DNA of 64,000 nucleotides, from the NCBI RefSeq assembly GCF_003666015.1, contig NZ_QPLT01000001.1:248001-312000 (forward strand). Direction: 5' to 3'. Below the pieces are notes generated by a model. It was given only the letters and a program-made list of their open reading frames with translations. It was not told the DNA's origin and ran no database searches. The position numbers and the translations under genes are program-made. This stretch comes from Halorubrum sp. Atlit-26R (GTDB taxonomy: Archaea; Halobacteriota; Halobacteria; Halobacteriales; Haloferacaceae). The stretch's first letter is position 1; every line of letters begins with the position of its first letter. This document shows, piece after piece, positions 1-64,000 of the stretch.

Positions 1-507
1 GCCGAGGCGGAGGCCGACGAGATCGTCGACGACGCCGAGGCCGACGCGGAGCGCATCCGCGAGGAGCGGCTCGCCGAGGTCGAGAGCCAGATCGATCAGG
101 AGCGCGAGCAGACGCTCTCCTCGGCGAAGCTCGAGGCCAAACAGGAGCGGCTGGGCGCCCGCCGCGACGTCTTAGAGGACGTCCGCGACGACGTCGAGGC
201 GGCGATCGCCGGCCTCGACGGCGACGACCGCCGCGAGCTCACCGAGGCCCTGCTCGACGCGACCCTCGCGGAGTTCGACGACGACGAGGACGTCGCCGTC
301 TACACCCGCGCCGAGGACGTCGAGCTACTCGAGGAGCTCGTCGCGGACCGCAACGCCGAGGTCGACGGCGAAGTCGACTGCCTCGGCGGCGTCGTCGCCG
401 AGAGCGACACCTCCCGCGTTCGCGTGAACAACACGTTCGACTCGGTCCTGGAGTCCGTCTGGGACGACGAGTTGAAGAACATCTCGGAGCGGCTGTTCGA
501 CCAATGA
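1..507 (+). CDS. atpE: A-type ATP synthase subunit E (5'-truncated by window)
   Basis: Frame 1 is open from the first base and gives 168 residues ending at TGA 505-507. The start lies before the window, so roughly the first 25 residues are missing for a family of about 190 aa. The visible N-terminal part is an Ala/Glu/Arg-rich helix typical of the peripheral-stalk E subunit, followed by a compact C-terminal domain containing CLGGVVAES and RVNNTFDS motifs. Subunit E forms the peripheral stator joining the catalytic A3B3 head to the membrane motor. The stop overlaps the atpC start in an ATGA, so the two are translationally coupled. Identification rests on sequence pattern plus operon position. 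Confidence 0.93.
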   Translation, partial: AEAEADEIVDDAEADAERIREERLAEVESQIDQEREQTLSSAKLEAKQERLGARRDVLEDVRDDVEAAIAGLDGDDRRELTEALLDATLAEFDDDEDVAVYTRAEDVELLEELVADRNAEVDGEVDCLGGVVAESDTSRVRVNNTFDSVLESVWDDELKNISERLFDQ

Positions 508-1550
508 GCGCCGCCGGTAGCTCGAACCCCGAGTACGTCGTCGCGCGGGTTCGTGCCCGCCGCGGCAGCCTCTACGGGGACGAGGAGTACCGCAAGCTCA
601 CCCGGATGGGGCCGGCCGAGATCGCTCGGTTCATGGAGGAGTCGAGCTACGGCGCGGAGATCAACGCGCTCGGCAGCCGCCACGGCGGCGTGGACCTGAT
701 CGAGTACGCGTTGAACCGGAACCTCGCCGAGCAGTTCGACGCGATCCTCGACTGGAGCGAGGGGTCGCTGTACGACCTGATCGCCCGGTACCTCCGCAAG
801 TTCGACGCCTGGAACGTGAAGACGGTCATCCGCGGCGTCTACACCGACGCGGACCAGTCGGCCGTCGAGGTCGACCTGATCCGCGCCGGCGAGTTCGACG
901 ACCGCCGGATCCGGCGGCTGCTGGAGGCGGACTCGATCGACGCCGTGATCGAGGTCCTCGAGGACACGATCTACGGCGAGCCGCTCCGGGAGGCGTACGC
1001 GGAGTTCGAGGAGACGGACGTGCTGGTGCCCTTGGAGAACGCGGTCGACCGCGCGTTCTACGAGCGGCTCCTCTCGGGGCTCGGCGGCGACGAGCCGACC
1101 CGGCAGTACGAGTCGTTCCTCGTGGCGGAGGTCGACTTCCGGAACGCGACGAACGCGCTCCGGCTCGCTCGCTCGGGCGCGGACATCGACCCCGCGGCGT
1201 ACTTCATCGAGGGCGGCGACCTGTTCACCCGGTCGTCGCTCGCGCGGCTGGCGCAGAACCTCGACGAGCTCGTCGAGTACATCGGCGACAGCCAGTACGG
1301 CGACGAGCTCGGGCCCGCGCTGCGCGAGCTCGAGGAGGCGGACAGCCTCATCGCGTTCGAACACGCGATCGACGCCGCGCTGTTGGCGTACGGCGACCGG
1401 CTCGGCACGGTCCACCCGGTGTCGGTCACCCCGGTGATCTCCTACATCCTCGCGAAGGAGCGCGAGACGGAGAACATCCGGGCGATCGCCCGCGGGAAGG
1501 AGGCCGGCCTCTCGCCGGACGAGATCGAATCGGAGCTGGTGATAACATGA
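504..1550 (+). CDS. atpC: A-type ATP synthase subunit C
   Basis: A 348-residue, largely helical acidic protein matching the V/A-ATPase C (d-like) subunit, which links the rotor ring to the central stalk on the cytoplasmic membrane face. Motifs include NPEYVVARVRARRGSL at the N-terminus and the repeated helical-bundle pattern with Y-x-R-x-L elements. The C-terminus PVISYILAKERETENIRAIA is a family hallmark. The ATG start overlaps the atpE stop (ATGA), and its own stop overlaps the atpF start in the same way. The length is normal. There is no sign of independent regulation: it is an internal cistron of the atp operon. Confidence 0.95.
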   Translation: MSAAGSSNPEYVVARVRARRGSLYGDEEYRKLTRMGPAEIARFMEESSYGAEINALGSRHGGVDLIEYALNRNLAEQFDAILDWSEGSLYDLIARYLRKFDAWNVKTVIRGVYTDADQSAVEVDLIRAGEFDDRRIRRLLEADSIDAVIEVLEDTIYGEPLREAYAEFEETDVLVPLENAVDRAFYERLLSGLGGDEPTRQYESFLVAEVDFRNATNALRLARSGADIDPAAYFIEGGDLFTRSSLARLAQNLDELVEYIGDSQYGDELGPALRELEEADSLIAFEHAIDAALLAYGDRLGTVHPVSVTPVISYILAKERETENIRAIARGKEAGLSPDEIESELVIT

Positions 1551-1876
1551 GCCAGGAGATAGCGGTCGTCGGCAGCCCGGAGTTCACGACCGGATTCCGC
1601 CTCGCCGGCGTCCGGGCGTTCGAGAACGTGCCGGACGACGAGAAGGACGAGGAGCTCGACGACGCCGTCGAGCGGACGCTCGACGACGACGACGTCGGCA
1701 TCATCGTGATGCACGACGACGACCTCGACCACCTCTCGCGGGGGACCCGCGAGGCGGTCGAGGGGAGCATCGAGCCGGTCCTCGTGACGCTCGGCGGCTC
1801 CGGCGCCGGCAGCGGCGGGCTGCGCGACCAGATCAAACGCGCCATCGGCATCGACCTGATGGAGGAAGACGACTAA
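1547..1876 (+). CDS. atpF: A-type ATP synthase subunit F
   Basis: A 109-residue protein with the small Rossmann-like fold of V/A-ATPase subunit F. It begins with a hydrophobic beta strand ([18 protein letters not shown]) and carries the conserved GIIVMHDDD segment. Subunit F belongs to the central rotor stalk together with D and modulates coupling. The length is standard. The start overlaps atpC by ATGA, and only one base separates its TAA stop from the atpA ATG. The position between C and A matches the usual archaeal E-C-F-A-B order. Confidence 0.95.
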
Positions 1877-1877
1877 T

Positions 1878-3641
1878 ATGAGCAAAGCAGACACAACCGA
1901 CGCCGAGACGGACAACGGCGTCATTCAGAGCGTGAGCGGTCCGGTCGTGACCGCCCGCGATCTCAACGCCCGCATGAACGACGTCGTCTACGTCGGCGAC
2001 GAAGGGCTCATGGGGGAAGTGATCGAGATCGAGGGCGACCTCACGACCGTTCAGGTGTACGAGGAGACCTCCGGCGTCGGCCCCGGCGAACCCGTCGAGA
2101 ACACGGGCGAGCCGCTGTCGGTCGACCTGGGTCCGGGGATGCTGGACGCCATCTACGACGGCGTTCAGCGCCCCCTGGACGTGCTGGAGGGCAAGATGGG
2201 CAGTCCGTACCTCGACCGCGGGGTCGACGCGCCCGGCATCGACCTCGAGGAGGAGTGGGAGTTCGAGCCCGAGGTCGAGGCGGGCGACGTCGTCGAGCCC
2301 GGCGATATCGTCGGCGTCGTCGAGGAGACGGTCACCATCGACCACAAGGTCATGGTGCCGCCGGACTACGAGGGCGGCGAGGTCGTCGCCGCCGAGGCCG
2401 GGAGCTTCGACGTCACCGAGACGGTCGTCGAGCTGGACAACGGCGAGGAGGTCTCGATGCACCAGGAGTGGCCGGTGCGCGAGGCCCGCCCCGCCAACGA
2501 CAAGAAGACGCCCCGGACGCCGCTGGTGTCCGGCCAGCGCATCCTCGACGGCCTGTTCCCCATCGCGAAGGGCGGGACGGCCGCGATTCCCGGCCCGTTC
2601 GGCTCCGGGAAGACGGTCACCCAGCACCAGCTCGCGAAGTACGCCGACGCGGACATCATCGTCTACGTCGGCTGCGGCGAGCGCGGCAACGAGATGACGG
2701 AGGTCATCGAGGACTTCCCCGAGCTGGAGGACCCGGCCAACGGCAACCCGCTGATGGCCCGCACCTCGCTCATCGCGAACACCTCGAACATGCCCGTCGC
2801 GGCGCGCGAGTCCTGTATCTACACCGGGATCACGATCGCCGAGTACTACCGCGACATGGGGTACGACGTGGCGCTGATGGCCGACTCCACCTCGCGGTGG
2901 GCGGAGGCGATGCGCGAGATCTCCTCCCGGCTGGAGGAGATGCCCGGCGAGGAGGGGTACCCCGCGTACCTCGCCGCCCGGCTCGCGCAGTTCTACGAGC
3001 GCGCCGGCTACTTCGAGAACATCAACGGGACCGAGGGTTCGGTCTCGGCGATCGGCGCGGTGTCGCCGCCCGGCGGCGACTTCTCCGAGCCGGTCACCCA
3101 GAACACGCTGCGGATCGTGAAGACGTTCTGGGCGCTCGACGCGGACTTAGCGGAACGGCGCCACTTCCCGTCGATCAACTGGAACGAGTCGTACTCGCTG
3201 TACAAGGACCAGCTCGACCCCTGGTTCGAAGACGAGGTCGCCGACGACTGGGCCGAGCGGCGCCAGTGGGCGGTCGACGTGCTCGACGAGGAGACGGAGC
3301 TGCAGGAGATCGTCCAGCTCGTCGGGAAGGACGCCCTGCCCGACGACCAGCAGCTCACCCTGGAGGTCGCGCGCTACCTGCGCGAGGCGTACCTCCAGCA
3401 GAACGCGTTCCACCCGGTCGACACGTTCTGTCCGCCGGAGAAGACGTACCTGATGCTGACGACGATCCAGACGTTCAACGACGAGGCGTTCGACGCGCTC
3501 GACGCCGGCGTCCCGGTCGAGGAGATCATCGACATCGACTCGGCCCCGCGGATTAACCGCATCGGCGTCCAAGAGGACTACGAGGAGTACGTCGAGGATC
3601 TCAAAGCCGAGATCACCGAGGAGCTCCGGAACCTCTACTGA
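1878..3641 (+). CDS. atpA: A-type ATP synthase catalytic subunit A
   Basis: A 587-residue catalytic subunit. The Walker A loop GPFGSGKT lies at about residues 239-246 and is followed by [11 protein letters not shown], the arginine-containing [14 protein letters not shown] segment and the PPGGDFSEP loop, all characteristic of V/A-type A subunits. An insertion domain of about 90 residues (the non-homologous region) precedes the P-loop, as is normal for this family and absent from F-type beta. The protein is not interrupted by an intein, which some archaeal A subunits carry at the P-loop. It acts in the cytoplasmic A3B3 head and synthesises ATP from the proton gradient. Two bases separate its stop from atpB. 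Confidence 0.98.
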
Positions 3642-3643
3642 CC

Positions 3644-5068
3644 ATGAAAGAGTATCAAACCATCACCGAGATCAGCGGCCCCCTCGTGTACGCCGAGGTC
3701 GACGAGGCGATCGGCTACGACGAGATCGTCGAGATCGAGACGGCACAGGGGGAGACGCTGCGCGGACAGGTGCTCGAATCCTCTGAGGACGTGGTCGCGA
3801 TCCAGGTCTTCGAGGGCACCTCAGGCATCGACAGAGACGCGTCCGTCCGCTTCCTGGGCGAGACGATGAAGATGCCCGTCACCGAGGACCTCCTCGGGCG
3901 GGTGCTGGACGGCTCCGGCCGCCCGATCGACGACGGCCCGGAGATCGTCCCCGAGGAGCGACAGGACATCGTCGGCGCGGCGATCAACCCGTACTCCCGG
4001 GAGTACCCCGAGGAGTTCATCGAGACGGGCGTCTCCGCCATCGACGGGATGAACACGCTCGTCCGCGGGCAGAAGCTCCCGATCTTCTCCAGCTCCGGCC
4101 AGCCGCACAGCGAGCTCGCGATGCAGATCGCGCGGCAGGCCAGCGTGCCGGAAGAGGAGGAGGGCGGCGACGACGAGGAGGGCTCCGAGTTCGCCGTCAT
4201 CTTCGGCGCGATGGGGATCACCCAGGAGGAGGCCAACGAGTTCATGGAGGACTTCGAGCGCACCGGCGCCTTGGAGCGCTCCGTCGTGTTCATGAACCTC
4301 GCGGACGACCCCGCCGTCGAGCGGACGGTCACGCCGCGGATGGTCCTGACGACCGCCGAGTACCTCGCCTTCGAGAAGGACTACCACGTCCTCGTCATCC
4401 TGACGGACATGACCAACTACTGCGAGGCGCTCCGCGAGATCGGGGCGGCCCGCGAGGAGGTGCCCGGCCGACGCGGATACCCCGGGTACATGTACACCGA
4501 CCTGGCGCAGCTGTACGAGCGCGCCGGCCGGATCAAGGGCCGCGACGGCTCGGTCACGCAGATCCCGATCCTCACGATGCCGGGCGACGACGACACCCAC
4601 CCGATCCCGGACCTGACCGGGTACATCACCGAGGGGCAGATCTACGTCGACCCCGACCTCAACAGCCAGGGCCTCCAGCCGCCGATCAACGTCCTCCCCA
4701 GCCTGTCGCGGCTGATGGACGACGGGATCGGCGAGGGGCTCACCCGCGCCGACCACGCCGACGTGAAAGACCAGATGTTCGCGGCGTACGCGGAAGGTGA
4801 GGACCTCCGCGACCTCGTGAACATCGTCGGTCGCGAGGCGCTCTCCGAGCTGGACAACAAGTACCTCGACTTCGCGGACGCGTTCGAGTCCGAGTTCATC
4901 GACCAGGGCTTCGAGACGAACCGCGACATCGACGAGACGCTCTCGATCGGCTGGGACCTCCTCTCGATGCTGCCGAAGGACGCCCTCAACCGGATCGACG
5001 AGGAGTTCATCGAGGAGCACTACCGCGAGGACGAGTCCGAGCGCGAAGTCCTCGAAGCCGCGGACTGA
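3644..5068 (+). CDS. atpB: A-type ATP synthase non-catalytic subunit B
   Basis: A 474-residue regulatory B subunit. It has the family's degenerate nucleotide loop ([12 protein letters not shown] at about residue 148) instead of a Walker A motif. It also has [36 protein letters not shown] and the [15 protein letters not shown] arginine/serine region. A very acidic insertion of about 15 residues (Glu/Asp/Gly) follows residue 165, a halophilic surface feature. It pairs with AtpA in the catalytic head. In many archaea atpD follows directly. Here about 4.5 kb with three unrelated envelope genes intervenes, and the next gene is convergent. Confidence 0.98.
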
Positions 5069-5119
5069 GCCGGCGTTTCCTCCCACTTTTCGCCCGTCAC
5101 CAGCAGCCGCGCCGGCGAC

Positions 5120-6292
5120 CTACTCCTCGTCTTCGATCAGATCGATCACGTTCTCGCGGCCGATCCGAAGTTTCTCAACCTCGCCCTCGTCGGCCATCCC
5201 CGAGAGCACGCGCGACGCCTTCGATTTCGACCAACCGAGCTCGTCGACGATCGCCGACTGTTTCATCCGGCCCTCTCGCCCGCGCAGGAGGCGCCGAACG
5301 CGGTCCTCGTCGGTGAGGAGGTCCGGGCCGCCCGCGGCTCCGCCGACCGCGTCGTCGTCGGCAACGCGTTCGGCGCGTTCTCCCTCCGCCGTCGGGTCGG
5401 TCGCGTCGTCCCCGCCCGGCCTTCCCGACGCGCCTCCGGGGGCGGACGTTCGGTCCGACGATCCGCGTCCGGTCCGCATCGCATACGCCGCGCCGGCGAG
5501 CGCGACGAGCAGGACACCGGCGAGTACGAGCACGCCGACGGGGAGGCCGCTCTCGTCGGCCCCGGTTCCGGGGCCGCCGTCGCCGTCAGCCGGCGATCCG
5601 CCGTCGCCGGCCGTCGGTGCGGCGCGAACCCGCGGGCGACCGTCGGCGAAGTCCTCTCGGCCGCGCCATTCGACCACGCCGTCCGCGGTCTCGGCCGGCG
5701 CGGGCGACGCCGACTCGACGACGTAGCCGTCGGGGGCGGTGATCGCCAGCGCGTCGTCCTCGTCGATGAAGAACCCGCCGGCGAACACGTCGCCGGCGAC
5801 GACGGCGTCGTCCTCGACGGCGGCGAAGCCGGTCCACGTGAACCGGAAGCGCACGACGCCCCACCGGCGAGGCACCTCCTGTATCACCGTCTCGGCCTCG
5901 AAACCGCCGGCGCGCATCTGGCGGTCCGACGAGTCGTTCGCGGCCGCGACGACTCCGCTCATCCGATCGGAGAACGGACCGAGGTACCGACTGGTGTTCG
6001 ATCTGAACTCCTCTTGAAATCGCTCGTACTCCGCGGTCTCGGTGTCGTTTCCGAGCCGCGTCCGGAAGGTGATCTCCCACGTCGCGCTCCCGTCGGCGGC
6101 GAGGTCGATCCGCGTGATCGTGTTGTCCGGATCGGGCTGGTCGCCGACCTGCGGCGCGGCGACCGACTGCGCGCCCGGCGGAGCGGAGACGGACTGCGCG
6201 CCCGGCGGAGCGGCGACCGCGCCCGCCGCCAGAAAGCAGGCGGCGACGAGGAGGGTTGCGATCGATACGGCCGCCCGATCGCGTCGACTCAT
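5120..6292 (-). CDS. Membrane-anchored winged-helix regulator with extracytoplasmic DUF7345-like domain
   Basis: I chose the ATG at 6292 (390 aa; MSRRDRAAV...). It gives a clean signal sequence and lies about 30 bp downstream of a TTTAACC box on the minus strand; an in-frame start 12 codons upstream is possible. Order of parts: signal segment (1-30) with a doubled APPGAQSV, an extracytoplasmic domain (about 45-210) with W-E-I-T-F and TWTGFAAV motifs, an acidic Gly-rich linker, one membrane helix near 255-277, a charged linker, and a C-terminal winged helix (about 330-388; MKQSAIVDELGWSKSKASRVL). The topology suggests an envelope sensor with a cytosolic DNA-binding tail; no ligand or target is visible. 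The domain name is from memory. Confidence 0.8.
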   Translation of the reverse strand: MSRRDRAAVSIATLLVAACFLAAGAVAAPPGAQSVSAPPGAQSVAAPQVGDQPDPDNTITRIDLAADGSATWEITFRTRLGNDTETAEYERFQEEFRSNTSRYLGPFSDRMSGVVAAANDSSDRQMRAGGFEAETVIQEVPRRWGVVRFRFTWTGFAAVEDDAVVAGDVFAGGFFIDEDDALAITAPDGYVVESASPAPAETADGVVEWRGREDFADGRPRVRAAPTAGDGGSPADGDGGPGTGADESGLPVGVLVLAGVLLVALAGAAYAMRTGRGSSDRTSAPGGASGRPGGDDATDPTAEGERAERVADDDAVGGAAGGPDLLTDEDRVRRLLRGREGRMKQSAIVDELGWSKSKASRVLSGMADEGEVEKLRIGRENVIDLIEDEE

Positions 6293-6471
6293 TAGTGTAC
6301 GGTTTTCGGCCGCTCGGGTTAAACCCACAGATAGTCTCGCGGCGAGGACGCGAAATTCGACGCAAATCGGCGCAACGGTCGGTCACAGACGCGAAACGCG
6401 ACGAAACGGTCCGCAATCGACCGCCACGGTCTGACCGGTATATGAGGGTGGCGCCCGTCGACGCATCCGTC
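6293..6471. promoter_or_regulatory. Divergent promoter region of the two envelope genes
   Basis: This spacer separates divergently transcribed genes. For the minus-strand regulator, the palindrome GGGTTTAACCC (about 6317-6327) contains a TATA-like TTTAAC about 30 bp before the ATG at 6292. For the plus-strand gene, GGTATATGAG (about 6437-6446) lies about 30 bp before the ATG at 6472, fitting a leaderless transcript. A regulator bound at the palindrome would sit on its own TATA box. That is an inference from position only. Confidence 0.55.
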
Positions 6472-8571
6472 ATGTACGGCACACGATTCCTGACGGTTCT
6501 CTTGGCGCTGGGGCTCATCGTGGGCTCCGTGCCGGGCGGCGCGCTCGCGGCGGCCGGCGCCACCGAGGCGGACGTCGGCTCGCCCGACGCGGCGACCGAG
6601 CGTCTCGACGCCTCGACCGTCTCGGCACAGGCGGACGGAAACGCGACGGACGACGGAAACGCGACGGACGACGGAAGCGCGACGGACGACGGAAGCGCAA
6701 ACGACAGCGATGCCGGCGACGACGCGTCGCGGGCGACCGTCGGACAGCAGCTGGCGACGGTCATCGCCGTCACCGACGACGAGGTGTCGGGCGACGTGGC
6801 GGCGTCGTCGCTCGACGGGGCGCTCGAGGACGCGAACGAGTCCGAGCGCGCGGCGCTCCTCGCGGAGCGGTCCGCGACGCTCCGCGAGCGCGCCGACGAG
6901 ATAGTCGCCGACCAGCGCGAGGCCCGCGTCGCCTACGAGGACGGCGAGATAACCCGCAGCGAGTTCGCCCAGCGGCTCGCGGTCCTCGCCGGACAGGCCC
7001 GGACGGTCGACCGCGGCTTCGAGCGGGTCGCGGACGGCGCCGACGACACCTCCGGGATCGAGCTCCGCGCGGCGGGCTACGACCGGGGCGCGAACGCGGA
7101 CGCCAGAGAGCGGCTCACTCGCGTGACGGGAACCGGGGCGAGCGCGCTCCTCGCGCAGTACACCGGCGAGCGCGACGGCGAGTTCTCGCTGGAGGTCGAC
7201 GGCGGCGTCTCCATCGAGGTCGAGAGCGACGACGGCGAGCGGTCGCGCGAGATCGAGCGCGACCAGCCCGGTGACGGGAGCTTCAACGTGAGCCAGAGCG
7301 AGGCGCTCACCGCCGCCACCGCACAGCTGTCGACCGACGCCGACGGCGAGTGGACGCTCCGGTCCGCCGACCGCGACGAGGACGACGGCTACTACGAGTT
7401 CGAGTTCAGCTTCTTCGGCCCAGAGACGACGGGCGAGGCCGAGGTGAGCGTCGACGGCCAGACCGGCGAGGTGTTCGAGTTCGAGGAGGAGACGGAGCCG
7501 CGCGAGGCGGACGACGATGACGCCGACGAGGTCCCCCTCTCGGTCTCGATCGTCAACGGAACGGCCGATCCGGGCGCGACGGTGACGCTCCGCGTGACCG
7601 CCGCTGGCGAGCCCGTCGAGGGCGCGGCGGTCGAACTGAACGACCAGGACGCCGGGACGACCGACGCAGACGGGCGGATCGCGGTGACGCTGCCCGACGA
7701 CGACGAGGTCGACATCGAGGTCGAGGACGGCGACCGCGAGGGCGACCTGGAGCTCACGCTCCGGTCTGACGACGGCGAGGACCGCGACGACGATCTCGGC
7801 GACCGGCTCTCCGTGGACGGTTCCGTCGAGAACGGAACCGTCGACGTCTCGGTGACCTACGACGGCGAGGGCGTCGAGGGCGTCTCCGTCTCCGTCGACG
7901 ACGAGTCGGTCGGGACGACCGACGCGGACGGGACCCTCTCGTTCGACGCGCCGGCCGACGTCGACGAGTTCGGGGTCACGCTCGTGAAGGGCGCGTTCGA
8001 GGCCGAACTCGAGTTCGAGGTCGGTGCGGACGGCACGCTCGTGGCCGGTGACATCGACGTCGACGAGCGCGAGGCGGACGCCGCAGACGACGCAGACGAC
8101 GCGGACGGCGAGGACGCGGACGACGACGCGGACGCGGACGACCTCTCCGTCGCCGTCGTCTCCGGCGACCCCGCACCCGGTGTGACCGTGACGGTCGAAG
8201 TGACCGACGCCGACGGTGCGTCCGTCGAGGGCGCGAGCGTCGAGGTCGACGGCGAGTCCGTCGGAACGACCGACGCGGACGGGCGGATCGCGGTGACGCT
8301 CCCGGCCGACGGCGACGAGATCGAGGTCGAGGACGGCGACCGCGACGGCGACCTCGAGATCGAGTACGACGCGGACGCGGAGGACGCGGACGAGGAGGAC
8401 GCGGACGAGGCGGATGACGCTGATGGTGCCGAGGAGGGAGACACCGACGCCGACGACGATAGCGACGAGGAGGACGACGAGGAGGATGCGGAAGATGCGG
8501 AGGACGACGACGATGATGAGGAAGCCGACGATGACGAGGACGACGATGACGACGCGGAGGACGACGAGTGA
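6472..8571 (+). CDS. Large secreted acidic protein with three Ig/CarboxypepD-like repeats and a D/E-rich tail
   Basis: The ATG at 6472 gives 699 aa. It begins with a signal peptide (MYGTRFLTVLLALGLIVG... cut near GALA) and lies about 30 bp after a TATA-like box; an ATG 10 codons upstream overlaps that box and is less likely. A NATDDG/SATDDG tandem tract follows, then a helical region of about 130 residues, then a PepSY-like segment (ALTAATAQLSTDADGEWTL). Three beta-rich repeats come next, each with a (D/E)(S/A)(V/G)GTTDADG core; the first and third share GTTDADGRIAVTLP. The last 60 or so residues are almost pure Asp/Glu. It looks like an exported cell-surface protein of unknown function. Its stop overlaps the next start (GTGA). 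Confidence 0.82.
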   Translation: MYGTRFLTVLLALGLIVGSVPGGALAAAGATEADVGSPDAATERLDASTVSAQADGNATDDGNATDDGSATDDGSANDSDAGDDASRATVGQQLATVIAVTDDEVSGDVAASSLDGALEDANESERAALLAERSATLRERADEIVADQREARVAYEDGEITRSEFAQRLAVLAGQARTVDRGFERVADGADDTSGIELRAAGYDRGANADARERLTRVTGTGASALLAQYTGERDGEFSLEVDGGVSIEVESDDGERSREIERDQPGDGSFNVSQSEALTAATAQLSTDADGEWTLRSADRDEDDGYYEFEFSFFGPETTGEAEVSVDGQTGEVFEFEEETEPREADDDDADEVPLSVSIVNGTADPGATVTLRVTAAGEPVEGAAVELNDQDAGTTDADGRIAVTLPDDDEVDIEVEDGDREGDLELTLRSDDGEDRDDDLGDRLSVDGSVENGTVDVSVTYDGEGVEGVSVSVDDESVGTTDADGTLSFDAPADVDEFGVTLVKGAFEAELEFEVGADGTLVAGDIDVDEREADAADDADDADGEDADDDADADDLSVAVVSGDPAPGVTVTVEVTDADGASVEGASVEVDGESVGTTDADGRIAVTLPADGDEIEVEDGDRDGDLEIEYDADAEDADEEDADEADDADGAEEGDTDADDDSDEEDDEEDAEDAEDDDDDEEADDDEDDDDDAEDDE

Positions 8572-9290
8572 TTCGTACCCGCGGTCGAGTCGTCGCGCTC
8601 GCCGTAGCCGTCGCGTCGATCGCGGTGATCGGCGCGTTCCTCGCGCCGGGCGTCGCGGCGCTCGACGGGCCGGGAGCGGAGCCCGCTGTCGAGGAGGGAT
8701 CGTCGTTCGTCGTCGCGCTCGACGCGGACGGCGACGCGACGGTCTCGCTCGTGTTGACGTACGACCTCACCGACGACGAGGCGGCGTTCGAGGAGCTCCG
8801 GGAGCGCCCGGAGAACGTCACGGCCCGGTTCGGTGACCGGATGACGCGGATCGCCGAGCGGACCGGCGCCGAAACGGAACGCGAGATGAGCGTCTCCGAC
8901 GCGCGGGCCGACTTCGAGTCGACGAACGGGACCGGCGTCGTCCGGCTCTCTGCGACCTGGACGAACCTCGCGGCGGTCGACGGGGACCGGCTGGTCGTGA
9001 GCGAGCCGTTCGAAAGCGCGTTCCGACCGGACCGCCCGTTCGTGCTCGTCGCGCCCGACGGCTACGCGCTCGCCGACACGACGGTCGAAGCGGACGCGAC
9101 GGCGCCGGCGACCGAGACCGGGGCCGCGACCGCCGAGTGGGCGGCCGGGACGGACCTGTCGGGCTTCTCGGCGACGCTCGCGCCCGCCGAAGGCGGCGTC
9201 ACCGGCGGCTCGCTGCCGACGCCGCTGGCTCCGACGCTGGCGCTCCTCGTCGCCGGCCTGCTCGGCTACGCCGGCTGGCGACGGGCGTAG
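8568..9290 (+). CDS. Exported membrane-anchored protein with DUF7345-like domain
   Basis: A GTG start overlaps the previous stop, giving 240 aa. There is an N-terminal signal/anchor (about 8-30), an extracytoplasmic domain (about 40-200), and a C-terminal membrane helix ending GYAGWRRA, a hydrophobic-plus-basic tail like surface anchors. By eye the extracytoplasmic part is homologous to that of the divergent regulator at 5120-6292. Shared landmarks in order are DADGDATVSL versus AADGSATWEI, the ENVTARFGDRM versus NTSRYLGPFSDRM region, SATWTNLAAVDGDRLVV versus FTWTGFAAVEDDAVVA, and APDGYALA versus APDGYVVE. It lacks the winged helix. A partner or decoy relationship with the regulator is my inference. 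Confidence 0.82.
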   Translation: MIRTRGRVVALAVAVASIAVIGAFLAPGVAALDGPGAEPAVEEGSSFVVALDADGDATVSLVLTYDLTDDEAAFEELRERPENVTARFGDRMTRIAERTGAETEREMSVSDARADFESTNGTGVVRLSATWTNLAAVDGDRLVVSEPFESAFRPDRPFVLVAPDGYALADTTVEADATAPATETGAATAEWAAGTDLSGFSATLAPAEGGVTGGSLPTPLAPTLALLVAGLLGYAGWRRA

Positions 9291-9576
9291 CCGGAGCGAA
9301 CCGAACGGACCACGAACTTCGTACCGAGGATCGCCACGGGTCTCGCCGGGTCGCGTCCCCGCCGTCGGCCCCACCGGACCCGAGGGGGAGTCGCCGTTCC
9401 GAATCGGCCCTCGGTAGCGACCGCCCCCGGCCATCAGAGGCACACGATCCCGTCCGGATCTCTTTTTCACAATCTCCGACAGCCGACGTTCTTAGCGCCG
9501 CGTGGGCGACGCTGGCCCCCGCGTTCACCCACGACTGAAAAGAATTAACCGCCTCGGAGCGGAACCGTTTCCCAAG
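9291..9576 (+). promoter_or_regulatory. Spacer and likely promoter of atpD
   Basis: This is about 286 bp without a gene. A T-tract (9463-9467, in TCTTTTTCAC) could terminate the upstream plus-strand transcript. AAAGAATTAACC (about 9538-9549) is an A/T-rich TATA-like box about 30 bp before the atpD ATG at 9577. atpD therefore probably has its own leaderless promoter instead of depending only on read-through from the main atp operon. Confidence 0.45.
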
Positions 9577-10278
9577 ATGGCCAAGGACGTCAAACCGACG
9601 CGGAAGAACCTGATGGCGATCGAGGACCGCATCGAGCTCTCCGAGCGCGGCCACGACACGCTCGAACAGAAGCGCGACGGGCTCATCATGGAGTTCATGG
9701 ACATCCTCGACCAGGCGCAGGACGTCCGGTCGGAGGTCTCCGAGAACTACGAGACGGCCCAGCGCAAGATCGACATGGCCCGGGCGATGGAGGGCGACGT
9801 CGCCGTCCGCGGCGCGGCCGCGGCGCTGAAAGAGCATCCCGAGATCACGACCCAGTCGAAGAACATCATGGGCGTCGTGGTCCCGCAGATCGAGTCCTCG
9901 AAGGTGAAAAAGAGCCTCGACGAGCGGGGCTACGGCCTGCTCGGCTCCTCGGCGCGCATCGACGAGGCGGCCGACGCCTACGAGGAGCTGTTAGAGAAGA
10001 TCATCCTCGCCGCAGAGGTCGAGACGGCGATGAAGAAGATGCTCACGGAGATCGAGACCACGAAGCGCCGCGTGAACGCCTTAGAGTTCACCCTGCTCCC
10101 GACCCTCTACGAGAACCAGGAGTACATCGAGCAGAAGCTCGAAGAGCAGGAGCGCGAGGAGATCTTCCGCATGAAGAAGATCAAGGCGAAGAAGGAGGAA
10201 GAGGAGAAGGAAGAGGCCGAGGAGGCGGCCGCGGCGGTCGCGGCCGCGGAGACGGAAGAGCCCGAGCCCGCGGACTGA
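9577..10278 (+). CDS. atpD: A-type ATP synthase subunit D
   Basis: The ATG at 9577 gives 233 aa starting [19 protein letters not shown]. An in-frame upstream ATG exists, but only this one matches the family start. Subunit D is the long antiparallel coiled coil of the rotor central stalk, equivalent to F-type gamma. The sequence shows the N- and C-terminal heptad-rich helices and the [27 protein letters not shown] signature region near residues 165-195. The C-terminus is a Lys/Glu then Ala/Glu-rich halophilic tail. It is separated from atpB by three envelope genes but keeps the same strand as the rest of the operon. Confidence 0.96.
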
Positions 10279-10379
10279 CGCCCCGTCTGGGCGTCGGCTC
10301 CCGAACCGCCATCACTCGTCCCGCGTCGGTCGCCGCTCGTTTTTCCGCCGTCGGCTTTTAGCCCGACCCGCCCGTACCG

Positions 10380-10775
10380 GTGAGCGTGCCCTGTCCACAC
10401 TGCGACGCCGACGTCGTCGCGTTCGCCGTGCCGCCCGCGCTCCGCGAGCACGCACCGGCCGACGCGGCCGCGATCTGTACCCGGTGTCTGCGGGTCGTCG
10501 CCGCGGACGAGGCGGGGATCGCGGGTGGAGTGCCTGACGATCCCGACTTCTCCGAGGTGGACCCCGCGTTCCCGTCCGGCGAGGCCGGCGTCGCGCTGGC
10601 GCTCTGCTGCGGGAAACTCGAGTCGTTCGCGCTCAACCGCGCGTCGATCGAGGCGCTGATCGACCACGCGGAGGTGGCGGGCGCCGACGCGTTCGCCTTC
10701 TTCGACCGACTCGACGCGCCCGAGGCCGCGTTCGACCTCGATCGCCGTCGAGCGGCGCTTTACGATGCGATTTAG
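10380..10775 (+). CDS. DUF6276-like small zinc-ribbon protein
   Basis: 131 aa from a GTG start. It begins CPHCDADVVAFAVPP and has a second knuckle CTRC near residues 34-37, so a four-cysteine zinc ribbon at the N-terminus is likely. The C-terminal half is helical (ALCCGKLESFALNRASIEALIDHAE). It resembles the haloarchaeal family I remember as DUF6276; the function is unknown to me. TTTTAGCCC about 25-30 bp upstream may be its TATA element. It stands alone, with copy A of the intergenic repeat family directly downstream. Confidence 0.72.
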   Translation: MSVPCPHCDADVVAFAVPPALREHAPADAAAICTRCLRVVAADEAGIAGGVPDDPDFSEVDPAFPSGEAGVALALCCGKLESFALNRASIEALIDHAEVAGADAFAFFDRLDAPEAAFDLDRRRAALYDAI

Positions 10776-10825
10776 GAGTTAAACGACTGATCGCTTTCGT
10801 CGAACGGTGACGTTGACAGTTGTCG

Positions 10826-11226
10826 TTTATAAATAACTGACTGTGAATCGATAGGCTACACCGCCAAAGCTCCAGCCGCTCGCTTATAAATCGCTGCTAC
10901 CAGATCGACAGACGACACCTCCAAAGCCCCAGTCGCGAGGCGGACGCACGCTCGCTGCGCGCCTCACTCGGTCGCTTGCGCTCCCTCGTTCGGTGCTTAC
11001 GTCGCCTGCGTCCGCCTCGCGACTGCCCCTTTGAGTCCCGCCCCGCTCCGCACAGCACCTCACGCCTCCCCAGCCTCGTCGCTCACGCCCTACGGGCGTT
11101 CGCGACTCCCTCGCGCGTGCTGGCTCGCGGCCGCCGAGGGCGGCCGCTCGCAGGCACGCGCCGACCGCACCGTTGTTTATAAGTAACAGACGGCACCCGC
11201 TCTCGGATATTTAAATATCGCATCGC
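10826..11226 (+). repeat. Intergenic structured repeat, copy A (forward)
   Basis: First full copy of the six-copy family. In order: TTTATAAAT (10826), a CCGCCAAAGCTCCAGCCG box (10861), a second TTATAAAT, a GATCGAC element, and a second box (10918, 57 bp after the first). Hairpin I has arms at about 10922-10947 and 11008-11035 and a conserved loop containing GGTGCTTACGTCG. Then come the linker CGCCTCCCCAGCCTCG, hairpin II (11078-11106, ACGCCC/GGGCGT) and hairpin III (11113-11161, outer stem GCGCGTGC/GCACGCGC, inner CGGCCGCC/GGCGGCCG). The terminal TTTATAAG is at 11176, and a distal ATTTAAATA-CATCGC tail is shared with copy B. It lies between convergent genes. Short open frames inside are not believed coding. 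Confidence 0.9.
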
Positions 11227-11271
11227 TCGCCGGTGTCTCCGTGCTGACCGGAATCCGTCTCGGTCGTCCCT

Positions 11272-11622
11272 TCAGAGGTCGACGCCGTCCGGGTCGTCCC
11301 ACTCGTCGTCCGCGTCGTCGTCGTCCGCCTCCGTCCCCGCCGGGCCGAGGCGCTTCTCGCCTTGGCGTGACTCGTGGACCGCGAAGCCGCCGGTGCGGCC
11401 GTCGTCGCCGCCGGCGTACGGGTCCTCCTCGGGGTCGTAGTCGAGTTCGTCGCGCTCGAAGACGTACGCGAGGAAGCCGAACAGCGGCACGGCGAACGAG
11501 ATGAGCGCCCACTTGCGCGGGTTCATTCCGTACTTTGGCGCGTCGACGTACGCGTAGGCGGCGAAGCCGACGAGCCACGCGAGCGGGACGCCGACGAGGA
11601 TGACGGCGAGGAACGGTGTCAT
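11272..11622 (-). CDS. Small two-helix membrane protein, uncharacterised
   Basis: 116 aa. Two hydrophobic helices (about residues 4-27 and 38-56) flank a short basic loop (YGMNPRKWAL). The C-terminal half is a soluble, very acidic tail (DPEEDPYAGG ... ADDDDADDEWDDPDG). This is a common haloarchaeal small-membrane-protein layout, but I recognise no family with a function. It is on the minus strand immediately downstream of the SpoIIM-like gene, with a gap of about 93 bp, and may be co-transcribed with it. Its start is ATG. Confidence 0.65.
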   Translation of the reverse strand: MTPFLAVILVGVPLAWLVGFAAYAYVDAPKYGMNPRKWALISFAVPLFGFLAYVFERDELDYDPEEDPYAGGDDGRTGGFAVHESRQGEKRLGPAGTEADDDDADDEWDDPDGVDL

Positions 11623-11715
11623 ACCGTCGCTTCGACCGCGCGGTAATAAGCGGTGCGGGCGGCGTCTGCGCCCCGCTCCGGCGCCGGGGAGGGCGGACCG
11701 GCGGCCGACCGCGGC

Positions 11716-13221
11716 CTAGAGGAACGGCCGCCAGTAGTACGGGCTGACGAACCCCTCGATGACGGCGGCGACGGCGAATAAGATTCCGAGCCCGACGGTC
11801 ACCCAGAACGCGGTCTCCAAGGCGTCGGCGAGCCGCTCGCGGCTCGCGCGGCCGCGGAACGTCCGCCACGAGACGGCGCCGAGGTGGACGCCGAGCGCGC
11901 CCGAGACGACGAGCGCGGGGATCTCGAAGATCCCATGCGGGGTGACGAACGCGGCCAGCGCCAGCAGGTTCTCTTCGAGGGCGGCGGTGGCGCCGAGCAC
12001 GAGGCCGTTGAACGCGAGCGACGAGAGCGCGGGGAGGGCGAACCCCACGCCGGAGAAGGCGGTCGCGATCGCGACGCCCCAGTTGTTCCCGAAGTACGTC
12101 AGCGTCGCCACGGGCGGGATCTGTCCGGCGATCCGCCCCTCGATCGAAGTCGGGACCGTCTCGGCGAACGGCGCGGCGGCGAGCCACCCGAGCACGCCGA
12201 ATCCGACCGCGACCGCGAGCGCGAGAACGTGACTGCCCGGCGTCGACCGGACGAACCCGCTCAGCTCCCGCCACCCGCGGCGGAGGCCGCCGACGAACTG
12301 CGCCCTGACGCCGGCCTCCGGCGGCGAGACGGGGTCGACCGTGCCGCGGTAGTCGCCGTAGAGGACGGTCTTCAGCAGGTCGAGCGCGGGCGCGACGACG
12401 ACCGCGCTGGCGAGCGCGACGACGGGCCCCCCACCGACGAACGCGACCCCGGAGGCGACCGACGCGACGGCGACCAGCGTCCCGATCGCGACCACGAGGT
12501 AGGCGGCGGCGTCGACCGGGTTCGAGCGCACGAAGCCGCCCGCGCCCTCGACGCCCCCGACCACGCCGGCGTCGTCGACGACGACGGCCACCGGCGCGAA
12601 CGCGAAGAGAATTCGGACGAGCGCGAGGGCGACGAAGCCGACGAGCAGGGCGGCGACCGCGACCGCGGCGCCGAGGAACGGGTTCGCGAGGAACGCCGCG
12701 CCGACCGCGATCGAGCCGAGCGCGACGACGCCGATCCAGAGGAGCAGCTCGGCGACGTAGAGGCCGAGGAACGTGAGCCAGCGGGAGCGAGCGCCCGCGA
12801 CCCCTCTAACGAGCCCTCGCCCGTCGCGGAGGCTCGCGATGACCGCCGAGAGCTGGCCGGCCGAGACGACGGCGTAGGCGACGATCGCGAGGACGACCGT
12901 GACGAGCACGCCGGCGACGAACAGGATCCCGACGGTCGGCGTCAGGAGGGGCTCGAACGCGGGCGTCAGCCCCTCGGCCCACGCCTGAAGCGCCTCGGGG
13001 TCCTGCGTCTCCGGCGGCGGCTCGACTCCGGCGAGCGCGTCGCCGGCGGCCGCGAGCCGCCCGGAGAGTTCGAGGTGGAGGTAGATGCCCGCGAGCGCGG
13101 CGAACGTGCCGAGGCGGGCGATCACCGGCACCGCGGTGCCGAGGAGATAGAAGGGGAGGACGTCTGCGGGGCGTCGGCGGAGGGTCGCTGTCGTTGCCGT
13201 GACGGCGGCGGAGAGGTCCAT
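11716..13221 (-). CDS. Stage II sporulation protein M (SpoIIM)-like multipass membrane protein
   Basis: 501 aa, with about eleven hydrophobic segments. The C-terminal 200 residues carry the SpoIIM/DUF95 hallmarks: TPGSHVLALAVAVGF, YFGNNWGVAIATAFSGVG, and THGIFEIPALVVSGALG-type motif (here TPHGIFEIPALVVSG). The N-terminal 280 residues are an extra hydrophobic domain with long Ala/Val helices, as in haloarchaeal homologues. Archaea do not sporulate, so the bacterial name describes only the domain; a role in envelope or membrane organisation is possible. A TTTTTAAGTATC box lies about 25-30 bp upstream of the ATG, consistent with a leaderless transcript. Confidence 0.85.
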   Translation of the reverse strand: MDLSAAVTATTATLRRRPADVLPFYLLGTAVPVIARLGTFAALAGIYLHLELSGRLAAAGDALAGVEPPPETQDPEALQAWAEGLTPAFEPLLTPTVGILFVAGVLVTVVLAIVAYAVVSAGQLSAVIASLRDGRGLVRGVAGARSRWLTFLGLYVAELLLWIGVVALGSIAVGAAFLANPFLGAAVAVAALLVGFVALALVRILFAFAPVAVVVDDAGVVGGVEGAGGFVRSNPVDAAAYLVVAIGTLVAVASVASGVAFVGGGPVVALASAVVVAPALDLLKTVLYGDYRGTVDPVSPPEAGVRAQFVGGLRRGWRELSGFVRSTPGSHVLALAVAVGFGVLGWLAAAPFAETVPTSIEGRIAGQIPPVATLTYFGNNWGVAIATAFSGVGFALPALSSLAFNGLVLGATAALEENLLALAAFVTPHGIFEIPALVVSGALGVHLGAVSWRTFRGRASRERLADALETAFWVTVGLGILFAVAAVIEGFVSPYYWRPFL

Positions 13222-13294
13222 GTCTCCCGATCGGCCGTCCGATACTTAAAAACGGGAGTCCGAGCCGCCGCCGGACAGCGGCGGGAGGACCGAG

Positions 13295-16210
13295 CTAGTC
13301 CCAGAACGACTGGGTGCGCGCGTACTCCCGCTCCTGCCGGAGCACGTCGCGGTAGAACTCGTCTTCGTCCTCGCGGAGCTTGTTGATGATCCGCGCGGCG
13401 TTGTGGGGGCCGACGCCGCGGGCGGCGAGGGCGATCACCGCCCGCTTCCCGTGCGTCTGGACGAGGCTCGCGGCGCGGTGGGCGCGCTCGGTGCGGCGCT
13501 CCTGCTCGTCGTCCTTCTCGGGCGCGCGCACCGCGGCGACCGTCTCGTCGTCCCACGGGTTCAGCGCCGCGATCCGGGTGGAGCCGCACTCCGGACACTC
13601 GGGCTGGTCGCGGACGCGCCGGACCTTCGTCGTGTGCTTCCAGTCCGTACAGTGGAGACAGAAGAGGATCACCCGGTCGTCCCGAATCCGCTCCTTGACC
13701 GTCTCGATCACGTCCGCGTCGGCGTTGTCGGGGACGAGGAACTCCGTGCCGGCGGAGCGGCCCGCGGTCCCGAGCGGGGTGCGCTCGCGGGCGATCGCGA
13801 GGTCGAGCGCTCCCTCCTGAATCCCCGCGAGCAGGTCGGCCGTCTCCGGCACCGCGAGGTCGGCGTGGAACACCTCGCGGAGCGCCTCGTCGTAGACGGG
13901 GGTGTCTTCGAGGGCGGCGAGCAGGCGGTCGCCGCCGAACTTCCCTCGCCCCTCCTTGTACCGCTTGACGGCGCCGAACTTCGCGGCGACCTGCGCGAGC
14001 GTGAACTTCAGCGCGTCCGACTTCTTCACCGCCAGTTCGAGGTACGCCTCTAAGCGGTCGGGGTCGGTCGTCTCCAGCACCTCGCGGAAGTCACCGACGC
14101 CGGCGTCGGGGGGCACCTCGAACTCGATCCGGTACGGGTCCACGTCCATCCCCACCGACGAGCCGGCGCGCTGGCCGACGAGCGCGGCGAGCAGGCGCGC
14201 GAGCGTCTCGTTGACCTCGTGGCCGAACGCGGCGTTGACGGCGACGGTGCGCGCGCTCCCCTCGATAACGATCCGCTCGTCGGTGGGCACGGGATGGCCG
14301 GCGTCGACGTGGTCGACGACCGGCTTCAGCGCGCTCGCGACCGTCTCCTCGTCGGTCGGGTATCGCTCCGCGAGGTCGGCCGCGACGGCTTCGGGGGTGG
14401 AGCCGGCCTCCAAGGCCGCCGCGGCCTCGCCGCGTATTCGGCCGACCTCCTCGGCGACGGGCTTCGGGACGGGGATCTCCTGGCCGACCCACGAGGGTAC
14501 TTCCCCCGTGGGGTCCGGGATCGGCGTCACGTTCACGCGCTCCTCCTCCTCGTCGATCTCCGTGATCTTCCACATCTCGCCGCGCTGGACGAACGTCTCG
14601 CCAGGGCCGGCGAAGTTGACAACGAACTGCTCGTCTAAGGTCCCGATACCCCGCCGCGAGGACATGTCGTACACCTCGTAGGTGGCCTCGTCGGGGATCA
14701 TCGAGAGGTTCGCGTAGAAGTACTGCCACGTCCCGCCCGACTTTTCGAGGGTGTCCGTCTCCTCGTCGAGCCACAGCAGGCGGTTGCCGTCGAGCTCGCG
14801 GACGACCTCCTGGAACTCGGGCTCCGAGAGGTCGGTGAAGGGGTAGGCGTTCGTGATCGTCTGGTACGCCTCGCGGGCGTGGACCTCCCCCTCGTCCATC
14901 ACGAGGCCGACGATCTGGTTGGCAACCGTGTCGAGGCTCCCGTGGTGGATGTTCGCGGGCTCGACGAGCTCCTCGCCGGCGCGGCGCGCGATGGCGAGGG
15001 CTTCGAGGGTGTCGTCGCCGCCCTGCGTCACGACGGTCCCCTCGGAGACGAGGTCGCGGCGGTGTCCCGCGCGGCCGACGCGCTGGAGCAGGCGGGCGAC
15101 CTCGCGCGGGCTCCCGTACTGGACCACGTGGTCGACGCGCCCCACGTCGATCCCGAGCTCCATCGAGGAGGTGCAGACGAGCCCGTCGAGATCGCCTGAT
15201 TTGAACCGGTCTTCCACGTCGATCCGGACCTCCTTCGACAGCGAGCCGTGGTGGAGCTCGATCTCGGTGGGATCCTCAATTCCCCGGTCGCGGTCCGTCT
15301 CCGCGAGCGTCTTGAACCGCGAGCCGAGCGCCTCCGCGGTCTGTCGCGTGTTGACGAAGATCAGCGTCGACTCGTGGGTCGCGACGATCTCGCGGATCGT
15401 CCGGACGTGGCTCGCGGTCGTCTCGTCGACCGCGAGTTCGCCCGCGAGGCGGGTGTCCGCGTCCGTAATCTCGGGGTCGAGGACGCGCACGTCGGTCCGC
15501 GTCCCGGCCGCGACCTCGACCGTCTCGAAGTCGCGGTCGCCGGGGCGGTCGGGGTCGCGTTTCCCCGTCCCGACGAGGAACCGGCCGACCTCCTCCGGGT
15601 CCCCCACCGTCGCGGAGAGGCCGACCCGCTGGAACGGCCCCGCGACGCGGCGGAGGCGTTCGAGCCCTATCGTGAGCTGCGCGCCGCGCTTCGCCGAGGC
15701 CAGCTCGTGGACCTCGTCGACCACGACGTGCGCGACGTCTTCGAGGGCGGCCCGCATCTTCGAGCCGGTGAGGATCGCTTGGAGGCTCTCCGGCGTCGTG
15801 ATGAGCACGTCCGGGGGGTCGTCGGCCTGCTTCGACCGCTCGTACTGAGTCGTGTCGCCGTGGCGCACCGCCACCTCGACGCCGAGGGTCTCGCCCCACC
15901 ACTCCAACCGGTCCATCATGTCGCGGTTGAGCGCGCGGAGGGGAGTGATGTAGAGGGCCGAGATACCCTCGCGGGGCCGGGCGCCGGGCGCGTTCCGGGC
16001 GTCGACGATCGCGTCGAAGACGGGGAGCATCGCGGTCTCCGTCTTCCCGGTGCCGGTCGGCGCGAGCACGAGGGCGTTCTTCCCGGCCGCGAGCGGGGGG
16101 ACCGCCTCGCGTTGGGGCTCGGTGGGCGTGGTGAACCCCCGCTCCGAGAGCGCCTCGCGGACCTCGCTCCCGAGGTGCGCGAACGCGTCCATCCCCGACG
16201 GTTCCGGCAT
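13295..16210 (-). CDS. lhr: Lhr-type DEAD/DEAH-box ATP-dependent helicase
   Basis: 971 aa. Walker A APTGTGKT is at 50-57, the Walker B-type motif is VVDEVHEL, motif III is SATVGDP, and motif VI is QRVGRAGHR, giving two RecA domains. The Lhr-core region follows (winged-helix and beta-barrel part, YVYDMSSRRGIGTLD-like segment). The C-terminus adds a four-cysteine zinc knuckle (CLHC ... CPEC) and a helix-hairpin-like region (GVGPHNAARIINKL). Lhr-core helicases are 3'-5' translocases linked to DNA repair and recombination in archaea. The family assignment is firm; which haloarchaeal Lhr paralogue it is cannot be told from sequence alone. No partner is visible in the neighbouring genes. Confidence 0.93.
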   Translation of the reverse strand: MPEPSGMDAFAHLGSEVREALSERGFTTPTEPQREAVPPLAAGKNALVLAPTGTGKTETAMLPVFDAIVDARNAPGARPREGISALYITPLRALNRDMMDRLEWWGETLGVEVAVRHGDTTQYERSKQADDPPDVLITTPESLQAILTGSKMRAALEDVAHVVVDEVHELASAKRGAQLTIGLERLRRVAGPFQRVGLSATVGDPEEVGRFLVGTGKRDPDRPGDRDFETVEVAAGTRTDVRVLDPEITDADTRLAGELAVDETTASHVRTIREIVATHESTLIFVNTRQTAEALGSRFKTLAETDRDRGIEDPTEIELHHGSLSKEVRIDVEDRFKSGDLDGLVCTSSMELGIDVGRVDHVVQYGSPREVARLLQRVGRAGHRRDLVSEGTVVTQGGDDTLEALAIARRAGEELVEPANIHHGSLDTVANQIVGLVMDEGEVHAREAYQTITNAYPFTDLSEPEFQEVVRELDGNRLLWLDEETDTLEKSGGTWQYFYANLSMIPDEATYEVYDMSSRRGIGTLDEQFVVNFAGPGETFVQRGEMWKITEIDEEEERVNVTPIPDPTGEVPSWVGQEIPVPKPVAEEVGRIRGEAAAALEAGSTPEAVAADLAERYPTDEETVASALKPVVDHVDAGHPVPTDERIVIEGSARTVAVNAAFGHEVNETLARLLAALVGQRAGSSVGMDVDPYRIEFEVPPDAGVGDFREVLETTDPDRLEAYLELAVKKSDALKFTLAQVAAKFGAVKRYKEGRGKFGGDRLLAALEDTPVYDEALREVFHADLAVPETADLLAGIQEGALDLAIARERTPLGTAGRSAGTEFLVPDNADADVIETVKERIRDDRVILFCLHCTDWKHTTKVRRVRDQPECPECGSTRIAALNPWDDETVAAVRAPEKDDEQERRTERAHRAASLVQTHGKRAVIALAARGVGPHNAARIINKLREDEDEFYRDVLRQEREYARTQSFWD

Positions 16211-16317
16211 TCTGTGATCGTCGGAGGTTGGGGGCTCGGGCGATTAAGCCCGTCGCTGTGCGAGATCGTCCCGAGTGCGACCGGGTCTCGGCCGCCTCCG
16301 CCCGGCCCGTCTCGCGC

Positions 16318-18588
16318 TCAGTCCGCGAGGGGAAGTTCGACGGTGAACACGCTCCCGGTCGGATCGTTGTCCGTCACCCACACGTCGCCGTCGTACTTGT
16401 CGACGAGCGTCTTGACGAGGTACAGTCCGATCCCCGTTCCCCCGCTCTCTAGCCCTTTCTCGCCCTCTTGGAAGATCTGCTCTTTGTGATCGTCGGCGAT
16501 CCCGGGGCCGTTGTCCGCGATCGACACGCGCACCGCCTCCGCCGACAGCTCGGTCGACACCGCGATCTCGGCCACCCGCTTGTCGTTGTGGACGACCGCG
16601 TTCGTCAGCAGATTCCGGAACACCGCCTCCAGCAGGTCGTCCGCCAACACCGTCACGTCCGGGATCGACCCGTCGACGGTGACCGCGGCGCGGTCCTCGT
16701 CCGACCGGACCCGTTGGATCTGCCCGGTGAGCTCGGTCCGGAGGCGCATCGGCGTCCTGTCGGATCCGGCCTGTAACAGCACGTCCGTGACGTCTTTGGC
16801 GGTCTCCGTGATTTCGGCCGCCTGCCGCGCCGCGCCGATGACCGTCCGCGCGTACGTTCGACTCCGGTCGTCCGGGAGCGAGTCTTCGAGCAGTTCGGTG
16901 TACGACTCGACCACCATCAGCTGGTTTCGGATGTCGTGGCGAACGACCTGGTTCAGCAGCTTGAGGTTGTCCCGCTGCTCTTCGAGCGTGCGCTCGTACT
17001 CCTTGAGGTCAGTCACGTCGCGGGCGTATCCCAACACGGCGTCTTCGCCCGTTTCGGCGATCTGGTAGGGGATCTTCGTCGTCTGGAGGATGCGCGTGTC
17101 CCCGGCAGCCGTGGTTAGCGTCTCCTCGCCGACGTTCTTCGGTTCGCCCGACTCGATCACCTCCAAATCGTCCTGTCGAAACGCGTCGGAGTCGTCGGCG
17201 TCCGGAATGATCTCTCCCTCGGTTTTGCCCTCGACCTCCTCGGGCGTCTTCCCGTACGCCGCCGCGGTCGCCTCGTTCGCCAGGAGGTACTCGCCCTCGC
17301 GGTTCTTCACGAACACCAGGTCCGGCATGAGGTCGATGACCGTCCGCAGTTCCTCGCGCGTCGATTCGAGCGCCGCCTCGTACCGCTTCCGCTCGGTGAT
17401 GTCTTGGAACAGTCCGAGCGCGCCGGTGACCGTCCCGTCGTCGTCGTCGAACTCCGGATCGGCGATCGCTCTGACCCACCGGGTCTCATCGTTCGCCGTG
17501 ACGATCCGCAACTCGAGGTCGTACGACTCGCCATCGTCTCTCAGCCGCTCGAAGGCGCTCTCGATGGCGTCGCGATCGTCCGGATGATAGAACTCGAGCC
17601 CGTCAGCGATCTCGACCGACTCGGTCGTCGGTACCTCGTGGATTCGGTACACCTCGTCGCTCCACGTGAGCGACTCGTCGCCCAGATCGACCTCCCACCA
17701 GCCGATCGACGCGCTCTCTTGGGTGCGCTCGATGAGGGTTCGCGTCCGCTTCAGCTCCGCCTCTCGGCGCTTCTGCTCGTGGACGTCGAGGTGGATGCCG
17801 ACCGCCCGGACCGGCTCTCCGTCGCCGTCCCGCTCGACGACCTTTCCGATGTCGCGGATCCACTTCCACTCCCCCGACGCGGTCCGCATCCGGTGTTCCG
17901 CGTCGTAGTACTCGGTCTCCCCGGCGACGTGGGCCGACAGGGCGTCTTCGACCGCCGCGAGGTCGTCGGGATGGACGCGGCGCTCCCACGCGTCGAGGCG
18001 GGATTCGATATCGTCGAGCGAGTGGCCCAGCATCGCCGCCCACTGGTCGTTGAACTCGACCTCGTCCGTGGTCATGTCCCAGTCCCAGACGCCGAGGTTC
18101 GCGCCCTCTATCGCTAGTTCGAGCCGGTCTTTGATCCGCTGGACCGTTCGCTCCCGCTCCTTCTGTTCCGTCACGTCGCGGGCGACGCCGACGACCCGCG
18201 TCACCGACCCGTCCTCGACGACCGGGCTCAGCCGCGTCTGCCACTCCCTCCGCCCCTCGGGCAGCGCGAGCGACTCCTCGTACTCGATCGTCTCGCGGGC
18301 CTCGACGCAGCGGCGGTAGTTCTCGGCGACCGACGCCCCCTGCTCGTCGCCCAGCAGTTCCCGCGGCGTCTTGCTGCGGATATCTTCCAGCGGAATCCCG
18401 GTGAGTCGTTGGTGCGACGCGTTCGTCCGCCGGAAGCGAAAGGTGTACCCCTCGTCTCCGCCTTCGACGTCGATCAGAAAGACCGCGTCTTCCATCTCAC
18501 AGAAGATCGTCTCGTAGACGCTCCTGTCCTCGTTCCCGACGGCGATATCGGGCCCGGACTCGGAGGGCGGTCCTTGCCTCTTCTCCAT
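16318..18588 (-). CDS. Soluble multi-PAS sensor histidine kinase
   Basis: 756 aa with no membrane helix, so a cytoplasmic sensor. There are four PAS/PAC units in tandem, each ending in a DVT/DVH/DIT-E-(Q/R)K-type helix (near residues 145, 270, 405 and 530). A HisKA dimerisation domain follows with phospho-acceptor VVRHDIRNQL. The HATPase domain has N box NLLTNAVVHND, G1 ADNGPGIAD and G2 GGTGIGLYLVK. The ligands of the PAS domains are not evident. No response regulator is adjacent, as is usual for haloarchaeal orphan kinases. It is flanked by kynU upstream and lhr downstream on the same strand. Confidence 0.9.
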   Translation of the reverse strand: MEKRQGPPSESGPDIAVGNEDRSVYETIFCEMEDAVFLIDVEGGDEGYTFRFRRTNASHQRLTGIPLEDIRSKTPRELLGDEQGASVAENYRRCVEARETIEYEESLALPEGRREWQTRLSPVVEDGSVTRVVGVARDVTEQKERERTVQRIKDRLELAIEGANLGVWDWDMTTDEVEFNDQWAAMLGHSLDDIESRLDAWERRVHPDDLAAVEDALSAHVAGETEYYDAEHRMRTASGEWKWIRDIGKVVERDGDGEPVRAVGIHLDVHEQKRREAELKRTRTLIERTQESASIGWWEVDLGDESLTWSDEVYRIHEVPTTESVEIADGLEFYHPDDRDAIESAFERLRDDGESYDLELRIVTANDETRWVRAIADPEFDDDDGTVTGALGLFQDITERKRYEAALESTREELRTVIDLMPDLVFVKNREGEYLLANEATAAAYGKTPEEVEGKTEGEIIPDADDSDAFRQDDLEVIESGEPKNVGEETLTTAAGDTRILQTTKIPYQIAETGEDAVLGYARDVTDLKEYERTLEEQRDNLKLLNQVVRHDIRNQLMVVESYTELLEDSLPDDRSRTYARTVIGAARQAAEITETAKDVTDVLLQAGSDRTPMRLRTELTGQIQRVRSDEDRAAVTVDGSIPDVTVLADDLLEAVFRNLLTNAVVHNDKRVAEIAVSTELSAEAVRVSIADNGPGIADDHKEQIFQEGEKGLESGGTGIGLYLVKTLVDKYDGDVWVTDNDPTGSVFTVELPLAD

Positions 18589-18644
18589 GCGTCATAGTTA
18601 GACAGCCGATATATAATCGATTCCGATCCGGGGGTCCCGCCCCG

Positions 18645-20072
18645 CTACGTCACGCCGCCCCCGTTCGTCGCGTACGCCTCGTGCGCGCCCGATTCGAGGA
18701 CCGCCTCGACCTCGTCGACGACTTCCAGCACGTCGGCGAACGAGGTGTACGGCGCGGCGGGACAGACTCGGACCACGTTCGGCGGCCGGAAGTCGACGAC
18801 GACGCCCCGGTCTTTGAGCGCCTCGCTCAGGCGCTCGGGGTCGGGGTGTTCGAGGGCGACGTGCCCGCCGCGGGCGTCGTACTCGCGCGGCGTGCCGACG
18901 GAGACCTCGGGAAGCCGGTCGTCGACGAGCGCGATCAGGAAGTCCGTGAGCGCGAGCGACTTCTCGCGCAGGCGCTCGATTCCGGCCTCGCGGAGGAGCT
19001 CGATGGACCCCTCCAGCGGCGCGGCCGAGAGCAGCGGCGGCGTGCCGATCTGCCACGCGCCCGCGGAGTCGGCCGGGGTGTAGGTCATGTTCATCTCGAA
19101 CTGGGTTTCCTTCTCGTGGCCCCACCAGCCCGCCAGCGCGGGGGTGAGCCCGTGGTGACGCTCCGAGACGTACAGCGCGCCGATCGACCCCGGACCGGCG
19201 TTGAGGTACTTGTACGTGCACCACACCGCGAAGTCGACGCCTGCGTCGTCGAACGCGTGCGGGACGGCGCCCGCGGAGTGGGCCGCGTCGAAGCCGGCGT
19301 ACGCGCCCGCCTCGTGGGCGGCCGCCGCGATCCGCTCGACGTCGAACAGCTGGCCCGACCGGTACAGCGCGGTCGGCATCCAGACGATCCCCACGTCGTC
19401 GTGCGCTTCCAGCGCGGCCTCGATATCCCGTGGGTCGATCGTCCGCCCGTCGCGGCTCGGGACGAGTCGGAGCTTCTCGTCGGGATCGATCCCACGTTGG
19501 CGGAGCTGCGCCCGGATCGCGTAGTGGTCGGAGGGGAAGTCGAGCTCGTTGACGAGGACGGCGGGGTCGGCGTCGGCGTCGCCGTTCGGCGCCCACGTCC
19601 CGTCGGCCGCCGCAAAGCTCGCGCGGTCCGGCCCGTTGCCGGCCAGCAGTTCGTCGAGGAACGTGCCGATCAGGGTGTGAATGTTCACCGTGATCGAGTT
19701 GCCGACGACCACCTCCGCGGGGTCGGCGCCCACGAGCGGCGCGAGCGCGTCGCCGAGCCGCTCGCCGACCTCGAACCACGGCGGGTCGGCGTCGGTCCAC
19801 CCCGCGATCAGCCGGTCGCGCCACTCGTCGACGACGCGGTCGAGGCTCGCGAGGGCGGCGTCGCTCGCGGGCCCGAGCGAGTTTCCGTCCATGTAGAGCA
19901 GGTCGTCCGGAATCCGGTAGCGGTCGGCGAACCCGGAGAGCGGGTCCGCGTCGTCGAGTCGGGCGGCGAGGACGGCGGGGTCGGCGTCGTTCGGGCCGTC
20001 GCCGGCCGCGTCGTCGCCGCCGAGCCCCTCGCCCGCGAGCGCGTCCCGCGCGGGGGCGTACGGATCGTCCAT
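18645..20072 (-). CDS. kynU: Kynureninase
   Basis: 475 aa PLP enzyme of the kynureninase family. Kynureninase cleaves kynurenine or 3-hydroxykynurenine to (hydroxy)anthranilate plus alanine in tryptophan degradation. Landmarks are YRIPDDLLYMDGNSLGP, NSITVNIHTL, FDAAHSAGAVPHAFDDAG and the Schiff-base lysine in WCTYKYLNAGPGS. The N-terminus carries an acidic halophile-type insertion. No tryptophan dioxygenase or kynurenine formamidase gene is in the window, so the rest of the pathway must lie elsewhere. It follows leuS (gap about 78 bp) and precedes the PAS kinase (gap about 56 bp), all on the minus strand. Confidence 0.93.
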   Translation of the reverse strand: MDDPYAPARDALAGEGLGGDDAAGDGPNDADPAVLAARLDDADPLSGFADRYRIPDDLLYMDGNSLGPASDAALASLDRVVDEWRDRLIAGWTDADPPWFEVGERLGDALAPLVGADPAEVVVGNSITVNIHTLIGTFLDELLAGNGPDRASFAAADGTWAPNGDADADPAVLVNELDFPSDHYAIRAQLRQRGIDPDEKLRLVPSRDGRTIDPRDIEAALEAHDDVGIVWMPTALYRSGQLFDVERIAAAAHEAGAYAGFDAAHSAGAVPHAFDDAGVDFAVWCTYKYLNAGPGSIGALYVSERHHGLTPALAGWWGHEKETQFEMNMTYTPADSAGAWQIGTPPLLSAAPLEGSIELLREAGIERLREKSLALTDFLIALVDDRLPEVSVGTPREYDARGGHVALEHPDPERLSEALKDRGVVVDFRPPNVVRVCPAAPYTSFADVLEVVDEVEAVLESGAHEAYATNGGGVT

Positions 20073-20150
20073 ACGGAAAGGGACCGCGCCGGCGACTAAG
20101 CGTTTCCGGGGGCGGCCGAGCCCGCCGGATCCCTCTCCGGGCGTCGGCCG

Positions 20151-22835
20151 CTACTCGACGATGTCGATGGCGGGGCGTCCCGGTTCGGCCTTGTTGACGA
20201 CGCTCTCGTCGGCGTCTTCGGCGCGCTCGACGCGGACCGGCGCGTCGAACTCGCGCTCGATCAGCCACGCGGCCGCGCGTAAGGCGTCGTACTCGGCGTC
20301 GCCGTCGAGCGTCTCCCGTAACGCCTCGCGGTTCGCCTGGAGGTCCTGGCCGTACGAGGCGGCGGCGTCCCCCTGTTCGCGGATGTGCGACTCGCCCATC
20401 AGCTCGGAGATGAGGTTGTCCGCGTCGCTGTCGATCGCGATCTCGAGGGCGTCGTACTTCCAGTCGGGCGCGACGACGACGTCGATCCGCTCGGGATCGT
20501 CGATTCCCGCGACCTCGACGATGTCGCGCACGTCCTCGCGGGTGTTCGCGACCAGCCGGCGCCGGCGCTCGACGGTGTCGCGATCGACGCTCGCGGTCGG
20601 CCACTCGGCCTCCGCGACGAAGCCGTCGCGGCCGAGCGTCTCCCACAGCTCCTCGGCGAGGTGGGGCGCGACCGGCGCGAGCAGGCGGACCGCGACGTCG
20701 ACGCCGCGCTCGAAGACGTCGGGGTGCGGGTCGGCGTGTTCGCGGTAGCTCCGGAGCGTTCCCACGAGGTCCTGCGCCTCGCGGAGCGCGACGTTGAAGG
20801 TGAGATCGTCGTACTCCGCGCCCGCGATGGCGACCGCGGCGTCCGTCTCGTCGGCGACGTAGTCGTCGATCTCGCCCCGGTCGGCGGCCTCGGCGTCACC
20901 CTCGCCGTCGAGCGCCACGTCGCCCGCCGCGTACGCCTCGACGAGGTCGTTGAGGCGGGTCAGGAACCGGTGGGTGGACCTGACGCCCTCCTCGGACCAG
21001 CCGAAGTCGCGCTCGGGCTGGGCGGCCTCCATCATGAACAGCCGCGCGGTGTCGGCGCCGTACTCGTCGACGATGCGCTGGGGCGAGACGACGTTCCCCT
21101 TCGACTTGGACATCTTCTCGCCCTCTAACTGGACCATCCCCTGCGCCAGCAGGTTCGTGAACGGCTCGCGGTGCGCTAAGTCCTCCTCGTCGGCCAGCAC
21201 CTTGGTGAAGAAGCGCGAGTACAGCAGGTGCATCACGGCGTGTTCGATGCCCCCGACGTACTGGTCGACCGGCATCCAGTCGTTCGCGCGGTCGAGGTCG
21301 AACGGGGCGTCGTCGAGGTCCGGCGAGACGTACCGCAGGAAGTACCACGAGGAGTCGACGAACGTGTCCATCGTGTCCGTCTCGCGGGTCGCGGGCCCGC
21401 CGCACTCCGGACAGGTCGTCTCCTGCCACTCCTCGGCGGCGTCCAGCGGATTGCCGGTCGTGTTGATGAACTCCGGCAGCTCGACGGGCAGGTCCTCGTC
21501 GGGCACCGGGACCGCCCCGCAGTCGTCGCAGTTGACCATCGGGATCGGCGTCCCCCAGTAGCGCTGCCGGGAGATGCCCCAGTCGCGAAGCTGGTACTGG
21601 GTGCTCTCCGCCGCGCTCTCGACGTCTTCGGTGAGCCGCTCGCGGGCCGTCTCGCTGTCGAGGCCGCTGTACTCGCCGGAGTTGATCACGACGCCGTCGT
21701 CCGTGAACGCCGCCTCGCTCACGTCGGGGGCCTCCGGGACCGTTTCGCCGTCCCAGTCGTCCGGTTCCGGTGCGACGACGGGCTCGATGTCGACGCCCAT
21801 CTTCTCCGCGAACGCGTGGTCGCGCTCGTCGTGGCCGGGCACCGCCATCAGCGCGCCGGTCCCCACGTCCGAGAGGACGAAGTCGGCGACGAAGACGGGG
21901 ATATCGTCGCCCGTGGCGGGGTTGGTGGCGGTGAGGTCGGTCGCGACGCCGTTCGGCTCGTCGCCCTCGGGGTCGGCCTCCTCCTCGATGAACCGTCGAA
22001 CGTCGTCGTCCTCGGCGGCCAGCTCCTCGCTGATCGGGTGGTCCGGCGCGAGCGCGAAGAACGTCGCGCCGTAGATGGTGTCGATCCGGGTCGTGAACGC
22101 GGTGACGGGTTCGTGGCCCTCGATCTCGAAGTCGACCTCGCTCCCGTACTGGCGGCCGATCCAGTTGCGCTGCATCTGTCGGACGGAGTTGGGCCACCCC
22201 TCCAGGTCGTCGATCGCCTCCAGCAGCTCGTCAGCGTACTCGGTTATCTTCAGGAACCACTGGTCCAGCTCGCGGGTCTCGACGGGCGTGTCACAGCGCC
22301 AGCACAGCTCCGCGTCGCCCTCGACCTGCTCGTCGGCGAGGACGGTCTCGCAGGAGGGACACCAGTTCACCTCGGCGTCGCGGCGCTCCACGAGGCCGGC
22401 CTCGTGGAAGCGGCGGAACAGCCACTGGTTCCACCGGTAGTAGTCGGGGGTACAGGTGGTGACCTCGCGGTCCCAGTCGTAGCCGAACCCCATCGACTTC
22501 ATCTGGCCTCGCATCGTGTCGATGCAGTCGAACGTCCAGTCGCGCGGGTTGGTGTCGCGCTCCTTGGCGGCGTTCTCGGCCGGCAGCCCGAACGCGTCCC
22601 ACCCCATCGGGTGGAGCACGTCGTCGCCGCGCATCCGCCGGTACCGGGCGTACGCGTCCGTGATGGTGTAGTTTCGGACGTGGCCCATGTGGAGCTTCCC
22701 GGACGGGTACGGGTACATCCCGAGGACGTACGTCGGATCCGAGGCCTCGTCCGGGACGTGGTAGACGTCGGCGTCGTCCCACGCCTCCTGCCAGCGTTCC
22801 TCGACCGTCGCGTGGTCGTATCCCTCCTGAGACAT
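20151..22835 (-). CDS. leuS: Leucyl-tRNA synthetase, bacterial-type
   Basis: 894 aa class I synthetase charging tRNA-Leu. The ATG at 22835 (MSQEGYDHATVEERWQ) was chosen over an in-frame ATG 15 codons upstream because it matches the family start. The catalytic HMGH motif (residues 49-52) lies in YPYPSGKLHMGHVRNYT and is followed by PMGWDAFGLPAENAA. A zinc knuckle CPSC...CWRC, an editing domain with TTRIDTIYG, and KMSKS near residue 574 follow. These signatures are bacterial-type instead of canonical archaeal/eukaryal. Haloarchaeal LeuRS of bacterial descent is established knowledge. A TATATAT run lies only a few bases upstream of this ATG, so the promoter position is unclear. Confidence 0.95.
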   Translation of the reverse strand: MSQEGYDHATVEERWQEAWDDADVYHVPDEASDPTYVLGMYPYPSGKLHMGHVRNYTITDAYARYRRMRGDDVLHPMGWDAFGLPAENAAKERDTNPRDWTFDCIDTMRGQMKSMGFGYDWDREVTTCTPDYYRWNQWLFRRFHEAGLVERRDAEVNWCPSCETVLADEQVEGDAELCWRCDTPVETRELDQWFLKITEYADELLEAIDDLEGWPNSVRQMQRNWIGRQYGSEVDFEIEGHEPVTAFTTRIDTIYGATFFALAPDHPISEELAAEDDDVRRFIEEEADPEGDEPNGVATDLTATNPATGDDIPVFVADFVLSDVGTGALMAVPGHDERDHAFAEKMGVDIEPVVAPEPDDWDGETVPEAPDVSEAAFTDDGVVINSGEYSGLDSETARERLTEDVESAAESTQYQLRDWGISRQRYWGTPIPMVNCDDCGAVPVPDEDLPVELPEFINTTGNPLDAAEEWQETTCPECGGPATRETDTMDTFVDSSWYFLRYVSPDLDDAPFDLDRANDWMPVDQYVGGIEHAVMHLLYSRFFTKVLADEEDLAHREPFTNLLAQGMVQLEGEKMSKSKGNVVSPQRIVDEYGADTARLFMMEAAQPERDFGWSEEGVRSTHRFLTRLNDLVEAYAAGDVALDGEGDAEAADRGEIDDYVADETDAAVAIAGAEYDDLTFNVALREAQDLVGTLRSYREHADPHPDVFERGVDVAVRLLAPVAPHLAEELWETLGRDGFVAEAEWPTASVDRDTVERRRRLVANTREDVRDIVEVAGIDDPERIDVVVAPDWKYDALEIAIDSDADNLISELMGESHIREQGDAAASYGQDLQANREALRETLDGDAEYDALRAAAWLIEREFDAPVRVERAEDADESVVNKAEPGRPAIDIVE

Positions 22836-22940
22836 CTGCTTATATATCCGTGGTCGGCTCGGCGTCGTATAGCTTTCCATCCAGTGGTGGGCCGTGGCAC
22901 ACCGCCCCGCGGGCCGTAACGGCGTCGAGCCCGCCGTCGC

Positions 22941-25316
22941 CTACAGCTTCTCCGCGTTCCGCGCCTGCTCGACGCGCTTGGTCGCCTGTTCGATCCGCTT
23001 GCCGGTCGCGTTCGCGAGCCCGGGCGGGAGCCCGGCCCGCGCGGCCGCGAGCCGCTCTTCGATCCGCGCGATCCGGTCGAGCACGTTCGCCAGCTGTCGA
23101 TTCGTGCCCTCGGCGTCGCCCTCGCGGGCGCGCTCCTCGGCCCGCCTCGCCTGGTCGACCGCGGCTGCCAGCGCGCGTTCGAGCCCGTTGACCGCGTTCG
23201 ACGGGCCGCCGCCGCCCGAGCCGTTCCCGCCGCCGGAGCCGCCACCACTCCCGCCGCCGGATTCGTCGTCATCGTCGCCGCCGTCGCTCCCGTCGCCGTC
23301 GCCCTCCGCCGCCGCGGCCGCGACCGCTGCGCGCGTCTCCTCGGCCACGTCGGCGACGTAGCCGGCGAGCGGGGCCGCGCCCGTCTCGGGGCGCTCGATC
23401 CGGATCGGGTCGGCGCTCCCGCCGGAGTCGTCGTCGCCGTCGTCGCTGCCGGCTCCCAGTGGGTCCGGGTTGACGCGGTACGCGCCGACCTCGTCGTCGG
23501 CGTCGCGGACCTCGGTCGTGTACGCGCCGCCGGCGTGGACGTAGACCGCGTCGCTGCCGTCGATCGCGGAGTCGTAGATCCGCCCGGCGAAGTCGTCCTC
23601 GACCGCGGTCCGGGTCAGGTCGACGTCGCTCTCCGCGTCCGACAGCTCCACCTTCCGCGCGTCCTCGCGGGCGACGAGCGGGATCTCGCCGTCGACCCCG
23701 GCCCTCGTCACCGGCTCGTCCGCCGAGACGGTCAGGGTCTCGCTGTGCGGCGCCCGCCCGGCGCCGTTCACCGTGACGCGGTGGTCCCCCTCGGGGACGC
23801 CGTTCGCGACCGCGACGCCGCCGGCGAACGTCGGGACCGCCTCGGGGTCGCTCTCGATCAGGACGAACGACTCGACGCTCGCCTCGGTCGTCGTCAGCCC
23901 CTCGCCGTCCGGCGCCTCGTCGCTCTCGGTCGCCTGCATGACGCGCGCGACGACGGCGTCGAGCGACTCGGCGGCGCCGTCGCCGAACGACGGGTCCTCG
24001 GCGATCGCGTCGTACCGGGCCGCCAGCTCGGATCGGTGGTTGCCGGCGGTGATGTCGAGCGCCGGGTTCTCGTATCGGGGCTGTTCCCACGGGACGCCGG
24101 TCGTCGTGATGTGGCTCGCGACGGCGTCCTCGACGGCCTGCGGAACGGCGAACTCGAAGCTGAGCTGCGGCCCGGTGAACGCCGAGATGTCCTCTAACTC
24201 GGCGCTCTCGACGAGCTCGTACTCGACGACCGACTCGGCGACCTCGTCGGCGAGCGCGGCGTCGTCGCCGTCGGCGGTCCCGTCGCCTCCGCCGCCCCCG
24301 GACGAGCGCTCGCCGTACCGGTAGGCGATCCCGGTCTCCCGGAGCGGGAGGTCGGTCGGCGGCGAGCGCAGTGCGTCGAGCGAGCGGACCGTGAGGGCGC
24401 CGTCGACCAGCGACTCCTCGGCGACTGCGGGGAGGTCGGGATGCTCGTAGATCGGCTCGCCCTCGTACTCGGGGACGACGAAGGGGAGCCGCGCCCCCTC
24501 GTCGCGGGGGAGGCCGTACGCGATCGGGACCCCGAGGAGGTCCTCGACCGTGTCGATCGTCGTGTTCGTGATGTCCGCGAGGAGGCCCTCCTCGCCGACG
24601 CGCCGGAAGCCGTCGGGGATCTCGTTGACCGAGAGCGTGCTGGAGTGCGAGCCGAGTTCGGGGAGGATCCGCGGGACGACGTCCGGGTCCGGGTCGAGGA
24701 ACTCGTTGTTCGGCACGCTCCGGGAGTGGGAGCTGGCGACGTACAGCTGGGGGTCGCCCGCCTCGAGGTCGACGAAGACGTGAAGTACCTCCCAGTCGTG
24801 CCAGTGGAAGTTCGCGGTGAACTGGTCGAACGCCGAGTAGAACCAGAACTGGACGACCGCGAGCGGGGAGTCCTCGTACCGCATCCCGTTGTAGAACACC
24901 GTCGGGTTCGGCGGCTCGCCCGCCTCGTCGTACCGCTCGTGGTAGCCGTCGAACGCCTCGAAGCCGTCGACGACCGTCTCGCCGTCCTCCTCGGCCGCGT
25001 ACGGGCGCGGGTCGGTCGGGAACCACGGCTCGGCGGCGTCGAAGTACAGCGTCGGCGCGAACCGCGCCGCGAGTTCGTCGAGCCGGTCCGGGTCGAGGTC
25101 GCTCGTCGCGGCGTCGTCCGGTTCCGAGCCGGAGCAGCCGGCGACCGCGGCGCTCCCGGCGCCCGCGAGCGCGCCGAGGACGGTCCGGCGGTCGACGCGA
25201 GTCTGACGGTCGACGCGGGTCCGACGGTCGACGCGGTTCGCGCTCGCTCCGCCGAACGCGTCGTCCGGATCGGCGTCGCCGCTCTCGTTGTCGCGCTTGT
25301 CGGGTGCCCGATTCAT
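22941..25316 (-). CDS. Large Tat-exported lipoprotein with C-terminal helical domain, uncharacterised
   Basis: 791 aa. The N-terminus has a 46-residue charged leader with a tandem VDR(R/Q)TR repeat leading into a Tat motif (RRTVLGALAG) and a lipobox (AVAGC), so it is probably anchored outside the membrane. The mature N-terminal region (FAPTLYFDAAEPWFP, VVQFWFYSAFDQF, HWHDWEVLHVFVD) vaguely resembles Vps62-like proteins, which I hold only weakly. A beta-rich region (about 520-620) with NGAGRAPHSETL follows, then a Gly/Ser low-complexity linker (about 695-725) and a C-terminal coiled coil of Arg/Glu/Ala. GGGTTATTCC sits about 28 bp upstream of the ATG as a TATA candidate. The function is unknown. 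Confidence 0.75.
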   Translation of the reverse strand: MNRAPDKRDNESGDADPDDAFGGASANRVDRRTRVDRQTRVDRRTVLGALAGAGSAAVAGCSGSEPDDAATSDLDPDRLDELAARFAPTLYFDAAEPWFPTDPRPYAAEEDGETVVDGFEAFDGYHERYDEAGEPPNPTVFYNGMRYEDSPLAVVQFWFYSAFDQFTANFHWHDWEVLHVFVDLEAGDPQLYVASSHSRSVPNNEFLDPDPDVVPRILPELGSHSSTLSVNEIPDGFRRVGEEGLLADITNTTIDTVEDLLGVPIAYGLPRDEGARLPFVVPEYEGEPIYEHPDLPAVAEESLVDGALTVRSLDALRSPPTDLPLRETGIAYRYGERSSGGGGGDGTADGDDAALADEVAESVVEYELVESAELEDISAFTGPQLSFEFAVPQAVEDAVASHITTTGVPWEQPRYENPALDITAGNHRSELAARYDAIAEDPSFGDGAAESLDAVVARVMQATESDEAPDGEGLTTTEASVESFVLIESDPEAVPTFAGGVAVANGVPEGDHRVTVNGAGRAPHSETLTVSADEPVTRAGVDGEIPLVAREDARKVELSDAESDVDLTRTAVEDDFAGRIYDSAIDGSDAVYVHAGGAYTTEVRDADDEVGAYRVNPDPLGAGSDDGDDDSGGSADPIRIERPETGAAPLAGYVADVAEETRAAVAAAAAEGDGDGSDGGDDDDESGGGSGGGSGGGNGSGGGGPSNAVNGLERALAAAVDQARRAEERAREGDAEGTNRQLANVLDRIARIEERLAAARAGLPPGLANATGKRIEQATKRVEQARNAEKL

Positions 25317-25441
25317 CCTCTGGGGCCATGAGAGCCGGAGGAATAACCCTTCTGCCGCCTGCGTCCCGTTCGATCCGCTCGTCTGTCACGACTCATAGCG
25401 GGAGTACGTGTAGTACGTCGCTCAGTGTGATGGCGTGGTTG
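25317..25441. other. Upstream spacer of the lipoprotein gene
   Basis: Non-coding stretch between the start of the lipoprotein gene and repeat copy B. It contains the presumed TATA element of the lipoprotein (about 25340-25347 on the minus strand). I saw no further gene, tRNA or strong hairpin. Confidence 0.4.
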
Positions 25442-25812
25442 TTTATAAACCGGATCGCGGTGTTGCTGTCGGCTATTTATAAGTGATCGACGCTGCCGCG
25501 GTGAACGCCTTCAAAGCCCCAGTCGCGAGGCGGGCGCACGCTCGCTGCGCTCCTCGTCACTCGCGTTGCTCGTTCCTGCGGTGCTTACGTCGCCTGCGCC
25601 CGCCTCGCGACTGCCCCTTTGAGTCCCGCCCCGCGCCGCACGGCACAGCACCTCACGCCTCCCCAGCCTCGCCGCTCGCTCCGCTCGCGGCGTCCCTCGC
25701 GGGCTGGCTCGCGGCCTCCGCTTCGCTCCGGCCGCTCGCAGGCGCGCCACCGCACCCCCTTTTATAAGCCCTCGTCGCCGCCGCTCACCGTCATTTAAAT
25801 ACGACATCGCGG
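25442..25812 (+). repeat. Intergenic structured repeat, copy B (forward)
   Basis: Full copy between divergent genes. TTTATAAA occurs at 25442 and TTTATAAG at 25476. A single box (CCTTCAAAGCCCCAGTCG) begins about 25 bp after the second TATA-like motif. Hairpin I is nearly perfect (GTCGCGAGGCGGGCGCA against its complement) with loop GGTGCTTACGTCG. Hairpin II is GCCGC/GCGGC, different from copy A. Hairpin III has inner stem GCGGCC/GGCCGC, while its outer stem is weaker than in other copies. The terminal TTTATAAG is at 25761. A distal ATTTAAATACGACATCGC tail matches copy A. Only one leader unit is present. Confidence 0.9.
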
Positions 25813-25954
25813 CCGGCGATCTGCGATACTCACTCCCGAAATCGGTCAAAGCGGCCTCCGTAGCGACCGACCGTTCCGACGGCGACCGCTCCCGAATCGG
25901 GTCGCCGCGGATCCGGGGAGAAGGTATTTGCGGCCGGCAGCCCGACTCGGGGGC

Positions 25955-26353
25955 ATGGACGGGAAGCAGGCCCTCTACTACGCGGCGATCGCGATCGCGG
26001 TGTTGATCGGGGTCAGCATCGTCGTGAGCGTGGTTTCGGCGATCTTAGGGCTCGTGTCGGCGATCGTCTCCGGGATCGTCTCCCTGGCAGTCCTCGCCGG
26101 GATCGTCTACGTCGCTTATAAAGCCGGCTCGTGGCTCCTCGGTGACGACGGGGACTCGATCGGCGCCGATTCGCTCGACTCGATCGGGTCGTCGTCGACC
26201 GCGGCCGACACGGGGACCAGCCGGCAGGACCGGCTCCGCCAGCAGTACGTCGAGGGGCAGATCAGCGAGGCGGAGTTCGAGCGCCGCATCGGCGAGGAGT
26301 TAGAGACGGAGGAGCTCGACGACATCGACCGCGAACTCGAACGCGAGCGCTGA
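25955..26353 (+). CDS. SHOCT-domain small membrane protein
   Basis: 132 aa from the ATG at 25955 (MDGKQALYY); an in-frame ATG nine codons upstream is less likely because GGTATTTGC about 27-30 bp upstream fits a leaderless start here. Two closely spaced hydrophobic helices (about 6-32 and 35-60) anchor it. A Ser/Asp linker follows, then a C-terminal SHOCT motif (RLRQQYVEGQISEAEFERRIGEEL). SHOCT domains occur at the ends of many prokaryotic membrane proteins and probably mediate oligomerisation. No specific role is visible. It is convergent with hisE, whose stop is only a few bases away. Confidence 0.82.
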   Translation: MDGKQALYYAAIAIAVLIGVSIVVSVVSAILGLVSAIVSGIVSLAVLAGIVYVAYKAGSWLLGDDGDSIGADSLDSIGSSSTAADTGTSRQDRLRQQYVEGQISEAEFERRIGEELETEELDDIDRELERER

Positions 26354-26359
26354 GGGAAT

Positions 26360-26746
26360 TTAAAAGCGGTCGCGAAGCTCCTCGCGGAGGTCGTCGACGT
26401 CGAGGTCCTTCATCGCGAATAACACGAGCAGGTGGTAGACGAGGTCGGCGCTTTCGTAGGTGAGCTCCTCGCGGTCGTCGTCTTTCGCCGCCAGGATCGC
26501 CTCCGTCGTCTCCTCGCCGATCTTCTCTAAGACGGCGTTCTCGCCCTTCTCGTGGGTGAAGAGGGAGGCCGTGTACGACCCATCCGGGAGCTCTTCCTTC
26601 CGCGATTCGATGGTGGCGAACAGCTCGTCGAGGACGGCCTCGGACGGGACGCCCGGGTCCTCGTCGGCTTGGGGGCCCTCGTCGCGCTCGGGGGTCGGAC
26701 CGTCGCCATCGGGGGTCGGGCCGTCGCCGTCGGTCGGGTCGCTCAC
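26360..26746 (-). CDS. hisE: Phosphoribosyl-ATP diphosphatase (HisE)
   Basis: 128 aa. The C-terminal 95 residues are a full HisE all-alpha pyrophosphohydrolase, second step of histidine synthesis (PRATP to PRAMP). Conserved metal/substrate motifs are KIGEETTEAILAAK and ESADLVYHLLVLF. The N-terminal 33 residues are an Asp/Pro/Gly extension with a repeated GDGPTP unit, not present in typical family members. The start overlaps the pdxT stop (ATGA), so translation is coupled to vitamin B6 synthesis. Other his genes are not adjacent except hisH about 7 kb away on the other strand. Confidence 0.95.
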   Translation of the reverse strand: MSDPTDGDGPTPDGDGPTPERDEGPQADEDPGVPSEAVLDELFATIESRKEELPDGSYTASLFTHEKGENAVLEKIGEETTEAILAAKDDDREELTYESADLVYHLLVLFAMKDLDVDDLREELRDRF

Positions 26747-27336
26747 GCGACCACCTCCCGCTCGGGGAAGAACGCGAGGTCGTGGATCCGCGGGTCGTCG
26801 GTGAGCTCCGGGTGGAACGCGGTGGCGACGACCGGGCCGTCGCGGACCGCGACCGGGCGGCCGTCGACCGTCGCGAGCGTCTCGACGCCCGCGCCCACGT
26901 CGTCGATGGCCGGCGCGCGGATGAACACGGCGTGGAAGGGGTCGTCGAGCCCGGCGACCGGTATCTTCGCCTCGAAGGAGTCCTTCTGTCGCCCGAACGC
27001 GTTGCGGTCGACGGAGACGTCGACCAGCCCCAGCGGCTCGACCCGGTCGTCCTTCGCGTCGTTCGAACAGACGATGAGCCCGGCACAGGTCGCGAGGACG
27101 GGCTTTCCGCTCGCGACGTGGTCTCGGATCTCGGCGGCGATCCCCTCGCGGCCGATCAGCCGCGAGATGGTCGTCGACTCCCCGCCCGGCATGAGGAGGA
27201 CGTCGCAGTCGGGGACGATCCCCGCGTCCCGGACCTCGACGACCTCGGCGGACTCGTCGTGGGCGGCCGCGGCGTTGCGCACGGCGGCGGCGTGTTCGGC
27301 CACGTCGCCCTGAACGGCGATGACGCCTGCTTTCAT
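26743..27336 (-). CDS. pdxT: Pyridoxal 5'-phosphate synthase glutaminase subunit PdxT
   Basis: 197 aa class I glutamine amidotransferase. It hydrolyses glutamine and passes ammonia to PdxS for DXP-independent PLP synthesis. The oxyanion motif is MPGGESTT (about 49-56), the nucleophile is Cys84 in ATCAGLIV, and the His/Glu pair is in FHPEL near the C-terminus. The length is standard. The pdxS partner is not in the window. hisE overlaps its end. PLP users in this window include kynureninase and threonine ammonia-lyase, but a specific link is not implied. Confidence 0.96.
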   Translation of the reverse strand: MKAGVIAVQGDVAEHAAAVRNAAAAHDESAEVVEVRDAGIVPDCDVLLMPGGESTTISRLIGREGIAAEIRDHVASGKPVLATCAGLIVCSNDAKDDRVEPLGLVDVSVDRNAFGRQKDSFEAKIPVAGLDDPFHAVFIRAPAIDDVGAGVETLATVDGRPVAVRDGPVVATAFHPELTDDPRIHDLAFFPEREVVA

Positions 27337-27429
27337 ACGGATCGGTGGGGCGGGCGCGTGGAAAAAGGGCGCGCTACGCAGGCGGTCGATTCGGGGTCAG
27401 TCCATCCGCAAAACGAGGGCGGTGCGAAC

Positions 27430-27591
27430 CTACGCGACGGTCAGCGACAGGATCTGGACGAACACGCCGAAGAGGACGCAGAACGCGATGACCGTCTTGG
27501 GGTCGATCGCGATGGCGTTCCGGTCCTCGTTCTCGAAGTAGCGGACCAGTCCCGCGCTGGACATCAGCCCGCCGGAGTTGGAACCACTCAT
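27430..27591 (-). CDS. secG: Sec61-beta subunit of the protein translocase
   Basis: 53 aa from the ATG at 27591 ([19 protein letters not shown]). It has a short polar N-terminus, then one C-terminal tail-anchor helix ([17 protein letters not shown]). [12 protein letters not shown] and DPKTVIA are the archaeal Sec61-beta signature. It is the small non-essential subunit of the SecYE-beta channel. An open frame extends further upstream but lacks a better start. The gene is isolated, divergent from thioredoxin, with a shared spacer of about 115 bp. Confidence 0.93.
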
Positions 27592-27706
27592 GTGCGTTTC
27601 TGGGCGGCGCCGGCTTCTAAACGTTTCGTTCGCCGGACCGCGCGGACCGCGCGCACACACGAGTGGGAAACCCTTATGCGCGGGCCGGCGATAGTTGACG
27701 CCGACT

Positions 27707-27976
27707 ATGACCGTTCGACTGCTGGATTTCCACGCCGAGTGGTGCGGCCCGTGTAAGACCCAAGACCCCATCCTGGAGGAGATTCAGGAGGACCTCGGCG
27801 ACGCGTTCGAGCTCCAGAAGGTCGACGTCGACGAGGAGCAGGACGTCGCGAACCAGTACCAGGTCCGCTCGCTCCCGACGCTCATCGTCGAGAACGACGA
27901 CGGCGTCGTCGACCGCTTCGTCGGCGTCACGCAGCGCGAGGACATCGAGGCCGCCCTCACCGAAGCGGGCGCCTAA
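27707..27976 (+). CDS. Thioredoxin
   Basis: 89 aa from the ATG at 27707 ([17 protein letters not shown]). An in-frame TTG four codons earlier is less likely because CCCTTATGC at about -30 fits a leaderless start at the ATG. The redox motif WCGPC (Cys13, Cys16) and the cis-proline in RSLPTLIV are both present. It is short, because the usual first beta strand/helix is missing, as in several haloarchaeal thioredoxins. A general cytosolic disulfide reductant; a candidate reductase (42057-43127) is in the window. Confidence 0.93.
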
Positions 27977-28073
27977 AGCGGACACCTGACGCCGGCTCTC
28001 GCTCGCACCCGTTCTTCCCGCGGCCGCCGCGGCGTCTCGCAACCTTTTACAGCACCGCCCGTCCAGTAGTCGT

Positions 28074-28223
28074 ATGGCCAGTTTCGACGCCGCCGAACGT
28101 CGCATGCTCGACCGACAGATCTGTATGCGCTGTAACGCCCGCAACGCCTCCGAGGCCGAGCGCTGCCGCAAGTGCGGCTACACCAAGCTCCGCCCGAAGG
28201 CGACCGAGCGCCGCGCAGCGTAA
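28074..28223 (+). CDS. rpl40e: Ribosomal protein L40e
   Basis: 49 aa, found by translating the plus strand from the ATG at 28074 to TAA 28221-28223. It is a small basic zinc-finger protein with Cys17 and Cys20 (ICMRC) and Cys31 and Cys34 (CRKC), ending [14 protein letters not shown], which is the archaeal L40e pattern. It is a component of the large ribosomal subunit. AACCTTTTACAG about 25-30 bp upstream is a plausible TATA box. A ten-T run downstream (28451-28460) may terminate it or its read-through. Confidence 0.93.
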
Positions 28224-28320
28224 TCAGGTCGGCTCCGGGCCGGGTTCGGCCCTTCTCGCGAATTCACTCTTTGCCGGCCAGCCGTGCGTGCGCCTCGCTT
28301 CGACCGCCGGCCGCGCGTGG

Positions 28321-28466
28321 CCCTCGCGCCTCCCCAGCCTCGCCGCTCGCTCCCACCGGTCGCTCGCGGCGTCCCTCGCGCGTGCGACTCGCGCCCTCCG
28401 GACGCTCGTCGGCACGCGCCGACGTGGGCGGTCGGTCTCGTCGCCGCTCGTTTTTTTTTTAAATAC
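28321..28466 (+). repeat. Intergenic structured repeat, copy C (3'-half only)
   Basis: A partial copy between convergent genes. It begins at the linker CGCCTCCCCAGCCTCG, then hairpin II (GCCGC/GCGGC) and the conserved GTCCCTCGCGCGTGC. A hairpin III outer stem of GCGCGTGC/GCACGCGC closes near 28420. The leader units, the CCAAAGCCCC boxes and hairpin I are absent. It ends at a T10 run and AAATACGG, where copies A and B have ATTTAAATA. The truncation shows that the family is modular. Confidence 0.75.
28451..28460 (+). terminator. T10 run, probable transcription terminator
   Basis: Ten consecutive T on the plus strand, downstream of L40e and preceded by the hairpins of repeat copy C. Archaeal RNA polymerase terminates at T-runs, so this is a likely stop for plus-strand transcripts facing the convergent MBL hydrolase gene. 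Confidence 0.55.
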
Positions 28467-28475
28467 GGCTCCCGC

Positions 28476-29117
28476 TCAGTCGTCCGGGTACTTCGGCTCG
28501 CGGCGCTCGGCGCGCTCCGTCGCGCGCTCGATCACCTCGCGGACGGTGTCCGGCCCGTCGGCGGCGCGGTAGACGTCGCCGTGGCCGGGGAACATGGCTT
28601 CGGTGGTGTCGGGCAGCCGGTCGAGGATCTCGTGAAGGCTCTCGATCAGGCGCTCGCGCGACTGCCCGGCCATGTCGGTGCGGCCGAACGAGCCGTCGTC
28701 GAAGGCGCCGTCGTTGTACACGACCACGTCGCCGGAGTAGCACCGCTCCTCGCCGACGAGCGAGACGTGGTCGTCGGCGTGACCCGGCGTGTGGACGACC
28801 TCGCAGGCCTCACTGCCGACGAGTATCTCGTCGCCGTCTTCGAGCGCCACGTCGCGGCGCGGGTGGTCGGCGTACGCGAACACTCGGGGGTCGAAGCGGT
28901 CGACGACGGCGTCGAGTTCGCCCACGTGGTCGTGGTGCTGGTGCGTGATCACGACGCGGTCGAGGCCGTCAGCACCGGCGCCGTCGAGCGCGTCGGCGAT
29001 GACGTCGTCCACGCCCGGCATCGTTCCGGCGTCGACGAGCGTGGTGGCGTCCCCGACGACGAGGTACGCGTTACAGGTGAACTCCTCCGCGTCCGCGGTG
29101 ACGGTGATCGGCTCCAT
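28476..29117 (-). CDS. MBL-fold metallohydrolase
   Basis: 213 aa. The signature ITHQHHDHVGEL (near residues 57-68) supplies the first metal-binding His/Asp set. HTPGHADDHVSL and the downstream SGDVV and FPGHGDVY segments supply the rest, giving a complete dinuclear metal site of the glyoxalase-II-like branch. It is a cytosolic hydrolase of unknown substrate; hydroxyacylglutathione-type thioester or beta-lactam-like substrates are family possibilities only. ATG start, length normal. It is transcribed alone, convergent with L40e and divergent from the next small gene. Confidence 0.9.
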   Translation of the reverse strand: MEPITVTADAEEFTCNAYLVVGDATTLVDAGTMPGVDDVIADALDGAGADGLDRVVITHQHHDHVGELDAVVDRFDPRVFAYADHPRRDVALEDGDEILVGSEACEVVHTPGHADDHVSLVGEERCYSGDVVVYNDGAFDDGSFGRTDMAGQSRERLIESLHEILDRLPDTTEAMFPGHGDVYRAADGPDTVREVIERATERAERREPKYPDD

Positions 29118-29238
29118 GCCCGTACTCGCTCGCGGAGCGACAAAAGGGTACAGCCGGGGCGCGCGGGCCGCGTCCGGGCCCCAATCGGGGCCGGCGGCCG
29201 TGGATTTATCAGTCGCGCCCTGTTACCCTCACACACAT

Positions 29239-29421
29239 ATGGGCTTCGGCAGCTACGACGAGTCCGAACAGGAGAACCAGGACCTGGACGCGGACTTCGA
29301 CGACGACGACGGCGTCCGGGCTGCCCAGGAGACCCACCAGGGGTCCGTCGACTACGAGCCCGGCGCCTCGAACGACGAGCTTCTCGACCGGCTCCAGGAG
29401 ATCAAGTCCGAGGACGCGTGA
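29239..29421 (+). CDS. DUF5786-like small acidic protein
   Basis: 60 aa, starting MGFGSYDESEQENQ and ending in a helix (NDELLDRLQEIKSEDA). It is extremely acidic, with a DADFDDDDG stretch. This matches the short haloarchaeal family I remember as DUF5786; the function is unknown. The DUF99-like gene's GTG starts immediately after the TGA with no gap, so the two are one transcription unit. The start follows an ACACACATATG context with no obvious upstream ribosome-binding site. Confidence 0.75.
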   Translation: MGFGSYDESEQENQDLDADFDDDDGVRAAQETHQGSVDYEPGASNDELLDRLQEIKSEDA

Positions 29422-30006
29422 GTGGACCCGCCGAGCCGCACGCTCGGCGTCGCCTTCTCTGACGGCCGCGACGCGAGCCACGCGGCCGGCGTCGTCGTCC
29501 GCGCCGACGGGACGCCGGACGGCTTCGCGTTCGCGCGGTGTACCGTCGGCGGAACGGACGCCACCGACGCGGTTATCGACTGCTGGCGCGCGCTCGACCG
29601 CGAGGACGTCCGCCACGTCGCCTGCGCGGGCGTCGCGCCCGCGTGGTTCAACCTCCTCGACCTCGACCGGCTCCGCGAGACCCTCGGCCGTCCCGTCTAC
29701 GCCGTGAGCTACGAGGCGAGCCCCGGCCTCGAACCGGCCCTGCGCGACGCGTTCGACGGCGACGCGCTCGCCGAGCGCCTCGCGACGTACAGGTCGCTCC
29801 CGCCGCGCGTTCGGGTCGGCGCCGCGGACTCGGACGGCGACGCGTCGGCCCCCGACGACCCTCGCTTCGTCCGCGCGGTCGGCATCGACCCCGACGACGC
29901 CGCCGCGGCGATACGGGGGCTCACCCGCGCCGGCGAGCGGCGCTGCGAGCCGCTCCGGATCGCGGCGCTGGCCGCGAGCGCGCACCGCGAGGCGGCGACC
30001 GAGTGA
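29422..30006 (+). CDS. DUF99-family (endonuclease V-like fold) protein
   Basis: 194 aa from a GTG start immediately downstream of the previous stop. The pattern is LGVAFSDG...AGVVVRADG, then ATDAVIDCW, then CAGVAPAWFNLLDLDRL, then PVYAVSYEASPGLEPALRDAF. This follows the DUF99 family, which has a fold related to endonuclease V. Biochemical activity of the family is not established as far as I know. Co-directional with the DUF5786-like gene before it and the uracil-DNA glycosylase after it, so a DNA-maintenance neighbourhood is plausible but inferred. Confidence 0.8.
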   Translation: MDPPSRTLGVAFSDGRDASHAAGVVVRADGTPDGFAFARCTVGGTDATDAVIDCWRALDREDVRHVACAGVAPAWFNLLDLDRLRETLGRPVYAVSYEASPGLEPALRDAFDGDALAERLATYRSLPPRVRVGAADSDGDASAPDDPRFVRAVGIDPDDAAAAIRGLTRAGERRCEPLRIAALAASAHREAATE

Positions 30007-30083
30007 CGCGTCCGCCGCCCGACCGGGCGGACGCGCTCGGACCGACCGACGATACTTAGACGACCGCGCCCCGAGCCGTCGGT

Positions 30084-30716
30084 ATGAGCGAACACGGCGG
30101 CGACGGCGCCGCGCTCGACGAGGACCTGTGCGTTCCCGGCTGCGAGCGCTGCCCGGAACTGGTCGAGTCCCGGAGCCGGATCGTCGACGGGGCCGGCCCG
30201 ACCGACGCGGACCTGCTGTTCGTCGGCGAGGGGCCGGGCGCGACCGAGGACGAGGAGGGCGAGCCGTTCGTCGGGCGGTCGGGCGACGTGCTCGACGAGG
30301 CGCTGCGCGACGCGGGGCTCGCCCGCGCCGACGTGCGGATCACGAACTGCGTGCGGTGCCGGCCGCCCGACAACCGCGACCCGACGAGCGAGGAGCTGGC
30401 GAACTGCCGCGGCTACCTCGAAACGGAGATCGAGCGGCTCGCCCCCGAACTGATCGTGACGCTCGGGAAGGTCCCGAGCGAACACCTCCTCGACCGCTCG
30501 GTGGCGATCACTTCCGAGTCGGGCGACGTGGTCGACGCGCGGCTCGCGGGCGAATCGCGGCGCGTCCTCCTCTCCGTCCACCCGGCGGCGACGCTGTACG
30601 ACCGGAGCCAGCGCGACGGCTTCTTCGAGACGATCGCCCGAGCGGCCGAACTGAGCGGCGTCGGAGAACGGAGCGGAGACGGCGGGGACGGCCAGTCGCG
30701 GCTCGGCGAGTTCTGA
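30084..30716 (+). CDS. Type-4 (Fe-S) uracil-DNA glycosylase
   Basis: 210 aa. Conserved cysteines for a 4Fe-4S cluster lie in CERCPELVESRSRIV at the N-terminus and in TNCVRCRPPDNRDPTSEELANC. Glycosylase motif FVGEGPGATEDEEGEPFVGRSG is the family-4 motif 1, and LSVHPAATLYD is motif 2. It removes uracil from deaminated DNA, initiating base-excision repair. The C-terminal Gly/Asp tail is halophile-specific. It is downstream of the DUF99-like gene, with a 77-bp gap that contains a GATACTTAGACG TATA candidate about 30 bp before the ATG. Confidence 0.94.
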   Translation: MSEHGGDGAALDEDLCVPGCERCPELVESRSRIVDGAGPTDADLLFVGEGPGATEDEEGEPFVGRSGDVLDEALRDAGLARADVRITNCVRCRPPDNRDPTSEELANCRGYLETEIERLAPELIVTLGKVPSEHLLDRSVAITSESGDVVDARLAGESRRVLLSVHPAATLYDRSQRDGFFETIARAAELSGVGERSGDGGDGQSRLGEF

Positions 30717-30722
30717 GCGGCG

Positions 30723-31739
30723 TCAGTTTCGGTCGGACCGGTCGCCGACGCCGAGCCACTTCTTCGCGTCGAACAGGCCGCGGATCGCCTCGACGAGCCC
30801 CTTCCCCTCGTGCTCGCCCGGTCGGAGCCGGGCGCGGATGCGCGAGGAGATGAGCTCGATGCCGAGGACGACGATGAACACCATGATCAGCCCCGCGGCG
30901 GTCTGCTGGAACTCGAAGAGGTCCTGGCTGTTCCGGATCATCAGCCCGAGGCCGCCGGCGCCGACGACGCCGAGCGAGATGGCGATCCGGGTGTTGATCT
31001 CCAAGATGTACAGCGTCCACGCGATGAAGGAGCGCGACACCTGACTCAGCATGCCGAAGCTCACGGTCTGGGTGCCCGACGCGCCCGTCGACCGGATCGC
31101 CTCGATCGGCCCCTCCTCGATCTCCTCGAGGTCGTCGGTGAACAGGCGGCCGAGGTTCCCGATGCTGTCGGTCGCGATCGCGAGCACCGCGGTGACCTGC
31201 CCCGGCGGCCCGATAGGGATGTACAGGAAGATCCAGACGATCGCGGGGATGGCGCGGATGCCGCTGAGGGTGCCCCGGAAGATGAAGTTGAAGGGGAACG
31301 GCGTGACGCGCTCGCTCCCGAGGACGCCGAGGACGAGCGCGAACGGGAAGGCGAACACGGTGCCCATGAAGCCGAGGAGGAGCGTCACGAGGCTCGCCTT
31401 CACCAGCGACTGCCGCGACGACTGGAAGCTCTCGACGATGTGCGCGCCGCCGTCGCCGAAGCTGGCGGGGATCGCCTGTAACCCGGTGATCCCCTGGTCT
31501 TTGGTGTAGATCGTGAAGTTCTGGAAGTCGGGCGGGAAGAAGCCGGTCCTGATGAACTCGACCATCCCGGGGAGCCGCCCCGCGACGACGTTCGGCTGGA
31601 AGCCGATGAAGCCGAGTCCCCAGTAGGTGACGCCGAGGACCGCGACGAGCAGCACGCCCCACAGCACGTACTTCAGCCGGCGGAGCCGTTCGAGCGCGCG
31701 GAACTGGTCGTCGATCGCCGAGTCGGGCGGCGAGCTCAC
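30723..31739 (-). CDS. phnE: Phosphonate/phosphate-type ABC transporter permease (PhnE family)
   Basis: 338 aa with about six membrane helices and the binding-protein-dependent permease EAA-like loop. The segment ESFQSSRQSLVKASLVTLLLGFMGTVFAFPFAL and RAIPAIVWIFLYIPIGPPGQ-type region identify the PhnE group. It forms the inner-membrane channel for the periplasmic-type binding protein encoded downstream of the promoter. The start overlaps the phnC stop in an ATGA. Only one permease gene is present, so the channel is likely a homodimer. Confidence 0.9.
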   Translation of the reverse strand: MSSPPDSAIDDQFRALERLRRLKYVLWGVLLVAVLGVTYWGLGFIGFQPNVVAGRLPGMVEFIRTGFFPPDFQNFTIYTKDQGITGLQAIPASFGDGGAHIVESFQSSRQSLVKASLVTLLLGFMGTVFAFPFALVLGVLGSERVTPFPFNFIFRGTLSGIRAIPAIVWIFLYIPIGPPGQVTAVLAIATDSIGNLGRLFTDDLEEIEEGPIEAIRSTGASGTQTVSFGMLSQVSRSFIAWTLYILEINTRIAISLGVVGAGGLGLMIRNSQDLFEFQQTAAGLIMVFIVVLGIELISSRIRARLRPGEHEGKGLVEAIRGLFDAKKWLGVGDRSDRN

Positions 31740-32548
31740 GCCCGCTCACCCCCGTCGGCGGCCGCGTCGGCGTCGGCCTCGCCCAGCTCCTCGCTCGTCG
31801 TGCCGGTCGGCACCGTCTGTCCGTCCTGTGCGCTGCCGTAGTAGATGCGGTCCATCTCGTCCATCGTGAGGTCGTCGGCGTCGCCGTCGAAGATCACCTC
31901 GCCGTCGCGGATGCCGAGGAACCGGTCCCCGAACTCGCGCGCGATGTTCACCTGGTGGAGGCTGGTGATCGTGGTGAGGTCCTGCTCGGTCGCGGCCTTC
32001 TTGAGGTACCGCATCACGTCGCGCGCGGCCTTCGGGTCGAGGCTGGCGACCGGCTCGTCGGCGAGGACGATCTCGGGGTTCTGGACCAGCGCGCGGGCGA
32101 TCCCGACGCGCTGTTTCTGGCCCCCGCTCATCGACTCGGCGCGCTGGCCGGCCTCGTCGAGGAGGCCGACCGTCTGGAGGGCCTCCAGGGCGGTCCGCTT
32201 GTCGACGTCGTCGTGCATCCCGAGGGCGCTGCGGAGGAGCCCGTTCCGCGAGAGCGCCCCCGACAGGGCGTTGCCGAACGCGGTCTTGCTCTCGATGAGG
32301 TAGTGTTCCTGGAACACCATCCCGACCCCGCTGCGGTTCCCTTGGAGCTCCTCGCCGCCGATGCGGACGGACCCGTCGGTGGGTTGCGTGAGCCCGTTCA
32401 ACACCCGCAGCATCGTCGACTTGCCGGCACCGGAGGGACCGAGCAGGATGACGAACTCCCCCTCGTCGATGGTGAACGACACGTCGTCGAGGGCGACGGT
32501 GTCCTCGTCGTATATCTTGCTGACGTTTTCGAATTCGATCGTTGGCAT
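31736..32548 (-). CDS. phnC: Phosphonate/phosphate-type ABC transporter ATPase (PhnC family)
   Basis: 270 aa. Walker A GPSGAGKST is at 37-45. VFQEHYLIESKTAFGNALSGAL resembles PhnC, the signature is MSGGQKQRVGIARAL, and Walker B is IVLADEPVASLDP. The C-terminal 30 residues are an acidic extension. It energises phosphonate or phosphite uptake. It sits between phnD and phnE on the minus strand. The substrate cannot be read from the sequence because no C-P lyase or phosphonate catabolic gene is in this window. Confidence 0.93.
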   Translation of the reverse strand: MPTIEFENVSKIYDEDTVALDDVSFTIDEGEFVILLGPSGAGKSTMLRVLNGLTQPTDGSVRIGGEELQGNRSGVGMVFQEHYLIESKTAFGNALSGALSRNGLLRSALGMHDDVDKRTALEALQTVGLLDEAGQRAESMSGGQKQRVGIARALVQNPEIVLADEPVASLDPKAARDVMRYLKKAATEQDLTTITSLHQVNIAREFGDRFLGIRDGEVIFDGDADDLTMDEMDRIYYGSAQDGQTVPTGTTSEELGEADADAAADGGERA

Positions 32549-32619
32549 GAGATTTGACTTTGTCCGAGAACGGACCGATCGTATGAAAAACGATCCGAAG
32601 TTGGGGACCGAGCGAGCTC

Positions 32620-33705
32620 CTACTGGTTGAAGATGTCAGTTCCGACGCCGAGCTCGTCGGCGACGTCGATGACGGACTGGTAATCCTCCCGGCTCGACTC
32701 GCGGACGCGGCTGAACCAGAGGTCGTCTTCGGTGCCGTCCTCGCCGTCGGCACCGTAGTAGATGCTGTCCGGACCCTCCAAGAACGCCTCTTGGATGGCG
32801 CTTTTCACGTCGTCGTCCAGTTCGGGCGAGACCACGATCGGCGCGCGCGGCAGCCCCTCGTCCTCGTGGAGGGTGGTCGCGACCTCCTGCCACGCCTCCG
32901 GCGCGGGACCGGTTCCGGTGTCGCGGACGAACCCGCCCATCGCCGCCGCGTCGACTTGGCCCTGTTCGAGCAGGGTGTACGAGCCCACGTGACCGCCGGC
33001 GAACCGGGCGTCGAACTCGGCCTGCGAGCCGTTGCCCTCGGGGAGTTCGCCGACGTCGAGGCCGCCCTGATTCGACATGCTGTACAGCGGGTACAGCGCG
33101 CCGCTGGTGGAGAGCCGGTCGGAGAACGCGACCGTCTTGCCGGAGAGGTCGGACAGCTCCGTGATGTCGCTGTCGTTCGGCGTCGCGATGATGCTCTTGT
33201 ACGTCCACCCGCCGTAGCCGTACCGCTGGAGGATGATCTCCGCGTTGTCGGTCATCACGCCGAGGCCGGCCGCGAACGGTCCGGTCTCGGCGATGTCCAG
33301 CGTTCCCTGGCCGAGAGACTGGATGATGGCGCTGTAGTTGCTTCCGATGGTCCCCTCGACGCTGAGGTCGCTGGGGACGTCGTAGTTCTCCTGGAGGTAG
33401 CTCCCGATGTGGTCTTCGAGCGGGGAGTACTGTACGTTGAGGTCCTCCTGCGGGACCGACGGCGAGATGCCGAAGTCGACCGTGCCGTCGCCGCCGAAGG
33501 TCATCTCCGGTTCGCTGTCCGATCCGTCGCTACCGTCGCCGCCGTCCGACCCGTCGCCGCCGTCGGACCCGTCCGACCCGTCGCTACCGTCGGACCCGTC
33601 GCCGCCGTCCGAGCCATCGGACCCGTCGCCGCCGCCGCTACAGCCGGCGAGTCCAACGATGCTTGCTGCGCCCGCGACCTTGAGGAATTGGCGTCGTCGC
33701 TCCAT
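32620..33705 (-). CDS. phnD: PhnD-like phosphonate/phosphate-binding Tat lipoprotein
   Basis: 361 aa from the ATG at 33705. The frame continues upstream, but this start gives a perfect twin-arginine motif (RRRQFLK) and lipobox (GLAGC), so the protein is exported folded and lipid-anchored. A repetitive Gly-Ser-Asp linker of about 45 residues follows. The ligand-binding part starts near residue 65, with DFGISPSVPQEDL, PLEDHIGSYLQE and TVAFSDRLSTSGALYPLY typical of the PhnD/PtxB fold. It precedes phnC and phnE in the same direction. The region upstream is unusually A/T-rich and holds its promoter. Confidence 0.92.
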   Translation of the reverse strand: MERRRQFLKVAGAASIVGLAGCSGGGDGSDGSDGGDGSDGSDGSDGSDGGDGSDGGDGSDGSDSEPEMTFGGDGTVDFGISPSVPQEDLNVQYSPLEDHIGSYLQENYDVPSDLSVEGTIGSNYSAIIQSLGQGTLDIAETGPFAAGLGVMTDNAEIILQRYGYGGWTYKSIIATPNDSDITELSDLSGKTVAFSDRLSTSGALYPLYSMSNQGGLDVGELPEGNGSQAEFDARFAGGHVGSYTLLEQGQVDAAAMGGFVRDTGTGPAPEAWQEVATTLHEDEGLPRAPIVVSPELDDDVKSAIQEAFLEGPDSIYYGADGEDGTEDDLWFSRVRESSREDYQSVIDVADELGVGTDIFNQ

Positions 33706-33834
33706 GAGGAGTACGTATTGGCGTTTTACTGATCTATCAAAAGTGTTGCTGTTCAAATATACGGACAGGTATATACTGCTCTGTAGTGCATCCCGGATGG
33801 AAACTGACTTCCACGCAGGTGATATATCGGTAAC
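33706..33834. promoter_or_regulatory. A/T-rich divergent promoter between phnD and hisH
   Basis: This spacer is markedly A/T-richer than its surroundings. It contains several TATA-like boxes: CAAATATAC (about 33753), GGTATATAC (about 33766) and GATATATCGG (about 33821). The last is too near the hisH ATG for a leaderless start there but would suit a start at the in-frame GTG at 33862. A phosphate- or phosphonate-responsive operator may be here, but I cannot identify one. Confidence 0.5.
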
Positions 33835-34488
33835 ATGGACGAATCTCCAACGGATCGAGAGGTGTCCGTCGCCCTCGTGGACTACGGTCTCGGGAACCTC
33901 CGGTCCGCGACCCGTGGGCTGGAACGCGCGGGCGCGACCGTCGAGGTGACCGACGACCCCGAGGCGTTCGCCGAGGCCGACGGCGTCGTCCTCCCGGGCG
34001 TCGGCGCGTTCCGCGAGGGGATGGAGAACGCCGGCCCGTTGCGCGAGGCGCTGACCGACCACGCCGAGGCGGGGCGCCCCCTCTTCGGGATCTGCCTCGG
34101 GATGCAGATGCTCCTCACCACGAGCGAGGAGGCCGATCACGAGGGCGAAGGCGAGGTGACGGGGCTCGATTTAGTCCCCGGCACCAACGTCCGGTTCGAC
34201 GTGGACCGGAAGGTGCCGCACATGGGCTGGAACGAGCTGGAGGTGACGCGCGACCACCCGATCGTCGAGGGAGTCGACGGGGAGCACGCCTACTTCGTCC
34301 ACTCCTACTACGCCGAGCCGGACGACGCCGACGCGGTCGTCGCCACCGCGGACTACGGCGTCGACTTCCCGGCCGTCGTCGCCAACGAGGCCGGCAACGT
34401 GTTCGGCACGCAGTTCCACCCCGAGAAGAGCGGCGAGACGGGGCTGACGATCCTGCGGAACTTCGTCGACTACTGCGCCGAGCGGTAG
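33835..34488 (+). CDS. hisH: Imidazole glycerol phosphate synthase glutaminase subunit HisH
   Basis: 217 aa from the ATG at 33835. The in-frame GTG at 33862 would remove nine residues and place the start after the TATATC box. The glutaminase motifs are complete: the PGVGAF oxyanion loop, Cys87 in GICLGMQM, and the His/Glu pair in QFHPEKSG. It supplies ammonia to HisF, converting PRFAR to IGP and AICAR in histidine synthesis. hisF is not in the window. It is divergent from phnD. Confidence 0.95.
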   Translation: MDESPTDREVSVALVDYGLGNLRSATRGLERAGATVEVTDDPEAFAEADGVVLPGVGAFREGMENAGPLREALTDHAEAGRPLFGICLGMQMLLTTSEEADHEGEGEVTGLDLVPGTNVRFDVDRKVPHMGWNELEVTRDHPIVEGVDGEHAYFVHSYYAEPDDADAVVATADYGVDFPAVVANEAGNVFGTQFHPEKSGETGLTILRNFVDYCAER

Positions 34489-34510
34489 TCGGCGACCGCG
34501 TTCGCCTTTC

Positions 34511-35524
34511 TCAGAGCTCGTCGTACGGCCCGGGCTTCGCGGCCGTCAGGCGCTCGACCTGCTCGTCGGAGAGGTCGATCGTCGCGGCCGCGAGGTTCTC
34601 GCGGAGCTGGTCGACCGTCCGGGCGCCGACGATGGGCGCGGTGACGCCGTCGCGGTGCGCGAGCCACGCGAGCGCGGTCTGCGCGGGCGAGGCGTCGACC
34701 TCGTCGGCGACCCGATCGAGCTCGTCGTGAACGTCGAAGTTCTCCTCAGTGAGGTACGCCTCCTGGAACCGGCTCGACTCGGCTGCCTTCGAGTCGTCGG
34801 GGAGGTCGGCGTCGCGGTCGTACTTCCCGGTCAGGAACCCCTGTCCGAGCGGGCTCCACGGGGAGACGGCGAGGTTGCGCTGGCGCGCGAACTCGAGGTA
34901 GTCCCCCTCGACCTCGCGGTCGACGAGGTTGTAGCGCGGCTGGAGCACCTTGAACGGCTCCCACCCCTCGCTCCGGGCGATCTCGTTGGCGCGGGCGACC
35001 TTCCAGGCGTTCGGGCGGAGCGTGGAGGCGCCGAGGTAGTGGACCTTGCCGGACTCGACGAGCCCGTTCAGCGTCTTCATCAGCTCGCGGGCGGGCGTCT
35101 CGTCGTCCCAGCGGTGGATGTAGAGGACGTCTATGTAGTTGGTGTCGAGCCGGTCGAGCAGGGCGTCGACACGGTGGCGGACGTTCTTGCGGTTCGTGCC
35201 GCGGCTGTTCGGATCGCCGTCGCGGATCTGCCAGTACACCTTCGAGGCGACCGTGTAGCGCTCGCGGTCGCGCTCGGCGAGCCAGTCGCCGATCCAGCGC
35301 TCGCAGTCGCCGCCGCCGTACACGTCGGCGGTGTCGATGTACCGCCCGCCGGCGGTCTCGTAGGCGTCGAGCAGCTCGTGGGCGCGCTCCTCGTCGATCT
35401 CCACGTTCCCCGCCTCGGTCACGCGGCCGAACCGCCACGTGCCGAACTGGAGTTCGCTCGTCCGCAGGCCGGTTCGGCCGAGCGGCACGGTTCCCAGATC
35501 GATCTCGTCGAGTTCGGGCGTCAT
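34511..35524 (-). CDS. Aldo/keto reductase family protein
   Basis: 337 aa NADP-dependent TIM-barrel reductase. Catalytic Asp/Tyr context DTADVYGGG and the catalytic Lys in TVASKVYW are present. The HRWD strand carries the His, and the C-terminal NADP-binding loop is VGARTVDQL. It resembles the YajO/general-stress branch, which acts on aldehydes and ketones. The substrate is unknown. It is a single gene on the minus strand, convergent with hisH and upstream of a zinc-ribbon gene oriented the same way. Confidence 0.92.
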   Translation of the reverse strand: MTPELDEIDLGTVPLGRTGLRTSELQFGTWRFGRVTEAGNVEIDEERAHELLDAYETAGGRYIDTADVYGGGDCERWIGDWLAERDRERYTVASKVYWQIRDGDPNSRGTNRKNVRHRVDALLDRLDTNYIDVLYIHRWDDETPARELMKTLNGLVESGKVHYLGASTLRPNAWKVARANEIARSEGWEPFKVLQPRYNLVDREVEGDYLEFARQRNLAVSPWSPLGQGFLTGKYDRDADLPDDSKAAESSRFQEAYLTEENFDVHDELDRVADEVDASPAQTALAWLAHRDGVTAPIVGARTVDQLRENLAAATIDLSDEQVERLTAAKPGPYDEL

Positions 35525-35618
35525 CGTCGAACGGTTGTCTCGGTCGACGCAAAAAGCCTCAGCAACCGGATGCGGTGTGTGAACCCTCGCCTATCGCCGG
35601 GGACGGGCGCGGGGGCGG

Positions 35619-35804
35619 CTACTCGCAGGTCACGGCGAAGTCCTCCTCCGCCGCGGTCGCGGTGCACACCGGACAGCCGGACTCGAGTATCGTCTCCCGC
35701 ATCGCGTCGTTGACCTCGATGGTCTGCGCGCAATCCGGGCAGGTGAAGTGAACGGTGGTCAACGGCTTTCCCTCTCGGTTCACGGATGCGCGGGCTGCGG
35801 ACAT
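35619..35804 (-). CDS. Mini zinc-ribbon protein, haloarchaeal type
   Basis: 61 aa if begun at the ATG 35804. Two cysteine knuckles (CPDC and CPVC) make one zinc ribbon, with NDAMRETILESG between them. Homologues I recall begin close to TTVHFTCPDC, so the true start may be internal: GTG at 35783 or TTG at 35762. The CATTTATG that includes the first ATG looks like a TATA box about 25 bp before the GTG, favouring that start. The function is unknown. Confidence 0.72.
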   Translation of the reverse strand: MSAARASVNREGKPLTTVHFTCPDCAQTIEVNDAMRETILESGCPVCTATAAEEDFAVTCE

Positions 35805-35885
35805 AAATGAACGGTTCCGGATCGATGCCGGGCGCCGTCCGTTCCCGCGCTCGCCGTCGGCCGCTCCGGGCTCGCCGTCGGCCGC

Positions 35886-36641
35886 TCACTCGGTGCGAGG
35901 CACCGCGTACGCGCCGACCGCGAGGAAGGCGGCCGCCAGCGCGGTCAGTACGAGGAGGTCGCCGGCCCACGCGCCGCCCTCGAAGGTGATCGCTCGGGTC
36001 CCGCGCGCGAAGTACGTCAGCGGCGAGGCCGCGACCGCGGGCAGGAACCACTCGGGCAGCAGCGACGGCGTGACGAACGTCTCCGAGAGGAAGAGTAGGG
36101 GGAGCGCGACCGTGTTACTCGCGGCGATCACGCCGTCCTGCGAGTCCGCGAGCGCGCCGAGGACGGCGCCGAGCCCGCAGAACAGCGCGACCGCGACCGC
36201 GACGAAGACGGGGAGGACGGCGAGCGCGGGCGAGACGATCAGCGTCGCGTCCGTCACCGCCAGCACGAGCCCGAGGATGAGCAGGCTCGCGGCGCCGATG
36301 ATCCCGACGTTGACGAGGGTGTGCGCGAGCAGCCACTCGGCGCGGGAGAGGGGGGTGGTCGCCAGCTTCTCGAACCGGCCGCCGTCGCGGTGGCGCGCGA
36401 TCTCGGAGCCGACCCGCGACAGCGGCGTGAACAGGACGACGACCGCGAGGTACCCCGGGATGTAGTACCCCGCCGGCTCGGCGAAGAGGCCGCCGCCGGT
36501 CGGCTGGGTCCGCACCAGCGCGCCGAAGATGACGACGAGGATGACCGGGAAGAAGAAGGTGAAAAACACCGCCGTTCGGCGCCGCGTGAACGACCGCGCC
36601 GCCGCGACCGCCTCCGTCCGGATCCGGCCGAGGCGGGTCAT
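35886..36641 (-). CDS. ABC-2 type transporter permease
   Basis: 251 aa with about six membrane helices in the ABC-2 pattern. It has a cytosolic N-terminus ([21 protein letters not shown]), an extracellular loop with [14 protein letters not shown], and [32 protein letters not shown] near the end. It is an exporter channel paired with the ATPase, whose stop its start overlaps (ATGA). The cargo is unknown: drug, lipid or polysaccharide export are family possibilities. Confidence 0.9.
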
Positions 36642-37696
36642 CGGTCTCCCCCGTCAGCGGTGACGTCCTCTGACAGTCCGCCGTCCCCCCGACGCGTGTA
36701 CTCCTCGCCGGTGAGCCGCAGGTACACGTCCTCCAGCGACGGCTCCGACCACGAGAGCGAGTCGAAGGCGACGCCGGCGTCGTCGAGCGCGTCGACCGCG
36801 GCCCCGATCGCTTCGGGGCGGACGCCGCGCACCCGGAGCCCCTCGTCGGTCGCCTCGACGGTCGGATCGCTCCCGAGCCGCTCGCGGACTCCGGTCGCGA
36901 CCGCCTCGACCGTTTCCGCGGTCGTCGGCTCCGGGGTCGCGGCGTCGAGCCGCGGGGCCCCGCCGTGTTCCGCCACGAGTCGGTCGGGCGCCCCGCTCGC
37001 GACGACCCGCCCGTCGCGGAGCATGGCCACGCGGTCGGCGAGCCGCTCGACCTCGTCCATCGCGTGGCTCGTGAGGAAGACGGTCGTGCCGTCGGCCGCG
37101 AGCCGCTCGATCAGCCGGTGGATCGCCCGCCGACCGGCCGGATCGATCCCGGTCGTCGGCTCGTCGAGGAACAGCAGGTCGGGGTCGTTGACGACGGCGG
37201 TCGCGACGCAGGTCCGGCGCTTCTGACCGCCCGAGAGCGTCTCGTACCAGGCGTCCGCGTCGTCGGCCATCCCCACGTCGTCGAGGACGGACTCGGTGTC
37301 CCGGGCCGCGTCGTAGAGGCCGCCGTAGTAGTCGACCAGCTCGCGGGCCGTGAGCCGCGCGGGCGGGTCGAACGACTGCGGGAGCAGCCCGATCCGCGAG
37401 GGGTCGACGTCGCGGGGCTGTGCGCCGAAGACGCGCAGGTCGCCCTCGGCCTCGGTGGTCCCCGTCAGCGCGCGCACCAGCGTCGTCTTCCCGGCGCCGT
37501 TGGGGCCGATGAGCCCGAACACCTCGCCGGCCGCGACGTCGAGGTCGACCCCGTCGAGCGCGACGACGTCGCCGTACGCCTTCCGGACCCCCTCGCCGCC
37601 GACGACGGGGTCGCCTCCGACGCCGGCGTCGGGGACGCCAGAGACCGGGTCCTCTCCGGTCGCGTCGGCCGCGGCGCCGGTCGCTGTCTCGTCCAT
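36638..37696 (-). CDS. ABC transporter ATP-binding protein (ABC-2 partner)
   Basis: 352 aa. Walker [11 protein letters not shown] is at about 63-72, the signature is LSGGQKRR, Walker B is [13 protein letters not shown], and the switch region is FLTSHAMDE. The first 35 residues are an acidic Gly/Pro extension. The last 110 residues form the accessory domain typical of DrrA/CcmA-like exporters, ending in a Gly/Asp tail. It is first in a two-gene operon with the overlapping permease. TTTTCGGCCG, and beyond it the divergent folCP promoter, lie upstream. Confidence 0.93.
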
Positions 37697-37803
37697 GCGT
37701 TCGGATGCGGCCGCCGCGCGCGTAAGGGTTGCTTTTCGGCCGCCGAGACCGTCGCCCGTCCCGGTCCGTTACGCCTAAGCGACGCGCCGCCGACCCACGG
37801 CGT

Positions 37804-40410
37804 ATGCACTACCACGAGGCGGCGGCGTTCCTCTTCGACCTCCGCCGCTTCTCGGTCAAGCCCGGCACGGAGCGGGTGGAGGCGCTGTTGGCGCACCTCG
37901 GGGACCCGCAGGCGGACGTGCCGTTCGTTCAGATCGCGGGGTCGAACGGGAAGGGGAGCGCGGCGCGGCTGACGGAGTCGGTCCTGCGCGAGGCGGAGCT
38001 GTCGGTGGGGCTGTACACCTCGCCGCACCTCTCGGCGCTGTCGGAGCGGGTCCGCGTCGACGGCCGGGAGATGACCGAGTCGGCGATCGCCGACTTCGTC
38101 GCCGAGGTGCGCCCGTGGCTGATCGACCGCGCGGCCGCCGGCGAGCCGCTCACGTTCTTCGAGGTCGTGACGGCGATGGCGGTCCACGAGTTCGCGCGCC
38201 GCGACGTCGACGTCGCGGTGCTGGAGGTCGGCCTCGGCGGCGAGTACGACGCGACGAGCGCGGTCGACCCGGTCGCGACCGCCGTGACGAACGTCTCCTT
38301 GGAACACACGGCGGTCCTCGGTGACACGATCGGCGAGATCGCCCGCACGAAGGCCCGTATCGCCCGCCCGGACGCGCCGTTCGTAACCGCCTGCGACGGC
38401 GAGGCGCTCGACGTGGTCCGCGAGGTCGCGGGCGAGGCCGGCGCGCCGGTGACGCGGGTGACGGGCGACGGCGAGCCGGACGAGCGGGAGGCCGAAGACC
38501 CGCCCGCCCTCGCGGCGAGCTACGAGGGCCGGGTGAGCGCCACCGACGCCGAGGTCTCTCTCACCGGCGAGCGCGAGGGCACATACCGCATCCCCCTCGT
38601 CGGCCGCCATCAGGCGGCGAACGCGGCGGTCGCCGTCGCGCTCGCGGACCGGACGGCGGCGGCGCTGGAAGACGGGGCGCCATCCCCCCCGGAGACAGAG
38701 CTCTCCGACCGCGCCGTGCGCGACGGGCTCGCGCGGGCGACGTGGCCCGGCCGCTTCGAGGTGGTCGACACGGCGCCGCTGACGGTGCTGGACGGCGCGC
38801 ACAACCCCGCGGCCGCCAACACGCTCGCGGCGACGCTGGACGAGTACGACTACGACGACCTCCACCTCGTGTACGCCGCGATGCACGACAAGGACCACGC
38901 GGAGACGGCCGCGGCGCTCCCCGACGCCGCGACGGCGGTCACCTGCCGGCCCGCCATCGATCGCGCCGAGGACCCCGACGTGCTCGCGGCCGCGCTCCGG
39001 TCGGCGGGCGTCGGCGAGGTGACGGCCGGCGACGACGTGGCGGACGCGCTCGCCGAGGCCGTCGACCGCGCCGACGAGGGGGACTGCGTGCTGCTCGTCG
39101 GCTCGCTGTTCGCGGTCGCGGAGGCCCGGGCGGCCCGGACGCGGACGGTCCGCGAGCGGACCGTTCGGGACGCCGAGGACGCGGCCCACGCGCTCGACAC
39201 GGGGGGCGTCCCGCCCGAGGGCGTCGCGGCCCACCGCGACGGCGTCGACCACCGCGTCCTCACGCTGCGGCTGCGCGGCGACCGCGCCGAGCGCGTCGCG
39301 AGCGAGGTCCGGGCGGTCGGCGGCGACGCGGCGCTCGGCGGCCTCGGGGCGGGCGAGGACCGCGGGGCCGGCGGCGAGCAGGTACCCGTCACCGTCGCGG
39401 GAACGGTCGCGGAACTCCGCGCCCTCGTCACCCGGCTCGCGGCGGCCGACGGCGGCGGGCTCGGGGGCGTGGCGTCCGACCTCGCTGCGGCGGCCGGAAT
39501 AGAAGAACAGGAGGTCGACGCGGACGACGCCGACCCCGACTTCCCGTGGACCGACCGCACCGCGGTGATGGGCGTGCTCAACGTCACGCCGGACTCTTTC
39601 CACGACGGCGGGCGCCACGCCGACCTCGACGACGCGGTCGCGGGCGTCGAGCGGATGGTCGAGGCGGGAGTCGACGTCGTCGACGTGGGCGGGGAGTCGA
39701 CCCGACCCGGGGCGGAGCCGGTCCCCGTCGACGAGGAGATCGAGCGCGTCGTGCCGACGATCGAGGCGATTCAGTCGGTGCCCGCGGTGGGGTCCGGGGA
39801 CGTGCTCGTCTCCGTCGACACGCGGAAGCCGGCCGTCGCCGAGGCGGCGCTCGACGCCGGCGCGGACGTCATCAACGACGTGACGGGGTTAGAGGACTCC
39901 GAGATGCGCTCGGTGGTCGCCGACGCCGACTGCCCGGTGATCGTGATGCACAGCCTCGACGCGCCGGTCGACCCCGACGCCGACCCCGAGTACGACGACG
40001 TGGTCGGCGAGGTCGTCGACGCCTTGCGCGAGCGGCTGGCCTTGGCCGACACGGCCGGCATCGACCGCGACCGCGTCATCGTCGACCCCGGGCTCGGCTT
40101 CGGGAAGTCGCCGGCGGAGGACTTCGAGCTGCTCGCCCGCTGCGGGGAGTTCGCGGCGCTCGGCTGTCCGGTCCTGATCGGCCACTCGCACAAGTCGCTG
40201 TACGGCGCGGTCGGGCGCGACGCCGACGACCGCGAGCACGCGACCGTCGCGGGCACCGCGCTCGCGGCCGACCGCGGCGCGGACATCGTCCGCGTCCACG
40301 ACGTCGCCGAGAACCGCGCGGCGGTCGACGTCGCCGCCGCGGTGAACGGGTCGCTGCGCGACGGCGACGGCGAGGACGGCGCGCTGCGCGACGGCGAGGA
40401 CGCGGAATGA
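37804..40410 (+). CDS. folCP: Bifunctional folylpolyglutamate synthase / dihydropteroate synthase
   Basis: 868 aa from the ATG at 37804. The N-terminal half is FolC: MHYHEAAAFLFDL, P-loop IAGSNGKGS (45-53), GLYTSPHL, LEVGLGGEYDATS, and VLDGAHNPAA near 335. A linker of about 140 residues with low-complexity Gly/Ala follows. FolP begins near residue 580 (MGVLNVTPDSFHDGG) and contains DVGGESTRPGA, NDVTGLED and GFGKSPAEDFELL. One chain would make dihydropteroate and add glutamate. FolC-FolP fusion is known in haloarchaea. The fusion is intact, with no frameshift. It is followed 76 bp later by the DHH gene on the same strand. Confidence 0.95.
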   Translation: MHYHEAAAFLFDLRRFSVKPGTERVEALLAHLGDPQADVPFVQIAGSNGKGSAARLTESVLREAELSVGLYTSPHLSALSERVRVDGREMTESAIADFVAEVRPWLIDRAAAGEPLTFFEVVTAMAVHEFARRDVDVAVLEVGLGGEYDATSAVDPVATAVTNVSLEHTAVLGDTIGEIARTKARIARPDAPFVTACDGEALDVVREVAGEAGAPVTRVTGDGEPDEREAEDPPALAASYEGRVSATDAEVSLTGEREGTYRIPLVGRHQAANAAVAVALADRTAAALEDGAPSPPETELSDRAVRDGLARATWPGRFEVVDTAPLTVLDGAHNPAAANTLAATLDEYDYDDLHLVYAAMHDKDHAETAAALPDAATAVTCRPAIDRAEDPDVLAAALRSAGVGEVTAGDDVADALAEAVDRADEGDCVLLVGSLFAVAEARAARTRTVRERTVRDAEDAAHALDTGGVPPEGVAAHRDGVDHRVLTLRLRGDRAERVASEVRAVGGDAALGGLGAGEDRGAGGEQVPVTVAGTVAELRALVTRLAAADGGGLGGVASDLAAAAGIEEQEVDADDADPDFPWTDRTAVMGVLNVTPDSFHDGGRHADLDDAVAGVERMVEAGVDVVDVGGESTRPGAEPVPVDEEIERVVPTIEAIQSVPAVGSGDVLVSVDTRKPAVAEAALDAGADVINDVTGLEDSEMRSVVADADCPVIVMHSLDAPVDPDADPEYDDVVGEVVDALRERLALADTAGIDRDRVIVDPGLGFGKSPAEDFELLARCGEFAALGCPVLIGHSHKSLYGAVGRDADDREHATVAGTALAADRGADIVRVHDVAENRAAVDVAAAVNGSLRDGDGEDGALRDGEDAE

Positions 40411-40486
40411 CGCGGAACCGGGCTCCGGTCCCGACCTCGCGCCGCGCCGACGGCAGCGTTTTGCCTCGCGACCCCCTCGCCTCCGT

Positions 40487-41980
40487 ATGACCCGGCGCCT
40501 GCTGCTCGGCTGTAGCGCGGTCGGGAACGCGCTCGTCGAACACGCCCGCGACGAGCGCGGCGGGCGCGACGACCTCGTCGCGATCACCGACGACACCGGC
40601 TGGGTGTCGACGCTGCGCGACCGCAACGTCGCGACCGTCGAGGCCGATCCGACCGACCCCGAGAGCTATCCAGACAGCGCCGGCGTCGTGCTGATCGCCA
40701 GCGACGACGCCGCGCGCAACGTCGCCGCCGCGCGCGCGGCCCGGGAGCGGTATCCCGAGGCGCTGATCGTCGCGCACCTCGGGACTGCGCCGACCGACGA
40801 GCAGCGCGCGGCGGTCGAGGCGGTCGCCGACCGCGTGGTCGACCCGGTCGAGGCGGTCGCGGACCGCGTCTTCGAGGCGGTCGGGCTCGACGACGGCCGC
40901 GGCACCGACGCCGACGCGGAGTTCGCCCCCGCCGATGACGGCGGCGAGAAGCCGGCTCGACTGCTCTCGGCGCTCCGGGGGCTCTCGGGGCCGCTGCTGG
41001 TCGTCGCGCACGACAACCCCGACCCCGACGCCATCGCGAGCGCGCTCGGGTTAGCGCGGATCGCGGCGTCGATCGGCGTCGAGGCGGACGCCTGCTACGG
41101 CGGCGAGATCGCCCACCAGGAGAACCGCGCGATGGTGAACCTCCTCGACATCCGGCTCCGCTCGTTCGACGAGGTCGACCTCGACGCGTACGGCGGCGTC
41201 GCCCTGGTCGACCACTCCCGCGCGGGGATCAACGACAGCCTCCCCGAGGGCCACCCCGTCGACGTCGTCGTGGACCACCACCCGCCGCGGGGGCCGGTCG
41301 CGGGGTCGTTCGTCGACATCCGCCCCGCGGTCGGCGCGACGAGCACGCTCATCTCCGAGTACCTCTCGCGGTACGGGATCGCGCCGGAGCGGGACCTCGC
41401 CACGGCGCTTTTGTACGGCATCCGGATCGACACGAAGGACTTCACGCGCGCGACCGCCATCGACGACTTCGAGGCGGCGGCCGCGCTGCTCGCGCACGCC
41501 GACGAGTCGACGCTCGAACGCGTCGAGAGCCCGAGCGTGAGCCCGGAGACGCTGCGCGTCCTCGCGGCCGCAATCGAGAACCGCGACGTCCGCGGGTCGG
41601 TGGCCGCCTCCTGCGTCGGCGAGATAGCCGACCGCGACGCGCTCGCGCAGGCGGCCGAGCGGCTCCTCGACTTGGAGGACGTGACGGTGACGTTCGTCTA
41701 CGGCTACATGGACGGCGTGATCTACGGCTCCGCCCGCGCCCGCGGCGCCGACCTCGACGCGGGCGAGCTGCTTCGCGACGCGCTCGACCCCGTCGGCTCC
41801 GCCGGGGGGCACGCCTCGATGGCCGGCGCGCAGGTCCCCCTCGGCATCCTCTCTGAGGTCTCCGAGTCGGAGTCGCTGGCGGACGTCGTCGAGGCGTTCG
41901 TCGCCGGGCGCTTCTTCGAGGCGCTCGACGACGCGCCCGCGCAGCCGACCGGGCTCCCCCCGGAGTTCCCGACCGACTGA
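40487..41980 (+). CDS. DHH/DHHA1 phosphoesterase with N-terminal TrkA-N-like domain
   Basis: 497 aa. The first 135 residues resemble a nucleotide-binding Rossmann domain (LLLGCSAVGNALVEHA, VVLIASDDAARNVAAARAAR), as in TrkA-N. The rest is a DHH phosphoesterase: AHDNPDPDAIASA, VDHSRAG, VVDHHPP, and the DHHA1 motif GGHASMAGAQ. DHH enzymes of this group cleave nanoRNA/pAp or cyclic dinucleotides, or single-stranded DNA. Which substrate applies here is unknown. The fusion of a ligand-sensing domain to a DHH core is known in haloarchaea. It lies downstream of folCP. Confidence 0.88.
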   Translation: MTRRLLLGCSAVGNALVEHARDERGGRDDLVAITDDTGWVSTLRDRNVATVEADPTDPESYPDSAGVVLIASDDAARNVAAARAARERYPEALIVAHLGTAPTDEQRAAVEAVADRVVDPVEAVADRVFEAVGLDDGRGTDADAEFAPADDGGEKPARLLSALRGLSGPLLVVAHDNPDPDAIASALGLARIAASIGVEADACYGGEIAHQENRAMVNLLDIRLRSFDEVDLDAYGGVALVDHSRAGINDSLPEGHPVDVVVDHHPPRGPVAGSFVDIRPAVGATSTLISEYLSRYGIAPERDLATALLYGIRIDTKDFTRATAIDDFEAAAALLAHADESTLERVESPSVSPETLRVLAAAIENRDVRGSVAASCVGEIADRDALAQAAERLLDLEDVTVTFVYGYMDGVIYGSARARGADLDAGELLRDALDPVGSAGGHASMAGAQVPLGILSEVSESESLADVVEAFVAGRFFEALDDAPAQPTGLPPEFPTD

Positions 41981-42056
41981 GGTCGCCGAGAGGCGGTCGT
42001 GCGGGAATCGCGCAACGGTCGCAACGTACATACGACGCGCCGGCCAACTGTGGGAC

Positions 42057-43127
42057 ATGACCGACGACATCGTCGAACACCGTCGACTGATCATCGCCGG
42101 CACCGGTATCTCGGGCCTCTCCGCGGCGATCTACGCCGCGCGCTCGAACAACGACCCGCTGCTCATCGAGGGCGACGAGCCGGGCGGCCAGCTGACGCTG
42201 ACGACCGACGTGGAGAACTACCCCGGCTTCCCCGAGGGGATCTCCGGGCCGAGCCTGATCAACGACATGAAAGAGCAGGCCGAGAAGTTCGGCGCCGAGG
42301 CCCGCAACGGCGTCATCGAGGACGTCTCGAAGGAGCCCGCGGGCCACTTCCGCGCCGCGCTCTCCGACGGCGACGTCTACACCGCCGACGCCGTCATCGC
42401 CGCGTCGGGCGCCAGCGCCCGGACGCTCGGCGTCCCCGGCGAGGACGAGCTGATGGGGTACGGCCTCTCGACGTGTGCCACCTGCGACGGCGCGTTCTTC
42501 CGCGACGAGGACATGCTCGTCGTCGGCGGCGGCGACGCCGCGATGGAGGAGGCGAACTTCCTGACGAAGTTCGCGGACACGGTGTACATCGCCCACCGCC
42601 GCGAGGAGTTCCGCGCCGAGGACGTGTGGATCGAGCGCGTGATGGACAAGGTCGACGACGGGGAGATCGAGCTCCTCCTCAACACCGAGCTCACCGAGAT
42701 CCACGGCACCCCCGAGGACGGCATCGATCACGTGACGCTCGTCGAACACCCGGACGGCCACCCGACGGAGAAGCTGGACGACCCGGCGACCGCCGACGAG
42801 GTCGACGAGTCCGCGTTCGACGTCGGTGCGGTGTTCTACGCCATCGGCCACACGCCGAACACCGACTTCCTCGAAGGGACCGGCATCGAGACCGACGACG
42901 ACGGCTACCTGATCACCGAGGGCGGCCGCGGCGGCGGGCAGACCCGAACCGGCGTCGAGGGCCTGTTCGGCGCCGGCGACGTGGTCGACTTCCACTACCA
43001 GCAGGCGGCCACCGCGAGCGGCATGGGCGTGAAGGCGGCGCTCGACGCCGACGAGTACCTCTCCGAGCGCGAGCGCGCCGGCGAGCTGTACGAGGCCGAG
43101 GTCGACGCCGCGGCCGCGGACGACTGA
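42057..43127 (+). CDS. trxB: Thioredoxin-reductase-like FAD/NAD(P) oxidoreductase
   Basis: 356 aa. The FAD dinucleotide motif is IAGTGISGLSAAIYAA (12-27). PGGQLTLTTDVENYPGFPEG and the redox pair CATC (about residues 140-143) are thioredoxin reductase hallmarks, followed by GGGDAAMEEA for NAD(P)H. It is longer than classical TrxB because of an acidic insertion (about 235-260) and an Ala/Asp tail. A cytosolic disulfide reductase for thioredoxins such as the one at 27707-27976 is plausible but inferred. TACATACGACG about 30 bp upstream is a TATA candidate. Confidence 0.92.
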   Translation: MTDDIVEHRRLIIAGTGISGLSAAIYAARSNNDPLLIEGDEPGGQLTLTTDVENYPGFPEGISGPSLINDMKEQAEKFGAEARNGVIEDVSKEPAGHFRAALSDGDVYTADAVIAASGASARTLGVPGEDELMGYGLSTCATCDGAFFRDEDMLVVGGGDAAMEEANFLTKFADTVYIAHRREEFRAEDVWIERVMDKVDDGEIELLLNTELTEIHGTPEDGIDHVTLVEHPDGHPTEKLDDPATADEVDESAFDVGAVFYAIGHTPNTDFLEGTGIETDDDGYLITEGGRGGGQTRTGVEGLFGAGDVVDFHYQQAATASGMGVKAALDADEYLSERERAGELYEAEVDAAAADD

Positions 43128-43265
43128 GGGGCGGTTCGCCGCTTTCGTCGCGTCCGGGTCACCGCTCCGACGCCCCCGTCCGCGCCCGTGAGGCGATCGG
43201 TGACTCAAACTCTTCTTTGCGTTATACGCGGTACTATCCGCGGTCCCGCCGTCGTTCGAAACGAG

Positions 43266-43826
43266 ATGAACAGACGCGGTCTTGCCGTCGTCGCCGCTGC
43301 GCTCGCGTTGTTCGTGACCGGTAGCGCCGTCGCCCTCGCCGGTCCCGTGTCGGGAGGGCCCGGCGGCCTCCTCGGCGGGGCGAGCGATCCACCGGCGCTG
43401 CTCCACTTCGATTCCGACGAGGTCCGCTGTCCCGACGAGTTCGCGGCCAACAGCTCCACGTCGGTGTCCGCCGGGCCCGAGAACACGGAGATAACGTACG
43501 CTCGAAACGTCTCGCTGCCGAGTTCCTCGCACGCGGTCGGCGGCCCGACGTTCGAACGCCTGAACGAGTCGGCCTACGTCCTCGACGTCCCGATCGAGGA
43601 GGCGGGGAACGCGTCGCGGTCGTGTTCGGGCGTCGTCCGCTACAACGGCACGATGCGGATTCCCGCGGGCGACGACCCGTGGACCCTGATCGTGAAACAG
43701 GACGGCGAGACGGTCACGACGCTCCGCGGCGACTCGGACTCCTCGCTCCTCGGCGGGTCGACGAGCGTGAGCGGGAGCGTTTCGGCTTCCGACCGATCGA
43801 GTAACGCCACGAACTCATCGGAGTGA
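43266..43826 (+). CDS. Secreted hypothetical protein
   Basis: 186 aa from the ATG at 43266 (MNRRGLAVVAAALALFV). It has an N-terminal signal sequence (about 1-27), a Gly-rich stretch, and a 130-residue domain with two cysteines (VRCPDEF and SRSCSGVV) that could form a disulfide. It ends in a Ser/Gly/Asn tail with potential N-glycosylation sequons (NAT, NSS). The frame is open about 26 codons further upstream, but the chosen start gives the signal peptide. I recognise no family. Repeat copy D begins about ten bases after its stop. Confidence 0.68.
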   Translation: MNRRGLAVVAAALALFVTGSAVALAGPVSGGPGGLLGGASDPPALLHFDSDEVRCPDEFAANSSTSVSAGPENTEITYARNVSLPSSSHAVGGPTFERLNESAYVLDVPIEEAGNASRSCSGVVRYNGTMRIPAGDDPWTLIVKQDGETVTTLRGDSDSSLLGGSTSVSGSVSASDRSSNATNSSE

Positions 43827-43835
43827 GTCACGGTC

Positions 43836-44229
43836 GTGGCGAACACCACCAAAGTCCCAGCCGTTCATTTATAAATAGCTGACAGTAGATCGACGGCGAA
43901 CGCCTCCAAAACCCCAGCCGCTCGGCGATACGTGGCTGCTGCCGGGGCGAACACCGCCAAAGCCCCAGCCGGGAGGGCGCCGGACGCTCGCTGCGCTCCT
44001 CAGTCGCTCACTCCGTTCGCTCCCTGCGGTGCTTACGTCGCCTTCGGCGCCCTCCCGGCTGCCCCTTTGAGTCCCTCCCGACCGCGACCGCACCGCCACC
44101 TCACGCCTCCCCAGCCTCGTCGGTGGTCCTCCGCTTCGCTCCGGACCACCGACTCCCTCGCGCGTGCTCCTCGCGGCCGCCTCCGGCGACCACTCGGAGG
44201 CACGCGCCACCGCGGTTCTATTTATAAAT
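43836..44229 (+). repeat. Intergenic structured repeat, copy D (forward)
   Basis: Full copy with three leader boxes at 43846, 43903 and 43954 (spacing 57 and 51 bp); TTTATAAA appears at 43868. The hairpin I stem is GCCGGGAGGGCGCCG paired with its complement at about 44045-44059, quite different in sequence from copies A, B and F yet fully complementary. The CCCC/GCCCC internal loop and the loop motif GGTGCTTACGTCG are kept. Hairpin II is GTCGGTGGTCC/GGACCACCGAC. Hairpin III has outer stem GCGCGTGC/GCACGCGC with a divergent inner part. TTCTATTTATAAAT closes it at 44217-44229. It lies between convergent genes. Confidence 0.92.
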
Positions 44230-44249
44230 GGTCGCTGTGACCGCCTGAT

Positions 44250-45461
44250 TTAGGACAGAATCTCGACCTCGTAGCCGTCGGCTTCGAGCGCGTCGACGAT
44301 GTCGGCGGCGTGTTCGGCGTCGTCGGTCTCGAGTTCGAGCTCGAGTTCGGCGGCGTTGACGGCCACGTCCCGCGAGGTGCGGTCGTGGTGGACCGCGTAC
44401 ACGTTCGCGCCGGTGCGCGCGACGATGCTGGAGACCCGTTCGAGTTCGCCGGGGCGGTCTTTTAAATCGATGGTGATCTTGAGGTACCGGCCCATCTGGA
44501 CCAGCCCGCGGCGGATCACGGTGCCGAGGCGGTTGAGGTCGATGTTGCCGCCGCAGAGCGCGGCGACGATCGTCTCGCCGTCGTCGTACTCGAAGGCGTC
44601 GGAGAGGACGGCGGCGAGCGCGACCGCGCCGGCGCCCTCGACGAGCGTCTTCGCGCGTTCGAGGAGGAGCGTGAGGGCCAAGGCGATCTCGCGGTCGTCG
44701 ACGGTGACGACCTCGTCGACGTACTCCGCCATGACCTCCAAGGTCTGCTCGCCGACCGACCGCGTCGCGATCCCGTCGGCGATCGTGTCGACGCTGTCGA
44801 TCTCCGTCACCTCCCCCGCCTCCAGCGACTTCGCGGCCGAGGCGGCGCCCTCCGCCTGAACGCCGACGACGCGCACGTCGGGGAGCTGTTCTTTGATCGC
44901 GACCGCGACCCCCGAGATCAGCCCGCCGCCCCCGATCGGGACGACGACGGTGTCCAGATCGGGGCAGTCGTCGACGATCTCGAGGCCGAGCGTCCCCTGG
45001 CCGGCCATCACGACCGGGTCGTCGAACGCGTGGACGTAGGTGCGCCCCTCCTCCTCCTCCAGCCGGTGCGCGTACGCCTGCGCCTCGTCGTAGTCGACGC
45101 CCTCTAAGCGGACGCTCGCCCCGTACCCGCGGGTGGCCTTCACCTTCGAGACGGGCGCGAACTTCGGCATCACGACGGTGGCGTCGACGCCAGCGCGGCT
45201 CGCCGCCAGCGCCACGCCCTGCGCGTGGTTGCCGGCGCTCGCGGTGACGACGCCGGCCTCGCGCTCCGCGTCGGAGAGCGTCTGGATCCGGTTCATCGCG
45301 CCGCGGATCTTGAACGCGCCGGTGCGCTGGAAGTTCTCTAACTTGAGGTGGAGGTCCGCGCCGCTCATCTCGGAGAAGGAGCGCGACCGCTCCAGGGGCG
45401 TGTGGCGGGCGACGCCCGAGACCCGCTCGCGCGCCTCGCGGATGTCGGCGAGTGTGAGCAT
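44250..45461 (-). CDS. ilvA: Threonine ammonia-lyase
   Basis: 403 aa PLP enzyme converting threonine to 2-oxobutanoate, a precursor for isoleucine. The Schiff-base lysine is Lys51 in RTGAFKIRGA, the glycine loop is PIGGGGLISG, and the cofactor-binding segment SAGNHAQGVA is present. One C-terminal ACT domain (about 325-400; KITIDLKDRPGELERVSSIV) implies allosteric control by an amino acid. The size and single ACT resemble catabolic TdcB or archaeal forms instead of the long two-ACT bacterial IlvA. A citramalate/isopropylmalate-type synthase is also in the window (50485-52056). Confidence 0.94.
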   Translation of the reverse strand: MLTLADIREARERVSGVARHTPLERSRSFSEMSGADLHLKLENFQRTGAFKIRGAMNRIQTLSDAEREAGVVTASAGNHAQGVALAASRAGVDATVVMPKFAPVSKVKATRGYGASVRLEGVDYDEAQAYAHRLEEEEGRTYVHAFDDPVVMAGQGTLGLEIVDDCPDLDTVVVPIGGGGLISGVAVAIKEQLPDVRVVGVQAEGAASAAKSLEAGEVTEIDSVDTIADGIATRSVGEQTLEVMAEYVDEVVTVDDREIALALTLLLERAKTLVEGAGAVALAAVLSDAFEYDDGETIVAALCGGNIDLNRLGTVIRRGLVQMGRYLKITIDLKDRPGELERVSSIVARTGANVYAVHHDRTSRDVAVNAAELELELETDDAEHAADIVDALEADGYEVEILS

Positions 45462-45733
45462 GCCACCTCGTCGCCGCGCCGCCCGCTAATCGGTTCCGGT
45501 CGGCCTCGACCGAGGAACGACGGCGGCGGGCGACCGCCGAACCGCGGTCGCCGGCTCGACCGACGAGCCGATCGCGGGTCGACGGCCCGGATCGACGACG
45601 CGGTCGCTCGCGGTTGATAAGGGGGGAATGCACGCGTGTGACGTGCGAGTGAAACGTGGCGACGGGAATACAAAAAGGTGAGGCTACCAGAGCGGAAGTG
45701 AAACCGCACGACTGCGCCGCCGTCATCGCTCCG
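45462..45733. other. Spacer between ilvA and the GGCT-like gene
   Basis: 272 bp upstream of ilvA (minus strand). It contains GTTGATAAGG (about 45613) and an A-rich ATACAAAAAGG (about 45668). I saw no gene, tRNA or convincing hairpin; the ilvA promoter should be in it, but no box stood out at the leaderless distance. Confidence 0.3.
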
Positions 45734-46141
45734 TCAGACGGGGTCTCGGGGGGTGAGCCGCACCCGCACGTCGCGGTCGTCGAGGACCGACCGCACCCGC
45801 TCCGCGAACGGTCCCGTTCCGGGCCACGTCGCGTCCGCGTCGAGCCGGTCGGGGTCGCCGACGTACACCGCGGCGGCGTCGGGATGCCCGGTCGGCGCGT
45901 CGAGCGGCACGGCCTCGCGGACGTACAGCCCTCCGTCGACGTCCTCGTACGCGTCGAGCGCGTCGATCGCTTCGGTGCGGAGGAGCCGCCCCGCCGTCTC
46001 GCCGCCCGGCGCGAGCGTCGGGTACCGCCCCTCGACGAGCCGGAGCCCGTCGAGCGTCGCGGGGCCGACGAAGACGAACGAGTCGACGACCTCGGCGACT
46101 CGCTCCGGCTCGGTCAGCGTCCCGTACACGAAGACGTCCAT
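45734..46141 (-). CDS. Gamma-glutamylcyclotransferase-like (GGCT/AIG2) protein
   Basis: 135 aa. The N-terminal FVYGTL motif and the pattern LDAYEDVDGGLYVREAVPL, with its likely catalytic Glu, place it in the GGCT/AIG2 superfamily. Members open or cyclise gamma-glutamyl amines; many, including short archaeal ones, lack a known substrate. Length matches the family minimum. ATG start, minus strand, with its start about 60 bp from the divergent histidine kinase promoter. Confidence 0.86.
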   Translation of the reverse strand: MDVFVYGTLTEPERVAEVVDSFVFVGPATLDGLRLVEGRYPTLAPGGETAGRLLRTEAIDALDAYEDVDGGLYVREAVPLDAPTGHPDAAAVYVGDPDRLDADATWPGTGPFAERVRSVLDDRDVRVRLTPRDPV

Positions 46142-46227
46142 GGGGCCCGTGGGTCGCTCGCGGGCTTCAACGTTCGGCCGCTCACCGATCCGGAACGATT
46201 TTACTCGCTTCGTCTGTGCCGTCCGTA

Positions 46228-47328
46228 ATGTCGAGGCTGCGCGGCCACCACGCCGTCTCCGCGCTCGGCGCCGGCGTCCTCGTCGCGGCGCTGGTCCACC
46301 ACGGTGCCGAGGTCGGGGTCGTGGAGGGCGCTGTCGGGCCGCTGCTGGCGCTCGCGCTCGACGGCGGGATCGCGGTCGCGGTGATCGCCGCCGGCCGCCG
46401 GATCGCCGCGCGCGAGCTCTCGCCCGCCGAGGAGTGGCGGGTGGCCCGCTGGGCCGGCGCCGGGACGGTCCTCGCCGTCGTCGCCTTCGCCGCCACGCTC
46501 GCGGTCCGCGCCTTCGAGGGCCGCCCGCTGGTCGAGCCGGCGTTCCCGATGCTCGTCGCCGCCGGCGCCGGGAGCCTCGGCGGCGCGATCGCGGGCTACT
46601 ACGCGGTCCGGCAGGCGGCCGAGGCGCGCCGCGCGCGGGACGCGGTCCGCGCCGTCTCCTTCGTCAACCACCTGCTGCGGCACGACCTCCGCAACGACCT
46701 CTCGACGATCCGCGGCTACGCCGGCCTGCTCGCCGACGACGCCGACGGCTCCGACCACGCCGAGACGGTGGCCGCGAAGGCCGACGAGGGGCTCGACCGC
46801 ATCGAGGCGACGAGCGCCGTCGCGGACGCGATCCTCGGCGACGCGGACGCCAGCCGCATCGACCTCGCGGAGACGACCCGAGACGTGCTGTCGGGGGTCA
46901 CCGACGGGGAGCGGGCGACGATCGAGACCGAGATCCCGGAGTCGGCGCCCGTCGCCGCCAACGACGGCGTGCGGTCGGTCGTCTCCAACCTCGTCGAGAA
47001 CGCGATCGAACACGCCGATCCGGGCGTCACCGTCCGCGTCGGCGTCCGCGTGCCCAGTGATGATGCCGCGAACCGCCGGGACGACGAGGTCGTGTTGGTC
47101 GTCGAGGACGACGGTCCGGGGCTTCCCCCTGAGGTCCGAGACGGGTCGTTCCTCGCCGACGAGGCGGTCGGCGGGGCGAGCGGCGGCGTCAGCGGCCTCC
47201 GGCTGGTCGCGACGCTCGCCGAGGCGTACGGCGGCTCCCTGGACGCCGGCGAGTCGCCCCTCGGCGGCGCGCGGTTCGCGGTGACGCTCCCGCACGCACC
47301 GGTCGACTCGGCCGGCTCCGATACGTAG
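46228..47328 (+). CDS. Membrane-bound sensor histidine kinase
   Basis: 366 aa from the ATG at 46228. GATTTTACTCG about 28 bp upstream is a fitting TATA box; an in-frame GTG four codons earlier is less likely. Four hydrophobic helices occupy about residues 8-125 with no large extracellular domain. The H box NHLLRHDLRNDLSTI (His about 152) follows, then N box NLVENAIEHAD, G1 EDDGPGLPP and G2 GGVSGLRLVATLAEA. The signal is unknown and no response regulator is adjacent. It is 30 bp ahead of the MATE exporter on the same strand, so co-expression is likely. Confidence 0.88.
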   Translation: MSRLRGHHAVSALGAGVLVAALVHHGAEVGVVEGAVGPLLALALDGGIAVAVIAAGRRIAARELSPAEEWRVARWAGAGTVLAVVAFAATLAVRAFEGRPLVEPAFPMLVAAGAGSLGGAIAGYYAVRQAAEARRARDAVRAVSFVNHLLRHDLRNDLSTIRGYAGLLADDADGSDHAETVAAKADEGLDRIEATSAVADAILGDADASRIDLAETTRDVLSGVTDGERATIETEIPESAPVAANDGVRSVVSNLVENAIEHADPGVTVRVGVRVPSDDAANRRDDEVVLVVEDDGPGLPPEVRDGSFLADEAVGGASGGVSGLRLVATLAEAYGGSLDAGESPLGGARFAVTLPHAPVDSAGSDT

Positions 47329-47358
47329 AAACCGCGGGCGCCCGTCGGACGCGATCAG

Positions 47359-48795
47359 ATGGACCTCCCGCGGCTGCGGCGCGTCTGGAAGCGCGTCTTC
47401 TCGCTCGCGTGGCCCGTCATGGCCGAGCAGACGTTCCGCACCGCGATGCGGACGACCGACATCCTCGTCACCGCGCTGTTCTCGCCGGCCGCGGTCGTCG
47501 CCATCGGCCTCGCGGACCTGTACGCCCGGTTCCCGCTACGGATCGGGCTCGGCCTCGGCGGCGGCGCCATCGCGCTTTCCTCGCAGGACACCGGCGCCGG
47601 CGCCGCGGAGAACCGCGACGAGGCGGTGACGCAGGCGATCCTGCTCGGCGCGCTCGCGGGGGTCCCGTTCGTCCTCTTCGGGTTCCTCTTCGGCGAGCTC
47701 GCGATCGACGTGTTCGGCCGCCTCGTCGGCGAGCGGACCTCGCCCGCGGTCGTCGACCTCGGCTCGACGTACCTCGCGGTCGTGTTCGCGACCGCCCCCG
47801 CGCGCCACGTCGCCCTCGTCGGCGCCCGCGCGCTCCAGGGGACCGGCGACACCCGGACGCCGATGTACGTCAACATCGCCGCCAACTCCGTCAACATCAC
47901 CGGGTCCGTCGTCCTCGGCTTAGGGCTGTTCGGCCTCCCGCGGCTGGAGGTCCTCGGCGTCGGCCTCGCGACCGCGGGCGCGAACGTGCTCACGGCCGGC
48001 CTGCTCTGTTTCGCGATCTGGGGGTCGTGGACCGACGCCGAGTTCGCGTGGCCGCGCGACCTCACGATCGCGAAGCAGCTCCTCGTCGTGAGCGCCCCGC
48101 GCGTGCTGGAGGGGTTCGGCTCCGAGATCGCGGAGTTCCCGTTCAACGCGCTCCTCCTCGGCTTCGGCGAGACGGTCAACGCCGGCTTCCAGATCGGCCG
48201 GCGCGTCTACCAGCAGGTGACCGGACCGCTCTCGCGCGGCTACAACGTCGCGGCGTCGATCCTCGTCGGACAGGCGCTCGGCGAGGGCGACCCGGAGGCC
48301 GCGCGGTTCAACGGGTGGGCCGTCGCGAGCCTCGGCGTGGTCACGGTCGGCGCGATCGGGCTCGGGCTCGTCGTCGCCGCGCCGCGGATCGTCCCGATAT
48401 TCACCGACGACGCCCCGACGATCGCGTCCGCGGTCGACTTCGCGCGGGTGTACGGCGTCGCCGGCGCTGCCCTCGCCTGCTTCTCCGCGCTCTCCGGCTC
48501 GCTTCAGGGCGCCAGCGAGACGCGGATCCCCCTCGTCGCGCGCGTCTCGGGCATGTTCGGGCTCTTCTTAGGGCTCTCGTGGCTGCTCGGCCGCACCGCG
48601 GGGTTCGGTCCCGAAGGCGCGTACGTCGGCGTGTTCGCCGCCTACGCCTGGATGGCGCTCGTCGTTGCCGCCGGCTTCCGCTACACGGACTGGGCGAGCC
48701 GCGCCGCGGACATGATGGACGCGCGGGGGTCCGGGCCGGGCGCCGAGTCGGACGCCGCGTCCGGCGACGGCTCGCCCGCGGACGACTCGCCGTGA
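47359..48795 (+). CDS. MATE family efflux transporter
   Basis: 478 aa with about twelve membrane helices in two homologous halves. The N-terminal SLAWPVMAEQTFRTAMRTTDILV and the second-half GYNVAASILVGQALGEGDP are MATE/NorM-type signatures. It exports cationic drugs or metabolites in exchange for Na+ or H+. It is complete, with a Gly/Ser/Asp tail. It follows the histidine kinase closely and may be its regulatory target, but that is inference from adjacency. Confidence 0.92.
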   Translation: MDLPRLRRVWKRVFSLAWPVMAEQTFRTAMRTTDILVTALFSPAAVVAIGLADLYARFPLRIGLGLGGGAIALSSQDTGAGAAENRDEAVTQAILLGALAGVPFVLFGFLFGELAIDVFGRLVGERTSPAVVDLGSTYLAVVFATAPARHVALVGARALQGTGDTRTPMYVNIAANSVNITGSVVLGLGLFGLPRLEVLGVGLATAGANVLTAGLLCFAIWGSWTDAEFAWPRDLTIAKQLLVVSAPRVLEGFGSEIAEFPFNALLLGFGETVNAGFQIGRRVYQQVTGPLSRGYNVAASILVGQALGEGDPEAARFNGWAVASLGVVTVGAIGLGLVVAAPRIVPIFTDDAPTIASAVDFARVYGVAGAALACFSALSGSLQGASETRIPLVARVSGMFGLFLGLSWLLGRTAGFGPEGAYVGVFAAYAWMALVVAAGFRYTDWASRAADMMDARGSGPGAESDAASGDGSPADDSP

Positions 48796-48875
48796 CGCGG
48801 CCGCGCGGCCCGCGCGCACCGGCGTCGGTCGGCCCGCGGGGTAACAGTGATACGGCCGGGGCGTGTCGCCGACGT

Positions 48876-49253
48876 ATGTCGAACGAGACGCTGTACGAAC
48901 GCCTCGGCGGCGAACCGGCCATCGGCGCGGTCGTCAACGAGTTCTACGACCGGGTACTCGCCGACGACCGGGTGAACCACTACTTCGACGACGTGGACAT
49001 GGCCGACCAGCGCTCGCACCAGACCAAGTTCCTGAGCGCCGTCACCGGCGGGCCGATCCGGTACGAGGGCGAGGAGATGGCGACCGCTCACGAGGAGTTA
49101 GCGATAACCGACGCGGAGTTCGAGGTCGTCGCGACGCACCTCGACGACGCGCTGCGGGCCTTCGACGTCGACGACGCCGACCGCGAGGCCGTCATGGAGG
49201 CGGTCGCGGGGTTCGAGGAGGACGTGGTCGGCGGCCCGCCGGCGGACGGGTAG
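48876..49253 (+). CDS. Group 1 truncated haemoglobin
   Basis: 125 aa from the ATG at 48876 (MSNETLYERLGGEPAIGAVV). It has a compact globin core with the helix pattern NEFYDRVLADDRVNHYFDDVDM, the loop QTKFLSAVTGG, and the proximal haem His in MATAHEELAI (about residue 71). The length is exactly that of group 1 (TrHbN) proteins. It may bind O2 or NO or detoxify reactive nitrogen. It sits about 80 bp after the MATE gene on the same strand. Confidence 0.93.
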   Translation: MSNETLYERLGGEPAIGAVVNEFYDRVLADDRVNHYFDDVDMADQRSHQTKFLSAVTGGPIRYEGEEMATAHEELAITDAEFEVVATHLDDALRAFDVDDADREAVMEAVAGFEEDVVGGPPADG

Positions 49254-49284
49254 TGCCGACTCGCTCGCCGCCGGGACCCTTCGG

Positions 49285-49596
49285 TCAGGGCTCGCCGCCG
49301 AGCGACTCCTGTTCGGAGCCCGCGTCGCCCCTGAGCCGCCGCCGGCGCTTGTCGTAGGCGGCCTCCAGCTTCGCGTTCGTGGCCCGGGAGACGAGGTAAC
49401 AGTCCGCGTCGCCGTCGTCGCGGGGGTGCGCGCTCGCGACCCAGACGTGGCCGTCGCCGGCCGAGAGGTCGTCAGCCCACCGCTCGGCGGCCGCGCGGCT
49501 CTCGAACGCGTGGCGGGTCCCGTCCTCGAAGACGAGCCGGCCAACCTTCGCGTTCCGCTTGCGCGCGGACGGTTTGATCGCGACGACGACGCTCAC
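49285..49596 (-). CDS. Conserved-looking small basic/acidic protein, uncharacterised
   Basis: 103 aa from a GTG start. Pattern: VVAIKPSARKRNAKVGRLVF, then FESRAAAERWADDLS, then VWVASAHPRDDGDADCYLV, then a basic helix KLEAAYDKRRRRLRG. It has an alternating beta/alpha layout with a basic C-terminal helix that could contact nucleic acid. I recognise no named family. It is convergent with the truncated haemoglobin gene and downstream of the PIN toxin gene on the same strand. Confidence 0.65.
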   Translation of the reverse strand: MSVVVAIKPSARKRNAKVGRLVFEDGTRHAFESRAAAERWADDLSAGDGHVWVASAHPRDDGDADCYLVSRATNAKLEAAYDKRRRRLRGDAGSEQESLGGEP

Positions 49597-49647
49597 ACCC
49601 CGAGGTCGGACGCCATCAGGTAAAAACCTCGTCAGACGCCGGCGCGC

Positions 49648-50115
49648 TCACTCCCGGAGGTACTCGTTCAGCGTCTCGAACTCCGCCCGCGAGAGGATCA
49701 CCTCGGTCTCGAACGCGTCGAACCGCTCGAAGTCGTCGTCGATCGTCAGGACGGTGTTCACGCCCTCCTCGACCGCGACCTGCGCGTAGTAGCCGTCCCA
49801 GCCGCCGACGTCCGCCTCGGCGGCCCTGTCGAGGCCGCCGCGAACCGTCGCCTCCGGGAGCCGGTCGTGCCAGTGGATCCGCTTCGCGTCCAGGAAGTTC
49901 GACATGAGTCGCGACGCGTCGGCGTTGGCGTACCCGTAGTAGGTCGTGAGGACCTCGTGGGCACCGTAGACGGCGGGATGCGGGACGACGGCGTCGATCT
50001 CGCCGGCGATCGCGTCGCGAACGTACGAGAGCGCGGCGTCTCGAACGGGGGCGTCGGTGTGCGCGAGCGCGATCACCCCCACGTCGAACAGGTACGGGCC
50101 ACCGTGGTCACCCAT
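49648..50115 (-). CDS. PIN-domain protein, probable VapC-type toxin
   Basis: 155 aa from the ATG at 50115, which overlaps the antitoxin stop by eight bases. The acidic RNase site of PIN domains is visible: Asp in PYLFDVGVIALAH, Glu in GAHEVLTTYYG, Asp in VGGWDGYYAQVA, and Asp in LTIDDDFERF. VapC toxins cleave RNA, often initiator tRNA, and are neutralised by the co-encoded antitoxin. The frame extends upstream, but this start matches the operon overlap. Confidence 0.86.
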   Translation of the reverse strand: MGDHGGPYLFDVGVIALAHTDAPVRDAALSYVRDAIAGEIDAVVPHPAVYGAHEVLTTYYGYANADASRLMSNFLDAKRIHWHDRLPEATVRGGLDRAAEADVGGWDGYYAQVAVEEGVNTVLTIDDDFERFDAFETEVILSRAEFETLNEYLRE

Positions 50116-50425
50116 CCGCCCCGTCCCTCTCGACCGAACCGTCTCTCTCACCGGATCCCCCCTCTGCGCCCCGCCGAACCACCTCCCGGTGTTTCCGGGC
50201 GACGGGACCGGCATCGTCGTCGAGCGGTTCGGTCGCACGCTCCGGCGCCGCCTCCTCAACGAGCCGATCCAGCCGGTCGAGGATCCGCTCCGGGTCGTCC
50301 TCGGGGCGTATCACCACCTCGCCGTCCTCCTCGCGGACGACGACCTCGGTCCCCGGCGTGATGCCGAGCCGTTCACGGACCGCCTGCGGGAGGACGACGC
50401 GCCCCTTCGCGTCCACTTTCGGCAT
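50108..50425 (-). CDS. AbrB/MazE-type DNA-binding antitoxin of the PIN toxin
   Basis: 105 aa from the ATG at 50425 (MPKVDAKGRVVLPQAVRERLGI). The N-terminal 45 residues are a complete SpoVT-AbrB swapped-hairpin domain (GRVVLP, GTEVVVREEDGEVVIRP). The rest is a charged toxin-binding tail. TTTATC centred about 27 bp upstream gives a leaderless promoter. A perfect 7-bp inverted repeat lies between that box and the start codon, the expected place for autorepression. It is the first gene of the two-gene TA operon, downstream of the citramalate/isopropylmalate synthase. Confidence 0.9.
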   Translation of the reverse strand: MPKVDAKGRVVLPQAVRERLGITPGTEVVVREEDGEVVIRPEDDPERILDRLDRLVEEAAPERATEPLDDDAGPVARKHREVVRRGAEGGSGERDGSVERDGADG

Positions 50426-50426
50426 G

Positions 50427-50455
50427 TTCCCACGTACGGTGGGAATACTGATAAA
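50427..50455 (-). promoter_or_regulatory. Promoter and palindromic operator of the AbrB/PIN operon
   Basis: TTCCCAC-GTACG-GTGGGAA (50427-50445) is a perfect 7-bp inverted repeat with a 5-bp spacer. It covers the expected transcription start and abuts the antitoxin ATG. TTTATC (50450-50455 on the minus strand) is the TATA box at about -27. Antitoxins with AbrB domains repress their own operon at such palindromes, so this is a strong operator candidate. Confidence 0.75.
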
Positions 50456-50484
50456 CCTCCGTACTTCCCAGAACGGCTCCCCGT

Positions 50485-52056
50485 TCAGTCGTCGGCGACG
50501 GCGCCCGGCTCGGCGCCCGCGGCGTCCGCCTCGGCCGCCAGCAGCCGGTCGAGCCCGTCGACCATCCCGACGACGCTCGCGCGGGTGATGTCCGCGTCCG
50601 ACGCCGAGACGCTCACGGAGCGGTCGCCCCGCGAGAGGTCGACCTCGACGGTGACGACCGCGTCCGTGCCGCCCGTGATCGCGTCGACGTGGTAGGAGTC
50701 GAGCTCGAAGGCGACCCCGTCGCCCCCGCGCTCGGCGCCCTCGCCGCGGTCGTCGTCGCCCGCCAGCGCCTCGCGGACCGCTTCCAGTCCCGCGTCGACC
50801 GGGCCGGCGCCGGTGCCGGAGGCGACGCGCTCGTCGTCGCCGACGCGCAGTCTGACCGAGGCGGTCGGGAGGTTGCCGCCGGAGGTCGCCGAGAGGTCGA
50901 CGAGCTCGACGTGTCGCTCGCGCTCGCGCCCGCGAACGTCGTCGGCGATCGCGAGCAGGTCGGCGTCCGTGACGCGCTTGCCGCGCTCGCCGAGCTCCTT
51001 CACGCGGGCGACGACCTCGCGCAGCTCGTCGTCGTCGACCGCCACGTCGTGCTCGCCGAGCGCGGCCTTCACCCCGGCGCGGCCCGCGTGCTTGCCGAGG
51101 ACGAGCCGGCGCTCGCGGCCGACGGTCTCGGGCGGGTACGGCTCGTACATCGTCCCGTCCTTGAGCGTGCCGTCGGTGTGGATGCCGGACTCGTGGGCGA
51201 AGGCGTTGGCGCCGCAGACCGCCTTGTTCGGCGGGAGCGCGACGCCGGTCGCCTCCGAGACGGTCCGGCAGAGCCGGTAGAGCCGCGCCAGCTCGACGGT
51301 GTCGACGTCGTACGACTCGCCGAGCGCGATCGCGACCTCTTCGAGGGCGACGTTGCCCGCGCGCTCGCCGACGCCGAGGACGGTGCCGTGGACGGTGTCG
51401 GCGCCCGCCTTCAGCCCCGCGTGGACGTTCGCTAACCCGAAGCCGAGGTCGTCGTGGGTGTGGAGGCTCGTCGGGCCGAGGTCGGCCAGCCGGGAGACGA
51501 CCGCGGCGGTGCGCTCGGGGTCGGCCGCGCCCACCGTGTCGCAGTAGCAGATCCGGTCCGCGCCGGCGTCGAGGCCGGCGCCGAGCAGGCGCTCGAGGTA
51601 GTCGAGGTCGGCCCGCGAGCCGTCCTCCCCGAGCACCTCGACCCACAGGCCGTGGTCTTTCGCGTACTCGACGAGCTCGAGCGTCGTCTCGACGACCTCG
51701 TCGCGGGTCGAGCCCACCTTCGTCTCGACGTGTTTGTCGGAGGCGGGGACGACGAGGTTCACGCCGTCGACGCCGCAGTCGAGCGCGTGGTCGACGTCGC
51801 GTTTCACGCCGCGGGCGAAGCTCGTCACGGTCGCGTCCAGTCCCTCGTCGGCGACGCGGCGGATCGCCTCCCGCTCGCCTTCCGAGGTGCACGCCGATCC
51901 GGCCTCGATCAGGTGGACGCCGGCGGCGTCGAGTTCGCGGGCGACGTCGACTTTCTCGCCGGGCGTCAGGGAGACGCCGGGCATCTGTTCGCCGTCGCGC
52001 AGGGTGGTGTCTAGCAGCTGTACCTCGTCGAGGTCGGTGAGTGTGGTTCGGGTCAA
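50485..52056 (-). CDS. (R)-citramalate / 2-isopropylmalate synthase family enzyme
   Basis: 523 aa from a TTG start (no ATG/GTG exists between an in-frame upstream TGA and this codon). It has the DmpG-like TIM barrel with LLDTTLRDGEQMPGVS at the start, GVNLVVPASDKH, the metal-binding HTHDDLGFG and NVALEEVAIAL. A C-terminal LeuA dimer/allosteric domain begins near residue 385. It condenses acetyl-CoA with pyruvate (CimA, isoleucine route) or 2-oxoisovalerate (LeuA, leucine route). Substrate choice cannot be settled by eye, so no symbol is given. A leaderless short ORF lies about 70 nt upstream. Confidence 0.9.
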   Translation of the reverse strand: MTRTTLTDLDEVQLLDTTLRDGEQMPGVSLTPGEKVDVARELDAAGVHLIEAGSACTSEGEREAIRRVADEGLDATVTSFARGVKRDVDHALDCGVDGVNLVVPASDKHVETKVGSTRDEVVETTLELVEYAKDHGLWVEVLGEDGSRADLDYLERLLGAGLDAGADRICYCDTVGAADPERTAAVVSRLADLGPTSLHTHDDLGFGLANVHAGLKAGADTVHGTVLGVGERAGNVALEEVAIALGESYDVDTVELARLYRLCRTVSEATGVALPPNKAVCGANAFAHESGIHTDGTLKDGTMYEPYPPETVGRERRLVLGKHAGRAGVKAALGEHDVAVDDDELREVVARVKELGERGKRVTDADLLAIADDVRGRERERHVELVDLSATSGGNLPTASVRLRVGDDERVASGTGAGPVDAGLEAVREALAGDDDRGEGAERGGDGVAFELDSYHVDAITGGTDAVVTVEVDLSRGDRSVSVSASDADITRASVVGMVDGLDRLLAAEADAAGAEPGAVADD

Positions 52057-52126
52057 AAGGGAGTCCGTCGGCTCTGCGGTGGTCTCGGGGTCGGTACCGC
52101 CGCGGGGCGGTCGTGCCCCGGAGTCG

Positions 52127-52207
52127 TTATCGTCGGAGAATTTCGCGGCCAGCCGCCGTGAGGCGACTTCCTCTATCCTCCGAACGAACGCGTTCGTCTC
52201 GCGTCAT
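52127..52207 (-). CDS. Leaderless Arg-rich upstream ORF of the citramalate/isopropylmalate synthase
   Basis: 26 codons from the ATG at 52207 to TAA. It lies about 31 bp downstream of a TTTATACG box on the minus strand, the spacing of a leaderless transcript. The peptide (starting MTRDERVRSEDRGSR) has nine arginines but only two Leu and one Ile. Its stop is about 70 nt before the TTG of the synthase, and GGGGC-N6-GCCCC in that gap could fold. A regulatory leader peptide is possible; protein expression is unproven. Confidence 0.35.
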   Translation of the reverse strand: MTRDERVRSEDRGSRLTAAGREILRR

Positions 52208-52229
52208 TCGTACCCGTGCGAACAGTGTA

Positions 52230-52243
52230 CACACGTATAAACT
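52230..52243. promoter_or_regulatory. Bidirectional TATA element
   Basis: CACGTATAAACTG reads as TATAAA on the plus strand and TTTATACG on the minus strand. On the minus strand an ATG (52207) lies about 31 bp on; on the plus strand an ATG (52261, a basic 31-codon frame ending just before the cupin gene) lies about 22 bp on. It therefore may serve the synthase leader and the cupin transcript divergently. The rest of the 52057-52380 spacer holds no gene I can support. Confidence 0.5.
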
Positions 52244-52380
52244 GACGGGTCGCGTCAGGTATGGCCGACCGATCCTCGCCGCGCCCCCGGGTCTCACCGA
52301 CGATCCGTCGCCGCCGCTCGTCGACGATCCCTCGACGCGACCGCCGACAGCGTTAGGGGACTCCCCTGCGACCGCCACGC

Positions 52381-52869
52381 ATGGAGCGAGTCGCGATCGA
52401 CGACGTCGACGTCGTCACGAACCCCATGGGCGTTCACGACCTCCGGAAGCCGGTCTCGCGCGCGCTCGGCACCGACCACGTCGCGATGAACTACTTCGAG
52501 CTCGCGCCCGGCGACGGCTTCTCCGGCGGCCTCCACACCCACGACGATCAGGAGGAGATATTCTACGTCCTCGCCGGTACCGCGACGTTTGAGGTCGGTC
52601 GCGAGCGCGACGAGGTCGAGGTCGGTCCGGACGAACTGATCCGCTTCGCAGCCGGAGAGTTCCAGTCCGGGTTCGTGCCCGAGGACGCCGACGAGGAGGT
52701 GGTCGCGTGGGCGGTCGGGGCGCCCGGGGCGCACCACGACCCGGACCAGATCGAGTCGATCGTCGAGTGCCGCGAGTGCGGCGGCGAGCGCGTCCACGAC
52801 ACGGAGATCACCGACGAGGGCCGGTTCCGGTTCACCTGTACCGACTGCGGCACGTCGTTTTCGCCCTGA
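52381..52869 (+). CDS. Cupin-domain protein with C-terminal zinc ribbon
   Basis: 162 aa. The beta-barrel cupin (about 35-115) has motif 1 GLHTHDDQEEIFYVLAGTATFEVG with metal-ligand histidines and glutamate, and motif 2 near FQSGFVPEDADEEVVAWAVG. The second motif has lost the usual His, so the metal site may be partial. The C-terminal 45 residues add CRECGG...CTDCG, a zinc ribbon. It may be a small-molecule sensor or isomerase; the ligand is unknown. Confidence 0.86.
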   Translation: MERVAIDDVDVVTNPMGVHDLRKPVSRALGTDHVAMNYFELAPGDGFSGGLHTHDDQEEIFYVLAGTATFEVGRERDEVEVGPDELIRFAAGEFQSGFVPEDADEEVVAWAVGAPGAHHDPDQIESIVECRECGGERVHDTEITDEGRFRFTCTDCGTSFSP

Positions 52870-52909
52870 GCGCAGCTCGGGGAGCGCGGCCGCGACCGCC
52901 CGGCGCCCC

Positions 52910-53602
52910 TCACCCCAGCAGCGACCGCAGCGACCGCCGCCGTGTGCCGCATTCCCCAGCGTAGTCGCAGGCGTTACACCGATCGTCGTCGACGCGCGGC
53001 GGCGGGCCGTCGATCGACCGCGCCGCGCGGAGCGCCTCGCGGTACGCCGCCTTCTTCCGGATCGTCAGTCGGACCTCGCGGACGACCCCGACCGCGGGGT
53101 ACTCGACCAGCGCGCGCTCGACCTCCCGCTCGCGCTCCCACGCCAGCGCCTTCGCTATCCCGACCGCGCGGACCGCTTGCGGCTCCCACACGCCGTTCTC
53201 CGGGGGCTCGCCCGACGAGACGAGCGTGGGGATCGGCGGGGACGGCTCGGCGTCCTCCGGATGGTCTGCCCAGTCATCCGGCTCCAACACCTTGTGAACG
53301 GTTCCATGGCAGTCCTTGCCCGAGAGAAAGCCGCGCTCGCTCGCGGGGTCGACGAGGGAGTCGTACTCCTCGCGCTCGCCCAGTCGATCCAGATTCCGAC
53401 GGTAGGCGGCCGGCGACCGATGGAGCGGGAGCTGCCGAAGGACCCGATCCGGCGCGTCGACCAACTCGTCGTACCGGAACGCGAGGTCGATGCGCTCGCG
53501 CGCCTTCGGCGGGACGCTCCGTTCGTCGTCGCGCCGGACGTAGTAGAGCTGTCGGGGGCAGTACGCCGCGCGGGCCAGGTCGCTGAACGGGACGAGGGTC
53601 AC
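52910..53602 (-). CDS. Solitary Cas4-like (PD-(D/E)XK/DUF83) protein
   Basis: 230 aa from a GTG start. Iron-sulfur cysteines fit Cas4: Cys15 in AAYCPRQLYY and C209-N-A-C212 with C218 at the end. Between them the nuclease core is divergent: SGKDCHGTVHKVL has an Asp, but where Cas4 has an E-x-K motif it reads PTLVSSGEPPENG, with Gln in WEPQAVRAV. Catalysis is therefore doubtful. No CRISPR array or other cas gene is in the window. Its TATA box (TTTATAAG, centred about 28 bp upstream) is the terminal motif of repeat copy E. Confidence 0.8.
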   Translation of the reverse strand: MTLVPFSDLARAAYCPRQLYYVRRDDERSVPPKARERIDLAFRYDELVDAPDRVLRQLPLHRSPAAYRRNLDRLGEREEYDSLVDPASERGFLSGKDCHGTVHKVLEPDDWADHPEDAEPSPPIPTLVSSGEPPENGVWEPQAVRAVGIAKALAWEREREVERALVEYPAVGVVREVRLTIRKKAAYREALRAARSIDGPPPRVDDDRCNACDYAGECGTRRRSLRSLLG

Positions 53603-53626
53603 GCGGCGGGCTGGCCGCGGCTTTGC

Positions 53627-53978
53627 TTATAAATAGAACTGCGGTGGCGCGTGCCTGCGAGGCCGCCTCGCGGCCGAGCAGCACGCGCGAGGGAGTCGGC
53701 CGACCGCAGGGAGGCCGACGAGGCTGGGGAGGCGTGAGGCGCGGTTGCGGTGCTGTGCGGGGTGGGACTCAAAGGGGCAGCCGCGAGGACGAAGCCCGAC
53801 GACGTAAGCACCGCAGGGAGCGAACGGAGTGAGCAACCGAGGAGCGCAGCGAGTCGTGCGAGTCCTCGCGGCTGGGGCTTTGGAGGAGTTGTCTGCCGAT
53901 CTGTCAGCACTGATTCATAAGCGAGCGGCTGGGGCGTTGGAGGTGCACGTCACCGCTCCGCGGTCATTCACTTATAAA
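53627..53978 (-). repeat. Intergenic structured repeat, copy E (reverse)
   Basis: Full copy on the minus strand. The element 3' end is at the left: TTCTATTTATAAGC (53627-53640) preceded by hairpin III (GCGCGTGC/GCACGCGC). Hairpin II is GTCGGCC/GGCCGAC, a third sequence version. Hairpin I is AGCCGCGAGGAC/GTCCTCGCGGCT (shorter than the others). Two leader boxes follow, one CCAAAGCCCC and one CCAACGCCCC, with a degenerate TTATGAAT between them. The outer TTTATAA at 53972-53978 overlaps the stop codon of the next gene. Confidence 0.9.
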
Positions 53979-54649
53979 GAAACGTCCGTCTCGATGTCCT
54001 CGGTCGCCTCGCGCAGGCCGTCCTCGCGGGCGTCGCTCGCGAGCGACCCCTCGATGTCCGCGTCGGTGAGCAGGTCGCGGAACGCGTCGCGGAAGCGGTC
54101 GTTCGCCCGCGTGGAGGCGATGTCCGTGCGCGCCACCGCGGCGTACCGGGCGACTGTGTCCGGCTGGGCGTCCAGCTCCTCGGCGCACTCGACGATCGAG
54201 TTCCCCGCGGCGGTGAGCCGCTTCAGGTCGGCGTACGCGAAGGGCGCGTCGCCGTCCTCGTCGCCGTCGGGTGCGTCGATTTCACGGTCCGACTCGCGCA
54301 CGAGGTGGAGATCGAGGCGCGCCTTCCGGACCGTCTCGGCGTCGACGTCCGCGGGATCGACGTCGCTGTCGCCGTCTGTGTCGGCCAGCCCGTCGCGGAT
54401 CGCCGCGGCGATCGCCGCGTCGTCCTCGTCCGCGAACCGACCGCGGGCGACCAGCGCGTAGGCGTCGTCGCCGAGCGGCGTCGAGAAGCCGTACCGCTCG
54501 CGCATCGCGGCGACGAGCTCGCGGACCCCCTCGCCGGCGTCGTCACGATTGACGAGGGTCCCCCGCTCCGCCTCCTGGCGTTCGGTGACCGTCTCCGAGC
54601 CGGTGGCGTCGACGAACAGGTCGCGGAGTTCGGCGGTCTTCTCGTCCAT
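53972..54649 (-). CDS. Conditioned medium-induced protein 4 (CMI4)-like protein
   Basis: 225 aa acidic protein, mostly helical. The N-terminus MDEKTAELRDLFVDATG and the C-terminus REDGLREATEDIETDVSL match my memory of the haloarchaeal CMI4 family. A central NSIVECAEELDAQPDTVARYAAV reads like a helix-turn-helix. Its TAA is shared with the outer TTTATAA of repeat copy E, so the repeat ends flush at this gene. The function is unknown; induction by conditioned medium was the basis of the name. Confidence 0.65.
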   Translation of the reverse strand: MDEKTAELRDLFVDATGSETVTERQEAERGTLVNRDDAGEGVRELVAAMRERYGFSTPLGDDAYALVARGRFADEDDAAIAAAIRDGLADTDGDSDVDPADVDAETVRKARLDLHLVRESDREIDAPDGDEDGDAPFAYADLKRLTAAGNSIVECAEELDAQPDTVARYAAVARTDIASTRANDRFRDAFRDLLTDADIEGSLASDAREDGLREATEDIETDVSL

Positions 54650-54745
54650 GGGGATAGAGCTACGCGGGGACGGCTGAAAAGCCTCGCGTCGGCGCGGCGC
54701 TCACGCCGGTGTCGGCTCGGTGCCGACGCCGCGGTCGGCGCGACC

Positions 54746-56767
54746 TCACACCAGCCCGCCGACCGTGAACACCACGTAACAGCACGCCACGAGCGCGCCC
54801 GAGTGGAGCAGCGCGGCGTACCGCCCGCGCGCCGCGGTCCCGGCGAACCAACCGGACGCGAGCACGGTCGCCTGCGTGACCACGTACAGCCGGAAGCGCT
54901 CCAACTCCGGATACACGCCCTCCGGCTCCGTCACCGCCTCCGAGGCGGCCGCGATCTCCGCGAGCCGCGCCGCGTCGACCACCTGCGTGTTCACGACCGC
55001 GACGACGCCGGCGACGAGGACCGCCGCGGCCCAGCCGACCGCGATGTACGGCTGCATCGACGAGCGGAGCGCGCGCTGCTCGCTGTACAGCCGCCCGACC
55101 TCGATCCGCAGCGTCTCGAAGACGGCGTCGGCGTCGCCCCCGGCGTCGAGGGCGCCCGTGACGAGCCCGAGCGTCCGCGCCGCCAGCGGCGTGTCGACGC
55201 GGTCGACGAACCGCTCGATTGCGGCCGCGCGGACGTCGACCGCGCCCGATTCCGCCCCGGTGCCGGACCCGTCCCCGGCCGCCCCGGCCACTCCCTCGGG
55301 CGCCGTCGTCGACCGCAGCGCGAACGCGAGGTCGGCCACGTCGTCGTCGAGGACGCCGAGCTCGGCGTCGCGCGCGACCGCCGCGACCGCCGCTTCGAGC
55401 GGGCGCCCCTGCGCGACGTGGCCCGAGACGGCGTGGACGAAGTCGGCCAGTTCGCGGTCCTTCGCGTCGTCGATGCGGGTGCGCCGCGCGGCGACCAGCC
55501 CCACGGGCACCGCGAAGGCGGCGTAGCCGACGAGGACGACGTTGACGAGGGTGTACCCCGCGAGCGCGAGCCACGCCGCGAGCGCGACGGCCGGCCCCGC
55601 GGCGGCGACCGCCGTGCTGGCGGGGTTGCGCCCGGCGGTCGCGAGGACCGCTCGCGGGCCCGCCGGCAGCTCGTAGCTCGCGCGCTGGCTCGGCGGCCGA
55701 AGCGTGCCGACCGCGACCGCGGCCGCGAGGCCGAACGCGACGAGGAACGCGACGGCGCCGTACAGCACCACCGCCCGCGTCGGCACCACGCCGACCGGCG
55801 TCTCGACGGGCGGGAGCAGCTCGGGGATCACGACCGACAGCGCGGTCGCGCCGATGACGAGCAGCGCCGGCAGCACCAGCACGGCGACGAACAGCTCCGT
55901 GAGCAGTTCGAGGAACCGCCGCGCGCGCTTCCGGGCGCGGTCCTGCCGGTGCGACAACATCCGGCGCTCGGTCGTGAGGAACTCCGAGAGCGCCTCGTCG
56001 CCGGCCGCGGCGCGCTTCCGGAACTTCAGGAGGAAGGGTGCGAGCAGTTCCCGCGAGGGCGTGTCCCGCGCCACGCGCCGCAGCCCCTCGTCCAGGCTCC
56101 CGGCGAGCCGGGCGGCGTTGAGCGCCTTCCGCAGCGAGGTGGCGGTGGCGCCGTACGCGTCCCCGTCGGCCGCCTTGCGGAGCATCGCCCGCGGCCCGTC
56201 GCTCCCCGAGGAGAGCAGGTCGAGGTACCGCACTGCCCCCGGGAGCGTGCGCTCGATGTCCGTCCGGCGCGTCGCGGCGACCCAGCGGAGGCCGAGGCCA
56301 GCGGCCGCCACGGTCGCCCGTTTCGCGAGGAGCGCGACCGCGACCGCGACGAGCAGCGCGGCGTGGTCCGTCCGGAGCGGCCCCACGGAGTCCGGCGTCG
56401 GCGCGGGCGCCGCCGTCGACCCGGCGGAGAGCAGCGCCGCGCCGAACCGCGCCTCGACCGCGGCCGCGACCGCGGGGGCGGCGCCCGCGGCGACGACCAG
56501 CGCGGGGAGGAAGACCGCGGCCGCGACGATCCACGAGAGGCCGTACGCCCGCGCGAGGTACGTCTCGAAGCCGGTATCGAGCGCGGTGCCGCGGTACCGC
56601 TTCCGGTCTGCGTCGTGCCGCCGGTCGCTCGCGTGGCGCGCGAACAGCGCGTAGCAGACGCGGTCGAGGACCGCCAGCCGGCCACCCGCCCCGAGCGCGT
56701 CGTCCGCGGATCTGTTCTCAGTGTCACGGTTCCCGGTGACCGCGTCGGTCGCGCGGCGCCGGCTCAC
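54746..56767 (-). CDS. Type II/IV pilus-system membrane protein (TadC/PilC-like)
   Basis: 673 aa from the GTG at 56767, which overlaps the ATPase stop (GTGA); the same frame runs open far upstream over the ATPase gene, but that is antisense-free shadow, not this gene. Two T2SSF domains are visible: one around LPGAVRYLDLLSSGSDGPRAML and one around ELADFVHAVSGHVAQGRPLEAAV. Several long membrane helices separate them. It forms the inner-membrane platform of an archaeal type IV pilus-like system. No pilin or prepilin peptidase gene is adjacent. Confidence 0.88.
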   Translation of the reverse strand: MSRRRATDAVTGNRDTENRSADDALGAGGRLAVLDRVCYALFARHASDRRHDADRKRYRGTALDTGFETYLARAYGLSWIVAAAVFLPALVVAAGAAPAVAAAVEARFGAALLSAGSTAAPAPTPDSVGPLRTDHAALLVAVAVALLAKRATVAAAGLGLRWVAATRRTDIERTLPGAVRYLDLLSSGSDGPRAMLRKAADGDAYGATATSLRKALNAARLAGSLDEGLRRVARDTPSRELLAPFLLKFRKRAAAGDEALSEFLTTERRMLSHRQDRARKRARRFLELLTELFVAVLVLPALLVIGATALSVVIPELLPPVETPVGVVPTRAVVLYGAVAFLVAFGLAAAVAVGTLRPPSQRASYELPAGPRAVLATAGRNPASTAVAAAGPAVALAAWLALAGYTLVNVVLVGYAAFAVPVGLVAARRTRIDDAKDRELADFVHAVSGHVAQGRPLEAAVAAVARDAELGVLDDDVADLAFALRSTTAPEGVAGAAGDGSGTGAESGAVDVRAAAIERFVDRVDTPLAARTLGLVTGALDAGGDADAVFETLRIEVGRLYSEQRALRSSMQPYIAVGWAAAVLVAGVVAVVNTQVVDAARLAEIAAASEAVTEPEGVYPELERFRLYVVTQATVLASGWFAGTAARGRYAALLHSGALVACCYVVFTVGGLV

Positions 56768-59226
56768 GGCCGCCCCCGTTCGGACGAGTCGTCCCGGTCC
56801 CCGTCGCCGTCGCGGTCCATCGTCCGTGCGGCGCGCTCGACGGTCGCCGCCTCGTCGGTGCGCAGGTCGGCGAGGAACTCGAACAGCTCGTCGGGGTCGT
56901 CGACGCCGTCGCGCACGAGGTACTCCACGTACCGCCGCTTCGACGCGAACTCGGCGGCGACCGCCTCGCGGTCGCGGTCGGTCCGGTTCGCGATCCGGTC
57001 GAAGACGCGGAACCGCGGGCCGGCGCCGCGACCGTCGCCCGGCGCGTCGTCCGCCCCGGCCGCGCCCGCCCTCGAAACCCCCTCGTCCGCGTCGCCGCCC
57101 GGCGCGCCGGGGAACCGGAACGTCCCGTCGCCGTCGCGCCACGCGACCGTGTTGTAGCGGACCGACTCGCCGCCGGCCTCGACGACGCCCGCGCCGCCGC
57201 GCTTCGGGTCGCCGCTCGGGCTCCGCGTCGCCTCCGGGTCGAGGCTCTCGTAGGCGGCCTCGGAGAGGGGTTCGATCGCCCGGGAGACGTACCGCTCGCC
57301 GTCGACCTGCCGGGGGAAGACCACGAGGTCGACCTCGCGCAGCAGGCGGGCGGGCAGGTCCCGCTCGCGCAGGCGGTTGGCGAGCGCCGCGACGTCCTCC
57401 GCGTGCGTCGTGCCGATCACGCCGTGACCCGTGTTCAGGCTCTCGGCGAAGGTCTCGAAGCTCTCGGGGGTGTTGATCTCGGCGATCACCTCCACGTCGG
57501 GGTTGAGGTAGTTGGCCTCGGTCATCAGCTCCGCCATCCCCACCGACTTGTAGGCGTCCTCGTGGTCGCGGGTGGTGAGCGAGACGCCCGTCTCGTGGGG
57601 GAGCCGGACCTCGCGCGAGCCCTCGTCGACGGAGACCGGCCGGGCGTCGAAGGGGATGAAGGGCGCGTGGGCGTTCAACAGGGTCGTCTTCCCCACCCCG
57701 GTCGGCCCCGCGAAGAGGACGACGCCGCGGTGTTCGTACAGCAGCCACAGCAGCGTCACTACGTCGACCGACAGCGTCCCGCGCTCGATCAGGTCGACCG
57801 GGGTGAGCGCGTCCGCGCGCTGCTTCCGGATCGAGACGTGCGGGCCGCCCTCGGAGATGACGGGCAGCGCGACCGCACACCGGATCGTCTGGGGCACCCC
57901 GTCGAGTTCGAGGTTCACCTTCGCGGAGGGCGTCGAGGCGTTCAGCTCCGTGCCGTCGCGGGCGGCGATCCCCGTGACGACGTCGACGAACGTCGTCTCC
58001 TCTTCGAACGCGAGGTTCGTCGGGACGCGGGTGCCGGCCTCGGGCGCGTCGTCGTCGGCCTCGAAGCCGCGCTCCCCGTCGGCCTCGAAACCCCCCGTCT
58101 CGTCCCGCACCCCCGAAAGCACCGGGGCGCGCGGGACGACCTTCACGCGCTCGCCGACGCGGTTCGCCTCCACGTCCTCCAGGTGGGGGTCGCGGATCGG
58201 TATCGTGAGGATTCCCTCCCCGACGAAGTCGCGGAGGACGTAGTACGCGAGGTCGTCGAGGCGGTCGCGGGCGAACCGCGAATCGACCGGGGGCGCGGCG
58301 AGCCCGCGGTCCGCGAGCGCGGCCCGCGCCCGATGGAGCGCGGCGTCGAGCCAGGCGCGGGTGTTACGCGCGGTGAGCCGCCGCGAGAGGAACCGCCGGG
58401 CGCGGGCGGCGACGAACGACTCGCGGCCCTCGATCACGTCGCTCACGGTCGTCTCCCAGATGCGCGACTTGCACTCCTCGATGAGCGCCTTGTCGCCCGG
58501 GAGGAGGTCCGGCTCCAGCACGGCGTACTTCGTCTCGAACGCGTCGGAGCCGAGGAGCCGCTCGCGGTAGACGACCACCTCGACCGCGATGCCGGCGAAC
58601 TCGACGGCGTACTGCGCGAGCCGCTCGGCGGCCACGCGCTCGACGTAGTCGGCGTCGGCGTCGACGCCGGTCTCCAGCGGCGCGAACGTCTCGGTGTGGA
58701 CCACCAGCTCGCGGTCGTCGCCCACGTCCGCGACCTCGATCCGGTCGTCCAAGGCGATCGGCGTGAGTTCGCCGAGCAGCCGGAACTCCCGCAGCGCGTG
58801 GTAGTCGATCCGGCGGCGCGCGGCCGCGGTCGCGTCGACGAGCCGGTCGATCGCCGTCGCGTACTTCGGCTCGAACCCCCGCTCGGCGCGCTCCACGACC
58901 CCGACCCGCGTGAGCGGGCGGCGGTGGCGCACCGCGGAGAAGCGGTCGCGGACGCGGTCGAGCGCGCGCTCGTCGGCGGGCGACAGCGGCGGTTCGCGGA
59001 CGTCGTAGCCGAACCGCCCGCCGTCGCGCTCGCGGACGGTCGCCACCACGCCCGGCGCCGCCTCGTACTGCGCCCGGACGTCCGGCGCGTACCACGCCTC
59101 CGGGTCGCCCGGCGGCACCGGCGCGGGGACCGAACCGCCCGGGTCGTCGTCCGGCTCGTCGACGATCCGGAGGGTCGCGCCGTCGCTCACCGCGCCGCCC
59201 TCCGAGTCCGCCCAGTCGCCCTCCAC
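56764..59226 (-). CDS. Type II/IV secretion system ATPase (PilB-like)
   Basis: 820 aa from a GTG start. Walker A FAGPTGVGKTTLL (about residue 500) is followed by VSVDEGSREVRLPHE and an Asp box (NPDVEVIAEINTPES), then the His box GHGVIGTTHAEDV. A zinc-binding tetracysteine is not seen. The N-terminal 100 residues are an acidic low-similarity leader, and the frame is open for about 55 codons further upstream without ATG/GTG, so the start is uncertain. It powers pilus assembly with the overlapping platform protein. Confidence 0.9.
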   Translation of the reverse strand: MEGDWADSEGGAVSDGATLRIVDEPDDDPGGSVPAPVPPGDPEAWYAPDVRAQYEAAPGVVATVRERDGGRFGYDVREPPLSPADERALDRVRDRFSAVRHRRPLTRVGVVERAERGFEPKYATAIDRLVDATAAARRRIDYHALREFRLLGELTPIALDDRIEVADVGDDRELVVHTETFAPLETGVDADADYVERVAAERLAQYAVEFAGIAVEVVVYRERLLGSDAFETKYAVLEPDLLPGDKALIEECKSRIWETTVSDVIEGRESFVAARARRFLSRRLTARNTRAWLDAALHRARAALADRGLAAPPVDSRFARDRLDDLAYYVLRDFVGEGILTIPIRDPHLEDVEANRVGERVKVVPRAPVLSGVRDETGGFEADGERGFEADDDAPEAGTRVPTNLAFEEETTFVDVVTGIAARDGTELNASTPSAKVNLELDGVPQTIRCAVALPVISEGGPHVSIRKQRADALTPVDLIERGTLSVDVVTLLWLLYEHRGVVLFAGPTGVGKTTLLNAHAPFIPFDARPVSVDEGSREVRLPHETGVSLTTRDHEDAYKSVGMAELMTEANYLNPDVEVIAEINTPESFETFAESLNTGHGVIGTTHAEDVAALANRLRERDLPARLLREVDLVVFPRQVDGERYVSRAIEPLSEAAYESLDPEATRSPSGDPKRGGAGVVEAGGESVRYNTVAWRDGDGTFRFPGAPGGDADEGVSRAGAAGADDAPGDGRGAGPRFRVFDRIANRTDRDREAVAAEFASKRRYVEYLVRDGVDDPDELFEFLADLRTDEAATVERAARTMDRDGDGDRDDSSERGRP

Positions 59227-59575
59227 GTTCGCCGACCCGTCGGCGTCGTCTCTTGCCGCCCCGCCCTCGTCGCGTCCGTCAGCCGGGTCGCATCTCTCAC
59301 GCTCGCAAGGCGCGTCGCCGTTCCCGAGACGCCGCGCGCCGCGGTCCCGAGATCCCGCGTCATCGTTCGATCCGCGGGTGACCGACGGCTCCGTTTAACC
59401 GTTTCTTTTTGTCATAGCGCATTCATTTCGGAGTTCGGAAACGTTCCCGCGACGTCTCGAATCCCAAGGCGTAGCGCCCTCCGTGTCCCCTCTGGGACGT
59501 TGACGATCGTTCATAATCATCGCGACGTGTGAAAACGCATTTATCATCCCTCACGTAACTCGCGTTCCACCCTCA
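59227..59575. other. Spacer between the PilB-like ATPase and the TauE/SafE gene
   Basis: 349 bp. The part next to the ATPase (59227-59395) is open in the ATPase frame without an ATG/GTG. GGTTAAACGG on the minus strand (about 59394-59403) and a T-run TTTCTTTTTG follow. CGCATTTATC (about 59537-59546) is the presumed TATA box of the plus-strand exporter. I saw no RNA gene. Confidence 0.4.
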
Positions 59576-60661
59576 ATGAGTCGTTCACTGTCGAGCGGCG
59601 TCCAGCGCGCCTTTCTGCGCTATCAGCACGTCTTCGTGTTCCTCGCCCCCCTCGCGTTCGTCGCGGGGGTGTACGCGTTCGCGCCGACCCCGGCCGACGC
59701 CGGCGTCGGCTACTGGACCGAGTACTGGTGGCTGTTCATCGCCTTCGCCGTCGGCGCCACCGTCGTCAACACCGTCGGGATCAGCGGGTCGGCGCTGTTC
59801 GTGCCGTTCCTCATCTTCGTGTTCCCGCTCGTCGCGTATCCCTTAGAGCCGACGACGCTGGTGAAGATCGGGCTCATCAGCGAGTCGTTCGGCCTGTCGA
59901 GCTCGTCGCTCGCCTTCATCCAGTACGGGCTCGTCGACCGGCGGCTCTCGCTGTCGCTCGTGTTGGGCGGCGTCCCCTTCGTGGTCGGCGGGGCGCTGCT
60001 CTCCTTCGTCATCCCCGAGCCGCTGTTCCACGCCCTGTTGGGGATCGCGCTGCTGGCGGCGTCGTACCTGCTTTTCAAGGCTAACCTGGGTCACGACGAC
60101 CCGACCGGAGGCGGGGACCGCGAGGAGGTCGCGACCGACGGCGGCGCGTCTCGGGACCTCCCGGACGACGACAACAAGCTCGGTCCCGCCGGCGTCGACA
60201 CCGACGAGTCCGGCACCGTCACCCGCGTCGACCGCGACGGCGACGACTACACCTACTCGCGGGGCGGCTACCTCGAACGGTTCCTCAACTACAGCGTCGG
60301 CGGCGTGTTTCAGGGGCTCGCCGGCTTCGGGATCGGCGAGCTCGGGATCATCTCGATGCTCCGCACGCAGGTCCCGGTCCGCGTCGCCATCGGCACGAAC
60401 CACATCGTCGTCGCGACGACCGCCGTGCTCGCCTCCGTCGTCCACGTGTTCGGCGGCGGCCTGGTGGGCGGTCACACGATGGACTTAGCGACGACGCCGT
60501 GGAACATGGTCGTCTGGACGGTCCCGGCGACGACGCTCGGCGGCCAGATCGCGCCGTACGTCTCGACGGCGCTGGACACGGGGACGATCAAGGCGGGCGT
60601 GGGCGGACTGTTCGCGGTCATCGCCGTCGCGCTGTTCGGGATGGCCGTCGGCGGGATCTGA
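59576..60661 (+). CDS. TauE/SafE family sulfite/organosulfur exporter
   Basis: 361 aa with about eight membrane helices in two repeats. Signatures are GATVVNTVGISGSALFVPFL in the first and GGVFQGLAGFGIGELGIISML, plus RVAIGTNHIVVATTAV, in the second. A hydrophilic insertion of about 60 residues (Asp/Gly/Thr-rich) joins the halves and presumably lies in the cytoplasm. The family exports sulfite, sulfoacetate or similar anions. A TATA box about 33 bp before the ATG suggests it is a single leaderless gene. Confidence 0.92.
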   Translation: MSRSLSSGVQRAFLRYQHVFVFLAPLAFVAGVYAFAPTPADAGVGYWTEYWWLFIAFAVGATVVNTVGISGSALFVPFLIFVFPLVAYPLEPTTLVKIGLISESFGLSSSSLAFIQYGLVDRRLSLSLVLGGVPFVVGGALLSFVIPEPLFHALLGIALLAASYLLFKANLGHDDPTGGGDREEVATDGGASRDLPDDDNKLGPAGVDTDESGTVTRVDRDGDDYTYSRGGYLERFLNYSVGGVFQGLAGFGIGELGIISMLRTQVPVRVAIGTNHIVVATTAVLASVVHVFGGGLVGGHTMDLATTPWNMVVWTVPATTLGGQIAPYVSTALDTGTIKAGVGGLFAVIAVALFGMAVGGI

Positions 60662-60714
60662 CCCGCCGGCCTCGGTGACGCCGCGCTTTTGTGCGTTCGC
60701 GCCGCACCGACGGT

Positions 60715-61767
60715 ATGCGCGCAGCCGTCTTCAACGCCCCCGGCGAGATCGACGTGGAAGAGCGACCCCGGCCCGAGATCGAGGCGCCGACGGACGCGAT
60801 CGTCCGCGTGACCCACACCGCGGTCTGCGGCTCGGACCTCTGGTTCTACCGCGGCGACAGCGACCGCGACGCGGGCTCGCCCGTCGGCCACGAGCCGATG
60901 GGGATCGTCGAGGAAGTCGGCGACGACGTGACCTCGGTCGCCCCCGGCGACCGCGTGCTCGCGCCCTTCGCCATCTCCTGCGGCGAGTGCGAGTTCTGCC
61001 GGAAGGGGCTCCACACCTCCTGCGAGAACGGCGACTCGTGGGGCGGCGACAACGGCGGCGGGCAGGGGGAGTACGTCCGCTCGACCCACGCCGACGGCAC
61101 GCTCGTCAGGGTGCCCGACCGCCACGCCGACGACGAGGACACGCTCCGCTCGCTGCTCCCGCTGACCGACGTCATGGGCACCGGCCACCACGCGGCGGTC
61201 AGCGCGGGCGTCGAGGCGGGCTCGACCGTGGCCGTCATCGGCGACGGCGCGGTCGGGCTCTGCGGCGTCCTCGCGGCCCGCCGCCTCGGCGCGGAGCGGA
61301 TCATCGCCGTCGGCCACCACGAGGACCGTCTCGAACTCGCCGAAGAGTTCGGCGCCACGGAGACCGTCTCCGAACGCGGCGAGGCCGCCGTCGAGCGCAT
61401 TCAAGAGCTGACCTACGGCGGGCCGAACCACGTGATGGAGTGCGTCGGCGCTGCGAGCGCGATGAACACCGCCATCGACGCCGTCCGCCCCGGCGGGACG
61501 ATCGGGTACGTCGGCGTCCCCTACGGCGTCGAGGAGGAGGGGCTCGACGTGTTCGGTATGTTCGGTCAGAACGTGACGCTCGCGGGCGGGGTCGCCCCCG
61601 TCCGCGCGTACGCCGAGGAGCTGATGGCCGACGTGCTTCAGGGGACGCTCGACCCCGCGCCCATCTTCACCGAGACGGTCGGCCTCGACGACGTCGCCGA
61701 GGGGTACCGCATGATGGACGAGCGCGAGGCGATCAAGGTGCTGGTGAAGCCGCACGGCGACGCCTAA
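60715..61767 (+). CDS. Zinc-dependent alcohol dehydrogenase family protein
   Basis: 350 aa from the ATG at 60715 (MRAAVFNAPGEIDVEERP). It is MDR-type: catalytic zinc ligands in VCGSDLWFY and GHEPMGIVE, structural-zinc cysteines CGECEFCRKGLHTSC, and NAD(P) motif GDGAVGLCGVLAA near residue 180. It oxidises an alcohol or polyol with NAD(P)+. GCTTTTGTGCG (about 60685) is a TATA candidate about 28 bp upstream. Repeat copy F begins some 40 bp after its stop. Confidence 0.93.
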   Translation: MRAAVFNAPGEIDVEERPRPEIEAPTDAIVRVTHTAVCGSDLWFYRGDSDRDAGSPVGHEPMGIVEEVGDDVTSVAPGDRVLAPFAISCGECEFCRKGLHTSCENGDSWGGDNGGGQGEYVRSTHADGTLVRVPDRHADDEDTLRSLLPLTDVMGTGHHAAVSAGVEAGSTVAVIGDGAVGLCGVLAARRLGAERIIAVGHHEDRLELAEEFGATETVSERGEAAVERIQELTYGGPNHVMECVGAASAMNTAIDAVRPGGTIGYVGVPYGVEEEGLDVFGMFGQNVTLAGGVAPVRAYAEELMADVLQGTLDPAPIFTETVGLDDVAEGYRMMDEREAIKVLVKPHGDA

Positions 61768-61810
61768 TCGGCCGCGAAACCGGATTTCCGATCTACGTCT
61801 GCTCGACTCG

Positions 61811-62227
61811 ATTTTTAAGCGGTGGCGCGTGCCTGCGAGCGGCCGCCCTCGGCGGCCGCGAGGAGCACGCGCGAGGGAGTCGGTGGTCCGGAGCGAAGCG
61901 GAGGACCACCGACGAGGCTGGGGAGGCACGAGGTGCTGTGCTGTCGCGGTCGGGTGGGATTCAAAGGGGCAGCCGCGAGGCGGGCGCAGACGACGCAAGC
62001 ACCGCAACGAGGGAGCGGTAGCGACCGAGTGAGGAGCGCAGCGAGTGTGCGCCCGCCTCGCGGCTGGGGCTTTGGGGGGTGTTGGTCGCCGATCCACGGT
62101 TGCCTATTTATAAATGAGTGGCTGGTGATCTGGCGGTGTTGGCCGTCGATCCACGTACGTCCATTTATAAGCGAACGGCTGAGGTTTGGCCGTGTTCATC
62201 GCCGAGGTGTAGTCGCTCATTTATAAG
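61811..62227 (-). repeat. Intergenic structured repeat, copy F (reverse)
   Basis: The longest copy, on the minus strand. Its element 3' end (ATTTTTAAGC at 61811) has the weakest TTTATAA. Hairpin III is GCGCGTGC/GCACGCGC with inner CGGCCGCC/GGCGGCCG; hairpin II is GTCGGTGGTCC/GGACCACCGAC as in copy D; hairpin I is AGCCGCGAGGCGGGCGCA and its complement. To the right, TTTATAA occurs at 62107, 62164 and 62220 (57 and 56 bp apart), giving the most leader units. The loop motif is GGTGCTTGCGTCG here. Confidence 0.92.
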
Positions 62228-62373
62228 CGAGCGGTCGTGAATTCCGCAGCCGTCGCCGGGCCGGTAGCCGCCGATAGGTATTCGGACGCACCGCATACAG
62301 AACCGCTCAAACGTTCGTTTCCGGGGGTATCGGCGTAACCTTTAGTATGCTTAAATCCTTGTCGTTCGTTGTC
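62228..62373. promoter_or_regulatory. Spacer and promoter of the small acidic gene
   Basis: After the repeat there is no gene. TGCTTAAATCC (about 62348-62358) lies about 22-25 bp before the ATG at 62374 and is a suitable TATA box. GTAACC-TTTAG further up might be a second element. Confidence 0.45.
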
Positions 62374-62565
62374 ATGTGCCACCATTACGACGAGGCGCGC
62401 ACGTGGACGGAGGTCAAGGCGCGTCACCGGCCCGAGGAGGCGGACGAGCGAGCCGACGAGATCCCCGACGTCGACGCGGTCGACGAGCCGGTAGTCGACG
62501 AGGGGGCTGGCGAGACGGAGGAGTCCGAGCCCCCGGCGGAGCCGCGCGCCCCGGCCGACGACTGA
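62374..62565 (+). CDS. Small acidic protein with MCHHY start, uncharacterised
   Basis: 63 aa from the ATG at 62374 (MCHHYDEARTWTEVKARH). A longer frame starts nine codons earlier, but its first codons overlap the TATA-like TTAAAT, so I prefer this start. The N-terminal Cys-His-His-Tyr could bind a metal. The C-terminal 40 residues are acidic and Pro/Glu-rich, probably disordered. It looks like a conserved haloarchaeal small protein of unknown function. Confidence 0.65.
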   Translation: MCHHYDEARTWTEVKARHRPEEADERADEIPDVDAVDEPVVDEGAGETEESEPPAEPRAPADD

Positions 62566-62692
62566 CGCGGTCGGGCACGACCCCGCCTCGAACCCCGACT
62601 TTCTATCGCACGCGGTCCCGACGCCCGCGGAGCGACCGCTTCGTCTCGGCCTCGCCCGACTCCCAAACCACAAATTTACAACTTCTTATCGC

Positions 62693-63739
62693 GTGTCTCG
62701 CGCCGTGTCCCCCTCCACCCGAACGCTCGCGATCCTCGCCCTCCTCATCGTCGGCGTCGCTCTCAGTTTCGCCTTCCACGCGACGGCGGGCGACACGCAG
62801 ATCACTTACGAGGCGACGGCCGTCGAACCCGGCGAAGACCCGGCCCCGGTCGCGGACGCGTCGCGCAACGTCACCGACCTGAACGAGCGGCTCGCCGGCA
62901 CCGACGACCGGTATCGGGAGCCGGTCCGGACCGCCGCCGCGACCGGGTCCTTCGAGGGGTCGCTCTCGCCCGAATTACACACCGCGATCGGGGACGTCGA
63001 CACGCCGTACGTCGCGTACGACGGCGGCTACTACGAGTGGTCGCTGTCGACGCGCGGCGACACGACGAACGCGGCGATCGAGATGCGTGAGACCGACCCC
63101 GAGACGGTGTTCGACGCCGTCGCGCGCCCCGCGGCCGAGGCGTCGCCCGGCGTGCGGACCGCCATCGACGAGGGTACTGCGACGAACGCGACCATCCGGT
63201 CGGGACTGTACCGGCAGGACGGGGCGTACTACGCCGTCGCGGTCGAAAGCGAGGCGGCCGTCTTCGCGCAGGTCGCTGGCGCCGCCCTCGGCTTCGTCCT
63301 CACGCCGGTCGGGCGCGGGTACACGGCGGTCGCGCTCGGACTGCTCGCGTACCGCTACCGAGAGCCGACGCGCGACCGCCTCCTCACCCCGCGCCGGGCC
63401 GCCGCGGTCGCCGCGCTCGCGCTCCCGGTCGCGCTCGTCGGCACCGCCCTGTTCGAGAGCGGTTCGATCTCACGGTTCGTCACCGGTCCCGCGAGCGCGA
63501 CGGTCGTCGCGTCCGGCGTCCTCGCCGGCGCGCTCGTCGCCCGGCAGCGGTGGCTCGCTCTTGCCGGCGTGACGGTCGGTATCGGACTGCTCGCCACGGC
63601 GGCGATCGCGGGCGCGCTCGGGGTCGTCGGGCTGGTCTTCGGACCGCTCGCCGTTTGCTTCGGGATCGTCGCCGGCGCCGTCCCGTTCGGATACGGCTAC
63701 TGGTTCGCGCGGCCCGCGCCGGAGGCATCGGCCGGGTAG
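62693..63739 (+). CDS. Multipass membrane protein with extracellular domain, uncharacterised
   Basis: 348 aa if begun at the GTG 62693; an in-frame GTG at 62705 lies nearer the leaderless distance from AAATTTACAACTT (about 62672) and may be the true start. It has one N-terminal helix (about 8-28), a soluble region of about 165 residues (YEATAVEPGEDPAPVAD, TPYVAYDGGYYEWSL) facing outside, then four hydrophobic helices (about 185-340). No family recognised. Transcribed alone at the right of the window. Confidence 0.65.
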   Translation: MSRAVSPSTRTLAILALLIVGVALSFAFHATAGDTQITYEATAVEPGEDPAPVADASRNVTDLNERLAGTDDRYREPVRTAAATGSFEGSLSPELHTAIGDVDTPYVAYDGGYYEWSLSTRGDTTNAAIEMRETDPETVFDAVARPAAEASPGVRTAIDEGTATNATIRSGLYRQDGAYYAVAVESEAAVFAQVAGAALGFVLTPVGRGYTAVALGLLAYRYREPTRDRLLTPRRAAAVAALALPVALVGTALFESGSISRFVTGPASATVVASGVLAGALVARQRWLALAGVTVGIGLLATAAIAGALGVVGLVFGPLAVCFGIVAGAVPFGYGYWFARPAPEASAG

Positions 63740-64000
63740 CATGGGAGCCGATCGACTCCGGGATCCCGACCGACGCGGTCGACGCGTTTGACTCGGATTT
63801 CAGGCCCATCCTGAACGCCCCTCAGGACCTCACCGAAGTCGTTCTATCGGCGAAATACTATGCGTGTCGCGGTACTCGCTCCGATAGCTTCGCCACTGAA
63901 TTCCACGCATGAGTTCAATACGCCGCCGCACCCGAACCGACGACGCAGGCACGACAGTGATCGCCGGATGAGACGAGCCTCGGTCCGTGTCCCGACGCTC
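63740..64000 (+). other. Terminal region; possible 5' end of a further plus-strand gene
   Basis: The base composition drops toward A/T after 63780. From the ATG at 63860 a frame stays open to the window end (47 codons) and begins MRVAVLAPIASPL, which resembles the first strand of a GT-B glycosyltransferase. The following Arg/His-rich stretch does not. I cannot support a gene without sequence beyond the window. Confidence 0.2.

Follow-up and report, generated by a model that had tools for sequence, protein, structure and literature searches.

A covarying hairpin module in dispersed intergenic elements of Halorubrum and other Halobacteria: a probable core of miniature transposable elements

The closest described systems are found in the repeat catalogue of Haloquadratum walsbyi, which includes MITEs, palindrome-associated IS605-related elements (PATEs) and the small mobile repeats SMR-A (PMC3119063). 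SMR-A repeats are ~110 bp long, have prominent inverted ends, occur in tens of copies and are found inside other mobile repeats (PMC3119063). Repeats in switched orientation at one site were also reported in that study (PMC3119063). Searches by sequence string and by topic recovered no published description of the element analyzed here, and this catalogue is the nearest that we found. Our starting point was a 64,000-nucleotide stretch of the genome of Halorubrum sp. Atlit-26R (the window; its genome is referred to as G000). A sequence-only reading of the window had reported a hairpin (hairpin I) at 43954-44066, with arms that differ between copies and remain complementary. The five arms that it quoted were located where it had placed them, and an exact reverse complement lies downstream of each (73-82 bp, start to start). 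The site itself is real, but it represents copy D alone, and just hairpin I of a larger element (~43841-44231).

We assign a probability of about 0.7 to the conclusion that hairpin I serves as the structured core of miniature, non-autonomous transposable elements that form one family across the class of haloarchaea. The module is dispersed, intergenic, high-copy and class-wide, and in several genomes outside Halorubrum it lies inside IS6 MITEs. Halorubrum copies have been gained, flipped and partly rebuilt over time; their stem sequence changes and complementarity stays.

The copy D element is ~390 bp long. From left to right, it comprises left units and hairpin I, followed beyond a linker by hairpins II and III, and it is bordered on the right by an AT-rich site (Table 1). 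Its left units follow the pattern GAACACC..CAAAGCCCCAGCCG, with an AT-rich TTTATAAATAG site in the first. The five hairpin I copies of the window have boxes CAAAGCCCCAG and CTGCCCCTTTGA in common and are 111-114 bp in length; Halorubrum hairpin I cores are mostly 105-121 bp. The left box CAAAGCCCCAG occurs nine times in the window at ≤1 mismatch (0.26 expected) and the right box CTGCCCCTTTG five times exactly. Six perfect inverted repeats of this class are present in the window, compared with a mean of 0.93 and a maximum of 3 in 40 order-1 Markov sequences. Hairpin I of copy D corresponds to covariance-model match G000:C1:291958-292070 (133.9 bits), and the fold of the whole element, relative to shuffles, has z = -5.35 on the plus strand and -5.59 on the minus strand. 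The Halorubrum long form is 405-491 bp, with ends CGGGAGTACGTG.. and ..ACTCCCG.

Table 1. Positions of element copies and their parts in the window.
Feature	Position	Strand	Details
Copy A arms	10932-10948/11007-11023	+	exact complements
Copy A hairpin I	10922..11034	+	intergenic, convergent genes; orthologous copies in G052, G066, G056, G017
Copy B arms	25522-25538/25595-25611	+	exact complements
Copy B hairpin I	25512..25622	+	divergent genes
Copy B long form, 440 bp	25399..25838	+	inverted ends CGGGAGTACGTGTAGTACG .. GCGATACTCACTCCCG
Partial copy, hairpin II region only	28322..28420	+	same site in G052, G066, G056, G017
Copy D left units, two (57 + 51 bp)	43841..43948	+	each GAACRCC..CCAAARYCCCAGCCG; box matches at 43850, 43907
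Copy D hairpin I	43958..44070	+	foot CAAAG / CTTTG, CCC/CCC internal loop, variable stem, structured loop
Copy D arms	43968-43982/44045-44059	+	exact complements
Copy D hairpin II	44119..44153	+	hypervariable stem, conserved CCTCCCCAGCCTC and TCCCTCGC on either side
Copy D hairpin III	44160..44207	+	GCGCGTGC .. GCACGCGC, variable inner hairpin, then CCACCGC
Copy D right AT-rich palindrome TTTATAAATGG	44221..44231	+	element border; motif scan; kept in D orthologs
Copy E arms	53872-53862/53790-53780	-	exact complements
Copy E hairpin I	53769..53882	-	site occupied in 6/6 species compared
Copy F arms	62064-62048/61988-61972	-	exact complements
Copy F hairpin I	61961..62074	-	further left units adjoin

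Parts of the element also occur in other arrangements. Tandem left units of 57 bp with TTTATAAATAG sites, in variable copy number, stand beside different elements (43841-43948, 10856-10912 and 62084-62200), and the remnant consisting of hairpin II only (28322-28420) has been retained in place across five species. Elsewhere in the window, the minus strand at 52135-52187 matches the leuA-Halobacteria leader RNA (RF03001; 73.4 bits).

Covariation was evaluated in an alignment of 32 copies built from sequence only. Of its 1088 cells, 98.1% pair, compared with a shuffle mean of 87.3 and with 32-45 when the structure is slid by 1-3 columns. Two-sided changes were found in 20 of the 34 pairs, and cells changed on two sides outnumber those changed on one by 106 to 3. 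All shuffles scored lower on four of five covariation measures, and slid structures collapse. To obtain the phylogenetic null, the changes that parsimony assigns to each column were redistributed at random over the tree of the data themselves (200 times), a procedure that is R-scape-like but is not R-scape. Significant stem pairs (E < 0.05) number 4 of 17 in Halorubrum and 10 of 14 in other genera, with none among off-stem pairs. Thus, in the larger alignment the arms are complementary and covariation exceeds phylogenetic expectation both in Halorubrum and in other genera. The loop of hairpin I had been described as nearly invariant; in fact it varies and has covarying pairs of its own. Hairpin II ranges from 23 to 86 nt across copies and keeps its self-complementarity: 118 of 212 distinct segments fold, vs. 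11 of 212 after shuffling.

Covariation, however strong, does not by itself prove an RNA, as recombining repeated DNA hairpins can mimic it and features of the strand-asymmetry type are needed to discriminate. Paired changes can also arise in DNA hairpins whose arms are corrected against each other or undergo gene conversion. The initial interpretation, that selection acts on folded RNA or on single-stranded DNA, is supported as regards paired stem changes beyond the null, and is otherwise one fitting reading among several, given mobile repeats, stem replacement and inversions of loops and whole elements. On these sequence data, an RNA function of the hairpin module is possible. Our verdict is that foldability is kept by selection, by arm-to-arm correction, or by both.

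The genome of the window contains at least 55 copies by DNA search and at least 150 by covariance model, and three near-complete relatives have 71, 96 and 104 copies (the last in G016). The element is present in all of the first 23 congeners looked at (23/23). The hairpin covariance model matches 104 of 145 Halobacteria genomes, in 45 of 58 genera, and a search with a pattern for the version found outside Halorubrum returned 111 further stretches in named genera (e.g., Haloarcula, Natrinema, Halobaculum, Halonotius and Halobacterium). No match to the element was identified in phages and IMG/VR, and a viral origin is thus unsupported. Restriction to chromosomes was considered and rejected: it is nearly correct with regard to Halorubrum plasmids and false class-wide, as 20-31 plasmid records match. 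Within PLSDB (H1-H4 vs. H5-H44), the element is almost missing from Halorubrum plasmids, whereas the hairpin occurs on megaplasmids of other haloarchaeal genera.

Among the 76 copies for which both neighbouring genes were called, 26 are located between convergent, 33 between tandem and 17 between divergent genes. All but one of these (75/76) stand at least 6 bp off called genes, and no gene was called inside Halorubrum copies. Such a distribution would be expected if insertion were intergenic and otherwise free of preference. Orientations relative to the neighbouring genes are distributed as +- (26), -- (17), -+ (17) and ++ (16). Given the lack of orientation bias and the spread of contexts, a role as terminator or leader element is excluded. 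A relationship to chromosome polarity was also discarded: of three genomes, only G008 had a strand bias, which was weak (p = 0.03) and was taken to be gene-orientation noise.

Comparison of orthologous sites provides information about how the stems change. Six species have six different stems at site E, each of them complementary. At site D, hairpins of G000 and G017 are otherwise 96.5% identical and differ by a pair flip from C-G to G-C. Among 194 Halorubrum copies, 3 (L108; L269, 11839; L357, 10832) have intact arms around an inverted loop, and the whole copy B element of G000 has the opposite orientation to that in G052, G017 and G066 (L120, L121 and L123), with CGGGAGT/ACTCCCG at both borders. 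Copies A and D are nearest to the ortholog in one near relative, and copy E is nearer to paralogs (0.904) than to orthologs (0.83-0.89). From the stems of site E, the pair flip, the inversions and the paralog affinity of copy E, we infer that stem replacement is a DNA-level process in which conversion, inversion and correction operate alongside point compensation. Copy D adjoins the ilvA-like gene in roughly two thirds of 30 examined species loci. The persistence of sites D and E across much of the genus suggests either slow turnover or use by the host.

Outside Halorubrum, the hairpin is nested in 210-270 bp elements of Halonotius roseus (G070), a Halobacteriales MAG and G026. These elements have the terminal inverted repeat (TIR) GGTAGTGTTCAGATAA and 8-bp target duplications (GTGACGCC in L361, GTCCGGCC in L363 and GGGCGGGC in L366), and no transposase gene. 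One of the MITE-bearing genomes, that of Halonotius roseus, also contains an autonomous IS6 copy. This 699-bp element (L359) has the TIR seen in L361 and L362, its own duplication (CTAGTACC) and a 213-aa ORF identified as an IS6 transposase (NF033587, E = 7.5e-56), with 77-78% identity to annotated ISH15 and ISH29 transposases. Because the TIR and the 8-bp duplication are common to the IS6 element, we identify the 210-270 bp elements as IS6 MITEs built around a structured core. Further copies outside Halorubrum form head-to-head hairpin pairs with unrelated stems and a centre of 34-45 bp that is often palindromic.

Neither of these arrangements was found in Halorubrum, where copies have the same hairpin module plus two more hairpins and ends unlike those of the IS6 MITEs. 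The IS6 TIR is absent from the 64-kb window at ≤1 mismatch and rare in G000 (5 sites), and no 8-bp target duplication was seen for Halorubrum copies. One gain is apparent at window site 37696-37803, where an element is present in G052 only and five relatives are empty; its borders are untidy, with no clear target duplication. We looked for an autonomous element flanked by hairpins and identified no recurrent ORF between neighbouring hairpins. In related species, a smaller insert of ~50 bp was also noted within the hairpin element, at varying positions (L090, L092, L094, L097, L099, L103, L113, L342 (12139), L343 (7247), L351 (11235) and L353 (14187)). It is made up of one small hairpin of the form AGCG-stem-GGGCAGCCGGCGGC-loop-GCCGCCGGCGA and another of a second type, and its first stem is variable and self-complementary. 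Possibly, this mini-insert is a very short mobile repeat in its own right.

A folded single strand tolerates G.T (or G.U) mismatches but not A.C, and the two should be equally frequent if folding is not strand-specific. Outside Halorubrum, the first 12 pairs read on the plus strand include 5 G.T vs. 32 A.C mismatches; after copies were grouped by leader clustering, the counts are 5 vs. 25-29 (p ≤ 3e-4). Outside Halorubrum, this asymmetry favours single-strand folding of the minus strand (GGGACTGAAAGGGGC..GACGTAAGCACCGCA..GAGGAGCGCAGCGAG..GGGGCTTTC), which would be the one that must fold. The corresponding counts in Halorubrum (9 vs. 9-17) show a weak trend that is not significant. Wobble pairs in the hairpin amount to ~2%, compared with 7.4% in tRNAs of the same loci.

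A mechanism can be proposed for a family of miniature transposable elements of this type. Transposases of the IS6 type would move the copies in trans in some genera, and a putative enzyme would do so in Halorubrum. On the strand that reads GGGACTSAAAGGGGC...GGGGCTTTS, the hairpin would have to be able to fold when single-stranded; it would most likely do so as DNA, when replication or transposition exposes it. Ectopic conversion, in which whole hairpins are replaced among dispersed copies, and arm-to-arm correction may supply pre-matched stems. Selection for folding would then act on these newly supplied matched stems, and selection and arm correction probably both contribute.

It is possible, though in our judgment improbable, that there is no selection on folding at all, and that template switching, cruciform repair or gene conversion homogenises the arms of copies that are neutral relics. 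The excess of two-sided over one-sided changes described above is in keeping with this, as are the wholesale replacement of hairpin II, the affinity of copy E to its paralogs, and the loop inversions and flips, which show recombination between arms. However, strand-asymmetric mismatches are unexpected from a process that treats both strands alike. Further, the joints, the CCC/CCC internal loop and the single-stranded segments are conserved across genera, and one fold survives class-wide.

We put forward with similar caution, as a speculative extension, the idea that the hairpin functions as a signal in single-stranded form (ssDNA or RNA) and is portable, having been acquired by unrelated miniature transposons, both IS6-type and others. 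Its fold would be selected on one strand and its stem sequence actively diversified, and it would constitute a structured parasite or host signal of a new kind, not the by-product of one particular transposase.

A haloarchaeal family of structured non-coding RNAs, for which the minus strand is transcribed, the fold is selected and mobile elements are mere vehicles, appears unlikely. Several features fit such RNAs: covariation exceeds the phylogenetic null, G-U-compatible mismatches outside Halorubrum are concentrated on the minus strand, that strand has conserved single-stranded motifs rich in purines, and elements whose ends are unrelated contain one and the same module. However, no Rfam match was obtained at the gathering threshold or E ≤ 1, wobble pairs are scarce relative to the same-locus tRNAs, and some copies have an inverted loop. 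In head-to-head pairs the modules are on opposite strands, and the GC-rich 34-45 bp centre has no TATA-like site by inspection. By our reasoning, the right-hand TATA-like site of the Halorubrum element lies too near for a full-length minus-strand transcript.

That the element is REP/BIME-like and depends on a Y1 (RAYT/IS200) transposase for its movement is very improbable: hairpins do occur in head-to-head pairs outside Halorubrum (+- in 33 of 40 close neighbours), but they are ~100 nt long and in 17 of 76 copies stand between divergent genes, no RAYT gene flanked by hairpins and no Y1 link were found, the Y1 genes are mostly 121-150 aa and IS200-type (longest open frame 198 aa), none of 18 Y1 loci has a hairpin nearby, and Y1 genes are lacking in G016 (104 copies), G030 (45 copies) and G027. 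The absence of hairpins from the flanks of these 18 loci and of a Y1 gene from G016 also led us to reject a PATE/IS605 assignment.

If the fold of hairpin I is selected, it constitutes a class-wide, unannotated structural signal at a hundred or more places per genome, and reshuffling fast enough to place six stems at one site amounts to a natural experiment on arm matching. The hairpin I covariance model can serve as an annotation marker for a large set of unannotated haloarchaeal intergenic repeats.

The module resembles structured non-coding RNAs of the type collected in Rfam in its covarying stems and conserved junctions, but it matches no family. As in bacterial REP/BIME, the hairpins are dispersed and intergenic and form inverted pairs (outside Halorubrum); they differ in being ~100 nt long, without a RAYT and without preference for gene 3' ends. 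PATEs are likewise haloarchaeal and non-coding, with palindromes and heterogeneous copies, but the elements described here have no Y1/IS605 association and their ends are inverted repeats. Compared by description rather than by sequence, SMR-A repeats are similar to the module in size (cores mostly 105-121 bp), inverted ends and nesting. SMR-A repeats (HqIRS42/43/55) insert into palindromes of other elements without target duplication; the module here also lies inside other elements, although no filled/empty pair was found for the hairpin alone. IS6-family MITEs (ISH15/ISH29 type) are non-coding elements of 210-270 bp that have the TIR and 8-bp duplication of an IS6 element of the same genome. 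Unlike these, the copies in the window and in Halorubrum are without those ends, are larger and have three hairpins, and the conserved hairpin core is also found in elements with unrelated ends.
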